From the NCBI RefSeq assembly GCF_019649055.1, contig NW_026570256.1:62001-126000 (forward strand): a stretch of DNA of 64,000 nt. The letters are read 5' to 3'. Shown in pieces: positions 1 to 64,000 of the stretch. Under the pieces are notes generated by a model that saw only the letters and a program-made list of their open reading frames with translations, ran no database searches and was not told where the DNA came from. The DNA is from Paramacrobiotus metropolitanus. Its lineage: Eukaryota > Tardigrada > Eutardigrada > Parachela > Macrobiotidae. A program made the position numbers and the translations under genes. How positions within the stretch are numbered: position 1 is the first letter of the stretch; each line of letters opens with the position of its first letter.

Positions 1-566
1 AAATTTTGCAGGTTCGTAAAGGTATCCTCTTCTAGTGTACGAATCGTTGATTGCGCCAATATGATAATTCGCAGTTGTAGTGATCTTTTGAAATCGTCTT
101 TGTGAATTTCCAAATTGTCGCACCAACTCAGTTGAAATTCCAGTAAACGAACAAAACGCAGCTGCATCAGCTTATTCGAGGCTCGTGCACTAAGGCAAGT
201 TGACAGTGTGAACTGAACTACTTGGGTGCTAATGCGCACAAAATTGTTGTACGTAATGAGTGGGCCATCATTCAAACGCACTCGTACGGCACGAATTGGC
301 GGTCTTGAAAAAGCAGCTGTCATTTGTGCGATTTCTTCGGGGGTTACAAAAGAATGGCAGTTTATTTCCAGACCTCGGAATCGCGCGCATATGGATTTTT
401 TTCGCTGTATGGGGGAACAGTTGTTAGTGAACTGGGCGCTGCATTGATCTTTTGTCATTAATTTATCCGAGAACTCCGGGAGAAAGGAAGATTCAGCCTC
501 ACCGCCTTCCAGAGACCTGGGAACTTTACAACCACTTTTAGATTCGCAATTTCGCAATAACATCAT
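1..566 (-). CDS. leucine-rich-repeat protein, 5' part (runs off the left edge)
   Basis: An open frame of 188 codons runs from a double Met (ATG at 564-566) to the window edge without a stop. The N-terminal part is Cys-containing and typical of an extracellular LRR cap. The last visible residues read LxLxxxxIxxLxxxTFxNL (about residues 160-186), the classical leucine-rich-repeat spacing, so further repeats probably lie beyond position 1. The start is uncertain: an in-frame stop lies just upstream, and a possible splice acceptor (tcctggcag) is near 600, so the Met could be internal to an exon. It is on the same strand as the astacin gene, whose stop is about 120 bp away. LRR ectodomains bind proteins or ligands; the exact role cannot be told. 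Confidence 0.6.
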   Translation of the reverse strand, partial: MMLLRNCESKSGCKVPRSLEGGEAESSFLPEFSDKLMTKDQCSAQFTNNCSPIQRKKSICARFRGLEINCHSFVTPEEIAQMTAAFSRPPIRAVRVRLNDGPLITYNNFVRISTQVVQFTLSTCLSARASNKLMQLRFVRLLEFQLSWCDNLEIHKDDFKRSLQLRIIILAQSTIRTLEEDTFTNLQN

Positions 567-688
567 CCTTTTAGTGTGCTGACGGCGAAAATCATATTTT
601 TCTGCCAGGAAATCAAATCAAAACTACAGACAGATTTTTAGAACTCAACAGGACATGAAGTTATGTGTAGCTTCGAAATTCAATAAGG

Positions 689-2064
689 CTAACCTGCGCT
701 TAATTCTTTGGGTCTTGACACTTTCAGCTTTCGTGGCGTGAGTAAATTTTGATGACGAACCGCACTGACAACTGGTTCTTCTTCTCGTTCCTCTACCTTT
801 GCTATCGTTTTGCAGTTGTTAGAGATAGTTCTGCGAACTGGTCCAAGATTCGCATCCAAGCATCCGTATGCTATTTTTAGTCTAGCAATATCCAGAACGC
901 TCAACTGGTCTCGCTTGCCAATCTTCAATGATCCGTTGACTTTGGGCATGATGACCGCTCCATTAGGATCATTAGGATTAGCCGCAAAATCACTGGGTGC
1001 GTAATGCATTATGGACTCGTAATCGTATGGCAAATTAAATACCGGCATATCAGGCAGAATATTGAAATTCCGCAGATCAACGTTTCGTTCGATATTGCTC
1101 GGGGCAACGTTGACAGTGACATAGGTATCTCGATCCGGACGGCTATGTTCGTGGTAGAATCCCAGTGCATGGAAAATTTCATGTATTATTGTTCTTGGAG
1201 ACAAACAATTTCCTCCCAGTATGACTTTTGTGATTCTTCTGGGTGTTCTCCCGACGTCAGCCGCGCATCTAAACCATCAACAGTTTCAAAAATGACGAAA
1301 GCTAACGTAAGCGAAAGAAAATCTGTAAGAAGCTGGCGTAATCGACGATGACTGCTAATCGATGCACTATACTGAGTTACTGACTATAGTGTTCAAAATA
1401 GTAAGTAGTTAGCGCCATATAGCCTCACTGGTTCATCACAATATGAATACTTACTTACCCTGGCTTATGCTGAATCGAAATAAATTCTTTTTCATGCTCT
1501 CGCTTTTTAAACCTCACGCAGCCATGCGTTGCATTTTCTATGGCCAACAACGCCGTTCTTATAAGATGTTGTGCTTCAGCGTCTATAAAGGTCAAGAGAG
1601 TAGAAAATTGATCTCCTGATTATTTACCCCGGTCCTGTCAGGAAGTGTCAACTTAAAATCAGAAAGTCAACTTACGGTACAAGCGTTTGGATCTACAATA
1701 CTTTTACACGTCTGCATTCTGTGCAGCTATCATATATTCCCTTATTCAGGGGAAACCTTAATTTTATGCAGCAAACAAAGTGAATCAGCAGCAGCTGACT
1801 CTGCCGAAACCAATTTGACTTCCAACCAGAACTAATTTTGCCCGCCGATTACTGTCCATACCAAAATCGGGTGCGATCGCGTATGGAACGCAGTTGCCGC
1901 TTTGGTTCCAGTAGTTATTGTTAAACATTCGACCAGTGGCCGAACCTGGTGCCTGAAACCTGTTCGAAGAGGCGTCATCCGGTAGCCACAAAATATCTTT
2001 CCAGGACGGCATCACTGATGCAGCAGCGGATGATTCAGATTCCGGATCTTTTCCATCTTCCCAA
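689..2064 (-). CDS. astacin-family zinc metalloprotease (M12A), 3 exons found
   Basis: Three exons on the - strand join in frame: 2064-1853, 1582-1459 and 1268-689 (stop TAG at 689-691). All junctions are GT/AG, with donors GTAATC and GTAAGT. Exon 1 carries the start of the catalytic domain (WNQSGNCVPYAI). Exon 2 has the central strand ending GCVRF. Exon 3 has the zinc signature HEIFHALGFYHEHSRPDRD and the Met-turn SIMHY. Conserved Cys residues are present in ILGGNC and in AYGC after the Met-turn. About 45 residues follow the protease domain, without an EGF or CUB domain. Astacins are secreted or membrane endopeptidases made as zymogens. The signal-peptide exon was not fixed; a candidate hydrophobic stretch after an ATG lies near 2500-2510, but its phase does not fit. 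All catalytic motifs look intact. Confidence 0.88.
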
Positions 2065-4209
2065 GCTGTTAATAAAATCATGACGTTGTTGAAATTGTCT
2101 ATAATACACCCGATTCAGAAAAGTCATTGCTGTTCTGTATAGTAAAAATAATTACTTAAAAAAAAGTAGTTAAAAACTTATGATTATTTGCAGAACACAG
2201 AAAATGTCGGCGATTTGTGTCCTAGTTATTTTCGCATGACTGTACATGTATGTAGGTTTCAGCCTTCAGGGTAATCTGAGGGGATATCAGTCGTACTATT
2301 TTAGTAACGCACCTACTGATACTGGAACACCATGGACCCAGCATGGGAATGCATTTTGCAGCAACAACAATCTGCAGTAAACAATCAGTTTTAGCAACAT
2401 GTCGTCATATGGTGTATCATTTTGAGAAACATTTTAAGTATCTGCGAATGCAGTTACGAGTATTACGGCATCCACGTGAAGAGCCAAAATAACTAATAAA
2501 TTTAGCATTTTGCTGCACAGTTTAATCCTGCAAAACATGGTTTTCGACGCTCGCATTTTCTACAGTATTGCAGCTTTGCGTTTTTGTTTGTGATGTAGAA
2601 ATGGGCTACAACGTATTCGATGACCTAAAAATAACCAGCGGCCCGCGTGGTGATGCATGCAGGAAACGAGGGCGTAGTGTTGGGATACGATCTATTGAGA
2701 GCTGGTCCCATTCATTTATTCATTTTCGTATTTATACACAACTCCGATGACCCGCGTTCTGTCGTCATTTACGACAGAATCTCATATATACTCGTACAAA
2801 AGCATATATACTCGTACCCTTTCCCGCTCTTTGGGCCTTAAAAATTGTCTTATTAACTCATCGGTTATGAATCACGGCTAACCGTAAGCTACCTGATGCA
2901 CGCTTTTGCATTTGGAATTTGCACTGTGCACCGCACCACGGTTGTGCCACCTCGTGCTTGATACCTAACTGGTAACGTCCAATAACGAAAAACAAAACAT
3001 AAAGCTCTAGCTGTGACTGGGAGTGTCCTCAGTTTCGGTAAAATGGCTAAACGCGCTCAGTGCAGCTTGTCAACGGCCAGTTTCTGCTCCAATTTGTGAG
3101 TGGGCTACAACGTATTCGATGGTGCAGTATACTCAATAAAGCGATTTAATATTTGGAGTCGCTCGACTGCCCATCCTACAGGTATTCGAGGTTAATTTTT
3201 CGGCTTTCACAGTGGTGGTGCGGGTTAGCGAGGAATATATCTTCTCGTGATTTCGCCTGTGATTAATCGTAATTAAGCAGCGTAATGTCGATACAAAATT
3301 CGCGATAAGAACAATTACCGTATAACCTGATTTATAGAAATTTACCAATCTTTTGCTGCCTTACTGGACTTAGCAATATCTGAGTTTTGCGGCAAAGCGG
3401 CACGCACCGGCAAGCATGCAATTTCGCCGGTTAAAAAGGGAAGCGGCAGAGCAGCCAACACCTGCTAGTTTAATACAATTGTTTTATGCATGTATGTATT
3501 ATTCAGTATTTATACTGCATTTACGGATTATTTTATGACGCCATAATGTTACTATTTTGCATTTTTTAGTCAATAGTTTTATGGTTAAAATTTACTGGAC
3601 GTGTAATCTGAGTTGCACATGAATGTGGCATGATTATGCCAAGGAAGTGGACAAGGCGTATGACGCAATACACCAAATTAGCTAAGTACAGCATTATATT
3701 TGTACTACTATGTTTTTCACCTTCGTTTACAGTTTGTACAGTTTGTGTTTATTCTCATCATCAGTACTTACTTTTCACCTCCGCCTGAACAGTCAGAATG
3801 TTTACTGTGTGTAAGCCGAGTGGTGGACACGTACGTACCGGCGCCTACGGAAGTGGAACGTCTCAAAGCGAGACACAGACCGGCAACTGTGCAAAACCGG
3901 AATACTCTATAATCACTTTGTCAGATCGCCGGTATTGAATTAAGAGTTTTTAAGTAAACGAAAAGCTTAACCCGTCTTTATCAGGTTGCACTGTCAGTTA
4001 GTGGCGATATTTGCCAGGTGTTTTGGCAAATTTCCCTGAGGCACTTCACATTTCACAGCGTTATTTTTTCTTTCATAGCAATAATTATAAAAAAAGGTGC
4101 TCCTGTGGTATTTCATCGCTGGCTCATTCCCATCTGGTGCAGTGCCGAAAGATTGATTAATTGTTTTTTTCAAATCAAATATTATTGCGGTGTCAGATAA
4201 AATTAGATC
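2065..4209. other. intergenic or 5'-intron sequence, no gene supported
   Basis: AT-rich sequence with many short stop-rich frames. A Met followed by a hydrophobic run on the - strand near 2500-2530 might be the astacin signal peptide, but no donor in the right phase follows it. The stretch just before 4210 should hold the promoter of the selenium-binding-protein-like gene; no clear TATA box was identified. Nothing else can be supported. Confidence 0.4.
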
Positions 4210-5615
4210 ATGTCTAGCGGAGGTTGTTGTGGAAATGGCGATCAAGTTCCGTCGCCGCTGCAGTCCATGTCGCTGCCACGGGAAAAAATTTTATACGTTT
4301 TGTGTCTCCAGCCGGAAAACAACGAGCACAATAAGCCGGGATATTTGGCAACAGTAGATGCTGATCCAGAATCCAAGAATTACGGAAAGGTATGTTGCTT
4401 TTCATTGTAATGCTTTCGTAATTTGTTGTCTCTCATCCTCATCCATTTTAGTACTTCGTTTGTACTTGTATTTCGATACTTATTAAAGGCATTTTTTTCC
4501 GTGTTGCTGTTACTCCTGTTCTCTGGAAAGTATTCCAGTAACCTGAGAATTAACTGATGTTTGGTACACCGTACACAGCGTACAGCACGTATTACTTGTC
4601 AATGGACCTGTTTGTACAAATATTTGTACAGCATTAAAGCTCAAAACATAGTTGGGAAACTTGGATTAAACAAAACGAACTGTCCTTTTATTATTTTTTG
4701 CGGTTGTCCTTTCGAGATCATCTGAATGATCACTATGCACTGCATTATGTTGCATAAAAGTGATATATTCACAACATAACTGCCATAGTAAATACTGGCA
4801 ACCAAAAGTAACAATTTTCCTTCATTACTTTTTATTAAAATTAATTCATTGCCCTTGATACACTTTCAAAACAATGAAAATTTCTGAGTAATAAACGCAT
4901 TATAAAGATTTTTGCTGACCTTGCCGATAGAAAAAGGTCTTGTGTATAAAATTTCTGGCATTATTTAAAAACGTGGGTATGCAATATTCTAAAGCCTAAA
5001 AATAACAAACAATGAAGAATTGCCAAAAAAATAGATGTGGAAAAAATAAATTTTTTTAGAAAAATTGAAAAGTAAAATTTTTTCCACAAATATTTTCGAA
5101 ACCCTATGCCACTTAATGATTATAATTTGCACTTTATTCGTTTTTTGGCGGATCTTACAATTCGCACCCGTGATACTGTACATACAGATAAGTTGCACTA
5201 TTCACGATATTATACGGCAGTTTTGCTGTCATACTATCAGGTGATCCATCGCCTGTACTCCTCGGATCCCCGCGATGAGCTGCACCATTTCGGATGGAAC
5301 AGTTGCGTCAGTTGCCGGCATCCGTCCATTACGCGCCGCTTCCTCATCATCCCCGGTCTGCAGAGCGGCAACATCCACATTGTCGACGTGGCTACCGCCA
5401 ACGCGCCGCGCTTACACAAAGTCATCGATGGTGCCCAGATTGCCCAGCGCTTTGACATTCAGTATCCGCACACCGTGCATTGTCTGCCGTCGGGAGAGAT
5501 TATGATCTCCTACATGGGCGATCAGCAGGGCAAGGGCAAAGGTGCCTTTCTGCTGCTGGACGGCGAGACCTTCGAGCCGAAAGGGTTGTGGAATAAGAAC
5601 AGCCATTATTTTTAA
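4210..5615 (+). pseudogene. selenium-binding protein 1 (methanethiol oxidase)-like, truncated
   Basis: Exon 1 (4210-4389) encodes 60 residues ending in the family-typical TVDADPESKNYGK. Exon 2 (5241-5615) begins VIHRL and continues DELHHFGWNSC, HTVHCLPSGEIMIS and GKGKGAFLLLDGETFEPKG, all diagnostic of the SELENBP1 family. The exons join in phase 0 across an 851-bp GT-AG intron. The protein stops 8 codons after this block, giving about 184 residues where the family usually has about 470, so the C-terminal half of the beta-propeller is missing. No further homologous exon is visible downstream. The family oxidises methanethiol to hydrogen sulfide, hydrogen peroxide and formaldehyde. With half the propeller gone this copy is probably a broken or partial duplicate. 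An unseen alternative exon after 5582 cannot be excluded. Confidence 0.75.
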
Positions 5616-5618
5616 TAA

Positions 5619-5769
5619 TGCAGTTCGGAAAAGCGGCAATTCTTTTTATAGGTGGCCTTACTGTATTATGGCTCGTTACGGCATGGCCGGCTAATTCAGA
5701 CTTGTCACCAGGAGCGGATGCCAATTTCTCGGTCCCAGCCGAGCGTTTCACCGTTTCAGCGGGTCACAG
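5619..5769 (+). CDS. candidate first exon of a secreted protein
   Basis: Directly after the stop of the truncated SELENBP-like frame, an ATG opens 50 codons starting with a textbook signal peptide: a short charged start, a hydrophobic core (ILFIGGLTVLWLVTAW), then a PANS-type cleavage region. The frame ends at CACAG followed by GTAACA, a plausible donor in phase 1. The following exon was not found. The exon may be a chance frame, but the combination of ATG, hydrophobic core and donor is better than background. The product is not recognised. Confidence 0.3.
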
Positions 5770-6618
5770 GTAACAATACATCCTCGGTATGGGAATTAAG
5801 AGCACCAAATATCGGCATTCTCAAGCTGCTACTGTAATTGACCTTTGTAATAAATTTCGAAAGATTGAAAGGTGGAACACATTTATACACTGGAATACAT
5901 ATACGCGGAATATGCAATGATTTTATCCAACGATTCTCTTGAGCATGTAAAAGTTTGCCGTTTTTTGTGCTAATTAAGCAGCATTAATTTCGTAGCATTT
6001 AATGGGGCGCTCATCGGTTTCCGTCATCACTGGACAAACAAACATCTATTGAAACGAAAATGATTAAGCATACAAAATTCACCTGCCCGTGCACGAATTA
6101 CTAAAAACTACTCACGTCAAAAACTCAGTAAAACCCACAGCACGAACAATGCCCGCTACCAGGTGATCGCCGCATCAAAGCGTCGATCAAAACGAAACTA
6201 TCAAACTGTGTACTAGTACTCAGTTTATATATAATAGTCTATACAATTATGGTTATGGTTAAACAAACGTGCGCCGCATTAGTAACCAAAACCGCACCGC
6301 GCTAAATCTAACAAAAACATCCGCGCCAAAAAAGCACTGAACGCCTTATGTTAAAACTTACCGATTCATTCCCTTTTTCAACGGAGACGGCGATCGTGAT
6401 TTGCGGGTCACCGTTGAGCGAAGAAATCTGGCTCCTTTGAGGCTGGTGCCGCCAGTATTCGGTTCCTGACGCGGAGAGATTGTCAGATCAAGATCATGAT
6501 GCAAATCTGCCGCGACAAAATTGTCTTCCCCAACGAATTGCAAACAAATCAGTAATGAGCATATCTGTGTTTGATACTTTGATATTGAAATATTCAATTG
6601 ATATTGAGTTATGTTTAC
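5770..6618. other. non-coding or unrecognised sequence
   Basis: No convincing gene. On the - strand, a possible second exon of the neighbouring small gene lies between about 6360 and 6475: an acceptor-like tctctccgcgtcag is followed by an open stretch ending at a GTAAGT donor. Depending on the donor chosen in the previous exon it reads through or stops, so it is not annotated as a separate gene. Confidence 0.3.
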
Positions 6619-6794
6619 CGGCCACCAAACTTCGTGATTGTCAATCTTTCCTTTGTTGCGGTGGCTGCTGCACTGATGGCTTGCCAATTTTGCTTGATAT
6701 CCTTCACTTTTTCGGCCCTGAACACTTTCCGCCAATCTCCACTTTTATGATCCGCGAGATAGTATTCACTGGTCAAAACGACAGTTAGCTCCAT
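6619..6794 (-). CDS. first exon of an unrecognised gene
   Basis: From ATG at 6792-6794 an open frame of about 58 codons begins MELTVVLTSEYYLADHKSG and contains DWRKVFRAEKVKDIKQNWQ, then ends at a splice-donor-like GTAAAC (6618 downward). A good acceptor-like tract with tttttttgtacag lies just upstream of the ATG. The composition (alternating strand-like residues followed by an amphipathic helix) looks coding, and the frame is open without stops. No domain is recognised. The next exon may lie at about 6360-6475 on the same strand. Confidence 0.35.
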
Positions 6795-7391
6795 TCCAGT
6801 TGATCTCTAGTGTCTTGCTGTACAAAAAAAGGGTTGCAGTTAGCAGTACCGTACTTAAACGGACACAATCAAAATGACCACAGTTGCATGAGTTTTTCTC
6901 GGAATTGTCGCATAAGGTCACAACTGTATGAGGCGGTACTGTCTGGTTCTTGAGAGTATATCGTTTGGCGCAGTGTTATTTAATTGAATTATCCTCTTAA
7001 GGTACGTATTTTTATTGATTGGCGCGCGACAATCTTGTGACATAACGATTTTTGACTACGTCGGCTATGCACACCGTCTAGTGCTGTGCAATTACGTATT
7101 CCGAAGAATAAATAAACCTTGTGCTGATCACTTTTGTTTTCCAATCGCAAATGTATCACTGTACTTACTGCCGCCGAGGAGAAAGTCCTTTTACTACCTT
7201 TAAAATACTGTTAAATACTTCTAAAATTTATATGGCGTGGACATTTTGACTATGTGATTGTCGAACGCCAAAATTACTTACATAGTGCATCCGATTAAAC
7301 CTGCATTCCTTTCAAAAACTTTTGTCTTGTATTTATGCTTATAACAAGTCAGAAAATCTCAATCTACCGATATTTTGTTAAAAATTAAATT
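6795..7391. other. intergenic, nothing recognised
   Basis: AT-rich sequence with a possible promoter or 5' UTR for the - strand exon ending at 6794. No long frame, RNA gene or repeat was seen. Confidence 0.35.
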
Positions 7392-7697
7392 TTACCTTGA
7401 TTGGTTTAGTAGGCATCGCAAATAAGTATGTTCGAGAATATATCCGTAACGAACAGCCTGGTCGCAAGTTTTTGCGGTAAGAGAGGCATTTTGAGCAGAC
7501 GTTTGTGCGTGATCCCTAAGACTGATGGGGTCTTCCTGCAGTGCAGTCATCTTTGGCGCACATTCAGGAAGATTCACGCATCCATAATGGTATACTGCAA
7601 CGGAGCCAGCACATCTCCCACATCGGTAATTCACAGTCATTGATTTGTCAACCTGGTACAATACCGTACGTACAACGCTGTCACTAAACCCTGACAT
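7392..7697 (-). CDS. hypothetical Cys-containing exon
   Basis: An open frame starts at ATG 7695-7697 and runs about 100 codons to a donor-like CAAGGTAAAA near 7395. It contains a RCGRC pair and a second pair in GCVNLPEC, spaced like a small zinc-binding or disulfide-bonded module (residues about 26-47), followed by a polar helical part. No family is recognised. It may be one exon of a longer - strand gene, because the frame ends at a plausible 5' splice site rather than at a stop. Coding status is uncertain. Confidence 0.3.
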   Translation of the reverse strand: MSGFSDSVVRTVLYQVDKSMTVNYRCGRCAGSVAVYHYGCVNLPECAPKMTALQEDPISLRDHAQTSAQNASLTAKTCDQAVRYGYILEHTYLRCLLNQSR

Positions 7698-8965
7698 TCT
7701 TGCCTTTCATTCTTTTATTATAATGAAAATTCATAATGCAGACTTTGGCGACAGATCTCGGACGATGTGGCTAAAGAATTATACGAATCGTAGCTCATAG
7801 CGCAATCTGCCCAGCCTCAGACGTTGCTACTAGCTGGATAAGAAGGTTGACAAACAGGCCAATAATAATGTTGGCTGGAAACGTATGCTCCATAGTGGAT
7901 TCCACGTAATATTATTTGTATGTTGAATGACTTTTGAATACGCTATGGCTAAAAATGTACAGTAAGTACTTATTGCAAAATAAACTTCACATGTTCGTAC
8001 GTACGTACGTACGTAGATATTAACTCTTTACTCGTATGTACTACATACGCTATTAAACGTGCAGATTTCGGTCAGTCACATTATCTGGTCGTACTATGTA
8101 TGTTCCTATTCCCGTTCCCGATAACATAATTATGAAATTCAGCGAGTGAACTAATCGGTGCGCATAAACATAATCGATATTATTATTTACTATTAGGTAT
8201 CGTGAAGTACGCAGCATCGCGTTTCAACCGGTACTGAGCCCATACTGAGAGTTCCAGCGTTAACCGGTCACCATTCTGAGCTTGAGTTCTAACAAGATAA
8301 TGAGGAATAATTTAGTCCCTGTATTCTGCGTGGGGTTTAGTAATAGGTGGGACTTCAAATGCGCACACACAGTCTACTTTATGCAAGTTAATATAGAATA
8401 TCATGGGCGGAACATACCATTTGCAATGTACAGTACTATTTGCAGCTGACAGCTTACCGTGTAAACTGTTTACTGTATCTTCACTGGCGGCGCAGTTACC
8501 GAAAGCGGTGGCGTAACGTTCCGTAGGTTTTCCAGTGGCTAAAATTAATGATTTACCCCCTTACATGTACACTTCGAGTGTGTCTGTCAGGATGGGAAGT
8601 TGGATCAATCAATATTTGAGCTTATGAAAATCGCCTTGAAATTGAGCGTTGTGCATACTGTTTCTGTGCACATGGGATCGATCGCCTCTACACAAGTAGG
8701 CTTATGTTGCCAACATAGTCACGCACAGAGTAGGTGTATGCAGCGTCGTGGTCGTTGCGCATTCTACGTTTTATATGGAGAAGCACTTTTAATAAAAAGT
8801 CCCAGTTACGCTGCAGCCCAGAAATATGCAATTTAAATAATTCTTATAAGAGAATATTTTCTTGCGAAACAGTCCTTTGTAGTACAATCAACTGTATGCA
8901 GGAGCAGTAACAATTTCTCGCAGTGGACAAAGGCCTAATTACTTTACGAGGGTTGCATTCGCAAG
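7698..8965. other. intergenic, upstream region of the F-box gene
   Basis: Apart from the CGTA microsatellite no feature is supported. A 78-codon frame at 8600-8836 lacks recognisable coding character. The last few hundred bases should contain the promoter of the F-box gene; no clear core element was identified. Confidence 0.35.
7996..8015. repeat. (CGTA)n microsatellite
   Basis: Five consecutive CGTA units make a short, perfectly self-complementary simple repeat. Many GTAC-rich words occur nearby, so it may simply reflect local base composition. Confidence 0.8.
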
Positions 8966-11590
8966 ATGGAAAATTTTTTGATACCACGCGTTTGCAGAGC
9001 TCCCCTTATTACTGGTGTCTATAACCAATTCGTTGTGGATATAATCGATGCTGATTCAACGTATCGTGGGTATGTATGTGGAGTTGACAACGATCAGTGC
9101 ATGGTGCGAGTTGGTTCAATGCACAAACTGCAGCTGATACCCATAAAGAGGTTGTGCTTAGCTGGTCCCCAGGAGTGCAAACAGCTCGAAGACGTCGCGG
9201 AAATGATTGACGTCCTTATCAGTGCGGAGGAAAGCCAACCCGAGTCATGGCAACCAGCGCACATTATTACTGGCGTTGGCATTGCAGATTTTTCATTGGT
9301 AAATGTCGAAGTAACACTGCCGGGCGGTAGAGTTAAGCGCTACTGGATACTTGATATTACTAGTGCCGGTTTCAAGCGTATCCGCCCACGAGGACATCTA
9401 GGGCCCGTTGTGAGCTCTCATTCGTTTCGTCAGACGTTAATTCCTCTCTCTAAAATCATGCAATACTCTGTTGACGTCACCAATAAGCTGGAAATTATAA
9501 GGAATATGCCACGGTTTCACAGCTTTTTCTTGGAGAAGACGGATCATCGGATTATGTTTCTTGGTGTCAGAAACGATTGTATCGCTGTGTTGGTGGAAGA
9601 AGCTTACCACAGGAAAATGACGGATAAGGAAATCACCAAATGGTCAGCGTCAGCTATTAGTTCGTTTTTAGAGAAATTTCACCAAGCGACGGAGCATATT
9701 GCCGGCTGCGTTTTGCAAGAAATGCTCACAATTATTGTGGCCCAAATCGGTAATAACACTAACACCTTCAAGTTTCAACTTATGTTAATGCTACTTTTAT
9801 AAGCAATAGATATGTGTGGAGGGAGTAAATTTATCCCATAACATAAAATCCAGATATCGTGTAATAGAAATTTTAACGATTGTGTAACAATGTAAGTACA
9901 GATTAGATTGTCGGGACCGACGGACCGCAACCGATGCAGTTCAGTCCATGCCTTTCCGAGAGAGCTGCACGAATGAGAAATGGCATTTAAAAGAATCGAA
10001 GTGAGCGTAATTGATAAAAATTAAAACCGAAATTAATGTTACTTCAATCAAGAGGTATACGGACCCAGCGCACCTTGGTAAATCAGACCGCCAGCACATT
10101 GATTTCGCGGGTTTGTGCGTATTCTAGCGGTCAGTTTTTGCTATAACGGCTCTACAAAACTTCCGCCGCTCAGAGCCAGTCAAAAAATCTCGAACCAAGA
10201 CCCCGTATATTAATAAAGGTTTTCATTACTCCGGGGCGATTGAACGTTTGCACATCAGGGGTGAAAATTCTATAGTTACGGTATCTGTCTTTCCGGCGTT
10301 TTTCTCCTTCGTTAAACATGTTAGCGCAGCAACCCTGACTTCGGATAATTTTGAAAATCTCTCACAAGTTCATATCGTTTAGAACTGGATGCACCGTGTG
10401 ACCTCCGACTTAATGATTTGCGCCCGGAAACTGTTTTGCTGATGTTCAGCTATTTGGATGTTTACGACCAACATCAGCTCCGCAGGTAGCACTCAGCGTA
10501 CATGTCTGCAAGACGAAACATCTTACGGAACATCCGATCTGCAACAATATTTTGGTATTGCTTTTTCAGGGTAGGAAAATATTTTAATCACTTGTTGTCC
10601 TCGAAGACAATTCGGCAGTGTTTATTGCTGCCACGCCACCGTAGGCACGTCGTCGACGTCTTGAATAAATATACATCCCGTGGAGCGGATTCTAAAATGG
10701 CTTATATAATTGGGAATACTATAACTGCAGATGTGAGAATATTGTACTTAACGGGTAAATGGAAGGAACGTCTGAACACACTATCGTTGATTCTGAAAAA
10801 GTTGTGCGTGAAACTGGATTGGCTAATAATTGCCAACAATTCTACCCTGTTGTTCAATGAATTTCTGGAATTTCCGGAACCGTTTCCCATGATGTGCATG
10901 CACAACTTTGAAACTGTAACAGCCAACTACATGCCGGCCATTGCATACACGAATTATGCCCCGATCTGCAGGCATATAGTGTTAAAAAGCTGTTGCTTTA
11001 ATAGTAAATCTTCGATATGCTTTACCACAATGCTGTTAGTTAACGAGGGCAATTCTACATGGTTTGCACCAAAAGGACGATCACGCCTCAGATGTTGCCG
11101 TGAACCATTTTGCATTAAAATTCCTTATTGGAGGTACAGTTTTAGTGAACCCGCCTCGTCCACGTTTGCAGAAGGTTTTCAGTTCGCGCTTGCGAAATTT
11201 TGTCCGGAACTCGAAGAAAGCACGATTAAAGCCTTGCTACACTGGCTGAAATCTGTGAAAGGGGCAAAAGTTCGTGAGCCAAAAGCAGGCATTTGGCCAT
11301 TTATTCAGCTATCTTACACACTGTAAGGCTGCGGGGAATTTGTGAAACATTAGTTAAGAATTTATCAAATAATTATTCAAAGGCTGCTGTTAACTTACAG
11401 GTGGAATGAAGAAATGCCCATGTGCCTCAAAGACGTTCTGCGACATGTTTCCAAGAAATGTTCTGCAAAAAGCTTAATTTTACAAACGCTCGCTTTACTG
11501 ATGCCATGCAAGACTGAAAGGCGTTGCAAAGATGAGACCGCGTCAAAAGACGATACTTCCGATAACCACACAACAGATGCTGAGACATGA
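8966..11590 (+). CDS. F-box protein with N-terminal Tudor-like region, 4 exons, 609 aa
   Basis: Four exons join with correct phases at every junction: 8966-9749, 10383-10485, 10570-11322 and 11401-11590, totalling 1830 bases (609 codons plus TGA). Introns are 633, 84 and 78 bp with GT-AG ends. The first 250 residues contain two strand-rich segments (about 15-65 and 95-145) that look like Tudor/Agenet barrels; this is inference. An F-box lies at about residues 265-310: LNDLRPETVLLMFSYLD is split from VGKYFNHLLSSKTIRQCLL by the 84-bp intron. The C-terminal half is a Cys-rich unrecognised region where substrate-recognition repeats would be expected. F-box proteins bring substrates to SCF ubiquitin ligases through Skp1. 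The exact frame closure over four exons makes the gene model strong; the target is unknown. Confidence 0.8.
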
Positions 11591-12054
11591 TCAACTGCTT
11601 CGGGGATCGAATGTAAACCGGCCTATGCTACAGTACATCTTCTGTGCAGATATAGTACTACTACTCTTGCCTTAAGTGAAAAGCAAAATGCACGACAGTG
11701 GCTAGAAAGTGGCTAGAATCTCTTGAGTTTTTCAAATTGTTTTCAAGTGTTTTGCCTCCACTATCCTATGTTAGTCTTACGGCTGTGTTTGAAATTGATA
11801 ACGAAGTCTCGAACTCCTAGCCCGTACTGTCTGAGGAGGTTTTGAGCGTGCGCATGTAACCGGCAGGAAGGTGGAATGGGTTGATGATGGCCGGACGTTC
11901 AAAGAAATCGGATCTACTTTGCTGCAGCCTGCCGATAAATACGTGCATTTAAACTGTCCTTCTTCTCTCTAAAACAAATGAAAAAAAATAAAAGCCATAT
12001 ATTTCCAGCTGTATGCTATCGTCGGAACTCGGAAGAATGATTAATTTTACTCTC
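11591..12054. other. 3' flank of the F-box gene up to the retroelement insertion
   Basis: No gene is visible. AATAAA-like words (for example near 11990) could act as polyadenylation signals. The four bases before the LTR are TCTC and those after the right LTR are TCTT, so the expected target-site duplication is at best imperfect. Confidence 0.4.
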
Positions 12055-12492
12055 TGTCAGAGGCGTACGACTGCGCCTGGTGCGTACGGTCCACACTAAA
12101 CGTACTTGCACCTATTGCTTGCCGTTATCGCCTCTCTCGCTGTACGTACGTGTGCTGCTGCACTGCACTCATCCGCTGAAGCGGATATACGCAGCGCATA
12201 CACTGAGCCACACTTGCTCTCTCGTTCCTCTCTCGCGGTATGACTCAGCGTCCATACGCTCGCGTTGGATTGAGTCCAGTCTGCGCATCATCACACAGCT
12301 GACGGCACACAGCACGTGGTTGCCGCCAGTTGCTTCTTTCACGCCATGAGACGCTCAAGAACAATTTTTGGCATCAACTTGCTAGTTTAGCCATCGGTGC
12401 TTTGTTCTTGCTTTCCTGCTATTACGCAGCATTGTTTCCCCTTTATTTGTCAATAAAGTGCACTCGTGATCTCCTCGCGCTTGCCTGTTACA
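12055..12492 (+). repeat. 5' LTR of element 1
   Basis: This 438-bp direct repeat matches 36571-37008 with about five substitutions. It starts TG and ends CA as expected for integrase-processed ends. AATAAA occurs about 40 bp before the 3' end and is the likely polyadenylation signal of the R-U5 region. A TACGTACGT palindrome lies in the first third. Confidence 0.95.
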
Positions 12493-12510
12493 TGGTGAGC
12501 AGATCGTCTG
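12493..12510 (+). promoter_or_regulatory. primer-binding site of element 1, overlapping a splice-donor-like site
   Basis: The sequence TGGTGAGCAGATCGTCTG follows the 5' LTR directly and begins with TGG, the complement of the tRNA CCA end. The matching tRNA was not identified. The same bases form ATG|GTGAGC, a credible 5' splice site, which could serve spliced RNAs joining to acceptors near 21207, 31082, 33432 and 33628. Confidence 0.55.
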
Positions 12511-12976
12511 GTCTTCTTTCGACGGAACCTTTGAGGAGACGGTGAAGGCTCAAATTACGGAGAACTCGTGAGGAACGTGAAAATCCTTGTCAGATAGATT
12601 GCTGAAGCAATCCCTGCCTTGACTTTGATCGGATTGATCGCATCGTCTTACAGCTGAGGAACAACGGGGATCACTGAAGTGATTCTTGCCCAGCTGGTGA
12701 GCACAGTTTTCTTGGTCTCTTTCACATTGAAGAGCATCCCAACAGCACGGACATTTTCTTCTCCCAACTGACGGATCAGACTCGAACGAGAGTCTGCAGC
12801 GCAAACGGATTAATCCTATAATACGGGGACCTTCGCTTTGAACAGCGACCCGCAACTTTACTCGCGGATTTCAGCTCGGAAACAACGGATTTCCGACCTT
12901 GGACGGAGTAAATCGAGCGGAACCGACACCGACACCGACACTGGTAAAGTAACGGTTCTAGGTCGATCTTAGCCGG
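12511..12976 (+). other. untranslated leader of element 1
   Basis: No coding frame with gag character is visible in these 466 bases. The region should contain packaging and dimerisation signals. Short C/G-rich repeats (cgacaccgacaccg near 12925) and possible small hairpins are present, but no specific function can be assigned. Confidence 0.4.
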
Positions 12977-13195
12977 ATGCCGGGATATCAAACTCCTACG
13001 GCACAGTACGGACCACTGAGTCCGGCCCCGACGCCACCGGCGCAACAAGCACCAGTCCAGCAACAGACGTGGGCAGGCGCGGTAGCAGCAAACCTGAATC
13101 CCCCGGCACCTGGAGTTGGAGCACCGTTAACAACTACGGCGGCCCAGGTTATAGCTCGGGCGGTAATGCAAGCACTGCATGTTCAACAATCATGA
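12977..13195 (+). CDS. gag-like N-terminal fragment (Pro/Gln/Ala-rich)
   Basis: A 72-codon frame begins MPGYQTPTAQYGPL, is rich in Pro, Gln and Ala, and ends with an aliphatic helix. It is the first frame after the leader, the usual place for gag. It stops before any capsid-like domain, and coding sequence continues in another frame from about 13212, so it is probably a broken N-terminal part of gag. No capsid or major homology region was recognised. Confidence 0.35.
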   Translation: MPGYQTPTAQYGPLSPAPTPPAQQAPVQQQTWAGAVAANLNPPAPGVGAPLTTTAAQVIARAVMQALHVQQS

Positions 13196-13211
13196 CGAGT
13201 CGCGCTGAATT

Positions 13212-13544
13212 TATGAATCGGATAACAACCCGAACCTTCGGTGGTACGACGATTGGTACCGCCGATACTCGACGAATGGCCCGGTTGGCTCGATTAATCC
13301 CTTCTGGAAGGACATCGTGCCACCGCCGCGCCAACGCCAACAGGCTGGAGGCTCGGGTGGCCCCGGTAACGGAAGCCGGTCGCCCGGCCAGGGAAATGGC
13401 GGAAACCGCAACAATAGCGGCGGGAACCAACAAGGTTCCACGGCATACAGAGAACCGTTGCCGCCCCGCCAGTCGTTGAACTCGACGCCACCCAACAATG
13501 GGTCGGCTCGAAGTAACTCCCCGGGAAACGCCCAAGGTCGATGA
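13212..13544 (+). CDS. Gly/Asn/Arg-rich gag-like segment
   Basis: An open frame of about 110 codons includes a Trp/Tyr-rich start and then a long Gly-Asn-Arg-Gln stretch (GGSGGPGNGSRSPGQGNGG). Such basic Gly-rich regions can replace zinc knuckles as the nucleic-acid-binding part of Gag. It ends at a TGA that overlaps the next ATG (13541). Frame changes on both sides suggest decay or recoding in this copy. Confidence 0.35.
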   Translation, partial: YESDNNPNLRWYDDWYRRYSTNGPVGSINPFWKDIVPPPRQRQQAGGSGGPGNGSRSPGQGNGGNRNNSGGNQQGSTAYREPLPPRQSLNSTPPNNGSARSNSPGNAQGR

Positions 13545-13873
13545 GCTCCGGTGACTCATTCGACCTCCAACATCCAACCGAACCACCGGACAAGGATAAC
13601 CCGACTAACCAGCCGCTTACCTACCGGAACCAACTGAATTTCCCTCCGACGATTGAGGAAGGCACTCAACAGATAGACGCCGTTCTCCAACTGCTCGGGC
13701 TGAACTACAATAGTTCAGTGGACGACTTCGCAAAAGCGATGTCGACCTCCACAAAGGAGGTAGAGACAGCTCGGAAGTTAGCTGCTCAGCTCGGCGTGTA
13801 TGTCAACAACGGTAACGTCGAAGCTTGGCCCGGGATACAACAAGTACTCGAGGCAACCGACCCAGCGCATTAA
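13541..13873 (+). CDS. gag-like helical segment, 110 aa
   Basis: The frame opens with ATG overlapping the TGA of the previous frame (ATGA). It has a polar Pro-rich start and then an amphipathic helical part (TIEEGTQQIDAVLQLLGLNY and following), and stops with TAA. Position between the basic Gly-rich segment and the protease frame fits the Gag C-terminal region. No family motif is recognised. Confidence 0.4.
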   Translation: MSSGDSFDLQHPTEPPDKDNPTNQPLTYRNQLNFPPTIEEGTQQIDAVLQLLGLNYNSSVDDFAKAMSTSTKEVETARKLAAQLGVYVNNGNVEAWPGIQQVLEATDPAH

Positions 13874-13909
13874 CTTGGCGCCGGAACGTCGGAGGTCGGA
13901 ACGCAGGAA

Positions 13910-14914
13910 TTGCCCGACCTAAGCAGCGCAAACAATGCGACTGCGCCGTCCGTCACACAAAGCGACGTAGCACGGCCCGGCCACGGAAGTTGGACCGGAT
14001 TGCCGGTGAGGATAAACTCAACCGAGCAGCCCAGACGAGGCCCAAGACGTGGAGGACCGGGACGCCGATCCACGCACCGGGGCAACAGAAGCTTCCCCAA
14101 TGTATCATCCGGACGCGCATCGGATAGATACGCTGCAACAAGGGCAGCCGTCGACCTTACCGAAGAACCGGAAGGAATCGAACAATGGGAAACAGTCCCA
14201 TTGGAAGCACAGGTACCTGTTTACTCTCGGCCGGGAGAAGCGGACCTCTTCCAACCAAAAGAGCAACCAGCTAGAACGATAGCTAGCCCTCGAACATTCC
14301 TGAACCTCGACTACATGTGGTCAAAATTGAGACCAACGGACGTCTCAATGGAGGAAAGGATACTGGCTCAGGCACAACGGTTCGGAACCGCCAAACTACC
14401 GAAGGACGGAGTAGCTAACCGACCTGAAGTACAGGAAGCGGGTGAAGTCGGAGTCGAACTTACACATGGTTCAACTCAACAGTCAGCCGACCACGGACCG
14501 GTGTCATTAATTCCCATCAAACCAACGATACGGGAAGTAACCTTCGAGAAGGGAACCCATAAGAAACCGAAGACAGTTCGAGCTTGGACACACGAAATCC
14601 AAGTCGGATCCACGCCCACACTGGCGATGTTAGATACCGGAGCGGAGACTTCGCTCATCGAACAACGGTTTTGCGAGAGAAACGGTCTAACCATGCAACC
14701 CCTCGGACATTACACCAAAACACTAGGTGTAGGCGGACAAGTCGCCTTCATGGTGTCCCACTGCTGTACCGCACCTGTAACAATGCAGGGCTTTACGAGC
14801 CACCATACATTCCACGTCCAGCCGACCGAAGCGGACATTCCAGTACTGCTCGGATGCGACTACCTGCATTCGAAGTTCACTTTCGTCTTAACACCGATCC
14901 CTACTCCGGAATAA
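13910..14914 (+). CDS. retropepsin-containing frame of element 1, 334 aa
   Basis: The first 200 residues are basic and disordered. The aspartic protease domain occupies about residues 225-330, with the catalytic motif MLDTGAETSLI and the flap-distal motif VLLGCDYLHSKF. Retropepsins act as homodimers and cut Gag and Pol. The frame ends in TAA (14912-14914), and the same frame continues open on the other side of that codon, so the stop is a single-codon interruption. There is no obvious ATG; the first codon used here is TTG, and natural expression is probably as part of a longer polyprotein. Confidence 0.8.
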   Translation: MPDLSSANNATAPSVTQSDVARPGHGSWTGLPVRINSTEQPRRGPRRGGPGRRSTHRGNRSFPNVSSGRASDRYAATRAAVDLTEEPEGIEQWETVPLEAQVPVYSRPGEADLFQPKEQPARTIASPRTFLNLDYMWSKLRPTDVSMEERILAQAQRFGTAKLPKDGVANRPEVQEAGEVGVELTHGSTQQSADHGPVSLIPIKPTIREVTFEKGTHKKPKTVRAWTHEIQVGSTPTLAMLDTGAETSLIEQRFCERNGLTMQPLGHYTKTLGVGGQVAFMVSHCCTAPVTMQGFTSHHTFHVQPTEADIPVLLGCDYLHSKFTFVLTPIPTPE

Positions 14915-14932
14915 CCGGTAGGAACGACGGTA

Positions 14933-16786
14933 GTGCAGTCTATCCCGATGCCAGAGGCATCGGGCAAGTTACCAAGTGAAGCAAGGATAAGTCGGATTGA
15001 TCACCCGGCGGACCCTTCGCGGATTTGCCGTGACTGCTGGAATAACAACCGGACTCTGCTCGAGGAACTTAAGCTGCACAACGCCATCGAAGCGTACGAA
15101 GGGCGGAAAAGCACCGGCACATTAAGACCGGCCAGGACTGTACTGAAGTCTATCCCGATACCAGAGGCATCCGCTGAAGCGGATGCTCTGAACCTAGAAG
15201 AGGTACAACAAAGGTACCGAACTTGGTTCTCGGGATCTCGTTACTTTCTCGACCAACGGACGTTGGAGATGGTGACCACTCTGCGACAGAACGGAGCGGT
15301 AACTTATGAGCAAATACGGGACGCACAACAAACGTGTGAACCTGTAATCGCCCTCACGGACGACATAGAGGACGAAGCATGGGAATGGGAAGACGACCGA
15401 ATTCCGATCCATCGACAGTATATGGAATACGGACTTCCTGTCCCACGGCCCTTGGAAATGCCTTGCCAGGAACTAGGCTTCCAACTCTTTGCCTACATGC
15501 AGCGAGTTCAGTTGCACGGAGAATCGGCAACGACTGCATTCTGGCAACGGTACGGCGAGGATACCGCTATAACGCGACATGTTCCCGACCCGTTACCGCC
15601 AATCGAGGAGCATACTCCGACCACAGTGCAATTCGTGAGTAGCCCGGCGATACCTCAGGACGACGTAATCCTGGAGAAAACCGATAAACCCTACCGGTGT
15701 ACCATCTGCCAAGACAACATTGACGGAGTGGTACGGACCATAAAGGATAATCACGACCTAACTTGGTCGGACGACAGACCGTCGTCACCGTCACCTCCGC
15801 AACAGGAACGGAAGGTAGACCGCTTTCGGAAGTCCCAACAGACGAGCATCCGATGGCTGAGCGACATAGGCTCACAGCCAACCGACCTCGAGAATCAGGA
15901 CGGAGCAAGTCGACCTACCCAACTGACGGACATGCCGGACCAAGATGAATCGACCACACAGGTCGAAGTCGGTAACATACCGCAAGCCGAACAGGAAAAC
16001 GGAACAACCGTCGAAAACGAGGATTATCAGTCGGACGACTCGCATATACAGAATACGAGTGATTCGGCGGACACCGACTCCGATAACCGACCTTCGGAAG
16101 AATCCGAGGAAGAAGATGACGACGAAGAATTCGACCCGTCAGTCCGACACTGTAAGACGGACAAACCGAGCATAAACGACTCGGATGATTCGTCATCGGA
16201 GGACGAAGAACCGACCTACGATGTCCGACTAACCACAGCATTGCGGTCTATAGTTCACACAGAATTTATAGACGAGCAACCGGAACAAACCGAACAGAAG
16301 AAATTGGTCGACTCCGAACAACAGGAGGAACTCGACCAACTTAAGGCTTTGTGGGAATTCGGAGGAGGTAAACCGGAGGAAGACGATCTCCGACCTCCAA
16401 CCATAGTTGTCCAGCAGCTGTCAACGGAACAACCCACCTTGGCCAACTTGACCGACCAACAGAAGTCGGAGCATTTCAACACGTGGAAGGCACGAGTAGC
16501 CAAAGTCAACACGATTGACGAGTTGGACCTGGACAACAAATGCCTAGAAGTTCATCACTTAAAGCTGGATCCTTACATAGAGACGAAAGCGTTAGACCGA
16601 CAAGTCGTCTTTAACAGAGAACGAGTCTCTCTCCCACCATGGTCAACATGCTCGATCAAGGTACGGACGACCAAACCAATGGATCCGAGAAGACGAATTT
16701 ACTTCTCTACCCTACAGCGGGTAGTCCGACCTATCCGGCCAATTGAAGCCAAGATCGACATCCGACCTCAGGTCGACACGGCCTGA
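14933..16786 (+). CDS. acidic linker between protease and RT, 617 aa
   Basis: This frame is in register with the protease frame across the TAA at 14912. It has two possible metal-binding clusters (ICRDCW near residue 30 and YRCTIC near residue 253), a long Asp/Glu/Ser-rich disordered part, and a C-terminal segment with SLPPWSTCSIKV, resembling the short strand-rich region that precedes RT in Gypsy polyproteins. A peptide (SIPMPEAS / SIPIPEAS) occurs twice near the N-terminus and could be a repeated processing site; that is inference. The frame ends in TGA at 16784-16786. Confidence 0.55.
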   Translation: MQSIPMPEASGKLPSEARISRIDHPADPSRICRDCWNNNRTLLEELKLHNAIEAYEGRKSTGTLRPARTVLKSIPIPEASAEADALNLEEVQQRYRTWFSGSRYFLDQRTLEMVTTLRQNGAVTYEQIRDAQQTCEPVIALTDDIEDEAWEWEDDRIPIHRQYMEYGLPVPRPLEMPCQELGFQLFAYMQRVQLHGESATTAFWQRYGEDTAITRHVPDPLPPIEEHTPTTVQFVSSPAIPQDDVILEKTDKPYRCTICQDNIDGVVRTIKDNHDLTWSDDRPSSPSPPQQERKVDRFRKSQQTSIRWLSDIGSQPTDLENQDGASRPTQLTDMPDQDESTTQVEVGNIPQAEQENGTTVENEDYQSDDSHIQNTSDSADTDSDNRPSEESEEEDDDEEFDPSVRHCKTDKPSINDSDDSSSEDEEPTYDVRLTTALRSIVHTEFIDEQPEQTEQKKLVDSEQQEELDQLKALWEFGGGKPEEDDLRPPTIVVQQLSTEQPTLANLTDQQKSEHFNTWKARVAKVNTIDELDLDNKCLEVHHLKLDPYIETKALDRQVVFNRERVSLPPWSTCSIKVRTTKPMDPRRRIYFSTLQRVVRPIRPIEAKIDIRPQVDTA

Positions 16787-17607
16787 ATAAATATCCAGAA
16801 TACGACTCACCAAACGAAGGTGTTGAAGAAAGGCGTACGACTTGGCCACATGCAATATGCCGATGTCTATGAACCGGAAATCAATAACGAATTTGTTGAA
16901 TGAGAACTCCCACACAAAGTGGCGAAGACATGGACCCCGACTCGGGAAGTAAAGCCAAAACCCCAATTCGAAGTTTTCGAGGCAACAGGGGTTCGATCTC
17001 AACGGAAAGTCAAACTCATTCCTCGAGCCGTAACCATGGTAGAAGTCGTCCTGGACGTTCCGGTATCCAAGGACCAGGAACTAATTACCTAGGAGAATCC
17101 GACCCCAAACGAGACGGAGTCGAATTCATGGACGGCGTAACCAAACATGACGGGAAACGATTCACCGTCATGGTGGCAAATCACACTCACCGGGAAGTCA
17201 CCTTACGCAAAGGTGCACCGATGGGTCGAGCTGAAGCATTCACTATGATGACGGACGACCAGAAAGTCGAAGAAGCACGAGTAAACACGGCTGAAGTCGA
17301 GCAGGAAGACGCGGAGTCCCAAGAGGAGCGACGGAGAATCATCGACTCCATGAATTTCGGTAAAAACTTAACCGACGAGCAACTAGCCAAACTGAAGGCA
17401 GTTGCATGGGATTACCGGACCGTATTTCCGACCTGGAAGAAACCTAACGGAGACGTCAAAGGAGTAACACATACCATTGATGTCCAAGGTGCACAGCCGA
17501 TTAAGATGAACCCCACCAGGACAAGCTGGAAGGGACGTGAGTTCATCCAGAAACACGTGCAGGAGATGCTCGACCAAGGAGTCATTGAACCGTCATCGGC
17601 CGCATAG
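16787..17607 (+). CDS. start of RT domain (fingers), frame-broken
   Basis: From about 16790 coding character continues in the frame of the preceding segment, with a further stop near 16900. It then switches frame near 17090 to the frame ending at 17607. The last 90 residues hold the conserved pre-RT and finger motifs (for example FPTWKK, THTIDVQGAQPIKMNP, GVIEPSSA). A TAG at 17605-17607 sits where Gypsy RTs nearly always have Trp, so it is most simply a nonsense change. The frame is open on the other side. Confidence 0.65.
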
Positions 17608-20106
17608 AGCTTCCCCTTCGTCTTAGCCGCGAAACGGAACGGGGACGGCACGGTAGGAACACGCTTCTGCATCAACTATATCAAGTTGAATGCCGTAACG
17701 AAGAAAAACAACTACCCACTACCGAACCCGGACGAGCTACTGGACCGATGTGCCGGAATGGAGTATTACGGCAAGGTAGACTGTCAGTCCGGCTTCTGGC
17801 AAATTCCAATGGATGTACAATGCAAAGACTACACGACCTTCGTAACACCCGAAGGCATGTGGCGATTTAACCGTATGCCGTTTGGAATCTGCAACGGACC
17901 AGCAACTTTCCAAATGCATATGGATAAGATAACGGCATCAGCTCGGAAGAAGGGTGTGTTCGCCTACATTGACGATATCATCTTCTTCGGCAAAACGTTC
18001 GAGGACTTCCTTGAGGCTTTCCGAGCAACCCTCGAATGCCTCCGCGAAGCTGGATTCACGGTCAAACCCTCCAAATGCGAGATCGGAACGGACAGAAGGC
18101 TGTTCTTCGGACACGTGCTTAGCAAGGACGGAGTCCAGACCGATGACGAGAAAGTGGCCTGCATTGCAGAACAAAGCTGCCCGAGAACCGAACGGCAACT
18201 TAGGTCGTTCCTCGGACTGGCCAACTATTATCGCAAGTTCATCCGAGGATACGCTCAAAAGACGTCAAAAATGTACGAGCTCCTTCGGAAGGACAAGAAC
18301 ATCAAGCTCGATTGGACGGAAGCCCACACGGCTGAGTTCAACGACATTAAGAAGGCGCTAACAGAAGCACCCGTACTGGCGAAGTTCGACCCGACTAAGA
18401 AGACCGTCATCGAATGTGACGCAAGCGGAGCCGGACTAGGCGCGGTGATCTCACAAGACGATCATCCAATCGCCTACGCCAGCAGCAGAGTCTTACGCGG
18501 ACCGGAACTCAACTATGGAGTTACCGAATGGGAATGTTTGGCCGTGGTATGGGCGGTGCAGAAATTCAAGCACTTCATCGACCACGGACCATTCACCGTA
18601 CAAACGGACCACCGAGCATTGCAGAATCTGCTCCGATGCGAGTCGAATGGACCCGGCATCAACCCTCGACTAACGAGATGGGCACTGGCTTTACAAGGAC
18701 GGGACATAACCATCGAGTACAAGCCTGGCGTATTCTGCGACAATGCAGATGCCCTGTCGAGATGGCCCCTCGAGCGTAGTGAAGACAAAGATCCACACGA
18801 AGAGTTGGACCAAGTCCCCAACTTTGAGGACTTCAAGGACGAAATTAAGGTCTGCACAATACGGACTCTTAGACGTCTGAAGGCAAACGCCTACAAGAAA
18901 AGGAAGAAGGATAAGGAAAACCCACCGGAAATACCCCTCCCACCGGTTCTCCCCGGATGCAACGTCATAACTGACTGGGATGACTTGAGTACCGCAGAGG
19001 TCCGAGTTATTAACATACCAGCACCGGAGACACCGGAACCGACTATTCGGACCGTCAACACGGCGGAAGACGACGAGTTGGAAGTCGAAGAGACACTCCC
19101 ACCTCCACCTGAACCGAACTCGGAACTTCGGAAAGCGCAGTTGCGAGACCCACAACTACGCAAAATCATTGATGAACTGGAACATCCGGAAACACTCGAC
19201 CATAAGTCGAAACATCTGGAACACCACCAGATGGCGCAAGGAGTACTGTACAGACTGAAGACGATCAACACAAAGTTAGAACGTTGCTTCGTCGTACCAC
19301 TCTTTATGCGCAACCAAATCATCCGATCGCTTCACGACGGAAAAACCGGAAACCATTTCGGACGGGAGAAGACGATCGAAGCGCTAAAGCTGCGTTACTA
19401 TTGGTTAAGAATGAACAGCGACGCCATTCTCTACACCGAGAAATGCCGACAGTGCATCATGGCAAATAAGCAGCGACGCCCACCACCCGGTAAACTTCAA
19501 AAGATGGAAGTCGGTGAAGCCTGGTATCGCATATACGCGGACTTCAAAGGTCCCCTTCCTCGGACGGAGACGAAGGGATGCCAGTATATCGCAGTGGTAA
19601 CTGACCAGTTGACGAAGTTCACCGTAGCCCGGGCAACAAAGACGAACACCGCGAGAGAATTCAAAAGGTTCTTCGTCAAGGACGTCTTACTGAAGTACGG
19701 GATGCCGACCTTTATCCACTCGGAAAGAGGGACTCATTTTACAGCGAAAACGTTCGCTAAGGTCGCACGGATCTTCGGCATCCAACATACACTCGGAACT
19801 GCCCATCATCCGGAAGGACAAGGACAAGTCGAACGGCAAATGCAGACGATTTGGGACGGAATAAGGAAGTTCTGCGACGTGAAAGACGGACACCGATGGC
19901 ACAGAGCCTTGGATTATGTCGTCTGCGGAATGAACCGAGCCGTCCATGCCGCGACTAAGTTCACACCGTTCTACATGTTATCAAGGAACGACTTCAGCGC
20001 TCGCATGAGATTGCCCGCATCAACATTGATGAAGCATTTGAACGAAATGCCGAGCACTACAACAAGAAGAAGTCGAATCCGACCTTCAAACCGAGGGATA
20101 AGGTAA
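17608..20106 (+). CDS. RT, RNase H, HHCC and integrase core of element 1
   Basis: The domains run in order. RT has RFCINYIKLN, the palm motif FAYIDDIIFFG and FLGLANYYRKFI. RNase H starts at IECDASGAGLG and has TDHRALQ and DALSRW. The HHCC zinc module has H-x3-H-type spacing around GNHFGREKT and CRQC. The integrase core has YADFKGPLP, HSERGTHF and GQGQVERQ. The order is that of Ty3/Gypsy. In the integrase the second catalytic Asp (usual SDRG) is Glu (SERG, codon GAA at 19723-19725), which should impair activity. A frame change near 20005-20020 moves the integrase C-terminus to the next frame. Confidence 0.9.
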   Translation, partial: SFPFVLAAKRNGDGTVGTRFCINYIKLNAVTKKNNYPLPNPDELLDRCAGMEYYGKVDCQSGFWQIPMDVQCKDYTTFVTPEGMWRFNRMPFGICNGPATFQMHMDKITASARKKGVFAYIDDIIFFGKTFEDFLEAFRATLECLREAGFTVKPSKCEIGTDRRLFFGHVLSKDGVQTDDEKVACIAEQSCPRTERQLRSFLGLANYYRKFIRGYAQKTSKMYELLRKDKNIKLDWTEAHTAEFNDIKKALTEAPVLAKFDPTKKTVIECDASGAGLGAVISQDDHPIAYASSRVLRGPELNYGVTEWECLAVVWAVQKFKHFIDHGPFTVQTDHRALQNLLRCESNGPGINPRLTRWALALQGRDITIEYKPGVFCDNADALSRWPLERSEDKDPHEELDQVPNFEDFKDEIKVCTIRTLRRLKANAYKKRKKDKENPPEIPLPPVLPGCNVITDWDDLSTAEVRVINIPAPETPEPTIRTVNTAEDDELEVEETLPPPPEPNSELRKAQLRDPQLRKIIDELEHPETLDHKSKHLEHHQMAQGVLYRLKTINTKLERCFVVPLFMRNQIIRSLHDGKTGNHFGREKTIEALKLRYYWLRMNSDAILYTEKCRQCIMANKQRRPPPGKLQKMEVGEAWYRIYADFKGPLPRTETKGCQYIAVVTDQLTKFTVARATKTNTAREFKRFFVKDVLLKYGMPTFIHSERGTHFTAKTFAKVARIFGIQHTLGTAHHPEGQGQVERQMQTIWDGIRKFCDVKDGHRWHRALDYVVCGMNRAVHAATKFTPFYMLSRNDFSARMRLPASTLMKHLNEMPSTTTRRSRIRPSNRGIR

Positions 20107-20429
20107 CGGTAGAATTTCCGACCAAGGACCCAACTCGGAAGGAACGCTACGATGGAGTTTGGACGGTCATCAACTATGTAGGCCCAAATAACTTGCTCCT
20201 TCGATGCGAAGACGGACGTGAAGACACGGTAACCGTCGACCGAGTTAAACATTGCCGAGTCGAGACCAGTCGACCAGCAATTCGGTCAACTGGCCCGGTA
20301 GCCGACCCGACAGAAGGGAAAGCTACTCGGAAGCCTAAGAAGAAACCGGAGGAAATCGTCGAACAACCTTCGGATCCGATTAACGACACGGATAAAACCG
20401 AACCGAGGGTGAAGAAGAAGCGAGGTTGA
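20025..20429 (+). CDS. integrase C-terminal domain of element 1
   Basis: After the frame change, the reading frame encodes the SH3-like integrase tail: FKPRDKVTVEF, then YDGVWTVINYVGPNN and DTVTVDRVKHCR, the typical arrangement seen before the end of Gypsy integrases. A basic stretch follows (KATRKPKKKPEE). The frame meets TGA at 20427-20429 and continues open in the same register afterwards. Confidence 0.7.
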   Translation: MDEAFERNAEHYNKKKSNPTFKPRDKVTVEFPTKDPTRKERYDGVWTVINYVGPNNLLLRCEDGREDTVTVDRVKHCRVETSRPAIRSTGPVADPTEGKATRKPKKKPEEIVEQPSDPINDTDKTEPRVKKKRG

Positions 20430-21077
20430 CCTCGGAAGAAACCTCCGACCGACTTTGAAACGCCAGCACTGAAAGAACTTCAGAAGCAAGACGTGATAGC
20501 AGCTGAACCAGCACCGACCTCGGAAGAAGTTGCTGAGAGCAAAGCTCAGCCAACCACCGAGCAGCCGAAGAAGTCGGACGATAAGTCGAAAAAGCCGGTC
20601 CAGTCAGCTAACCAACTAGCAGAAGAACCAAAGTCGGTGACAAAGCCAGCTCGGAAGAAGACAACGGTGAAGAAAACCGACTCGTCGGCACCGACCACAG
20701 AAGTCGCTGTAGCCGACTCGGCAGTCCAACCGACTAAGCCCAAGCGAAAGTATACAAAGCGGAAGGTTGACTCACCCAATACATCGGCGCCGACTACAGA
20801 AGTGGTAGCGACCGAGCAGACAGTCGAACCGACTAAGCCGAAGCGCAAGTACGGGACAGCCAAGAAACCGAAGCTGACCGCACAACAGATGCTGGAGGAA
20901 ACTGAGTCGCTGAAGATGAAGCCCATAAGGAAATCCTCGAACGCATTTCCGAAGGACGGGCGGACTCGGAGAAACCAATCAAAACAACAAAATCCAAGAC
21001 ACCCAAAACAGCAGTCACAACAGCACAGACTCAGTTATAGGGCCATAGGTGTAAAACTTAGAATAAGTTTTAGGTAG
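20430..21077 (+). CDS. Lys-rich integrase tail or histone-H1-like protein
   Basis: The frame is in register with the integrase C-terminal domain across the TGA at 20427. It is rich in Lys, Pro, Ala and Thr and contains two copies of a block ending VQPTKPKRKY / VEPTKPKRKY preceded by SAPTTEV (about residues 75-135). The KPKRKY cores resemble AT-hook or linker-histone tail segments that bind DNA. It occupies the position where some Gypsy integrases carry a chromodomain, so a role in target-site choice is possible; this is inference. It ends about 130 bp before a strong splice acceptor. Confidence 0.5.
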   Translation, partial: PRKKPPTDFETPALKELQKQDVIAAEPAPTSEEVAESKAQPTTEQPKKSDDKSKKPVQSANQLAEEPKSVTKPARKKTTVKKTDSSAPTTEVAVADSAVQPTKPKRKYTKRKVDSPNTSAPTTEVVATEQTVEPTKPKRKYGTAKKPKLTAQQMLEETESLKMKPIRKSSNAFPKDGRTRRNQSKQQNPRHPKQQSQQHRLSYRAIGVKLRISFR

Positions 21078-21179
21078 CTTAACAGTAGCTAGGTTTAGAT
21101 GGTCCTTTGGTGTCGAAATGGAATCTCTTCAGTTGACTGGAACATCTTCAGTTGAATGTACGGGAGTTGGTAGAATTCT

Positions 21180-21216
21180 AACGCGCCGTATTTCCTCTCC
21201 TTGACAGCAAGCAACA
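21180..21216 (+). promoter_or_regulatory. splice acceptor before the first accessory frame
   Basis: A pyrimidine tract (tttcctctccttgacag) ends with AG at 21206-21207, ten bases before the ATG at 21217. This is a near-ideal 3' splice site and suggests that the following frame is made from a spliced RNA, as env is in retroviruses. The donor could be the GTGAGC at the PBS. Confidence 0.6.
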
Positions 21217-22032
21217 ATGTCAGGTCGTCACCGACACGACCCACCTTCCAGCGGATCTAACAGCGGACGTAGTGGCAGTGGGTCGAACCGAACACAGCCC
21301 TACCCGACTCATCGCTCGACATCGCGATCGGATAATTCGCGGTCGGCCGCACAGACGCATTTACCGCAGGTAGACAATCCTCAAGCTAACGTAACAGCTA
21401 ATGTCTTAGCAGGTCTTACGGTCGGGCCCCAACGTGGAACGATACCGCCGCAGATTTTGCCACCGAACACAGCAGTCGATAACACAGGCTGTCTGTGGAA
21501 CCTCGGAACGGGAATGAGTCAGACGACTCCGGTAACGGCAGCAGACCCACATGGTCAAATGCCACCCTACCAGTGGTCGGTACCGACAACAACAGTCGGA
21601 CCGACCAGCCCGGCATCAACAATGATGACCAGGGCGGCTTACCCGACACCGACAATGGTGCAAGGGATGGCGAACACGCCTGTAACGATTTATACGGTGC
21701 CCACAATGGCGCCAGGAACGGCTAACACGGCCAGCCCGATTTACACGACGCCCACACTGGCGCCAAACAGTTTCGCATACAACCTCCCGCCGATACGATT
21801 CGTAGCAGTTCCGCCCACGCCCGGAATGCCACCCCCGCCTATGACAATCGCAACGATGAGTACGGTCAGCCCGGATGGCACAATCTCGCCACCAAGGCCA
21901 GTATTGCTTACGCCACCGATCTCGCCGACTCATCTTAGGCCACCCGGACAACAGAACCTCTGGGTGGATCCGAATGCGACGACCCATTTAATGAATCGGC
22001 TGAATCAGCACAGAAATCAGGTTGGAGGATAG
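21217..22032 (+). CDS. accessory protein 1A, Pro/Thr-rich N-terminus
   Basis: From ATG 21217 the frame encodes 271 residues dominated by Ser, Thr, Pro and Gly, with repeats such as TPTMVQGMANT / VPTMAPGTANT / TPTLAPN (about residues 147-190). It has no membrane segment. It ends at TAG (22030-22032), but the same frame continues past that codon and a TAA at 22135 into the next helical segment, so it is probably the N-terminus of the giant helical-repeat protein. It could be a structural, highly flexible or glycosylated region. No family is recognised. Confidence 0.5.
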   Translation: MSGRHRHDPPSSGSNSGRSGSGSNRTQPYPTHRSTSRSDNSRSAAQTHLPQVDNPQANVTANVLAGLTVGPQRGTIPPQILPPNTAVDNTGCLWNLGTGMSQTTPVTAADPHGQMPPYQWSVPTTTVGPTSPASTMMTRAAYPTPTMVQGMANTPVTIYTVPTMAPGTANTASPIYTTPTLAPNSFAYNLPPIRFVAVPPTPGMPPPPMTIATMSTVSPDGTISPPRPVLLTPPISPTHLRPPGQQNLWVDPNATTHLMNRLNQHRNQVGG

Positions 22033-22158
22033 AGCCAACAGGTGCCTGTTCCGACGACGGCCACACAGGTCGTAACGTCGATGCCTCCACCTTTTGCGGT
22101 CGTCCAGGAAACCAACACCAACGGAAGGACTGACGCATAACTCCGTCAACAAGCGGCA

Positions 22159-23052
22159 ATGGCTCGTTCTCACATAGAAACGATAAGCCGAGCGCTAACG
22201 ACAACTTCGCAGATGGACCTGAACGACGCCAACTACCGAGCGACGCTATTGGGCCAGCTCTCCTTCCATGAAACACGCTTCAACGAAGCTAACAACTTGC
22301 TCTATGCGAGGGAACAGCAAAGCCTCCGAATCTGCCAACAAGCGGTTGCTCGGCATGTAGCCCAGAGACTGGGAGACCCTGATCCCGGCCCTCCGGCGAT
22401 AACCACACAGGTTGTCACGCCGACGTCTCAGCCGACTCCGTCAACATCGGCAGGCCAACAAGTGCCTGGCCGAACACCGTCATTGGAGATCGGAAAACTC
22501 CGTGTTCAAAAGGAGGAGGCTATGAAAGAGGCAGTGAAACTCAGAATGAGTTACTCCAAGATCCCCCACACAGCGGAGAACTACACTGCTGAGATAGGAA
22601 GGATAAGCCGCGAAGAACAACGACGTACCGACTCGGCCGCCGACTTGGAAAGAAAAATCCGAGCTCAGGAACAAAACCTGCGCTCGGCCGGAATCTCAGC
22701 ACCGACCACACAGGCGGTGATTGACGAAGAAATCCGATTAGGCCGGTTGGACGCCCTGGCGCGAAAACGCAGCGAATACCTCCACGAGATAAACGAGGTG
22801 AAGAAACGCCTGGCTACTCTCGATCCGACTAAGGAGTACTACCCCTCAGCCGTCCAGTCTAATTCCGAACTAATCGGGTATTGGACTAAGAAGCTGACAG
22901 AAAAGGAGAACGAAATCCGAGCTCTCCAGCCGACGACGACTCAACAAGCAGCCATTCGAACAAGTGAACCCCAATCAATGATGGCGGTGAATATAGGCTC
23001 AAACATGCCACCAATCATGATTCCGACCTTCCAGCCGAACCCGATACAATAA
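22159..23052 (+). CDS. accessory protein 1B, coiled-coil segment
   Basis: This frame is in register with the previous one across two single stop codons. Residues 1-75 and 115-260 are helical and charged, with Leu heptads (for example MARSHIETISRAL, LRVQKEEAMKEAVKL, YLHEINEVKKRLATL), separated by Thr/Pro linkers (TQVVTPTSQPTPST). It ends with TAA at 23050 and the frame again continues after it (23053-23439). Confidence 0.5.
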   Translation: MARSHIETISRALTTTSQMDLNDANYRATLLGQLSFHETRFNEANNLLYAREQQSLRICQQAVARHVAQRLGDPDPGPPAITTQVVTPTSQPTPSTSAGQQVPGRTPSLEIGKLRVQKEEAMKEAVKLRMSYSKIPHTAENYTAEIGRISREEQRRTDSAADLERKIRAQEQNLRSAGISAPTTQAVIDEEIRLGRLDALARKRSEYLHEINEVKKRLATLDPTKEYYPSAVQSNSELIGYWTKKLTEKENEIRALQPTTTQQAAIRTSEPQSMMAVNIGSNMPPIMIPTFQPNPIQ

Positions 23053-23115
23053 GTCCCACAAGGACTACCGGTACTACCGCTCCCAACACTGCAGGAGCTA
23101 CGGGCACTCCTACGA

Positions 23116-23439
23116 ATGACTGGAATAGTCGTAGAACGAATGGGCGCGGTTATGGAAGATACACAAGCCGGAACCCCCGAGTGGCTAGCCCTCGAAAGCG
23201 ACGGAAAGGCTATCCGTGACTTCATGGCAGGACTACAGCCGTACTTGATTACCGGAATGCCAACAACTCCGGAACTATTGACGGCCATCCGAAATAGGAT
23301 GCAGAATGCGCAAAACCGCGCTGACCGGCATCATCACCTGACCCAGAATTTGGAAGCAGCCGAACGTCGGTCAGAAGGTGTACAAACGCCCACACCGGCA
23401 GAAGTACAGTCCGCCATCCAAACGGGAGAGAATCCTTGA
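23116..23439 (+). CDS. accessory protein 1C, helical segment
   Basis: This is the continuation, in the same frame as the previous segment, of a helical region starting MTGIVVERMGAVMED. It ends in TGA at 23437-23439, overlapping the start of the 1616-codon frame, which is in a different register. The overlap (23378-23439) is the only frame change visible in the 21217-28228 block; the other interruptions there are single in-frame stops. Confidence 0.45.
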   Translation: MTGIVVERMGAVMEDTQAGTPEWLALESDGKAIRDFMAGLQPYLITGMPTTPELLTAIRNRMQNAQNRADRHHHLTQNLEAAERRSEGVQTPTPAEVQSAIQTGENP

Positions 23440-26400
23440 CGGAATAAGGATGACGCAGGGCGGAGACTCGGTGGCCATTTCTAATAGAGCCCGGACAGTA
23501 ACCGATCTACACCGGAGCTTACGGATTGCCCGCCAACTAGCTGAACAACGCGGTGGCATAACCACAGACGACCAGGCCGTCCGATTAGACATGCATTACC
23601 GTAGGATTCGACAGATAATCCAGAGCCAAACGGGAGGAGCCGAACAACAGGTTCCCCAGCTCCGGTATCATGCGATGGCACTTCAGATCGGACAGGACGA
23701 CCAAACAACAGAAGTTTGGAAAACCATCCTCGACGGCAAAGAAGCCCTCCAAGGAATTTACGGACGCATAGCTGACGGAATCCGAGATCCCACTGAATTA
23801 GATCCAGTTCGGAAAATTAATGATCTCATAGCCCACATAGGGCTAACGGAAGATCTTACTCGGTACGGCTTGCCCACCACAGAGGTAGACAAGCACCGAC
23901 TCCGAACGACTATGGACCAGGTGAAGGCGGCCATCCTGGCGGAGAAAATTCAGACCCCACAGACGGATAACGCCCGACCGAAGACGTTATTACCAGGAGC
24001 AGTCGTGACTTCACCGATATTAACGCCTCCACCGACGACGACCACACAGGCCGTAACGTCGAAACCTTCATCACCCAACAGGGCAATCCTCTACGGCGGA
24101 ATCGCCATACAGGAGGCGGAAGACATCCTAAAACGGATTCAGCAACGCGCCGAAAAAGGAATCGAGCCGAACGTGCAGAGGATAACTTCCGAGTTTGCCA
24201 CTCACATACAACTTGTGAGGAACCTGATACAGCCAGGCACGGTCGAACCGGGAGTTCATTTTCAACTCGTAATGAATGGCATAAACCAGCTGCGAGATTA
24301 CGCCCGAAGCCAACGCCGACCACGGGACTCGGACACGGAAACTTCGGACGCATTACCGTCGACCTCATCGGCGGCGGAGGTGCATTCGGCGATGCGGAAA
24401 AGCCGCAGGGAAAAGATGTCCTCAATAATTACCGACGGATGGAATCTACTGGAACACCTCCAGCGATCCTTTGTCAACGAGACACCATCCGATGCCGAAA
24501 CTATTAAAGTGGCGAGACAGAAGATGAACGACTTGATGGCCTACCTGAAAAAGGCGGACCAGCTCATCGGTAAAGTCGAACCGACCGAGGCCGACGAACG
24601 ACAACTTAGGTCGGTAGTGGAACGGATCACAGAGATCCTGGATGCGGAACCCGCGTACACTAAACGGATCCCGACGCCGTCGCCACCTCGAAGAGCACCA
24701 CCGACCACAACAGCGGTGATGACTCTAGTCGGCACAACGCCCATGGATAACTTACCGGCCAACCTGGAAATAATCGCCCAAGCCGGACAAGATTTGTCGG
24801 ACATTTACTATCACCGACTTAGTCAGCCCACAACCGACCAGGAGGCAACCGACCTCGAGCGGATCGACCGAGCGTTACGACTCGATTCGGATTGGGCCGA
24901 TACACTAGGCTCATGGGGAATTCCACCACCAGGCCCGAATCGAGACCGGCTTATTGAAGCACTCCAGTCGGTAATTGACTATGCCAAGCGGTATTTGGCA
25001 AACCCGAACAAAGCGGGAGCGCCAATACAAACTCGCGAGAAAACACCTTCTCCAGTCCCATCACCTGGACTCGACGTCGAACTCCCATTTGCAGAACCGG
25101 TTGACCAAAAAGAAGTCAACATCGGGGATGTCGAAGATCAGTACCGAGAAGCGGTCGACGTCATGGAAAAGCTCGGAAAACAACTCCGGGAGCTCGACCC
25201 AAACAACGCCACAGAGAAACAAATGCGCGATGCCTTGGATCAGCAGTACAGCATCTGCTCAAGGCGGGTCGAAGACTTGTGGAAAATTCTCGAGGCTAAC
25301 CCACAAAGGGTTCAGCCGACCTCCACTCAGCCGCAGCATACTGCTCCACAACAACCGCTCGAGCCCACATTGGCAGAACAGCGCGAAGCCCTCAACGACA
25401 AGTTGGCTTGTACAAGGAGGATTGCCGACAGCCTGCAATGCCAAGTCGATAATATGGACGGAACAGATCCGACCATCCGCAATATTCGGACGGCAATCCG
25501 AGACCAAATTAGAGTCTCCCAGATGCACATTCAAGACCTGCAAGTCGACCTCGAAATCTTACGGCGAAAGGAACTCGAACAACACCGGAAAGAAGCGGAA
25601 CAACGCGCATCCGGTTCGCAACAGCCGAACACTTCGAGTCAACCGACTTCGACAACAGCTCGGATCCAACTCCAGCCGACCTCAACAGCAGGCTTGGCTC
25701 AACCGAAGCCGATGGAAAGGGCCGACCGGCCCATGTTTCCAGCCACACAGGCTCGGATCATGGAAGCCATACCGGACACTAACGAACTGTCGAGTACGGT
25801 CGCGCCACATATAGTCAAACTACTGGCTAAGGTAGCGGAACTCATCACAGAGATGAGAGCCCGCCGAAATTTTTGTGTCGATAACAGCCAAGAAACACAC
25901 GACTTGGATCGAGACTTCCTGGCTTGGGGAAACAGCGCTCGGTTTATACGACGACTCTGTCATCCGGACGCCCCACAAACAGCCACGACTCGGCAACACC
26001 TTATTCGAACCACATCATGGTTGGAAACGAGGGTGAACGAGTACGAGGAGGAAAAAGAACGGGACAAACAGAATGAATCGACCAACCTGGCAACAAACGC
26101 CATGGCTGAAGGTCGGCCGTCTCGGATCACAAAGATCCAGTCGGCTCGGAAACCGACCTTCGATTCCGTCCGACTTCCACCCCCGGCCCCATTAGCCAAA
26201 CCCGACCTCGAATGGGTAAAAGCAGTTAACACACAGTTACTGCGAGCGGACGCCGTCATCGTCGAACTTCGAAAGATGATGGACGAAACCGACCAAAGGA
26301 GCCCGCAGTACTGCCAGATCGACATTAAACTCGGACACTTGGAGAACAACGCCAAGGAAGCCCGATTTATCCTCCGACCAACAACAGTGTGGTCGGTAAA

Positions 26401-28228
26401 GAATCAGGAACGGCTGCAAACTCTGACGGCCATGATTCAATCCTTTGTAGACGACTTCTACAAAAGGAAGGAAGCGGAAGAGCAACGTAAGCTGAAGAGG
26501 CCGCCCTCCGCCAAAAAGCCTAAGGTACAACCTGTCAAACCAACACAGGTAGTCCCACCGGTGAGTAACCAAGACGAGCCGATGGACGACTTACCAGTAC
26601 CGGGACTTGAGGGAGAAGACGAGCCGATGGATACATCGGAGGAAGTCGGAACAACAGAAGTTAACCGACCTAAGCCCCTGGAACGACCTACAACATTACC
26701 TTGGCTCTCACAAGGAGAACCGCAGAGTCAACGAACACCTGATGGTCGACTCCAACCAGGCGGATCGAATTCACCGAAATTTTCAAGGAAGCCAAAACCG
26801 ACGGATAACATTGAAGAGCACGGACCACGCAGGCGTCTCTTCCAGTCGAAGTCGCCACCACCAGTCAGGACTAAGGAACAACTCTTGGAACTCCCGAAGG
26901 CGACCCCGTCTTCCCTGCCACCGGCTGAAGAGAAGCCGAGCCCATCAGGGAAAGTGATGGGAGCGAAAGCCTTATTCACACCCGGCGTCCACAAGAAGTC
27001 GGTCAGCCAAGCCAAGATGCTGGATCTTCAACGGATACTTTACGAAGCACAACTTCAAGGAGGTATCCGAGAACGGACTATGACCGAAGAGCAACAGACT
27101 CAAATGGCCCAGAAGATCCACACTACGATCCAGGATAGAGACAAAGTCCTGAGACGGTTGGTGACATTAAGATGCGGAAAGCAGGAGTTACGACAACTTC
27201 CGCTGGACTCAAACATGATCCAGACGATTCAACGGCTCCGCAACCCGAGCATAAACCCGGGTGCCTATACACTGGAAATCCAACCTCGGCCCGGAGAAGA
27301 GGTGACCGAGAAGATTCCGATAACAATGTCGGATAGTAACGAAGAAGAGGAGAATGCGGACGACATCGACTCCGACGACTCCATTCAACAAAAGGCAGCG
27401 GCACCAGCAAAGGGATCCACGCCAAAACGCGGTAGATCGCCGGTAAAACAAATTTCGCCGACCCGATCAGCATCCCAGCCGACTAAGCTGCCAAGTCAAC
27501 CGACGATTAAGAAACCACTTAGGTTCTCACCTCGGAACACTCCGACGAAATCGAAGAAAGCCGAGGAAGCGAGGGACACAGCATCCCCTTCGGAAGCGCG
27601 AGTCGGAATTACGGTCGAAACGTCACCACAAAGTGACGAACCGACCTCTATACATTCCGGTCCACGTCTAACAATTGACGAGTCTCGAACGAACGAGTCG
27701 GTGAACGAATCGGTCAACATACCGACCAAACGGAGTACGGTTAAGGAGAAACTACCTCAGGACTCGTCGCGCGAATTTCATGACGACCCGGCTTTACAAC
27801 ACGTAAAGGACTTGACGAGATCGGAACAGGACGCCTGCATCGACATGGCATATCCGGAGGACAGAAAAGTCTGGCACTCGTTGAAAATCCGGCGTGCCAG
27901 CATAGTCGGAAACACCACGGAAGCGCGGCGCGACCATGACCGACTTACCGACAAGATGGCCGACGTTATGAAACGCATGGGAGAACATTACCGGGCGGAA
28001 CGGAGTCGACCTAAAGCCCTACAAGCGGCTACGCCGACTCGACATAAAGTTACCGCTCCGGAACCCAAGCCGACCAAGAAGACGGTACAACAACCCGCCG
28101 CCAAAATGAAAGTTCCTCCTCCGACCAGACAACCTTCCGTCCGGATCGACGATGATCCCGACGCACAGGTCATCAATTCGGCCAACGCCGCGAAGTCCCA
28201 TAAGGATAAACGGAAGGCAAAGAAATAA
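23378..28228 (+). CDS. giant helical-repeat accessory protein, 1616 codons
   Basis: A very long open frame. Residues 1 to about 1100 consist of roughly nine diverged helical modules of 70-90 residues, each looking like two or three amphipathic helices broken by Gly/Pro turns, with Pro/Thr linkers such as PPPTTTTQAVTSKP. Examples of module starts are WKTILDGKEALQGIYGRI, AIQEAEDILKRIQQRA and NLEIIAQAGQDLSDIYY. The last 450 residues are basic and disordered with Ser-Pro and Lys-rich stretches. No catalytic motif, membrane segment or known family is recognised; a spectrin-like rod is the nearest architecture. It ends at TAA 28226, beyond which the frame stays open to the next segment. It may be a scaffold or particle-internal protein; this is inference. 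Confidence 0.6.
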   Translation: MYKRPHRQKYSPPSKRERILDGIRMTQGGDSVAISNRARTVTDLHRSLRIARQLAEQRGGITTDDQAVRLDMHYRRIRQIIQSQTGGAEQQVPQLRYHAMALQIGQDDQTTEVWKTILDGKEALQGIYGRIADGIRDPTELDPVRKINDLIAHIGLTEDLTRYGLPTTEVDKHRLRTTMDQVKAAILAEKIQTPQTDNARPKTLLPGAVVTSPILTPPPTTTTQAVTSKPSSPNRAILYGGIAIQEAEDILKRIQQRAEKGIEPNVQRITSEFATHIQLVRNLIQPGTVEPGVHFQLVMNGINQLRDYARSQRRPRDSDTETSDALPSTSSAAEVHSAMRKSRREKMSSIITDGWNLLEHLQRSFVNETPSDAETIKVARQKMNDLMAYLKKADQLIGKVEPTEADERQLRSVVERITEILDAEPAYTKRIPTPSPPRRAPPTTTAVMTLVGTTPMDNLPANLEIIAQAGQDLSDIYYHRLSQPTTDQEATDLERIDRALRLDSDWADTLGSWGIPPPGPNRDRLIEALQSVIDYAKRYLANPNKAGAPIQTREKTPSPVPSPGLDVELPFAEPVDQKEVNIGDVEDQYREAVDVMEKLGKQLRELDPNNATEKQMRDALDQQYSICSRRVEDLWKILEANPQRVQPTSTQPQHTAPQQPLEPTLAEQREALNDKLACTRRIADSLQCQVDNMDGTDPTIRNIRTAIRDQIRVSQMHIQDLQVDLEILRRKELEQHRKEAEQRASGSQQPNTSSQPTSTTARIQLQPTSTAGLAQPKPMERADRPMFPATQARIMEAIPDTNELSSTVAPHIVKLLAKVAELITEMRARRNFCVDNSQETHDLDRDFLAWGNSARFIRRLCHPDAPQTATTRQHLIRTTSWLETRVNEYEEEKERDKQNESTNLATNAMAEGRPSRITKIQSARKPTFDSVRLPPPAPLAKPDLEWVKAVNTQLLRADAVIVELRKMMDETDQRSPQYCQIDIKLGHLENNAKEARFILRPTTVWSVKNQERLQTLTAMIQSFVDDFYKRKEAEEQRKLKRPPSAKKPKVQPVKPTQVVPPVSNQDEPMDDLPVPGLEGEDEPMDTSEEVGTTEVNRPKPLERPTTLPWLSQGEPQSQRTPDGRLQPGGSNSPKFSRKPKPTDNIEEHGPRRRLFQSKSPPPVRTKEQLLELPKATPSSLPPAEEKPSPSGKVMGAKALFTPGVHKKSVSQAKMLDLQRILYEAQLQGGIRERTMTEEQQTQMAQKIHTTIQDRDKVLRRLVTLRCGKQELRQLPLDSNMIQTIQRLRNPSINPGAYTLEIQPRPGEEVTEKIPITMSDSNEEEENADDIDSDDSIQQKAAAPAKGSTPKRGRSPVKQISPTRSASQPTKLPSQPTIKKPLRFSPRNTPTKSKKAEEARDTASPSEARVGITVETSPQSDEPTSIHSGPRLTIDESRTNESVNESVNIPTKRSTVKEKLPQDSSREFHDDPALQHVKDLTRSEQDACIDMAYPEDRKVWHSLKIRRASIVGNTTEARRDHDRLTDKMADVMKRMGEHYRAERSRPKALQAATPTRHKVTAPEPKPTKKTVQQPAAKMKVPPPTRQPSVRIDDDPDAQVINSANAAKSHKDKRKAKK

Positions 28229-28810
28229 GCAGCAAAACAGCCTGCCAAGCCGCAACAAACGAAAACCCAGAAGAAACCAGTAAAGTCGGAAGCTAAGGAG
28301 CCGACCAAACCGAAGTCGGACTCCACGGTCAAGACGCCGAAGCCCAACCCGGCCAAGCGGCACAAGTCATCCGACGACTTGGATATCTCGGATGCCGGCC
28401 CACAAAGCACCGACCAGAAGGAGAAGGCACAGGAATCGCACGACAAGGGGGCGGTAGAACGGAAATTCCAGGAAGTCATGGAGCGAGCAGGCACAAAGCC
28501 GGCTAAGACTTCAGGGGGTCGGCTACGAAACCCACCGAAACCGCCGACTCCGACCGAACAACCTAAGCCTTCCACATCCAAAAAACAGTCCGATGCGGAG
28601 TCCGACCTGATTTCGGACATTGAAGAAAAGGACTCGATCTCCGACAATGGAGAGGGTGACCCTTACGAAGGATTCAAAGGCGACCTGAAGGAAATGTTCA
28701 ATCATGGAGCCGACACTGACGAATCACACTGGCCAGCCCCAGACGACGTACGCGAACGCCTTACGACTTCTACGTGTCCGAGTACACGTAGAAGTCGTAA
28801 GGAGCATTGA
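28229..28810 (+). CDS. Lys/Pro-rich acidic tail of the giant accessory protein
   Basis: The frame is in register with the 1616-codon frame across the TAA at 28226. It is rich in Lys, Pro, Ser and Asp/Glu, ending with an acidic stretch and WPAPDDVRERL. It then enters a 19-bp perfect inverted repeat (28759-28802) and stops at 28808-28810. The following globular frame overlaps it in another register. Confidence 0.45.
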   Translation, partial: AAKQPAKPQQTKTQKKPVKSEAKEPTKPKSDSTVKTPKPNPAKRHKSSDDLDISDAGPQSTDQKEKAQESHDKGAVERKFQEVMERAGTKPAKTSGGRLRNPPKPPTPTEQPKPSTSKKQSDAESDLISDIEEKDSISDNGEGDPYEGFKGDLKEMFNHGADTDESHWPAPDDVRERLTTSTCPSTRRSRKEH

Positions 28811-29234
28811 AAACGCCAGGAGAAACGGCGCGGACATTTACCAGTCCTTGGTCCCAGACCTGTCTAACAACATCCAAGCAGGAGGCGAAACCGGAACATG
28901 GTTGACGCATCAACTCAAGCTGCACATCGTCGCTTGGACTTTGGATTTTGGATTGGCAGTAGCCGTTCACCGACAATGGGGACGGATGGCCGAACTGCTA
29001 CCACCGGACCTTATTAAAGCACTCAGAAGCGCAGCCGCAAGAAACGCGGGCGACACACCGACTAGAATCGCACGGTGTATCGGATACATTCGGAATCCCC
29101 GCGGATCGACATTGGTCCAAATAGCCCGTGTATATAACGTGATGTACATGGACAAGAAGGGGAACATCGATGAAATCATCATGAATAGGATAGGCGACCG
29201 GATCGCGTCCCTAGTTGAGCAACATACTCTCTAG
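28704..29234 (+). CDS. accessory protein 2, globular helical domain
   Basis: The overlapping frame after the inverted repeat encodes a compact helical domain of about 140 residues (from RSIENARRNGADIYQ to SLVEQHTL), without low complexity. Its motifs (TWLTHQLKLHIVAWTLDFG, DLIKALRSAAARNAG, IARCIGYIRNPRGSTLVQ) are unlike the surrounding disordered proteins. It is not recognised; a capsid-like or other all-helical fold is possible and should be tested by structure prediction. It overlaps the next frame by about 20 bases. Confidence 0.45.
   Translation: MEPTLTNHTGQPQTTYANALRLLRVRVHVEVVRSIENARRNGADIYQSLVPDLSNNIQAGGETGTWLTHQLKLHIVAWTLDFGLAVAVHRQWGRMAELLPPDLIKALRSAAARNAGDTPTRIARCIGYIRNPRGSTLVQIARVYNVMYMDKKGNIDEIIMNRIGDRIASLVEQHTL
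28759..28802. repeat. 19-bp perfect inverted repeat at a frame junction
   Basis: The arms 28759-28777 and 28784-28802 are exactly complementary over 19 bases with a 6-base loop (CCGAGT). It lies in the overlap where the frame of the Lys/Pro-rich tail gives way to that of the globular domain. It could be a frameshift-stimulating RNA hairpin, or the scar of a template-switch duplication that itself caused the frame change. Confidence 0.85.
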
Positions 29235-30900
29235 ACGGAACGCGGAACGCGATGTACCCGTACGGTATACCGTGCCGAATTTCATACCGGAACAACATCG
29301 GCGTGAATTTAACCTCCGGATGTCTTACGTCGACACGGACAAACCTCCGGCGGGCACGGAACCAACCGAAGAATACAGCGATTCCAACGAACAACCGTCG
29401 GAAGATGCAGCTCATCTGCTGCACATAGCTCGAACGGCTGGACAGTCGTCACAAAGACGAGTCCAAGTCTTACCCCGACCTCGAGCACCTTTCGAACCGA
29501 CAACATATGTCGGTACGGCATCAGCTCCAGCGGGACGAGCAAGCACGGCCAAACCAACTCGGAGTGCGAAAGGACGGTTTATTCCGAAGGACGTACAGTC
29601 ACTTCCACCGTCCTCACCCATGGAAATTTCACCAGAACCGGAAGACTCGACCCAACAGAAGGGAAAGTCGAAGTCGACCAAAACGAAGTCGACTAAGCCG
29701 GCTAAGAAAAAAGAGCCGAGGTCATCCGAACCGATCTCGTCATCCGAGGAAGAAACCGACGATGACAACGATGACGACGATGATGACGATGACGACGAAA
29801 ATTTCCAAACACCTGGGAACGGGTCGCCAAAGGACGATGACGATGATGACGACGAGAATGGTAAACCTCCACCACCGTCGAACCCGGCACCTCAACAGCA
29901 GGCCGAACCGGAGATACCGGATAAACAACCCGAAGAGAAGGATAGCGGCGACAAAGCCGACGACTCTAAAAGCAACGAAGACGACGGCGGAGTATACTTC
30001 CCTCGTCAGTACGGTAAACGAATTCCATTGACGCCCGACATCGAAGAGAGACCACTTCTTTCGGAATGGACCGAAGATCAAATGGAAGTCCTACCAGACG
30101 ACATTCCTCCGTTGGTCAACGTAAGGGTCAAGTACACTGGCATTAAATCGGCTTTACGACCGAAGCCGATCGTTTCGGAATACGATGCGGGATGGATGTA
30201 TACATTTGCCGCCCTGAAGGCCTTGGCTACACGTGGACCAAAATTCGCCACGCCGAGGATCGCCTTCAAACTCCTCCAACATTGGAAGGTAGATGAGAAG
30301 GGCGACTGGCGACAACTAAGCCAGAACAATTTACGACATTATTGCGACCTGGGATACCATGCGCGGAAGCTAATACGTACGTACACCAGCGGAAAGCGGA
30401 TGTACTACGAGTTCCCACCGGCCCAGAGGGATCCGGCTCCTTCAACATATGAAGGATGGATACACGCCATCGAAGCGTGTATGGGAATGTCGTGGCATCC
30501 TGAAGGACTAACTCGCGGAGAAATACTCCACCAACTGATAGCAAGGTTCGAGTTCGAATGGAAAACGGCGGAACCGCAGTTAGTCGACCCCAAGTATAAG
30601 GCCAAACCAGATATGACCGCCGGACGGAAGAGATATTCCCTGGAAGACGACTTGGAATTCGTCTTATCGAAGGCGCTTTACCAACAGTGGTTCGCCACGA
30701 ACACCGACCAGGTCCAGGGCGGCCAACGGTTTATTGCCTTAAATCCATCAACTCACCGGCATGGACATTTACCGAAGGAACGACCGACCTCGGTACAACC
30801 GACCGAGTTGGCTGATTCGCACCAAGCAAGTCGGCCGCAGTCGACTGAAGTACCTACACGGGAACGAGGAAACGCAGAACGCGTTGGGGGAGTGGCATAA
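29215..30900 (+). CDS. accessory protein 3, acidic region plus winged-helix-like C-terminus
   Basis: 561 codons. Residues 1-250 are disordered: Ser/Lys-rich, then an acidic run of Asp with little interruption (about 180-215). Residues 320-530 are globular, with two segments whose pattern resembles winged-helix domains (TPRIAFKLLQHWKVDEKGDW... and WIHAIEACMGMSWHPEGLTR...). The latter resembles linker-histone-type domains in its helix-turn-strand order; this is inference. Acidic runs occur in histone-binding proteins. It follows the previous frame with an overlap and stops at TAA 30898-30900. Confidence 0.5.
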   Translation: MSNILSRRNAERDVPVRYTVPNFIPEQHRREFNLRMSYVDTDKPPAGTEPTEEYSDSNEQPSEDAAHLLHIARTAGQSSQRRVQVLPRPRAPFEPTTYVGTASAPAGRASTAKPTRSAKGRFIPKDVQSLPPSSPMEISPEPEDSTQQKGKSKSTKTKSTKPAKKKEPRSSEPISSSEEETDDDNDDDDDDDDDENFQTPGNGSPKDDDDDDDENGKPPPPSNPAPQQQAEPEIPDKQPEEKDSGDKADDSKSNEDDGGVYFPRQYGKRIPLTPDIEERPLLSEWTEDQMEVLPDDIPPLVNVRVKYTGIKSALRPKPIVSEYDAGWMYTFAALKALATRGPKFATPRIAFKLLQHWKVDEKGDWRQLSQNNLRHYCDLGYHARKLIRTYTSGKRMYYEFPPAQRDPAPSTYEGWIHAIEACMGMSWHPEGLTRGEILHQLIARFEFEWKTAEPQLVDPKYKAKPDMTAGRKRYSLEDDLEFVLSKALYQQWFATNTDQVQGGQRFIALNPSTHRHGHLPKERPTSVQPTELADSHQASRPQSTEVPTRERGNAERVGGVA

Positions 30901-31059
30901 CCGACCTCCCTCCATTGACACCACATAGGCGTCATCGACCAACAGAAGTCGACCTACCTCATAGACGACCACAAAGGCGTCTTGGACCAGTTCGAGAACC
31001 AACCTGGCCCGACCGTAGTAGTTATAGGGTGTAATTTATAGGATGCAACCGAGAAACGG

Positions 31060-31121
31060 TTTGCTGACTTTTGTTTTGACAGACTCGTACGGAAGCTTAC
31101 ACGGCGGACTGCCAACAGTGC
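31060..31121 (+). promoter_or_regulatory. splice acceptor before accessory protein 4
   Basis: The pyrimidine-rich ctgacttttgttttgacag ends with AG at 31081-31082, about 40 bases before the ATG at 31122. It resembles the acceptor at 21207 (both end TTGACAG or TTTGACAG). Confidence 0.5.
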
Positions 31122-32018
31122 ATGGATAACGAGACGAGGGATAACAACAGATCGCCCTGCGCACTATGCATCGTATCCTTCACGAACGAACGAGTTACCG
31201 GCACCGGACCGCAACACCGAGCTCAGGCAGCGGCACTTTACATTAATGTTTTCGCTGGGAACTTGAGCTTATACCGATACTTGGCCGGCAGAGAATATCT
31301 CGTTGACCTACTGCAGTCGCACGAACAAGATAATCTAGCAACAATTCAGCGACAACGAAGTCGCGACCCGAGATGGGAAGGGACCCGACCACCAGTCCTA
31401 ACAAATAGACTGTTGGAGTATCGTCAGATGCAGGATCTGCAGCGTCAACTCGACGACCAGAAGAAGAACAAGGAGGTCGAGCGACGGATGGCCACAATGC
31501 AAGTCCATCCACCGCCGACTTGTTATGAGCCAGAGATAAAGGTTCGGCTACCGGCACCCACACAGGGTCGTTCGGACTCCGAACAGACGATGCACGACGT
31601 ACGTGACGTCCTCATCGGAGATCCTAACCGACCGATGAAGAATGTATCAGTGAAAATGATGATGGATATGCCGGACGGAACCCAACGGTTGGTTACTCTT
31701 GTCCCGGCAACGGAGGAACAGTTGATGGCTGTCCCACACAGGGCAACGCCAGTAGTCACACAGGATCGTCCGACTTTTCTCAGCAGATTCCCCAACACGG
31801 AAATCCCACCCAATCGGCAACTCAACAGCAGCAGCGCCGACCGAGCAAGAACCTTGCGGGACACGACCTCAGACATAGGATTGGCCCGGTTGACCTTCGA
31901 GACAGAATCGAAGAGCAACGAGCCATCATTCGACAAGTCGGAAAAGAGCCGACTAGAGCCCCACCAGGAAAACGGACTGGATCCGGAGAAACGGGAATCG
32001 GACTCACGGTCGACTTAA
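31122..32018 (+). CDS. accessory protein 4, 298 codons
   Basis: Starts MDNETRDNNRSPCALCIVSF, with a CALC pair. It has a helical central segment (RLLEYRQMQDLQRQLDDQKK) and a C-terminal half rich in Thr, Pro and Met. It ends at TAA 32016, but coding sequence in another register overlaps its 3' third and continues to the next frame, so this protein and the next may be one product with a frame change near 31900. Not recognised. Confidence 0.45.
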   Translation: MDNETRDNNRSPCALCIVSFTNERVTGTGPQHRAQAAALYINVFAGNLSLYRYLAGREYLVDLLQSHEQDNLATIQRQRSRDPRWEGTRPPVLTNRLLEYRQMQDLQRQLDDQKKNKEVERRMATMQVHPPPTCYEPEIKVRLPAPTQGRSDSEQTMHDVRDVLIGDPNRPMKNVSVKMMMDMPDGTQRLVTLVPATEEQLMAVPHRATPVVTQDRPTFLSRFPNTEIPPNRQLNSSSADRARTLRDTTSDIGLARLTFETESKSNEPSFDKSEKSRLEPHQENGLDPEKRESDSRST

Positions 32019-32137
32019 CAAATAAGTCGAAACTTAACTTTGTCCCACCCGAACAGCAGCCGGAAGCCCATCAGGCGGAACTAGCGGCTGAAGTCCAAGC
32101 TGAACCAGCGGCTCAACTGGAGCAAATAGACGTCGAT

Positions 32138-33262
32138 GTGGCCGACCAGATGGCACAACTACCACAAATGGAAGTGCCGGCACGGGAAGATCCGCGCTAT
32201 GACCGCGCTCGACAACAAGGAATCGAGGTCGTTATGCCACACCCGACCGAAAGAACCAATCACATCATGAACGTCATGAATTACGAGGAACGGAATCGCC
32301 CACAAATTTGGCGGATGGTAGAAAATTTACGCCAATTCCTCGTCCGATCCGGATATCAGGTGCTATTCGAACAACACCAGTGGCAACCTGACTTCAACAT
32401 GTCTGCGCACACAGCACAGAATGTTAAACATCCGTACACTAGATCGAATGCGTTACCGTCGATGACCGACCCGGTCTTGCTAAACGTACCGCTTTACAGT
32501 CCGGACGGAACGCGTGCGAGCCAACTAGGAGCTCGGGAATACCCCCATGACGAGCTGGAGAGTATTGCCCAGTTTTTCATCACGGACGCTCACCCAGCCT
32601 TTGTAATCACCGCGGCTCGGGCAGCACTGGACTTAACCCAGTACCTTCCAGAAGGAGAAGTCGACATGGCCCAGGATGGAGTCACGGCATTGCTGCGATT
32701 CATCTTCGCAGCACGACTCGGCAATTACTTTTGCCATTATACTCTGTACGGACTGTACCAGAACGAAATGATACCAACGGCTTTGGAAACCCTTGTGGCT
32801 CAACTCAACACACCGATGAGAAGTGTTATTCTCGCCGTTTGGATGCGCGACTTGCTGTACACCCACGAACGGTATGCAACAAAGAATGCCTTTCGTGAGG
32901 ATCACGTAGATCCCAGCGACGACGCAACACGGTTTATCAGCTGGTATCGTCAAAAAAAAACTTTGCCCAGCGGATTCAACTCGTCGCCCTACGAACCTTG
33001 GATGTCGGATGACATAGCACCCGGCGCACAACCATATGCGCTGAGGTTCCGAAAACAGGCGGCCAAGGAAACGAAGAAGGCCAGAGCAGAACGTCCTGGC
33101 CAGGAAACGGACGAGACTGACGACATGTCTCAACGGGGTGGCCCGGCGACTTGTAAACCCAAGGAACCGGCCTTGCGGCCACAACACCGACCTCGCCCGG
33201 ATGACGAAGATGAAGAAGACTACTTCGGCGGCGATAAACCCGTCGAAGTCCCACTTAGTTAG
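32138..33262 (+). CDS. accessory protein 5, globular helical protein, 374 codons
   Basis: The frame is open from about 31900 and the first candidate start used here is GTG at 32138. Residues 25-310 form a dense globular domain with many aromatic residues (for example MNYEERNRPQIWRMVENLRQ, TLYGLYQNEMIPTALETL, RFISWYRQK) and a mostly helical pattern. The tail is basic, then acidic (DDEDEEDYFGG). No homology is recognised. A capsid-like role was considered because no capsid domain was found upstream of the protease, but there is no motif evidence. Confidence 0.5.
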   Translation: MADQMAQLPQMEVPAREDPRYDRARQQGIEVVMPHPTERTNHIMNVMNYEERNRPQIWRMVENLRQFLVRSGYQVLFEQHQWQPDFNMSAHTAQNVKHPYTRSNALPSMTDPVLLNVPLYSPDGTRASQLGAREYPHDELESIAQFFITDAHPAFVITAARAALDLTQYLPEGEVDMAQDGVTALLRFIFAARLGNYFCHYTLYGLYQNEMIPTALETLVAQLNTPMRSVILAVWMRDLLYTHERYATKNAFREDHVDPSDDATRFISWYRQKKTLPSGFNSSPYEPWMSDDIAPGAQPYALRFRKQAAKETKKARAERPGQETDETDDMSQRGGPATCKPKEPALRPQHRPRPDDEDEEDYFGGDKPVEVPLS

Positions 33263-33409
33263 GATCGAGTTCCTACATTGGAACTCGATCCCCCACTTGG
33301 AACATCTAAGGGGACTTTATGCCAAGAAATGGCACGGTCGAGAATCGACCTGACTGAGAAACAGTCTGGCTGAGAAACAGCGCCGTCGAGAAACGACTTC
33401 GGAATGGAC

Positions 33410-33538
33410 ACTTTCTTCAGTTCTTTTCACAGAGACCGACCAACCATGTACACAGCGGACGTCAACGATGACTTTGCCAGAATGCTGACTACACAAGTCA
33501 GCCGGATTCTTCGGTTTGACCCGGATACGAGTGGTTAG
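33410..33538 (+). promoter_or_regulatory. splice acceptor and short frame (30 aa)
   Basis: The sequence tcagttcttttcacag ends with AG at 33431-33432, followed by ATG at 33446 opening a 30-codon frame (MYTADVNDDFARMLTTQVSR and on) that stops at TAG near 33538. It may be a tiny accessory protein or an upstream frame of a spliced RNA. Confidence 0.35.
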
Positions 33539-33614
33539 ACCTGACAAGCCGGCTTTTTTCCACCGTTCCGGTGCGTCCTCCGAGGAATCCCCTGGACAGA
33601 ACTGAGCAAACCGA

Positions 33615-33842
33615 CCTTAGTTCTCCAGTATGGCACCGGCAAATCGTGAATCACGATCATCTGCTAACATAGCAGATCGTCAACCACGTTCTGCGACCAT
33701 CGGAGCCAACAGACGCCCCAATCCGCGTTACATGGAGCCGACCGCTAGTTACATGGTACAGACCGTGCCATCAACCACGATCGGCTATGGAGCTTACTCC
33801 GGCCAACCGACTCCGGAGCACAGACCGAGAGGATTACGCTAA
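33615..33842 (+). CDS. small basic accessory frame, 70 aa, after a splice acceptor
   Basis: A splice acceptor-like ccttagttctccag (AG at 33627-33628) lies one base before ATG 33630. The frame encodes 70 residues rich in Arg, Ser, Pro and Tyr (MAPANRESRSSANIADRQPR) with no domain. A short basic protein near the 3' end of a complex retroelement would fit a regulatory RNA-binding role, but this is only positional inference. Confidence 0.35.
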
Positions 33843-36570
33843 CATGGCGTGGAATACGTCGCTGCGTGTTCATCGTCATGTTTGCCAAGCACCCGTGGCC
33901 AACTTCGGAACCGGGTAGCCGAGCGACCTTCACCAGCGTAAACAGCGGACATCCCTCGGCCGAGCCGCCAACAGCGCAGGAACACTCGGATTTGGCTATA
34001 CGCACTGAAGCCGACCACAAAGGTCGACTTCGTACTTTGCCCTCGACTTGGAGACATAACAGATATAGCTGCACTAAACGACCACAAAGGTCGGTTGTGC
34101 AAGCCAATCACAAAGATCGGTTTTGAAAACCTGGAACGAATTGCTCAGAAACCTGAAGTTGAAACTGCAACAATGCAGATCGCCGAACCACGACTTGCTA
34201 TCGTAACCGACCACACAGGTCGACTAGACACACGGTAGCCGACCAACAAGAAGTCGACTAGGCAGAATGGAAGGAAGTTAGCAGGAGTTACGTGGCGATC
34301 TAACCGGATTTTCCGTTTGAACCCAGACCTACAGGAACTAGCAAACTGTACCCGGAGTCCAACCGCAGTCTCCCCCGGGCGATATCGGGTAAACCAGCCG
34401 ATTCACCGGTGACCACGACTACGCGCGTCCTTGAACGTGCTACCATTCCCTGAAGAGGAACAGCGACGGTGATTTGGCCGCCACTCCAACGATTCCGCCG
34501 CGACCTGCTTCCCCATGTCTCTGATGGAACATCCTAGGCAGACTGAGTTAGAATACTCGATCTGCACCCCCATAACGAACCCCGATGACGATGACCACCT
34601 GCCCGCAACAGTACTGGCCAGTCGGTCTTCGTCAGCGGCAAAGAAAATTTCTCCGTGGACGTGAGTTGTCTACCCCCAACAGAAGCGGCTAGGCGTCTCA
34701 GGTTCGCGACAAAAGATAACGGAAGAATCGGATCTGATGACCTCAGGGACTTGCATGTGCATGATGTTTAAATCAAAAAGCTTGGCTTGTCAACCGGGGC
34801 CACAAAGACCCTTAGCGTCACGAGCGAGCGCAATCGCATGATGAAACGCCAGTCACTCGGGCAACAGATGCCAAGGAACTTCTACCTCGCACGACTCGGC
34901 CGCCCAGAGGCATCACTAGCCAACAGTAGCTCGGATCCATCCCAGAGTTCACGCCAAGAAAGTAGCCACAGAAGAAACGGAGTTTTGTTGCTGAATATCC
35001 TTCTGCCAGTACGAACTGACCGTACGATATCCGAACAACGGAGACCCGGCCAACTGTAGCTGAAGGCACAGAACTCCTAAAAGAAGTCGGAAGTATAGGT
35101 CGGAAAATCAATAAGAAGTAGGAAATCGACCTCCTGGTGGAAGAACTTACCTATTCGGCGGATAAAACACAAAGTTTATCCGACCTGAGGAAGTCGGCGA
35201 CAACCGACCCTGGAACATCAGCATGGATAACCGACCTCAAGTCGAGGTCGGAAGTAACCGCACACAAGTCGGAAGGGCGCGACAACAAGTCGACAAAGCC
35301 ATTTGGAAGTCGAGAACCGACCTCCTAACGGAGAAATTTAACCCTCGGACGGATGAACACACAGTTCATCCGACCTACCGAAGTCGACCATAACCGACTA
35401 CAAGTCGGAAGTCGGAAACTCAGTCAACATGACGGAAGAAGACCGATAGCTGTCTGCGGTGGACGAATTCGGCTTGAAGGAACTTGTTTAGCCCCACATG
35501 GGCATGTTATTGCAGGTTAACCCTAGTCGACCACCGACGGAGAGGATGACCGACCTCGACCGAAGGTCGGATAACAACGGAACATACCGCATGGAAGTCG
35601 ACGGGACACTTCCATGGACGAAATCTACGAATTCCGATCGGACCTTCGAGCCAGTTCGACTCGGATTACTCCAAACCAGGCTCGTGGTAGCAGATTGAAC
35701 GGTTGTAACCGACCACTCTTTAACGGAACTGCTGTACATGACGACCACACAGGCCGCATGACTTACACACAGCTTTTTCCGACCCGAACTTTTGGAATTC
35801 GGAACATAGCCGAATCACCTTCGCCGCCGGTCGACTTGCCGGTAGGCCGACCTTGGTCAAAACCGACCTCGGTCCTCTTCTTCATTCAGAGAGGATGCCT
35901 TGGCATTTGCATCTGCAACAGTGCCTCTCTATCCCTAACGGACGGATACGAGTCGGAAGTGCGTGTTAGCCGTGCTTATCCGACCTCGGCGAATGTAACC
36001 GGTTACGACGGGTAACCCGGGAACTGATGCCCCGGACCCAACTCACCGGATGAGAGTTGACAGGAGACCCCGTGGAGACTCAACTGCCCCGTGGACGTCA
36101 TCCTAGTCGGAATAGGACCCCCGGACAGATTTTTGTATTTTTTAGCATTTTTTCCTAACAAACGGAATTGTATTTTTCTAGATTGATCTCTCTAACAGAT
36201 CTGTTTTGTAACCCCTTTTGCTCACTGGAAATGTGATTAAACTTTATTTCATACTTTCTTTCGCGCTGCATAAACGTTCATTACATTTTCTTTTCACATT
36301 GTTCTCCAATGCCAACAGAAGCAAGAAGCCAGCCAACAGATGCATCACCGGTCCAACAAAACGCCCGAGCGGCTTCCGGATTCCTCGGCCGTGAGTGGTT
36401 TCCACTCATGGGTTCGGAAGTGAAGAAGGGACGGTCAACCAGACACCGGACTCCCACTGCCAGAGGACGCGTACCGGCGACCCCACATGGGTCCGACCGG
36501 AGAGTTGTGCGGTACTGGTGCGGTACCGAGTCGGAGCCTTCGCAGGAGCTCGGATTCCCCCCCAGAGGAA
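33843..36570 (+). other. non-coding 3' region of element 1 with many small inverted repeats
   Basis: About 2.7 kb without a convincing gene. It is full of short hairpins whose arms are variants of CCGAC/GTCGG around ACA-containing loops, for example 34011-34027, 34079-34094, 34207-34223, 35159-35182, 35231-35251 and 35350-35372. The segment 36125-36305 is markedly AT-rich and contains acceptor-like tttttctag and ctctctaacag tracts. A purine-rich stretch (AGAGGAA) lies just before the 3' LTR and may be the polypurine tract. A frame at 34787-35059 has no coding character. Confidence 0.5.
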
Positions 36571-36620
36571 TGTCAGAGGCGTACGACTGCGCCTGGTGCG
36601 TACGGTCCACACTGGACGTA
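36309..36620 (+). other. possible last frame running into the 3' LTR
   Basis: ATG 36309 opens a frame (MPTEARSQPTDASPVQQNA) that extends across the LTR boundary for a total of about 128 codons. The first 80 residues are polar and could be coding; the part inside the LTR is not distinctive. Support is weak. Confidence 0.2.
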
Positions 36621-37008
36621 CTTGCACCTATTGCTTGCCGTTATCGCCTCTCTCGCTGTACGTACGTGTGCTGCTGCACTGCACTCATCCGCTGAAGCGG
36701 ATATACGCAGCGCATACACTGGGCCACACTTGCTCTCTCGTTCCTCTCTCGCGGTATGACTCAGCGTCCATACGCTCGCGTTGGATTGAGTCCAGTCTGC
36801 GCATCATCACACAACTGACGGCACACAGCACGTGGTTGCCGCCAGTTGCTTCTTTCACGCCATGAGACGCTCAAGAACCATTTTTGGCATCAACTTGCTA
36901 GTTTAGCCATCGGTGCTTTGTTCTTGCTTTCCTGCTATTACGCAGCATTGTTTCCCCTTTATTTGTCAATAAAGTGCACTCGTGATCTCCTCGCGCTTGC
37001 CTGTTACA
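36571..37008 (+). repeat. 3' LTR of element 1
   Basis: This 438-bp copy of the 5' LTR differs at about five positions: a GG for AA pair and three single changes. It starts TGTCAG and ends TTACA, and carries the same AATAAA signal. The flanking bases TCTT compare with TCTC on the left, giving an imperfect four-base target duplication. Confidence 0.95.
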
Positions 37009-37924
37009 TCTTAATCCGAAGTCTTTATAGTGTATTACCTCATGTATTCCATCTTTTGTGCGCGGCATAAGCATTTCTAGAAAATTTCTCGTACCTTTCT
37101 CGCAAAGCAATGCCTGTATCTGGGAATATCCCACTTGTATTCGGTCTATATTCGGTGTTAGTACTGTACAATCCCGTTGCTGCGCATGTGTAATCACCGT
37201 TTTCGCTTGGTGTACTGTACTCTCACAAGTTCGCCACGAATTATTTTTCTCGAGTCTCATATATGTTAGCCTTCCTGGGTTTTCTTAGTTTCTTAACCCA
37301 GGAAAACCGGGTACTAGAAGGGATGGGAATACAGTTTCAAAAATTGGCAGTCTGGGACAGAAAAATTCAATTAAGAGAAAAATATTTTTTTCAAAATTTT
37401 AGCGACCACAGGTCAAGCAGGAGATGACCATGCCGGACTGACATGCATGGTAACCATGTTGCGCCGACATGTTATCTATTGCCGTTTATAACAACTGATT
37501 AAAAAATCGCACAAAATTTATCAATAGCTCAAACGATAGATCTCAACGAGCACTGTAATACAAGTGCATTGTGATGATCATCAAGATGACCAGTGGTCAA
37601 GGAAAATCTAAAAACGAAAAAGCACTGATATGAACCTTTACATAAGTGCTTATTGGGTGTTTTGCAACAGTTGGTCACTTTGGCTTATGTTTTGGACAAC
37701 TGGTCATCGACCTTAATGTGGATCACAGTTTGAGTGACACGTACAGTGGTAGTAATATTGTATCTGGTTGTGCAACTGAATGGAGATAGCAGAGATAAAG
37801 CAGAGCTAGTTCGGGATCGAATGATCACCATTGTTGTTAGACCGGTGGTCAATTCTCCATAAGTGTTTTAGAGGTGATCAGGTTTTGAGAAATGCAGCAC
37901 CAGTGTCAGTAATGTTCTGCCATG

Positions 37925-38167
37925 TCACTTACTTGCGTCTACAAATACTATACAAAAACAGATGCAACCCATTTTAGTATTTGCAAGGGAAGACCGGACT
38001 TCTGTGTCAGTTTTGATATCCGGTATACTTTCCGCCCCGCACATATTGATTTCTACAGATTTACAAGGCATGCGGCATGAGCCCTCATGAAGCGGAAGGT
38101 CCAAATGTGTGCTTGATGCAAGGTCACAAGCTTCACCAGTAGTGCAACAACGCGAAATTAGTAACAT
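37925..38167 (-). CDS. candidate Cys-rich exon
   Basis: About 80 open codons on the - strand include ISRCCTTGEACDL, GSCRMPC and MGCICFC, and end at CGCAA|GTAAGT, a consensus splice donor. The Cys spacing resembles a small disulfide-rich extracellular module, but no family can be named and neighbouring exons were not found. It may be a remnant. Confidence 0.25.
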   Translation of the reverse strand: MLLISRCCTTGEACDLASSTHLDLPLHEGSCRMPCKSVEINMCGAESIPDIKTDTEVRSSLANTKMGCICFCIVFVDASK

Positions 38168-39357
38168 TTACGGGACTTCTAACTCATTACTACACTTTAA
38201 CTTAGGTAAAATGTGCTTAGATTACCGGTATACAAATTGTTCGATAAACTATATATGAAGTAGCCAGGTTGCAGGACATAGAAATAATAACGCTTCGCCC
38301 ACAACCAAATGCACTGTACAGCCGATATAGCCGAAACAGCCGTTCACGCAAATATTCCGGCCCGACGTGGAGTCGTTTTTGCAGCTTATTGTGGGTATTA
38401 CGGGTCACAGCTGTTTCAGAGCTACCGAGAACAGTCATTATATAATGTTTTTGCATTTTATTCACATGAATTATATTAGCGCTTAGTCGAAATTCACTTT
38501 TTTCGGATTTCCGGTCTGTGTTGACCAGTGGTCACTTTTCTGACCACTGCGTACAAGTCAGTTAATGTAACGCTTTATGGGCTTTCTTTTAATAGTTCAT
38601 TGTACCGTGTACGATGTTTCTGCCAGTTGTTATAAATTTTTTTCGAAAATATAATTAATTAGTACCCTGCCCAACCGTGTCAAAACCGACATGGTATTTT
38701 CACTTGACCAGCACTGACCAGTGATCGTTTTTTTCCGAACTTTGTTTTGTTCTTATATAGAGCTTTTCGAATACTTCTTCTGCATTTGTTTTGGTAATTA
38801 TCTGATGTGGAGATGGCTGTACAGGTAAGCAGGACCTCCAAGAACTCCATTTGGTCATTTTTGACTATGTTTGGTCACTCCCTGGACCTTACGGGCACGG
38901 TGGAGCTAACTGTTATACATTGTAAACTGTTGTTTAACATCTGGCCTTTGAAATGAAACAATTAAAGACACCCTGCGACCATAATTACGGATTTGAGAGA
39001 AGAAGTCCTCCACCATGTCGGCCTAACACGCATGGTGTGGAACGGGTTAGAATCCAGCAGTAGGGAATACGGATAAAAACCTCAAAATACGGTAAGATCT
39101 AGATGTTGCAAGAATGCCGTAATCATAGGAGATGACGGAAGATCTCAGGAGTCAGGATACACCGTGCAGGATACAGGCGGAATACCTACAAGTGCTTTAC
39201 GTGAAATACGGGCGGCACACTGCAGGCCCTCTGCAGTTCCGCTGTTAATCTTTGAACTAGTCAAGCATTTCAATTTTTGAAGAATGTGAAGCACCGCCAA
39301 ACCCGCCAATGTAAGGTCCCAAAAGCCTAAAAATCTTTGACGCCATAAACATTTGAT

Positions 39358-39411
39358 ATAATAATAATAAGTGTCTATAACAATAGTAATAGTAATAATA
39401 ATAATAATAAT
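39358..39411. repeat. (TAA/TAG)n simple repeat
   Basis: About 54 bases of nearly uninterrupted trinucleotide repeat (ataataataa, atagtaatag, aataataata). It ends about 140 bp before the LTR of element 2. Confidence 0.8.
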
Positions 39412-39551
39412 ATTAAGTGTCGATTTATAGTTAAGTGGTATAATAATGTGTCTATTTTACGATGAATAAATTTATGGAATACTATTAAGTGATGCACAAG
39501 CAGAATGGCTAATTGTCTTGAAATCATGTTTTGTTCGGAATATAACGCCTG

Positions 39552-39982
39552 TGTCGTGTATAAGCGTTCACACCGGTTAAGGTTCCATGAACAATCTTTA
39601 CTCTTCCACGCCTGTAATGCTCAATCGGTAGGCAACTCTTATCTCAAACTGTAACAGATAAACTACGGTGGAAACGACGGACGACTCAGGAACACGAGAA
39701 CTCAGGAATCCCTAAGCAGGAGCACTCCAATCACAACTTCCGGTCGCAGTTCTGTGAGGATCAATAAGAGCTAGGACGATTGTGTCACGAGCAAACCTGT
39801 ATACTAAGCGATAATCCGGGAACGACTATGCACTTCCGTAGGAACAAGTATTGCTGTCTCTTTATTACAGTAATACACTTCACAGTCCACAACACTAGGA
39901 AATCGTAATTAGAAACAGTCTCAGAAGTCAGGTTAGCGACTGCCGATCCGACTGCTGCCGATATTAGTGACAACCAGAACTT
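39552..39982 (-). repeat. 3' LTR of element 2 (inner end not defined)
   Basis: These bases match 63470-64000 without any substitution seen, once the 103-bp MITE in the other copy is set aside. The LTR continues toward higher coordinates, but the inner boundary cannot be fixed because the partner copy runs out of the window. At 39865-39871 it has TACAGTA, exactly where the other LTR holds the MITE. Confidence 0.9.
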
Positions 39983-40768
39983 ATATAGACTTCATGTTAT
40001 GACATCATATACACCGCTAGTAAAAGAGAGCAGCAAATCACAGATAAGATTGACTAGATTATCTATTATATTGCAGGTGGAAGGTGGACAGTCAGCATCC
40101 GTACGTACATCCCGGCGTGTGATCCTACTCCCACACGTCACCCCCACGAACGATGCTTGGCCGTGCCAATATAAACAATCCATCCCGCAACATCCCAGTG
40201 CGATTGTGCACATCCATCCATCCTGATCCCGATCCACCGCACAATCCACGTGTCCATCCGATGCCCGATGTGACTGTACGCCGCGATTCCGAATGAGTTA
40301 GTGGGTGGAATCCTGGGCGAAGAGGCATCCGGAAGTCCACTGGTTTGGCAGGGCGGAGGTCGAAGGATCCAGGAAGGCGAACTATGAATTACCGATACTG
40401 TACCGTTTGAGTCTAGATGGTGGTGTTTATATGTACAGTATACGGCCGAAAGCTTTATTGATTGTGAAATCTAGAATCTTAAAATGTAATCATGTGCAAT
40501 TCTGTAGAACTATGCGTTAAACGAGCAAAAGCACCAAATCAACCAACTAGTAGTATTCTTACGAATTCTCGAGTACTACATCATCCAGTGATAACAGACA
40601 ACAATAACTAACAAGCAAAACGTCAGCACCAGCTTCGATACACAATAGAAACCAGTAAAAGAAGCAACAAGAAAATCAGTAAAGGTGGTGCACAAAAGAA
40701 CGCGACAAGCAGTAATACAGGGGAGATCAACGGAAAATAACAACAGACCGTCAAGAGGTTATTCAAGG
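39983..40768 (-). other. rest of the 3' LTR and 3' untranslated region of element 2
   Basis: No gene is visible. The LTR inner end and the polypurine tract should lie here; pyrimidine-rich + strand runs such as cctactcccacacgtcaccccc near 40124 are candidates for the complement of the tract. This cannot be settled without the full 5' LTR. Confidence 0.4.
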
Positions 40769-41557
40769 TTACTTGCCAGCGCTAGGAGCCAATGAAAACA
40801 AACCAGTCATGCCAGATCCAGACGCAGCGGCATCCAAACGGCGAGAAACATCCGCAGCCATCTGTCGTCGACGATCAGCATCCAACTCGCGCTGCTGCTG
40901 CTGAGCCAAATAACCAGGCACAAAATTATGTTCAGCTGAACCAACAGGGCCAGAGGGAGCAGAAGGCGCACGTGGGCGATCAGCTGGAGAACGGTCGCGG
41001 GCATCGCAGACAATTGGCACGTCGGGTAACGGTAAAACATTAGGCGGAAGACCCGGAAATTCAGCATTTTGCTGCACCTGCACTGGCGGAACTACAGCCG
41101 GAGGAATAACAACGTTCAAGGCTGGCGGGCCAGGTAAATTGACAGCAGGCTCGACACCATGGGGCTGACCTGGAACCACAACTCCGCCGCCTTGGCCCGG
41201 ATTCGGTGCATTCGGCGCTTGGTTTCCCGGGAGATCAACCTCCATGTCTGCGGCGGGAGCTTCCACTGGTGCAGCTGCGTTAGGAGCTCCATCAGGTATT
41301 TCAATAATCTCCGGTGCGCTCAAATGTCGGCCATTACGACGCCAGTGATCGTTTCCGCGACGGAGATTATTGTCTCCAGAATTCCGATGATTTCCTCGGC
41401 CGTACGGACGAAAGTTGCCACGGAAAGAGCCACGGCCTCCACCCCTTCCTCGGTGATTATAACCGGCATTATACTGCTGTTGGTGCTGGTTAGAAGACGA
41501 ATGAAAAATGGCGTCTACCAGCTTATCAAAAGCTCGGTTAGGATCAATAGGCGGCAT
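40769..41557 (-). CDS. accessory protein E, RGG-box and Pro/Ala-rich, 262 aa
   Basis: The frame starts at ATG 41555-41557, shortly after an acceptor-like ttttctttag. An N-terminal helix is followed by an RGG-rich block (RGRGGGRGSFRGNFRPYGRG, about residues 38-57), then an Asn/Arg-rich region and a long Pro/Val/Ala-rich disordered part. A C-terminal Gln/Arg-rich helix precedes the stop at 40769. RGG boxes bind RNA, including G-quadruplexes, and are common in nucleocapsid-like and RNP proteins. This is the last gene before the 3' LTR. A second nucleocapsid-like or RNA-export role is possible; this is inference. Confidence 0.55.
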   Translation of the reverse strand: MPPIDPNRAFDKLVDAIFHSSSNQHQQQYNAGYNHRGRGGGRGSFRGNFRPYGRGNHRNSGDNNLRRGNDHWRRNGRHLSAPEIIEIPDGAPNAAAPVEAPAADMEVDLPGNQAPNAPNPGQGGGVVVPGQPHGVEPAVNLPGPPALNVVIPPAVVPPVQVQQNAEFPGLPPNVLPLPDVPIVCDARDRSPADRPRAPSAPSGPVGSAEHNFVPGYLAQQQQRELDADRRRQMAADVSRRLDAAASGSGMTGLFSLAPSAGK

Positions 41558-42087
41558 GCCCAAACTAAAGAAAACTAATGACCTTTAACGCCAAAAGTGT
41601 GAAGAAAAAAGCGTCAAAATTGCAGGCTACACACACTGAAAATCCAACACGCCAGAAGGCCAAAACGAAAAATCCACAATGCCGGTTTCTGCACTCTACA
41701 CGCAAGTGATTTTATACCGGTCTGCCGGAGTGAAAATTTAAAATGCGGCAGATTCCACAGGTAAGAGAAACGACCAATCAGCGCTTCGCGCTATATCCTT
41801 TAATTCGAATTAATCAAGAAATCAGATCTAATCTAGGCACAACGGAAGATTCGACACTGACGCTTACACCACGACACAGTACATACAGCGACCAGTTCAT
41901 TGACTCAAGGTGCATGAAGAAATAAAAATTGAAGAAAGTAAAGAGAAAAATGCCCCCCATGATGCATAATACTACATATAATTAAAAACGAGTTAACAAA
42001 AAGCAGCCGGTGTAATACTAAATAAAGGAACAAATCATAGCGAAAATGGCAAAGACGACACCGCAATTTAAGGCTACCAAAAGACAA

Positions 42088-42942
42088 TTACAACTCATCG
42101 GAATGCGGCTGCTGTTTATCGTAAACTGCCGGTTCAGCAAATTCAGGCGAATCTTCGTGGACAATAGCTGGGGCAGCAGGGGCAACTGGCTGCATTGACG
42201 GCAACGGATCCACGTCCATTTTCTCCAAATCGGATCCATCGTCACCATCGCAATCAGCTACCATATCCGCATTCTCGTCGGCCTCGACGTCATCATCCTG
42301 ATCAGCGGATAACACTGCGGGAGGATCGTCACGGTCGCCACCATTATCCGAAACCGAGACTTCGCTTTCCGGTGAAGACGAGGACGGCGAAACCTCCTTG
42401 TACTTGCGCTTCTGACCACGGCTACGAAGATGATACGGCCCCGCTGAAGTAGATGGTTCAGCATCTTCCATATTTCCAGCCACAACAGTCGCTTGACGAG
42501 CAGCCGCATCCGCCCGCTGATGCTTTCCGATAGCTTCAAATAAGGCCAGAAAAGCAGGACTTAAATATAAGTACTGGCGACGCAACTCAAGAGCAATATC
42601 CGTAGGCAGTGAACGAGTGATAATACATAGATCAAAACGATTAATAAGAGTTCCATTGCGATACAAAAATCGAGACAAATATAGACGCGGATAAAAGCGA
42701 TGGAACCGATTCAGACCAGGAAAATAAGCCTCCGTAATAACTAATTGATGCTCACCCCGCGTATCCGCCACAGCCATTCGTGGAAATACAGGCGAAGACG
42801 CTCGCTTACGGGCCGTTTGCTTGGTCTTAAATATCGGCCGCGGCGTATCCGGGTTATACGGAACATAGAGGATACCACCTTTGCGCAAGTGCTCTTCATC
42901 TACAAAGAGGTAGAATAAGCCTGGCTCAGGCTGTAGAACCAT
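42088..42942 (-). CDS. accessory protein D with histone H3-tail-like motif
   Basis: The frame is used from ATG 42940-42942; an acceptor-like ttctacatggttctacag lies immediately downstream, so the exon may instead begin at 42930. The N-terminal half is globular and shares GIL-VPYNPDT and a P-LYLSRFLYRNGT...R-D-C pattern with the frame at 50647-51492. Between these is KTKQTARKR, containing TKQTARK, identical to histone H3 residues 3-9 (codons at 42805-42825). The C-terminal third is acidic (Asp/Glu-rich) with a nuclear-signal-like RSRGQKRKYK. The combination suggests a nuclear, chromatin-related factor; this is inference, not shown. Confidence 0.55.
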   Translation of the reverse strand: MVLQPEPGLFYLFVDEEHLRKGGILYVPYNPDTPRPIFKTKQTARKRASSPVFPRMAVADTRGEHQLVITEAYFPGLNRFHRFYPRLYLSRFLYRNGTLINRFDLCIITRSLPTDIALELRRQYLYLSPAFLALFEAIGKHQRADAAARQATVVAGNMEDAEPSTSAGPYHLRSRGQKRKYKEVSPSSSSPESEVSVSDNGGDRDDPPAVLSADQDDDVEADENADMVADCDGDDGSDLEKMDVDPLPSMQPVAPAAPAIVHEDSPEFAEPAVYDKQQPHSDEL

Positions 42943-43085
42943 GTAGAAAACAACCAAATATGCAAAACGAAGTGCAGCATTAAACAAGAATAGTCTCAAT
43001 CAAGAACAAGACCTTATTGTAGTACAGGGCTGAAATGTAATGAAGAAAACTGAAGAAAGAATCGTAGAAGCATAACACTGAGCAA

Positions 43086-43604
43086 TCACACAGTAACAAC
43101 AACAATACCTCGTGCCGCTCGCACTGACGGAGTTTCAGAGGATGATGGCTCTTCCTCAGTAAGATCTGGAGTGCCCAACTGTTTCTCCGCTTTCTTCTGC
43201 ACTTTCTTCGGAGCTGACGGGCGGATCTCAACATCAGGATCAGCAGGAAAGGATCCGCGGCGATCACGACGGCGAACCACAGCCGCATTGCGTCGAGCAA
43301 TAGTGCGTCGCTTTGCTTCGCGATAACGGTTCTTCAGCGCACCAACTGTCGCCTCCGTCTTACGAGCTGAAGGTTTAGGACTCTTTGCTGCAGCCCTATT
43401 TCCCGATGACTCAGCCGACTGGGCAGAAAACGCTGGCTGGAAGGAAGTGCGGCAGGAAACTCGTGATCGAGTCACTCTGCTGGAAGAGCGAGCTTCGTCG
43501 CTATCTGGCGAATAGCCAAAACTCAGCCCAGCCATTGCACGACTCGGGCGCGCAACTCGAGTAACTGTTTTACGTGCAGTAGGTTTCTTCGGAGTGGAAG
43601 ACAT
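43086..43604 (-). CDS. accessory protein C, small basic protein
   Basis: From ATG 43602-43604, 172 codons are rich in Arg, Lys, Ser and Ala. The N-terminus MSSTPKKPTARKTVTRVAR resembles a histone tail and includes TARKT. A helical, strongly basic middle (ALKNRYREAKRRTIARRNAA, about residues 90-110) could bind nucleic acid or serve as a nuclear localisation signal. No catalytic motif is seen. It lies directly upstream, in the direction of transcription, of the protein with the exact H3-like motif, and the two may share spliced exons: a GTATTG donor-like site is near the 3' end. Confidence 0.5.
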   Translation of the reverse strand: MSSTPKKPTARKTVTRVARPSRAMAGLSFGYSPDSDEARSSSRVTRSRVSCRTSFQPAFSAQSAESSGNRAAAKSPKPSARKTEATVGALKNRYREAKRRTIARRNAAVVRRRDRRGSFPADPDVEIRPSAPKKVQKKAEKQLGTPDLTEEEPSSSETPSVRAARGIVVVTV

Positions 43605-44281
43605 TTTAGTAACTTCTAGCATCAAGAGCGAAAAATGCCAAGGAAAAGGAAGAAATCCAGAAATACGCACGCAGCGAAAAACCACAACAAAAAGTGACAA
43701 GTTACACTGCGGTTAATTCGGCACCGACACCGGAAATGCGAAATTCAGGCAACCGACGAGTTGGCGGTTGACGGGCGACAAGCCGAATTTCACCGAGTTT
43801 CCAACACTTCAGGCGTCTACACTGAATAAAAGTCTCAACTGATTTGTCGACCAAGAGTTTGTAAAATAAAAGTATAAAAACTAGAATTTTCCGCAATATA
43901 CATCTGCACCGCGTAACAAATAGTTAAAAATGCAAACGGAAGGAGAAAACACGCGGCTGGGAAATATTCGGAACATAGACCGGAAACTGCATAGTTTCCG
44001 AGGCAGTTGCCAGCGCGAGGCGATTGACAGGCGACAGAATGCCGCATCGCAAGCACGGAAAATATCAGCTGTTTACTCATAACACTAAAAACGAAGAACC
44101 CCACAATATCTTATTCTTCTGTGGTGACGGTTTTCTTTGTTTATTTCTGTTGTTTCTTTATTAGATTTTAACCTACCCATTTCATAATGTCTGTACAGCC
44201 TAGAGAGCCATCGGCAGAAACGGATGCGATTGAACACGCCCGGTACTGGAAGAACGAACGCGGGAATCTGTGCAGTTTGCC
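43605..44281. other. short region between divergent accessory genes
   Basis: This is the intergenic stretch between the sense protein C (- strand) and the antisense gene (+ strand). It probably contains the promoter of the antisense gene. An acceptor-like tgttgtttctttattag lies at about 44147-44164 on the + strand, so an upstream non-coding exon is possible. A short + strand frame beginning at 44187 is out of phase with the main frame and is not taken as the start. Confidence 0.4.
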
Positions 44282-45573
44282 ATGGATGCACCTTTCACTG
44301 AAAACGAGACCGCGGCAAGCCGTCGTCATCTGGCTATGCATACTGCTGCACACGCCTGTATCCTCGAAGCTGATATTACCGGTTTTTATGTGGATATTGC
44401 GGCTATCAAGCAGTTTGTACAGGATATGCACACGGACTTCACCGCGGATCGCGTCGAAGTTTTCTTGGAAGACGCCATCAACGCAGGAATTCTACTGAAG
44501 AAGATGGCGCGCGACGGGCGCTTTGTTCTGGAAGTCGCGGAAGATGTGTACAACAACCGCCAGGTGAAGATCGTGGATACATACAGCAAACTTCGCTGTA
44601 TGATACGCGCAATTCTCTACCACGCACGCTACGCCATGAGCCGGCCAGAAATTCAACAATGGGCTACCGGGACCTACGACCTGCAGTTGGAAAACTACGA
44701 ATACTGGTTCAACCGCGGCCTGCATCGGCTCCTGGAGAAGAAACAAGTCGTGATGGTCTACGGGAATCTGTATGTCCACAGCTGCATTGATCTGTGGCTG
44801 CGCAGCATTCGCGGCTGTGGTCTATGTGACACTTTGGCGCAGACTATCAGTGAGTATTTTGTGTGATTACTAGTAACGAATTTGAAAAGAGCACATACTT
44901 TGTTTTCACGATCGTAGTACTGTAAGTCAGCTGTGCAAAGTTGTACTGGATCTGAAATACACACACTGCACTTTTCCCGCATTTTGCATAACGACAGTGA
45001 GTTGCAGATGTGAAGATGGCCACTCTAAAGATCGAAAGGAACGGACGGGAAGCGGAACAGCATGTAACCGACGCCAGCTTCGGCTATGTTGGCGAAGACG
45101 TCGATTTAATCATCGACGGAGTGATGGAGCGCTTGGACGCCATCGAGCCAGCGAAGAACAATACCATCGGAGCCAACCTGCTTGTTCGCTCCAACAAGGA
45201 TGCTCGGATCAAGCGCGAGCCAATTATCACATTAAGTCAACTGAAAGAGATGAATGCCCGTCCGCGATATGTAGTGGGCAAAAAGAACGAACAGCGTGAA
45301 AAGGCCAAGAAGAATAAAGAACATGGCGCGACAAAAGCTGAAAAAGCCAAGGCCAAGGCTGAAAAACCAGGCGACGATCACGCCGAGGACATCGACGAAC
45401 TACTGCGGATGGTCGAGAGCGAGCAGCACATCATGAAGAACTGTAAGGCGCTGGTGAATACTCTAAAGGCACGCGTATACACCGGCATCGATCAGATCAA
45501 ATACGTCCGTGAAGCTTTGGAACAACGCATGGCCAACATCAACAATGCCAAGGAAGACGTGGATTTAGATTAA
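44282..45573 (+). CDS. antisense spliced gene inside element 2, 377 aa
   Basis: Two exons, 44282-44849 and 45008-45573, join in phase 1 across a 158-bp intron with GTGAGT donor and TTGCAG acceptor, giving 1134 bases (377 codons plus TAA). The start ATG is in strong context (gccATGg). Two successive segments (residues about 30-90 and 95-165) have a helix-turn-helix-strand pattern like winged helices, for example FLEDAINAGILLKKMARDGR and WFNRGLHRLLEKKQVVMVYG. A Lys/Glu/Ala-rich helical region with KAEKAKAKAEK and a C-terminal coiled coil follow. A DNA-binding or linker-histone-like role is inferred from pattern only. It is transcribed against the retroelement. It could be a captured host gene, an antisense regulator or part of a nested insertion. 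Confidence 0.65.
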
Positions 45574-45984
45574 TTTACAGTGTTTTGTGCATCTCCGGCG
45601 GCTGTTGAATAATTTGTTTGGTAATTCAGCCGGTTGTTTGTATATCCTGGTTGTCTTTTAACTTTTGGATCTGAGTTTTTTAATTTTGTTAACCTTGCTC
45701 ATGTAATTTCTAATTGTCCTTGTCGTGTAGATCTCGTCATTTGAGTTTAACAAGCGAATTTTAATAAGAGGATATAATTGCTGCGCATAATAGTATTACA
45801 GGAGGTGGATAAAGGAAATTAACCTGAGCATTGTGCACGATGAGGCCATAGTACACGATAAGAAAAGCGATCATGCTTTTATGGTCTGTACAGATTTAAT
45901 TCCCAAAAATGCAAAACATCCACGTAGATCGGCATCCACGGAGACCAAAAAGAGATAAAAAGAAATTTTCTAAGTAACAAAATT
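45574..45984. other. 3' flank of the antisense gene
   Basis: T-rich on the + strand (tgtttgtatatcctggttgtctttt), as in 3' untranslated regions. No AATAAA is seen immediately after the stop. No further gene is recognised before the tRNA-like array. Confidence 0.4.
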
Positions 45985-46058
45985 GGTCTTAATGCGGAGT
46001 TGAACCTGAGGTCTAGCTGCACGGCTACATCCTGTTCTTGCCACTACGCCAGCGTGAC
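45985..46058 (-). ncRNA. tRNA-like unit 1
   Basis: A box TGGCGTAGTGGC (46040-46051) and B box GGTTCAACTCC (45996-46006), at tRNA-like spacing. Upstream on the - strand lies TATATACACATGGCGCTTCC. The anticodon arm does not fold cleanly. Confidence 0.45.
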
Positions 46059-46244
46059 TACGCACATTTCCAAATAATTATTTAAACACCGGAAGCGCCA
46101 TGTGTATATATGATGTGACTACAGTATGAACAACTTGTACGTTGCTTTTCCAGTTGAGTCACGGAGTTGAGTATCTCTCTCTGGCATAATTCCATTCCAC
46201 AAATATACACAAATATAGAACAAAAAGTTCTGAACATGCAACAT

Positions 46245-46315
46245 GCAACCTGAGACTATCAAAGAGGTAGTGATTGTAATGAATGGCCGTCATGCCTAGC
46301 CACCGTACTACGAAG
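46245..46315 (-). ncRNA. tRNA-like unit 2 (degenerate)
   Basis: Only weak A-box (CGTAGTACGGTGGC) and B-box (CAGGTTGCA) traces remain. It is counted because of its position in the periodic array. Confidence 0.25.
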
Positions 46316-46496
46316 TCATTCGATTGCAAGTGAAGATACGAGGATACGCACTGCCACTTCAAAATATACGCCTTTATGCGCCGCTCTTCCAATTTAATTC
46401 TGAAATTCCAAGGAATAATGCCAGTACTTTTCCAAGGCGGTAATAAAGATATAAAACAGGAAAAAGTAAATTTCCCAGAAGGTGCAAGTTGACTGT

Positions 46497-46570
46497 GTGG
46501 GACTTGAACCCGAATCCTTTTAGTTTCCCCGTTGCAGTAGTTCAACGGTGCAAAGCACTACACTACGACG
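46497..46570 (-). ncRNA. tRNA-like unit 3
   Basis: A box TAGTGTAGTGC (46555-46565) and perfect B box GGTTCAAGTCC (46500-46510). The middle forms a perfect 6-bp hairpin CCGTTG/CAACGG with an 8-base loop (AACTACTG), in anticodon-arm position. Confidence 0.5.
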
Positions 46571-46710
46571 TTCTACGACGGCAACTTTTTAAATTGCTCG
46601 ACCGAAATGATCGCGAAATTATCGTCGTCAATGCCAACACGTTATTGCACATTATCATAAAAATATAAACCCGAAAAAGAAGGTTTTCAAAACTCGCAAT
46701 TTTAACTTTA

Positions 46711-46784
46711 GGGCCTTGAACTCTAGGCCTGTGAAGCAGTTGGTAAACGAGAATTCCCGGCCTAGCCACTACGCTACGAGGTGT
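46711..46784 (-). ncRNA. tRNA-like unit 4
   Basis: A box TAGCGTAGTGG (46766-46776) and B box AGTTCAAGGCC (46712-46722). The conserved T-rich tract follows downstream on the - strand (46656-46682). Upstream is TATATACACGACATGGC followed by CCGGTGTC, resembling the element's own LTR end and PBS. Confidence 0.45.
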
Positions 46785-46920
46785 TCTACGTAAAAGCCCA
46801 GTTAACTTTGACACCGGAAGTGCCATGTCGTGTATATACTGAATAACAGTGCATGAGATGGTTAAATTCAGCATTCGGGCGCGAAAATACCAAAAATAAA
46901 GTTTGTAAGTACAAATTTCA

Positions 46921-46993
46921 AGCATTTCAACTCGAAAGCGTAGGCTAGCTCCTTCTTGTGACTCAGCAAGTCAGCCACTCTACTACAAATGGA
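46921..46993 (-). ncRNA. tRNA-like unit 5 (degenerate)
   Basis: The A box TAGTAGAGTGG is good and the B box GAGTTGAAATG is poor. A partial second A-box-like copy follows near 47030-47045, suggesting a partial internal duplication. Confidence 0.3.
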
Positions 46994-47212
46994 CCCGAGA
47001 CTTCAGTAAGTAATTTCCTTGATTATTTACTCGGCCACCACTCTACAAAATTATCGAACCGAAAACAACATCATAGTGCCCACTTGATTTTATAAGACTG
47101 CTTCTTTGTAGCAATCACAAAATTCTAACCACCGTCACTAATATCTTAAGTAGGGTACAAATAAAAATATAAAAACCAAAAAGTAAGTTTTCAGAAAATG
47201 CAGTTTGGTTTT

Positions 47213-47286
47213 GAGGTGTTTCGAACCCGAAACCTTCAAATTGACACATTGTCGTAGTTCAACAGTTCAAAGCACTACGCTACGAC
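47213..47286 (-). ncRNA. tRNA-like unit 6
   Basis: A box TAGCGTAGTGC (47272-47282) and B box GGTTCGAAACA (47217-47227). It shares GTTGAACTAC in the middle with unit 3. The conserved T-rich tract follows (47158-47187). Confidence 0.5.
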
Positions 47287-47485
47287 ATTCTACAAGACAC
47301 CGAAAATGCACCATATCGTGTCATGTATATAGTAATAACACGGCCGTACAGAATTCTCACATCCGACTCCTTCGCTCATTCATTGTGATAGCAAAATTCA
47401 ACCCAACAACACCAGAATATTACTACACCAGAGCACAAAAATATAAAATCGAAAAAGAAGGTATAATGAAATGTGCATTAATTAT

Positions 47486-47564
47486 CGGGGTTTTGAACCC
47501 AAGGCCTTAGATCAACCGGGTGGTCACAGAAATTGGCCACTCGACCACTACACTACGACGGTGT
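47486..47564 (-). ncRNA. tRNA-like unit 7
   Basis: A box TAGTGTAGTGG (47545-47555) with an extended D-arm-like GTCGAGTGGCC, and B box GGTTCAAAACC (47489-47499). CCTTCTTTTTCG follows on the - strand (47450-47461). Confidence 0.5.
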
Positions 47565-47724
47565 CTGACAAGATGGACCAAAAACACAACATTAGGGAGC
47601 GCAATTTGTGCGCCGCTCACCGGGAAGTAGGACAAAATCAACACCAGCACGCGAAATACGTCGGTACATACTAGTATAAATATATAACGTCAAAAAAGAA
47701 GGGTTATGAAAATGCTTTTAAAAT

Positions 47725-47804
47725 TTCTTGGGATTGGAACCCAGTATCTAGCGGGGAGGCGTTTGACATTTTTCACGTACTAGACCACTCGACTACGCAA
47801 GACA
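47725..47804 (-). ncRNA. tRNA-like unit 8 (type II, Ser/Leu-like)
   Basis: The D-arm TAGTCGAGTGGTCTAG (A box at 47785-47795) and CCCCGC variable-arm-like segment before the B box GGTTCCAATCC (47731-47741) make it the most tRNA-Ser/Leu-like unit. A TATATAA word lies about 20 bases upstream. The acceptor stem is imperfect. Confidence 0.5.
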
Positions 47805-47979
47805 TCGACGTAAGCTACTGTTATATAATATGGTACAGTTAACAGCACAAAAGTTCTGCTTTTCGTAGAGATCTCTTTCAACGTAGAGGAGCCCATAATT
47901 CACATTATTTGACCCAGTGTATAAAAATATAAAAACATAAATAATAAAAGCCAAAAAGGAAAGTGTATTCACAAAATTG

Positions 47980-48060
47980 CACTCTCATGTGGATTAGAAC
48001 CTCCGACCTATAACGGGGCTGCAACGGGAGCCACTACTACAACAGCGGGGTCGCTCTACG
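47980..48060 (-). ncRNA. tRNA-like unit 9
   Basis: A box TAGTAGTGGC (48030-48039) and B box GGTTCTAATCC (47991-48001). A TTTTATATTTTTATAC tract lies downstream on the - strand. It is the first unit in the direction of transcription. Confidence 0.45.
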
Positions 48061-48600
48061 CAAAACGCAAAATAACTGCAGCGCCTAAAACGTACCGCTG
48101 CTCATAACGGGAAAATGCGCAATATGCGTATCAGCTACCTGCCTGAGTGAGGGACTTCGTGTATAGCACTGAGGAAAACTAACGTAAGCAATAGATTGTG
48201 TGGTTGCAGGTTACAGCATTCCAAATTTGGCAACAACAATGCAAACGGCAACTACATAAACTTTATTGAATTCGCACTCCGCATAATAACCAAACATTCG
48301 AACGAACGGAAAAACGCAAAAGCCATATTGTTGCACGCACGGAAACAGCGCCGCTAGAACTCACACCAGAAAACCAAATGAAAACTAAGACCAACACAAC
48401 TATACACGCAACTGAAATAAAATTCTAAACGGCACCCGAGGAATACGAGATCGTAAAAGGAACATACAGCCGAGCTGCAACTGAATGATGAGACTCATAA
48501 AACCAACATGCTCGAGAAACTACGGGCATCCAACTGATTACCGTAGAAGGGAGACACATAAGGCAAAATCTCACGCAGGGACCCATTGAGTCCAGAGACA
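48061..48600. other. non-coding stretch upstream of the tRNA-like array
   Basis: No gene or repeat is recognised. The sequence is A-rich on the + strand. Confidence 0.4.
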
Positions 48601-48783
48601 CTATGGATTCTTCAACGGAAGCTTAGAAACAGCCTCCTTCACTGCAATCCTTTTCCGCTCGAAGCGATGCTGGGCCTCAGTACGTTGAGCCATCTTCTGC
48701 GCAACAGATGTCGTCCATTCCGAAACACGGTTTTGCAGCGCCTGATTGGCCGCTTCCTTTTTCTCAGAGGCTGGAGGAGTCAT
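48601..48783 (-). CDS. small helical accessory frame, 60 aa
   Basis: ATG 48781-48783 lies directly after an acceptor-like ttattttaataag. The 60-residue product (MTPPASEKKEAANQALQNRV and on) is a charged, almost continuous helix rich in Lys, Glu and Ala, plausibly a small coiled coil. Position and acceptor suggest a spliced RNA product of element 2. The function is unknown. Confidence 0.4.
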   Translation of the reverse strand: MTPPASEKKEAANQALQNRVSEWTTSVAQKMAQRTEAQHRFERKRIAVKEAVSKLPLKNP

Positions 48784-49358
48784 CTTATTAAAATAATATC
48801 ACATGCAAGTATCCAACAAGACACACCGTAATTTTATCCAGAAGAAGTAGAAAAATAAGGTGGATGATAAGAGGTAATGACGAGAAAAACTGCTGGGATA
48901 CATTCAGAATATTGGCAGAGCTTGCAACCACCCACTTATGGCGGTGACAAATGTTGTTGTTGTTGGACTTCCCTAGCTGCGAAGTTAACGCTAACGGTAT
49001 CGCCTCCTCCAGTAGGGAGCACACTAGTCATTCTCAAATATCTTACTCGCAGATTCTAACTTCCAATCATTTTATTTTGATTTCATCTTATTGTTAAGAA
49101 CCATACAAAGATATGGGAGCTCTAAAGCATCAGGAAAATTATTAAGCCACTACTACTATATAATTCATAAAGCCTAAACAATCAGGCTTATCACAACTGT
49201 AGGAAAACATAATTCGTTCAAAAGGTGAGGTTTAAACGGCAAAACATACAGTGCAAAAAGAATCATCTGCACACCATACAACAATGCTTAAAAAGCCTGT
49301 ACAGAATTTATCGATATCGCCGTTTATCAAGTACAAAAACGGCCACTAACGCACGACA
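48784..49358. other. untranslated stretch between accessory frames
   Basis: No coding frame, RNA gene or repeat is recognised on either strand. Confidence 0.4.
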
Positions 49359-49912
49359 TCATTTCCAATAATTATAAGGAATTCCACGCAAGGCATGACG
49401 CTGAATGACCAAATGCTTGCGCTTTTTCTTCGGAGACTCTGGAATCGGAGGCTTCACATTTACCCAGAGCATCTCTACTGGCAGAATCTTAGTTGGATCC
49501 AACATGTGGGGTTTCTCATTCCACCAGTCAGCAAAATCTGGGTCAGGTCCTTTCCAGTCATCCAGGCTGCCAGATCCCCATAACTTCGGGACAGGTGGTT
49601 CATATGGCGTCCGAAACATACGGCCGCAAGTGCCCGGGCCATAGTTCTCACATTCCACACAGCAGAGATCGTGTTCAATGCGCTTGTTTTCTTCTTCCTT
49701 TTCGCGGCGGCGACGCGTACGCGGAGATTCTGGTTTAGGTGGCATCGGCGACAGACCCAAGTCTTTACGAATGCGATCCATTGCGGCACGGACAATCAGA
49801 GTGTCAGGTCCAGGCCAAATTCCGCGACGGACATAGTAGAACTCCGTCTGATCCGCACGAATCTCGTCCTCTGCTTGCTTGACGAGCATTTCATATCGTT
49901 CGTGATTCTCGA
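49359..49912 (-). CDS. accessory protein B, Cys-containing, about 184 aa
   Basis: The open frame is preceded by an acceptor-like tctcgtgtattgtag at about 49913-49927, so the exon probably starts near 49912 with VENHERYEMLVKQAEDE. A basic helix (SPRTRRRREKEEENKRIEHD) is followed by a Cys cluster (LCCVECENYGPGTCGRMF) that may bind zinc. A Trp/Pro-rich segment and a basic C-terminus follow, with stop at 49359. No family is recognised. It is one of several spliced-looking sense frames. Confidence 0.5.
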
Positions 49913-50646
49913 CTACAATACACGAGAATAATTGTCGATAGGAAGGAACTCAAGAAGGACGAAAAGTCCTTCGAATACACATATGGCAGATAATACGAAG
50001 GTGAGGCTGAGCTTGTGCGTAAAAAGAAATACTTACTACACAGCTGCTGCGCATAGTCGTCTGAAATGATACGGCCAAAGCTGCTTTAATAACTGAAGGG
50101 ACACGTAAAAGTATCCATTTTCAGGAGAAAATGATTATAGCTTCAGACTTCGAAAAGAAAAGTTTACATTAGAAAATCAAAAGACTGCAGGCATGGTAGG
50201 GACAGGACTAAACATGAAATTTCGGACACACTGAACAGCAGACCGGAACTGGAAACAGCTGAGTGCCCCCAAACTGCCACTGCCCTAACACTTGGCGGCA
50301 TACAGGCGGTTGGTACAGCGACTGTCATTTTCTGCATGTAAAGACGTGAAAACTCAGACTTTTCCCAGAAATTCATAAGCATTTGAGCTTTTTCTCTTCT
50401 GTAATATCTCTATGAGTTTACTAAACCAACCAGGACTGCCATATATCTGATTTATTTCATTCCGTCTAACGAACGACAATCGAAACCGCGATCTCTGATT
50501 TCTTGGAGAATTATGGTAAGCAAACCACATACAATACAGCTTATACACCGTAACACCATGCCAACAGGCTAATTGTAAAACTAAAACTAATTGGTCATAA
50601 AGCATAAAAGCTAAGATTGTACACTGTATAGATTTACAGAAGCCTT
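49913..50646. other. non-coding stretch between accessory frames
   Basis: Acceptor-like sites for the frame ending at 49359 lie near its left edge. Otherwise nothing is recognised. Confidence 0.4.
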
Positions 50647-51492
50647 TTACACTGCAGCGCCCGTATTATCATCATCATCTCGGCCGTGACGGTGGCGTTT
50701 GGCAATTGAAGCGTCCAACCTGCCTGGGCCACGCTTCTCCTGGCCTTCCTTCAATAGCCAACGAGTTTGTTGCAACTCCTGCCATTTTTGAGCTGACGAG
50801 CGCGGGTCCGCTGCATTCAAACGATCAAAATAGCGTTGCTCCGCTTCCAAACGTAAGTCTTCGTCAATGGTAGAAATTTCTTCTTCAATGTGTTGATTGT
50901 ATGCATCGACCAGCGTGACTACAGCACCACGGTCTCCCATTTCTCCTGGAACATAATCCAACGCAGTGAGAAACTCGACAGGATTACGCACCACATTGAT
51001 TCCGTGGTTCCGACGGAGTTCACAGACAATCTGCCCTATGAGCCATCCTTGACGGAAATCCACCCGCAGGTAACGCAGTAAAGCATAATGTGCATCCTTT
51101 GACAGATCCAGGGTGTGGACAAAGCGGTTACATTTGTCCCGGGTCATTTCCGATCCATTGTGGTAGATCTTGCCACGGAAGCGCAGACGAGTTTCAGGAT
51201 GAAGCTCCACGTAGTCAGTGTCTGGGTTATAGGGGCAGTGAATTAATCCAGACGGAGGAATGTAACTCTTTCCTCCACGAGCATAATCACATGGCGACGG
51301 CGGAACGCCACAATCAACCATGCAAGTCGACCATTCAAATGTCGGTTCTGGCCATCCGACATGAGGATCAGGATACATTGGCGGCTGAACATCTGCCAAA
51401 ACATCTGCCAAAACCTGGACCAAATCCTCCGAGGAACTGGTGGTATCCTCATGCTGATAGGAAGGATGTGACGGCACTTTCGGGCGATGCAT
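50647..51492 (-). CDS. accessory protein A, 281 aa, paralogue of accessory protein D
   Basis: Starts at ATG 51490-51492 (MHRPKVPSHPSYQHED). Residues about 75-160 contain SGLIHCPYNPDTDYV, then LRFRGKIYHNGS and R-KCNRFVHTLDL, matching the order and spacing of the conserved block in the frame at 42088-42942. A helical region with a repeated Glu-rich segment follows, then a basic C-terminus (KRHRHGRDDDDN). It is the first frame downstream of the integrase, the env position, but has no signal peptide or membrane segment. A nuclear or RNA-linked role is more likely than entry. Not recognised. Confidence 0.55.
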   Translation of the reverse strand: MHRPKVPSHPSYQHEDTTSSSEDLVQVLADVLADVQPPMYPDPHVGWPEPTFEWSTCMVDCGVPPSPCDYARGGKSYIPPSGLIHCPYNPDTDYVELHPETRLRFRGKIYHNGSEMTRDKCNRFVHTLDLSKDAHYALLRYLRVDFRQGWLIGQIVCELRRNHGINVVRNPVEFLTALDYVPGEMGDRGAVVTLVDAYNQHIEEEISTIDEDLRLEAEQRYFDRLNAADPRSSAQKWQELQQTRWLLKEGQEKRGPGRLDASIAKRHRHGRDDDDNTGAAV

Positions 51493-51822
51493 TACAACGG
51501 TATGCCAGAAATTATTAGCCGTAGAGAAGGAGCAAACCCGAACAAGTCTAAGAGCAATACATGAACAAATCGAATTCTTGCAGTTTAAGATTTCGCTCTA
51601 CAGCTACCTTCAAACAACTTCAACACAGCTAGTGGCCAAATAGAAGCAACGAACGCTACGTCACCACAGACTATCCAATGGCGAATGCGCGCGCTCAAAC
51701 CGTACGTACACACAATTTTTGGGAATTTTTCCAGGTAATTAATAGATTAGGGAATAAAATTTCAATCTTTAAAATTTAAAAATAAAATAATTGTACAGAT
51801 TTACACGGCCGCTCAGCCGTTC
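51493..51822. other. spacer between pol and accessory protein A
   Basis: 330 bases, AT-rich, containing ggtagctgtag on the - strand (near 51600), a possible acceptor. No frame is seen. Confidence 0.4.
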
Positions 51823-53493
51823 TTAAGCAGTACTGCAGAGCGCACAGATTTTACAATATTTCAGCAGGTCATACTGCATTTCCGGCCAGAAGAATCTGAG
51901 CTTGGAATATAGGTACTCATACGGAGAAATAGCGCTATGATATTTGTGTAGCAATCGGCGATGTACCGACTCGACTAGAATTTTACGCCACTGGAAGGGA
52001 ATTAGTATTCTGGGAATTCTTTTTGCAATATCTTCTTTTTCTCCGTAATGACAAATAACGCCATTGATTTTTAGGACTAAAGGAAGATGCCAAGCTGCAT
52101 AACGCGATTCTTCCACTGTGTAATCTCCGTCGACTACAGCGTCCCATAACATGGTGTCACTACACTCCAATTGGCGATACTTCCAAAATTCCGGTTTGTC
52201 CAGAGCGTCGTCAGTGACTACGCCCTGAGGCCAGAACTGCTCAACCGGACGCGCCCAAGCCGGGGCTGGAATGAACCTCTCTTCAGGAAAGACCACAGGT
52301 ACAGGAGAAATTTTCATCTGCTGTACTGGCACAATTTCCATAGCATTACAAGTAATCAGTGTATTACTTGCAGATGTTTCAGCCGACATAGAGTTATTGT
52401 CCCCAGACTGGGATACATTCGGTGTGACTGAATCCCGACCATTGGTTGTCATTCTCTTTTTATTATCCACCGATGGATCCCTTTTACGCTTTTTCTCATT
52501 GATTTCATTGATGAACCTCTCTACAGGTTTCACCACACGCCCAGAGCGGGTCTTCAGAAGCGGTACCTCTTCCATTTGTTTATCCAAGTATTTTGCATAC
52601 TCAGCATCAAGGCGCGACGATGCTGAATGAACGGACGGGATCACCGGCGGCGGCGCGGGTGCCTCAACGATTTCATCGGGACATTCCTTCTCCACACAAT
52701 CGAGCAACTTAGGTAAGTGCTCGTCTTGTAAAATTATGTCAACGTCGCGGAAATTATAGGGCTTTAGGCGACTAACATGAACTGTGTCTATTTTAACATT
52801 CCCACGTCTGTTACTTTTAACTACATAATGCACCGGCCCCGACGGGCGAACAATTTCCCATCCAGCTGTCCAACGGGGCATAAGCGACGGATTTTTGCCC
52901 ACCTTTCTATGAAGCACGTAAACCAAGACTTGGTCTCCAGTTTTATACGTGGCATGTGAGATATTTGCGTCGTAACGAATTTTGTCTTTTAGCTTATGGC
53001 GGAACTCCTCTGCATTCACCAAGTCCAAAGCCTCACCAAGGCCGCGCTGCATCTGCTGCACAAAAACGTGAGCGGGGACAACAAAGTCTTCTTCAAAAGG
53101 GAGGAAGTTATTCACTGGTAAGCGCATCTCGGTGCCGTGCATCATGAAAAATGGTGTGCGGCCCGTTCGTTCCACAACTTTACTGTTAAAGGCAGCGCAA
53201 AGTGCCGGGAGGAAAATATCCCAGTCATTTTGTTGTTCGTTAACATATTTCGCCAACGCCTTTTTAATTTCTCCCACCCGTTTTTCGACAAGTCCGTTGC
53301 CTTGCTGGTGTCCTGACGCTGTCGGTGCGTGAGCAACACCAGCGAGAGCTAGAAGCTCTCGAAACATTTCTGACATAAAGTTACTGCCTCGATCCGACGT
53401 AATGTGTATCGGCATACCAAAAACGGTTAAAATCCTTTTATGGAAAAATAATGCCAAGGTAGCAGCATCATTTCTCTCAACTGCTTCTGCCAC
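51823..53493 (-). CDS. integrase core, C-terminal region and extra HHCC module of element 2
   Basis: Coding starts in this register near 53540 (AVDYGSKY). The integrase core has ITSDRGSNF and GNGLVEKRVGEI, so the second Asp and the Glu of the DDE triad are present. The first Asp is in the preceding frame (IDVAP). An SH3-like C-terminal region (TYKTGDQVLVYVLHRK to RRGNVKIDTVHVSRLKPYN) follows, then a disordered linker. The C-terminal 110 residues repeat the HHCC arrangement: FQWRKILVESVHRRLLHKYH, FFWPEM and CKICALC (51826-51992). A zinc module after the integrase C-terminus is unusual. Relative to the RT frame the register changes by -1. Confidence 0.85.
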   Translation of the reverse strand: MAEAVERNDAATLALFFHKRILTVFGMPIHITSDRGSNFMSEMFRELLALAGVAHAPTASGHQQGNGLVEKRVGEIKKALAKYVNEQQNDWDIFLPALCAAFNSKVVERTGRTPFFMMHGTEMRLPVNNFLPFEEDFVVPAHVFVQQMQRGLGEALDLVNAEEFRHKLKDKIRYDANISHATYKTGDQVLVYVLHRKVGKNPSLMPRWTAGWEIVRPSGPVHYVVKSNRRGNVKIDTVHVSRLKPYNFRDVDIILQDEHLPKLLDCVEKECPDEIVEAPAPPPVIPSVHSASSRLDAEYAKYLDKQMEEVPLLKTRSGRVVKPVERFINEINEKKRKRDPSVDNKKRMTTNGRDSVTPNVSQSGDNNSMSAETSASNTLITCNAMEIVPVQQMKISPVPVVFPEERFIPAPAWARPVEQFWPQGVVTDDALDKPEFWKYRQLECSDTMLWDAVVDGDYTVEESRYAAWHLPLVLKINGVICHYGEKEDIAKRIPRILIPFQWRKILVESVHRRLLHKYHSAISPYEYLYSKLRFFWPEMQYDLLKYCKICALCSTA

Positions 53494-53525
53494 AATATAT
53501 TTACTCCCGTAATCGACGGCAATAA

Positions 53526-55937
53526 TTATGTTTTGTTCCCAGATTCCGTCGTTGGAAGAGCCGGAGCGACATCAATAGCCCACACCAACCGAGGAGGAAC
53601 TGTCGGGTTTGACTGTAAAGCGCCAGCCGGAGCTGTAGCAGGGACATTCTGAGCAAGACATGCCGCACAGGATGCACAGTAATTCCTGACTGACTCAAAC
53701 ATCCGTGGCCAGTAGAAGTACTTATACATGCGTTTATAAGTAGCCAAGACTCCCAAATGGGCAGCTAGGGGTGAATCATGATTATCCTGCAGGAACTGCA
53801 GACGCCAGTGTACGGGCACGTACATACAGTAATAAATTTTGCGATTTAATTCGAACTTATAATATACAACGCCTTGCTTAACCACAAACTTATTCAGGTG
53901 TAACTGCTCGTGCTCTGACATCTTTTCCTTTTTGTTTTCTAGGAGCAGCCTCCATCGAACAATCCGTGCATCCCGCGACTGTTCTTCCGCCCAGTAGGAG
54001 GCTTTATCGTCCGTGATCAACTTCTGAACCTTGTCCGCGTCAAAGGCTCTCATATCTTCCTCCGAAATGGCTTTTACTTCGGCCGACATCATCTCGAAGC
54101 GGATATCCGCGTAATCTCTTTCCAAGACCGCGAAACAGCATTCAATCATTGCTGCGTCACCGGCAAAAGGGTAAGTTTGCCGATAATCAAATTCAATATC
54201 GGAGTCATCAGAATCAGGTTCCGGTTGTTCTCCTGGGTTTCTGCTTAAAGCGTCAGCTATAACGTTGTCTTTTCCAGGAATGTGGACTGGTTTAGTATTA
54301 AACTGCTGGATATACAACGCCCAACGCCCAAGACGGCCAGCGGCATCGCGCATATTATTAAGAAAAACTAACGCCTGATGATCCGTTTGGACTTCAAACT
54401 GGTAGTCCGACAGATAATGTTTCCATTTCTTTAACGCGCAAATAACTGCATAAGCTTCAAGTTCTGTAGGAAAGTAGAGCCTTTTCTGTGTCTCTGTTAA
54501 TTTGCGACTTAGGTACGCGATAGGCCTCCAATTCGTTGCCACATCCGTCGGTGTATCTCGAGGGCACTGCATAAGTACTGCGCCAACAGCGATGGTGCTG
54601 GCATCCACGACAACACGGGATAAGGCCTCTGGATCATAACGGGCCAAGACCGGCGCCGTCACCAATGCTTCCTTCAATTGTTCAACCGAATGACGCTGTT
54701 CTGTTCCCCATTCAAAGGTAACTTTTCTCGGAATAAGCTTCTGTAAGGGTTCCGCGATCTCTTGGAAATTCTTAATGAATTGGCGATAATACCCGACCAT
54801 GCCCAAAAACCGTAATATAACTTTCTTATCTTTTATAGGGCCAAATTCCTTAACTGCCTGCATCTTCTCTGGATCTGTGCTGATACCAAATTGATCTACT
54901 GTATGTCCTAAACATGTAATGGAATTGACAAACAATTCTGTCTTTTCAGGGTTGATGGTCCAGCCACACTCCTGGAGCCTCAGAAAGAGCTCCTGTAAAT
55001 CCCGCATGTGATCCGCTAGGTTTTTACTGAAGACAATGATGTCGTCTATGAAAACGAGGACGTTTCTCCATTTCATGTTTGCAAGCGTCAAGTCCATTGC
55101 ACGCTGAAAGGCAGAAGGTGCATCCTTCAACCCAAACGGTAAGACTTTATATTGAAAAGTAAACTCTTCTCCAACCATCGTTGTTTTACAACGGTCTTCC
55201 GGTTTAATCTTGATCTGCCAAAACCCCGACTTAAGATCTATTTTGTTAAACACCGTGGCTTTATCTAATGCATTAAGGATATCATCCACTCTGGGCAAGG
55301 GATAGCTACTGCCCATTAATCGCTCATTTAGCTTTCGAAAGTCCACCGTTAAACGACGAGATTTATCTTTCTTTTTTACTATACAAATAGGACTTCCCCA
55401 CGCCGAGTTAGTCGGTTCAATGATACCATCTTTAATCATTTCTTGTGTTTTAGCCTGGAGCCATTTCCTATCTTCAAACGATGTGCGGTACAAAGGAGTT
55501 CGGACCGGCAAACTCGTTCCTGTGTCAACTGAATGCTCGTAAATGGTGCAACATCCGACTGGACGAGCTCTAGTGGGCAACACTGATTTTGCCTGATAAA
55601 AAATCTGTTTAAGCTCTTCTTTACTGGGACAAATATCTCCCACTTTAATTTTGGCAAAGGTTTCTTCCGTTTCAGGATCGATGGCGCTGGAAGCAGAAGG
55701 CTGCAACTGCATCGCGACACATTCATTAATTTTCTCTAGGACTGGAACGGCTTTCTCATCACGTGGTATGCCGCAAGACTGGTCATGATAATTCTCTTGA
55801 AACTCCAAGGAGTCCATTTGGTATACTGCGTCAACAAGCGCAACTTCTCCCAGGTTAGTTTCTTCATTTAAAACCAGTGGTTTGTCAGAAACGTTGACAA
55901 CACAGACCCGACAGTTACCGTACTCGTTAAGCGTCAA
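53526..55937 (-). CDS. RT, RNase H and HHCC module of element 2, 803 codons
   Basis: The domains are complete and ordered. The pre-RT strand region (VCVVNVSDKPLVL) is followed by RT with WGSPICIVKKKDKSRRLTVD, FIDDIIVFS and LGMVGYYRQFI. RNase H has VVVDASTIAVGAVL, LEAYAVICALK, TDHQALV and DALSRN. The HHCC zinc module has HWRLQFLQDNH, AAHLG and CASCAAC (about 53640-53815). RT catalytic Asp residues and RNase H acidic residues are visible. The frame begins by overlapping the end of the preceding one (TTTTGA at 55934-55939), again a -1 change, and ends inside the integrase core. Confidence 0.9.
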   Translation of the reverse strand: MTLNEYGNCRVCVVNVSDKPLVLNEETNLGEVALVDAVYQMDSLEFQENYHDQSCGIPRDEKAVPVLEKINECVAMQLQPSASSAIDPETEETFAKIKVGDICPSKEELKQIFYQAKSVLPTRARPVGCCTIYEHSVDTGTSLPVRTPLYRTSFEDRKWLQAKTQEMIKDGIIEPTNSAWGSPICIVKKKDKSRRLTVDFRKLNERLMGSSYPLPRVDDILNALDKATVFNKIDLKSGFWQIKIKPEDRCKTTMVGEEFTFQYKVLPFGLKDAPSAFQRAMDLTLANMKWRNVLVFIDDIIVFSKNLADHMRDLQELFLRLQECGWTINPEKTELFVNSITCLGHTVDQFGISTDPEKMQAVKEFGPIKDKKVILRFLGMVGYYRQFIKNFQEIAEPLQKLIPRKVTFEWGTEQRHSVEQLKEALVTAPVLARYDPEALSRVVVDASTIAVGAVLMQCPRDTPTDVATNWRPIAYLSRKLTETQKRLYFPTELEAYAVICALKKWKHYLSDYQFEVQTDHQALVFLNNMRDAAGRLGRWALYIQQFNTKPVHIPGKDNVIADALSRNPGEQPEPDSDDSDIEFDYRQTYPFAGDAAMIECCFAVLERDYADIRFEMMSAEVKAISEEDMRAFDADKVQKLITDDKASYWAEEQSRDARIVRWRLLLENKKEKMSEHEQLHLNKFVVKQGVVYYKFELNRKIYYCMYVPVHWRLQFLQDNHDSPLAAHLGVLATYKRMYKYFYWPRMFESVRNYCASCAACLAQNVPATAPAGALQSNPTVPPRLVWAIDVAPALPTTESGNKT

Positions 55938-57714
55938 AACGCCGTCCAGTATACCGCATTTTTATTCGATTCGGGTATTTTTCCTTCGTAGAGAAATGGC
56001 TGAGTATATAAATACTCATCCTGGAACTCCATGAATTGTTCATCAGACATAAACGTCGTTGCACGAATAATTCCCTGCGAATGGGGCTGGAAAACCACCG
56101 GTGAAGCCGGAAATAGCTCCATTTTAAAACAGTCAATTGGGCCAGGTTCAGGCTCGAAACGGTAAATGTCTTGTTCCGCAGAGTTGATTTCCGCCTGTGC
56201 CTGTGCTTGTTTCAGGTGGGCGTCCCTGTATGCCAACTCGATGGCATCCTTTGTGTACACACATGCCGGGATTTCTGTGGACTCACGAACATCCTGCGAC
56301 CGTTTCGGTAAGTGTTTTGTCACATGCTGTTGTTGTACCGATACCGGTTGTACTGTCTCAGCAGACATCTGGCTTGCCGCCTCGCGCTCTGCATATTCGC
56401 GCTTAATTCGTCGACTGTAACTAGACTTTTTGCACCGGGGTGAACTCCTTCCCGAACCTTCCGACACCTGTTCAACGTTTCCCACGGTAGGTTGTGCTGA
56501 GTTAACACTTGTAGACTCTCTTAACACCTTCTGCCTTTGTATTTCATTCCAGATTACCCACTGTTCATTAATATTCACATTCGTGGGCGTATCATATGTT
56601 GCTCTGACCGCCGGAGGTACCAAATTCGACATGTGCTGACTGGTTAGCGTATATTCTTGCGGTGAGTTACCAAGAGTTTGAGAAGCAAGTACTCTTTGCT
56701 TCTCCGCTTGTTTATCCTCGTAGGAAACCGGGCAAGGACCGATATCAATGGGCCGCATGTCATCAGCAGGGATGAAACTGCCGTTTTCGAATTCACCTGC
56801 TGGTGCCGGGTTATCCACCGAAAAGGTAACTTTGCGTTTTCCAGTCGCTTTCTGAGCGGCCAACTGCTCATTTCTTTTTAACGTTCCGAAATGCCGACGA
56901 TCGTTTACAGAATTTCGACACATATGGCAATTCTTTTCATATCGTTCAATTTCGATTATACAATCAGGCCAGTAGAACAGTTTGATTAAATATGGATGCA
57001 GTCTCTCCCGCGGGCCATACACCTGCTTATGAATTATCACTTCGTGGAAGCAGGCTATCAGCTTCTGCCGCCATTGGTGTGGTACATAGATCCTCGGACA
57101 TGCACCAGAGTGATCGGGCACTCTGCACAAAATTCCTTCACAGATTATCATTCGATTGATTTCGTACTTGGTATAATTGGTATTAGCGTGCGAGGGTTTC
57201 TTATACATTTGGTACCATATCCGACTGTCGACGCACATCTGTTGAGTTTCACGCCAAAACTGTGGATCTCTGAAACGTTGCTCCGAAGGAAACAACTGTT
57301 TATCCTGTGGCCTATCCATCGGTGACATCCACCTCTTAAACTCTGGATTCCGTGCCATGTACGACGGATAGTCGTGGACTTCATCAACGTCTCTGTGGTC
57401 ACGTTCAACAGGTATGACTTTTAGAAGCTTATTGTCCATACTAAGACATTCCACTGATTTAGACGATTTTTCTAGGACGCCCATATACAAATATTTTGCA
57501 GCAGGGTGCTGTTGTAGGACCGCGTCCAAGGATGAAATCTGAATGGGAAGTTGCAAGGGATCGTCACCCCCACGAACTTGACGTGAGCCAGAGTTGGGCA
57601 CGGGACTGACCGATGCCGAAGACGAGGTACTCGGACTGCCCGCCGGCGACGACTGGCAGATTTTTTCTTGCTTAATTTGCGGCTGGGAAGACGCCTGTTC
57701 TCTCCCCCCCACGA
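55934..57714 (-). CDS. pol spacer with an additional HHCC module, 592 codons
   Basis: The N-terminus is Ser/Pro-rich. Residues about 150-275 hold DPQFWRETQQMCVDSRIW, then PHQWRQKLIACFH, LFYWPDC and CHMC (about 56920-57075). This is the same zinc-module plan found in pol and at the integrase end, and it is closest to the C-terminal copy (PEFWKYRQLECSDTMLW). The rest is disordered with Gln/Glu-rich helices. It lies between the protease and RT frames. The frame is entered by a -1 change at a run of seven G near 57708-57715. Confidence 0.6.
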
Positions 57715-58080
57715 ACGTGACTGCATATTATGTACAATTATTTCACCGCCTCCCCCACGAACTTGACTTGGCTCTGGGGTTTTCTCCGTTTTAATTTCTT
57801 TTTTAATTACAGTACGGATGGGCTCATCAGCCACCGAGGCTGCTTCCGGAAGATACTGCCGAATCATTTCCTGGACCACTTCCCGCACGAACTCAACATC
57901 ACGTTGGTCGGATCCCGCTTTAACAGGTGCTGCCGGCACGGGCACAATTTCCTTAATTTCTGCTTTTACCGGTACGTTAGCCACTTTTATCGCTGATGGA
58001 GGCTGCACTGGTCGAGACCACTCCTGTTTGGCTTTTTGTAAATGTAAGATACAAATTTCTGGATCAGCCTTTGCCAAAAT
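57712..58080 (-). CDS. linker frame after protease
   Basis: In register with the protease frame, from which it is separated only by TGA 58081-58083. About 120 residues are rich in Val, Lys, Pro and Glu, with a short helix (VEFVREVVQEMIRQYLPEA). The register changes at a G7 run (57708-57715), where the next frame begins. Confidence 0.55.
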
Positions 58081-59481
58081 TCAATGTGCGGATTCGTATG
58101 GCACAAATTTTGCTTCTTTAGCGACACCAATTCGCTCCGTCAACATCAGTGCGGGGATCAAAGGAGACGGTCTAACTCCCGGGGGAATTAAAGGATCAAA
58201 GTCGTGGGAGCGGATAACATCCGACATGAGGTGAGTTTCACGACGTAAAAATGTTGGCGCACCAGGCGGTCTGCGCGAAAGACGCCACGTCATCGTATTC
58301 ATGTCCAGGACAAACGGTTTTGTAGCTAAAAAGTCTAAACCTAAAACAACATGGTCCCTGTCGAAGGTGGAACTCACCAATATTGCGTGTTCAAAGGCCA
58401 TGCCGAACTCATGGATGGTAACAACAACCGAAAGCGGTTCAATTAGCTGTCTTCCCTGGTAAGCCGTGTGAACAACTCTACCTTTAATGTGGTCAGGACA
58501 GCGATGGATATTTAAATTTAAATGCTTTGCCATTTTCAGAGACATAACCGAAATGCTAGAGCCTGTATCAAGCATAGTTTTCACCTTCTGATAATTTATG
58601 TCAATTACAGAATACCAAGCCTGTGCGTCAAGCGTCGGCAACAGGCACACATGATCAGCTAACGGGTATTGCGAAAAATCCTGAATTTCCATCTTGTGGC
58701 ACTGTGGCGTTGGCGAGGAAAGACCTGCCGGTAACTCTAATTCCATCATATTAATCTGTTGCTGCGGATTGTTGTATCGGGCCAACAATTCTGCAGACGG
58801 TTCATACTGACGAGGAAGTACAAATTGATTTGTACAACCTGCTGCCGGATGTAAACCGTGGCAGCGGAAACAAATCTCGACTCCGCGGTTTGTTCGCCAT
58901 TTGTCTTTTAAAATGTTACGCTCATCGAACGGAGGTTGATTACCAGCCTGCTGTTGCGGGCGATAATTCTGATTTTGACTCTGCTGACGATTATTGTTGT
59001 TATTATAACCACCACGTCCACGGTAATTATTATTACTATTTCGGAAATTCCCACGTTTACCGCCACCGTTATAATTATTATTATTCGCAGGGCCATCCTG
59101 TTGGTACTGCGGATCGAAGTTCTGGACCGGCTGCTGAAATTGCGGCTGCATAACCGGCATCATCGGATTCATCATCTGGACAGGAACAGGCATAGCAGCT
59201 TGCATCGGAATGGGCTGCTGGAATGTCTGCGCAAATTGCACTGGATGCTGCTCGACAAATTGCGGTTGTTGATACACCGGGACCGGGACAAACTGCGGCT
59301 GGGACACACTCAGGATAGGTTGGGCTGGTGCCGCAGGGTTCTGTTGCTGGGGGATCACCGTCTCGGTATACGAACGAGAGTATCCTCCGCGATTATTCCC
59401 ATAATTCCCACGACCTGCGCGAGTTGGGTAATAATTTCCTCTTTGAGAGGAGCCACCGCGGCCACCTCTATTTTCATAACT
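58081..59481 (-). CDS. zinc knuckle and retropepsin of element 2
   Basis: In register with gag after TAG 59482-59484. The N-terminal part is RGG-rich and then Gln/Pro/Met-rich and Asn/Arg/Gly-rich, as in nucleocapsid regions. A CFRCHGLHPAAGC motif (about 58855-58895) has C-x2-C-x3-H-x4-C, one residue shorter than the canonical knuckle. The protease domain has MLDTGSSISVMS and VVLGLDFLA. A TGA at 58081-58083 ends the frame, with open sequence in register beyond. With the gag stop this makes two in-frame stop codons in a young copy. Confidence 0.85.
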   Translation of the reverse strand, partial: SYENRGGRGGSSQRGNYYPTRAGRGNYGNNRGGYSRSYTETVIPQQQNPAAPAQPILSVSQPQFVPVPVYQQPQFVEQHPVQFAQTFQQPIPMQAAMPVPVQMMNPMMPVMQPQFQQPVQNFDPQYQQDGPANNNNYNGGGKRGNFRNSNNNYRGRGGYNNNNNRQQSQNQNYRPQQQAGNQPPFDERNILKDKWRTNRGVEICFRCHGLHPAAGCTNQFVLPRQYEPSAELLARYNNPQQQINMMELELPAGLSSPTPQCHKMEIQDFSQYPLADHVCLLPTLDAQAWYSVIDINYQKVKTMLDTGSSISVMSLKMAKHLNLNIHRCPDHIKGRVVHTAYQGRQLIEPLSVVVTIHEFGMAFEHAILVSSTFDRDHVVLGLDFLATKPFVLDMNTMTWRLSRRPPGAPTFLRRETHLMSDVIRSHDFDPLIPPGVRPSPLIPALMLTERIGVAKEAKFVPYESAH

Positions 59482-62400
59482 CTATTTGTTATTATTATTT
59501 CCAGCACTTCTTGGTTCTGTGAGTGCGCTTTTCTGCGTCAATTCCGGAGCTTTCTTATCTTTATTCATTCGCTTCCCCAGTTTCTCGCAGTCTTGAAGTT
59601 TCTTTTCAAATTCTGAGTAATTCTTTGGTGATGCGTTGTAGATCTCGCGGAACCATGCCGGCCGATGATCCTGAACACCTTCGAGAAGTGCTTCAACTTG
59701 TTCCTCATCTGAAATTTTTAGCTCCTCAAACCATGGGAGGAAACTATCCAGGTAAGCGCGAACTGGCTCATAAAAATCCAGCTTACGCTTATTCATTTTT
59801 CTGCGAATATCAGCTTTAGATAATGAGCCATTAAAATGCTCAATAATCGCCGGTTTAAAGAAATCGGACCATGATTTTCCTTTATTGTCTTTCCAGAACT
59901 TTTCGAACCATTGAAAGGACGCTCCAGTGAACGCGCCTGTTACTCTTCGACAAGTAACCTCATCATTCCAATTATTTGTAGTTCGACATTGCTCCACATT
60001 CATAAGCCACTTCTGGATTTTTTCTGGATGGGAGTCATCAAAGGTAAGCAGTTTCATACTGCCTTCAGCTTTATCGTTTCCTTTTTCGGCAAGCTTCGTA
60101 ATTAATTCAACAACACATTCTTGTGTAAGTGCTGCTCTATCCGATATTTGCGTTTGCTTAATTAACCATTCTTCTAATTGTAAATTCCTAGACGTGGATT
60201 CGTTACTTGCCGTATTACTAGGACGACGGTGTTCATCATCAAGCGGCAAATCATCCATCAGATCATTTTCGATATCAGAACCGTCTCTGTTTTCAGATCT
60301 ACGCGCATGCCGACTAACGTCATCGGACGCCCTTTTAAATATCTCTTGACGCAAATCTGTTGACCGATTTTTACTTTGATTAGGTAGCGCCGTCTCCTTG
60401 GGAATCTGGGTTTTAGAGGACGAACGCGGCATAGCGTGAGCTTCCGAGAATTCGACCCGTGATTCCTGTCTGGGCTTCCGCAGTATGCCAGCCGGGTTGG
60501 TTGCCGCAACCGAAGGCTGTTCATTAGATGTCGAAAAGTTCTGAGGATGAAACACGGGGAACGGGGCAGACCGCAACACATCTCCTGTGGCTACCGGGGC
60601 TTCCCTTTGAAACTGTCTTTGGCCACCTCCAAGGGCAATATCTGAATTTCTAAACTGGAGAAGCTCACTACACGCTTGCTTGAATTCATCCTCCAATTTG
60701 GTAAGTTGATCCTGTTTTTCATACCATTCATCGCGAAGCTGTTTGTTTTCTTCATATAAGCGGTTACAGTTTTGATCTTTCTCGAAGGCGGCAGCTTGTG
60801 CTTCTTTCTTCGCTTTAATCGCTGATTCACAATTAGCGCATTTTTTATCATTTTTAATGTCGCTCAGTTCCTTCTGGACTTTGCGATTATTCTCCTTTTC
60901 GTCATCAAGTAATCCTTCGAGCCGTTCAATTTCTTTTTGAGACTGCTCGTCCTTTTCCTTAGGAATATGCATCGGGCCAACCGTAGACAATTTGTTAAGC
61001 TGTACATTAGCTTTTGTTAAATCCCGCTGTAGGGTGTCCTCTTTTTCTTTAGCGCGCTTCCTTTCATCGTCTAGATCCTTAGAAAGCTTTTGAGACAGAT
61101 TTTGCGCAACCGCTAAATTTTTACTGGTTATTTTATGTGCATCTTTTTCCGCATTCAGATCCCTGTGAGCTTTCGATAATTTTTGATCTAGATCCACCAC
61201 CTGCTTCGCCGTATCAGGGAGCGTTTGTGCTTTGAAACTATCGATGGTAGCTTTCGCCGCCGATAGCTCCCTCTGAACTTCCTCTAATTGTTTTTCCAAA
61301 TGCCGGTTTGCATCTTTTAATCCGTCACGCTCATCTTTAACTGCATTAAGAGCATTTTGTGCGTTTCTGCCAACATCTCTTGATTGAGACAAATTTTCGG
61401 CCGCAATGCGCAATTCATTCACTAACCGGTCATTCTCGGTTTGTTCGTTTACAAATTTAATGCGCATTTCATTGTAATCTGACTGAAATTTTAATTTCAG
61501 ATTAAGCTCTTCATCGACCCGGGCATCCAGTGACATGGAGTTTCCCATTTCATCGACTTTTAATTTCGTAGTCGCTATCCAAGTCCGCAGACCCTGGAGT
61601 AATACGGGCATCGTCTTCCGGGCGACGAGTCCCACATCCTGATCAGTTTGCGTATGAGCTAGTAGCTCGTCAACTTCCTTAGCCTTAGTTAAAAACTCTT
61701 CATCCGGTTGTTCGAAATCTTTCTCCGAAACAAAAGCATGTAATTTCAATTGGGACGGGTGAAAGGACATTGCGCCACCCATAATACTTTTCTTTCTTGC
61801 AGATGCTTCCAGAGCTATCTCCACATTTTCACCAAACGCCGTATGGATAGGCGTATCATCCTCTGATCGGCTATCCTCATCCATCTCGAAGTCTGGAAGA
61901 GGTTGTTCCTTATCAAGGAGACTTTCCTCTGAAAGTGGTTCAACCAGTTTACGCGGCTCCGTGTTTGGTTCGCTACGAGTAACTTGTTCTGTTTTCTCGT
62001 TAGTTTTTGACTTTGCCGCCACCACTCTCTTGGGTCGATCGTCAGAAACGGACTCCTTTGGTTTTCCTGCAACCTTTGCAGCTGCTTCAAACGCAATAAG
62101 AGCCGCTTGTCTACAGTCTTCCATATTTTTCTTATACTCAGGTAACCACTTGTAGGCTTTCTTTACTACTTCGATAAACTGATCATCAGTAATGTCCAGA
62201 TAAGCTTCTGGAATGCATCTCTCAGTCTCATACCATCCATTATAATAAAAGGGAGCTTTTTTGTTTGGATCGACTGACTTCCCCAGCTCTTGGAAATCTA
62301 CCCACGCCTTACCACAGTAAGCTCTCGTTTGACTGGGTGCCTCCCAGTTCAAGGCGAAGTACATTAACCCTAATGGAATTTCATCCGGTTTGAATTTAAA

Positions 62401-62496
62401 TCTGGTTTGTGTCGCTGCTGCTTCATATGGGCCGATTATGACCTTATCTTCTGGAACCTGGCTCAACGCCCTGCTCCTATTTCCTGGATTGGACAT
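59482..62496 (-). CDS. gag of element 2 with long coiled coil
   Basis: Starts at ATG 62494-62496 (MSNPGNRSR), just downstream of the duplicated leader unit; the frame is also open upstream, but that is leader sequence. Residues about 60-300 are mixed. A coiled coil of several hundred residues follows (heptads such as LRIAAENLSQSRDVGRNAQN, LEKQLEEVQRELSAAKATI). The C-terminal 200 residues form a capsid-type Retrotrans_gag domain (LTFDDSHPEKIQKWLMNVEQ, GASFQWFEKFWKDN, VRAYLDSFLPWFEEL). At about 1000 residues it is far longer than typical Gypsy Gag. The frame ends in TAG, in register with the protease frame. Confidence 0.85.
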   Translation of the reverse strand: MSNPGNRSRALSQVPEDKVIIGPYEAAATQTRFKFKPDEIPLGLMYFALNWEAPSQTRAYCGKAWVDFQELGKSVDPNKKAPFYYNGWYETERCIPEAYLDITDDQFIEVVKKAYKWLPEYKKNMEDCRQAALIAFEAAAKVAGKPKESVSDDRPKRVVAAKSKTNEKTEQVTRSEPNTEPRKLVEPLSEESLLDKEQPLPDFEMDEDSRSEDDTPIHTAFGENVEIALEASARKKSIMGGAMSFHPSQLKLHAFVSEKDFEQPDEEFLTKAKEVDELLAHTQTDQDVGLVARKTMPVLLQGLRTWIATTKLKVDEMGNSMSLDARVDEELNLKLKFQSDYNEMRIKFVNEQTENDRLVNELRIAAENLSQSRDVGRNAQNALNAVKDERDGLKDANRHLEKQLEEVQRELSAAKATIDSFKAQTLPDTAKQVVDLDQKLSKAHRDLNAEKDAHKITSKNLAVAQNLSQKLSKDLDDERKRAKEKEDTLQRDLTKANVQLNKLSTVGPMHIPKEKDEQSQKEIERLEGLLDDEKENNRKVQKELSDIKNDKKCANCESAIKAKKEAQAAAFEKDQNCNRLYEENKQLRDEWYEKQDQLTKLEDEFKQACSELLQFRNSDIALGGGQRQFQREAPVATGDVLRSAPFPVFHPQNFSTSNEQPSVAATNPAGILRKPRQESRVEFSEAHAMPRSSSKTQIPKETALPNQSKNRSTDLRQEIFKRASDDVSRHARRSENRDGSDIENDLMDDLPLDDEHRRPSNTASNESTSRNLQLEEWLIKQTQISDRAALTQECVVELITKLAEKGNDKAEGSMKLLTFDDSHPEKIQKWLMNVEQCRTTNNWNDEVTCRRVTGAFTGASFQWFEKFWKDNKGKSWSDFFKPAIIEHFNGSLSKADIRRKMNKRKLDFYEPVRAYLDSFLPWFEELKISDEEQVEALLEGVQDHRPAWFREIYNASPKNYSEFEKKLQDCEKLGKRMNKDKKAPELTQKSALTEPRSAGNNNNK

Positions 62497-62497
62497 T

Positions 62498-62937
62498 CTT
62501 ACAGTACGTACAGTAACTATTGTGCTACTGATTACCGTAAGTTCCGAAAAATTGCGGTTGTGCAATTTACTTTCACTAGACAGTCCTCCTTTGAGGTTTG
62601 AACTGCTCAGTGAAAAATTTGAACACAGCCAACCTTTGCGGTTCGACTGAAGATCTAAATGCTAAAATTACTTTGCTGCACTTTGCGTGCTGCTGTAATT
62701 TTAACTTACAGGTCAATCTTACGGTACACACAGTAACTATTGTGCTACTGCTTCCCGTAGAATCCTGATATTGCGATTGTGCAATTTGGTTTCACTACAC
62801 AGTCCTCCTTTGAGGTTTGAACTGCTCAGTGAAAAATTTGAACGCAGCCAACCTTTGCGGTTCGACTGAAGATCTAAATGCTAAAATTACTTTGCTGCAC
62901 TTTGCGTGCTGCTGTAATTTTAACTTACAGGTCAATC
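62498..62937 (-). repeat. 220-bp tandem duplication in the leader, each copy with a splice donor
   Basis: Copies 62498-62717 and 62718-62937 are closely similar. In each, the - strand reads GACCT|GTAAGT (GTAAGT at 62704-62709 and 62923-62928), a consensus 5' splice site. They lie between PBS and gag, where retroviruses place the major donor for spliced RNAs. Each copy also has a near-palindromic TTAACTTACAG segment. Confidence 0.75.
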
Positions 62938-63451
62938 ACCGTTTGCCGGTGTTTACCTTTTTACGATCAACTATCTCTAGCTGCTGATTTTGGCTACCGC
63001 TTGCGGCTTGCCTTTATCAAGCTGCTGGAGATCGTTATCTCACCTGGCCACTGACAGTGGCTCAGTGTTTGCTATCTGATCTATCTGCAGGCCAGGCACA
63101 CTGACACTACAGTTTACCGTTTATTCCCCGCGGTTACTGCTTTGCGCAGACAACCCGGAAATTACCCACCAAAACACCACTCGATTCGCACAGTCGACCT
63201 TTAAGGTTTCGACTGTTTTCCTACGGTCCAAATTAAATAATTTTAATTTAATTGGCGAGGAAGCTCACCAGTGAGGAAGCTCACCAATTGCGAGGAAGCT
63301 CGCCAAAATAAGTTAGACTAGGCCAGATCTGGAGCGCTGACCTCCTTCGGCGTACCTTTGCGGTTCGACGCCTTTCTGTACGGACCACTTTACCAATAAA
63401 TTACCACCAAACTTTCCACCAATAATTTTCTGTTACATCGGGAAAATTAAA
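62938..63451 (-). other. leader of element 2
   Basis: Non-coding. It contains three copies of a GAGGAAGCTC word on the + strand (63256-63304) and hairpin-prone words of the CTTTAAGGTTTCGAC / CTTTGCGGTTCGAC type, also seen in the duplicated unit. These are possible packaging or dimer elements. Confidence 0.5.
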
Positions 63452-63469
63452 AGACACCGGTGGGCGCCA
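63452..63469 (-). promoter_or_regulatory. primer-binding site of element 2 (tRNA-Lys-like)
   Basis: On the - strand TGGCGCCCACCGGTGTCT follows the LTR end CGACA directly. The first nine bases, TGGCGCCCA, equal the complement of the 3' end of metazoan tRNA-Lys (including CCA); the rest diverges from it. A tRNA-Lys or a related tRNA is the likely primer. Confidence 0.65.
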
Positions 63470-64000
63470 TGTCGTGTATAAGCGTTCACACCGGTTAAGG
63501 TTCCATGAACAATCTTTACTCTTCCACGCCTGTAATGCTCAATCGGTAGGCAACTCTTATCTCAAACTGTAACAGATAAACTACGGTGGAAACGACGGAC
63601 GACTCAGGAACACGAGAACTCAGGAATCCCTAAGCAGGAGCACTCCAATCACAACTTCCGGTCGCAGTTCTGTGAGGATCAATAAGAGCTAGGACGATTG
63701 TGTCACGAGCAAACCTGTATACTAAGCGATAATCCGGGAACGACTATGCACTTCCGTAGGAACAAGTATTGCTGTCTCTTTATTACTGTATTGTCGAGTC
63801 AACTTGCCACCTTTTCTTACAGTGAGTTATATGCTAATCGGATACGACTCACTGTAAAAAAAGGTGGCAAGTTGACTCGACAATACAGTAATACACTTCA
63901 CAGTCCACAACACTAGGAAATCGTAATTAGAAACAGTCTCAGAAGTCAGGTTAGCGACTGCCGATCCGACTGCTGCCGATATTAGTGACAACCAGAACTT
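63470..64000 (-). repeat. 5' LTR of element 2 (cut by the window end)
   Basis: Matches the 3' LTR at 39552-39982 with no substitution seen, and contains one insertion, the 103-bp MITE at 63786-63888. The outer end lies beyond the window. Confidence 0.9.
63786..63888. mobile_element. 103-bp Tc1/mariner-type MITE
   Basis: A nearly perfect palindrome: terminal inverted repeats of about 42 bp beginning CTGTATTGTCGAGTC, with one mismatch and a centre of about 19 bases. TA flanks both sides. It has no coding capacity, so it would move with a transposase supplied in trans. The other LTR has TACAGTA at the same place, which equals TA, three terminal bases of this MITE, then TA. Confidence 0.85.

Follow-up and report, generated by a model that had tools for sequence, protein, structure and literature searches.

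What is a row of tRNA-like promoters doing inside a large LTR retrotransposon? The window (the whole 64,000-nt stretch of DNA from the tardigrade Paramacrobiotus metropolitanus that we analysed) raises this question because a reading made from the sequence alone described, within element 2, about nine Pol III units on the − strand at intervals of 210–290 bp. Nine units are indeed found, with steps of 211–273 bp. We favor, with moderate confidence, the interpretation that the array comprises about nine short Pol III noncoding RNA genes owned by the retroelement, with RNAs that would act in trans. Each unit would be transcribed by Pol III from an internal promoter, consisting of an A box, usually a B box and, in several units, an upstream block. 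Since every unit has its own promoter and its own terminator, a separate RNA of ~95–165 nt, ending at its own T-run, is to be expected from each. These RNAs may act in trans, for example on host silencing or RNA-sensing factors, or through base pairing of their unit-specific middles.

Element 2 and its array

Element 2 is a 24.6 kb element on the − strand, running from position 64158 to 39552 in window coordinates. It belongs to the Ty3/gypsy-type LTR retrotransposons: it has direct LTRs, a CAGG target-site duplication at both flanks, a tRNA primer-binding site (PBS), and pol domains in the order RT, RNase H, then integrase. RT-RNaseH ahead of integrase is the Ty3/gypsy order. Among the best 120 of 4634 matches, identity to its RT reaches up to 44%. 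Element 2 is young, as indicated by the aligned LTR pieces, one of 321 bases with 1 mismatch and the other of 277 bases with 3 (99.7% and 98.9% identical, respectively). The 5′ LTR exceeds the 3′ LTR by 100 bp, and it alone contains a foldback (inverted repeat) at 63781–63893, which is a small transposon-like insertion acquired after integration. The features of the element are:

63470..64000 and on to 64158 beyond the window, − strand: 5′ LTR (LTR alignment)
63453..63469, − strand: PBS, its first 13 nt complementary to host tRNA-Lys(CTT)+CCA
53526..55961, − strand: ORF with RT, RNase H and integrase zinc-binding domains (domain search)
51823..53571, − strand: integrase core ORF (domain search)
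49359..49949, − strand: accessory ORF upstream of the array (coding by codon-position pattern)
45001..45573, + strand: antisense accessory ORF, convergent on the array (coding by codon-position pattern)
44234..44866, + strand: second antisense accessory ORF (codon-position pattern; weak linker-histone match)
39552..40140, − strand: 3′ LTR (LTR alignment)

The linker-histone match of ORF 44234–44866 scores 21.6 bits, under the Pfam cut-off of 22.4. By eye, a small ORF lies near 48780–48600, between ORF 49359–49949 and the array. The leader that follows the PBS (62500–63470, − strand) has a tandem duplication with a period of 219 and, by eye, recurring short hairpin-like motifs (CAGTCGAACCGCAAAGGTTGGCTG and variants); these repeats are possible packaging signals. 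The window also contains element 1 (12055–37009, + strand), another LTR element of ~25 kb with many large ORFs and with 439-bp repeats that are 98.9% identical. Two further ORFs of the window match Paramacrobiotus metropolitanus proteins best, 5076–5615 at 78% identity over 90% of the query and 689–1276 at 48%.

The nine units occupy 45954–48042, all on the − strand, i.e., in the sense of the element, with ORF 49359–49949 on one side and the two antisense ORFs on the other. Successive A-box anchors are 245, 237, 273, 238, 268, 211, 255 and 258 bp apart. The parts of a unit follow a fixed order: A box (TAGYGTAGTGG or a near form), unit-specific region, B box (GGTTCRANTCC, of which U5 and U8 have weak forms), trailer, and a T-run resembling CTTCTTTTT. 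The ends of the units (A-box side, B box and trailer) are similar from one unit to another; the middles differ, each being conserved for its own unit. Several units also have a conserved block ~45–60 bp upstream of the A box. By eye, a further T-rich block (TTTATATTTTTA) lies ~10 nt past the terminator in several units; perhaps it is a backup terminator. The units, from A-box anchor to terminator, are:

47951..48042, − strand: U1, kept in 19/20 loci
47689..47797, − strand: U2, kept in 17/20 loci; lowest conservation of all units, 0.47
47450..47560, − strand: U3, kept in 17/20 loci
47176..47287, − strand: U4, paralogue of U7, kept in 19/20 loci; possible pseudoknot-like helices
46890..47049, − strand: U5, long, without a good B box; 11 instances kept
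46671..46781, − strand: U6, 25 instances; helix with covariation
46459..46570, − strand: U7, 17 instances kept
46221..46315, − strand: U8, degenerate B box and conserved middle; 17 instances kept
45954..46057, − strand: U9, kept in 20/20 loci

The high count for U6 arises because several arrays carry a second U6.

Promoter-like boxes, copies and selection

The sequence criteria for Pol III type-2 genes are an A box, a B box and a downstream T-run at set distances. In 45985–48060, the strict form of this combination occurs three times in sense and never in antisense, whereas 200 dinucleotide shuffles gave a mean of 0.005 and a maximum of 1; with the loosest thresholds, there are six sense and no antisense occurrences (shuffle mean 0.45, maximum 3). 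The boxes are therefore more frequent than in shuffled sequence, a test that the sequence-only reading had set. The strict scan of the whole window returned five sites on the − strand, four in the array and one stray at 24200, and none on the + strand, which is the sense strand of element 1. A good B box is present in seven of the nine units of the window copy, as had been claimed. The two exceptions, U5 and U8, are a point against the interpretation that we favor.

The same features recur in other copies of the array. Among 162 units from 20 loci, which were found by homology, are related to each other and hence are not independent, A scores of ≥7/8 were obtained for 151 (8.7% of control windows) and B scores of ≥8/10 for 128 (4.2% of control windows). 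In 94.4% of these units, at least five T residues in a row come after the B-box position, versus 11.2% of 977 control windows. BLAST matches of <60 nt (<50 for U2) had been excluded beforehand from this count. The strength of the B box differs between units, with scores of ≥8/10 in 19/19 instances of U1, 17/17 of U3 and 20/20 of U9, and in 11/17 of U2, 3/17 of U8 and 1/11 of U5.

With the array as query, 138 matching pieces were found in the 169.8 Mb genome and grouped into at least 40 places (59 candidates, of which 40 were scored). A 27-nt array motif occurs at 50 places with ≤2 mismatches (reversed control, 0). Fourteen of these places are additional to the 40, and six of the 14 also have a U7 match, giving 46 firm array places, or 54 when motif-only places are included. 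In the 20 places inspected out of the 40, the window's own and 19 others, the array is present every time with 6–10 recognisable units; the expectation that other copies of the element carry it thus holds. Two main unit orders were seen, U1 U2 U3 (U6′ U4) U5 U6 U7 U8 U9 and U1 U2 U3 U7 U8 U6 U4 U9, and losses occur. Downstream of exact PBS matches (n = 59), an array place lies 11–37 kb away in sense for 41, with 34 of these at 14.4–17.5 kb; the other 18 have no array place downstream.

The array is noncoding and is under purifying selection. In an alignment of eight copies, mean identity to the window copy is 0.81 for units and 0.72 for spacers. Identities by segment were calculated for the eight copies and six of the nine units, leaving out U2 (poor alignment) as well as U5 and U8 (B box unclear). 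Within the core, the terminator is most conserved (.963), followed by the B box (.926), the A box (.911) and the middle (.858). Upstream of the A box, identity is.838 for the block at −60 to −45 and.815 at −20 to −1, with.705 at −45 to −20 and.670 in the distal spacer (−120 to −60). Downstream, it is.778 for the trailer,.820 for the first 20 bp past the terminator and.765 from +20 to +60. The trailer is no more conserved than the 20 bp past the terminator, and we count this against our interpretation. The order of terminator, boxes and unit-specific middle is that expected for separate transcripts under selection, which argues for Pol III noncoding RNAs with a trans-acting role. Since selection keeps the units in copy after copy, this family of very large retrotransposons probably makes its own set of small noncoding RNAs. 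Small regulatory RNAs, one of the roles first suggested, are still the best role for the units, with transcription predicted from their sequence.

Mismatches in the array do not follow a period of three, with rates of 0.205, 0.231 and 0.204 by codon position in the parts of other copies that BLAST could align, and the longest stretch without a stop is 135 codons. In the five neighboring ORFs, two of them antisense, mismatch across 18–19 other copies is 0.354–0.428 at third positions and 0.063–0.119 at second positions; both antisense ORFs show coding selection across 19 other copies. Because codon periodicity is absent from the array and the flanking ORFs, including the antisense ones, have a coding pattern, we conclude that the array is noncoding and the element ambisense.

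Convergent genes on either side make a DNA boundary the main rival explanation. Here, the array would act as DNA: boxes bound by TFIIIC/Pol III would separate the sense block from the two convergent antisense genes, or would set chromatin or nuclear position, and any RNAs would be by-products. The coding selection on the convergent ORFs agrees with such a role, as does the conservation of A and B boxes. Pure TFIIIC insulation, one of the roles first suggested, fits less well: the highest conservation is that of the terminator, the unit-specific middles are likewise conserved, and U8 retains a mean identity of 0.88 despite its degenerate B box. Moreover, a strong block would presumably impede full-length genomic RNA as well. 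We regard a boundary as rather unlikely.

Selection also bears on whether the units are a SINE-like or tRNA-derived repeat that multiplied within the element and is copied passively. The units are paralogous (U4 and U7 are 80% alike over 71 nt), and their order and number vary among copies. Alignment to host tRNAs, which the sequence-only reading proposed, beats the maximum of 50 shuffles in four of the nine units (U1, U2, U3 and U7), mostly over the boxes; the other five do not exceed it. However, passive copying does not agree with purifying selection on the units, and the dispersed copies outside the host element that define a SINE were not seen: for U7, the unit searched singly, all 40 scored matches (49 candidates) are at arrays. 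A dispersing SINE-like family is not supported by the U7 matches, and we consider passive multiplication highly improbable.

Structure, primers and pairing

ARAGORN called no tRNAs in the window or in any of the 20 array loci, and did call them in the host tRNA loci that we fetched. Rfam searches of the window and of 19 further loci gave no match at gathering score; the permissive matches numbered three, with E-values of 4 to 5. With no cloverleaf and anticodon detected by either program, the units do not class as tRNA genes. The description of anticodon arms that differ from unit to unit is correct in that the middles are unit-specific; "anticodon arm" is inapt because no cloverleaf was found.

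The folding stability of the units is at the level of shuffled sequence (mean z of −0.28 to +0.48 over nine unit families; host tRNAs, −2.04), and we reject strong RNA structure. Two helices were considered individually. For the U6 helix, across all 25 instances, 94.9% of cells are paired, there are two double-change pairs, and 0/500 shuffles reached the covariation score. The overlapping helices of U4/U7 were assessed in 31 of 36 sequences (one U4 and four U7 were left out); 91.5% are paired and 1/500 shuffles reached the covariation score, but double-change pairs are at shuffle level, and helix 1 has its outer pair open in 21/30. An open covariation scan of eight of the nine families was not clearly above its column-permutation null, U1 falling below and the others slightly above. 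Given shuffle-level folding and a covariation scan near its null, the unit RNAs, if made, would not be strongly structured, a further point against the interpretation that we favor. These results weigh on the possibility that the units are Pol III-made microRNA precursors, like those of BLV, foamy viruses or the MHV68 TMERs. The promoter logic is alike, and the cluster is likewise inside a retroelement; however, the stable hairpins of viral precursors are absent and Rfam is silent at gathering scores, making this explanation very unlikely.

It had also been proposed that the units supply primer RNAs. In a comparison using 36 host tRNA loci taken from 60 listed, the PBS is complementary to one of the two fetched host tRNA-Lys(CTT) genes over 13 nt and to the other over 9 nt. 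Pairing between a unit and the remainder of the element, including the PBS, never extends beyond 11 nt, the same as for shuffles. The units are therefore rejected as primers. The longest same-sense copy of a unit elsewhere in the element is 13 nt (U9), equal to the U9 shuffle maximum. The U8 core occurs at 12 places in the genome, 11 of them within arrays, and the U9 core at nine, all within arrays. Host targets of these two cores were thus not found save for one place with three mismatches, which, like the chance-level pairing with the element, counts against our interpretation.

A motif resembling the LTR end and PBS lies ~45–60 bp before A boxes, in the window only at U4, U6 and U9:

46810..46836, − strand: LTR-end+PBS-like motif upstream of U6 (50 genome places at ≤2 mismatches)
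46086..46108, − strand: shorter form, upstream of U9 (by eye)
47296..47330, − strand: degenerate form, upstream of U4 (by eye)

The motif TATACACGACATGGCGCTTCCGGTGTC, matched before U6 with one mismatch in the window copy, has 17+8 nt in common with the LTR-end/PBS junction (TATACACGACA followed by TGGCGCCCACCGGTGTC) and is one base short of the complement to host tRNA-Lys(TTT). Such motifs could serve internal priming: by binding tRNA-Lys(TTT) in the spacers, they would start extra minus strands on a very long template, and the Pol III units would be secondary. The likeness to the junction and the number of genome places speak for this idea. Against it, a genome search allowing up to one mismatch did not find the full-length Lys(TTT) form behind the LTR end, the motif is confined to three units of the window, and an upstream promoter block is also plausible at its position. 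We consider internal priming very unlikely, and take the motif to be a putative promoter block sharing its origin with the LTR end.

Relation to known systems

To our knowledge, the retroelements known to have Pol III RNA clusters are a few vertebrate retroviruses, whose clusters act on the host. The systems nearest to the array are the BLV cluster, the MHV68 TMERs, which sit in a row, and the Helenus/Cassandra TRIMs; none shows the array's anatomy. In the literature, we found no LTR retrotransposon that carries Pol III units as an internal array, although subscription papers and preprints were mostly outside the search, so an earlier description is possible.

BLV contains a series of several Pol III type-2-like units that are independent of each other and have separate T terminators (PMC13192155), and foamy viruses make Pol III miRNAs (PMC7693620). 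The array resembles BLV in being a row of such units within a retroelement. It differs in that the BLV units form hairpins and have the terminator between the A and B boxes, whereas the array has its terminator after the B box and lacks stable hairpins; it also resides in a 24.6 kb Ty3-type tardigrade element rather than a virus. The MHV68 TMERs are several Pol III genes with tRNA-like promoters in one virus (PMC8223928). They have tRNA-like structure and miRNA hairpins, neither of which was found in the units, and belong to a DNA herpesvirus.

Helenus, Ajax and Cassandra (TRIMp3) share with element 2 the presence of Pol III promoter sequence in an LTR element; Helenus has conserved A and B boxes, and its tRNA-like part lacks complementarity to the PBS (PMC10886601). 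TRIMp3 elements are ~0.3–1.3 kb and non-autonomous, with the promoter inside the LTR, and are thought to make their own template RNA. Element 2 is not one of them: it is 24.6 kb long and coding, pol included, and its many units lie internally. In size and extra genes, it is similar to the large gypsy-like elements Burro and Ogre; the review of these giant elements does not describe Pol III units, and "tRNA" and "polymerase III" appear zero times in its text (PMC6431247). Curation of tardigrade transposable elements is also among the nearest literature (PMC11071193).

A broader proposal seems to us evenly balanced between right and wrong: a giant ambisense invertebrate LTR retroelement would encode several different Pol III noncoding RNAs, members of one gene family and only weakly structured, that are alike at their ends and unit-specific in the middle. 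They would form an RNA toolkit directed against the host or serving the element's own replication, with an upstream promoter block that may be common to the LTR-end/PBS junction. If so, LTR retrotransposons can bear dedicated noncoding RNA genes. From a selected nine-unit array in an LTR element of a tardigrade, it would follow that the Pol III strategy arose beyond vertebrate retroviruses, and without hairpins. The genome holds roughly fifty arrays, which fall into two subfamilies and provide material to test which parts matter. In the second subfamily (L024–L031), matched unit parts are ~70–85% identical to those of the window copy, and ORF 49359–49949 is ~66–69% identical, with one 79-bp piece at 76%.
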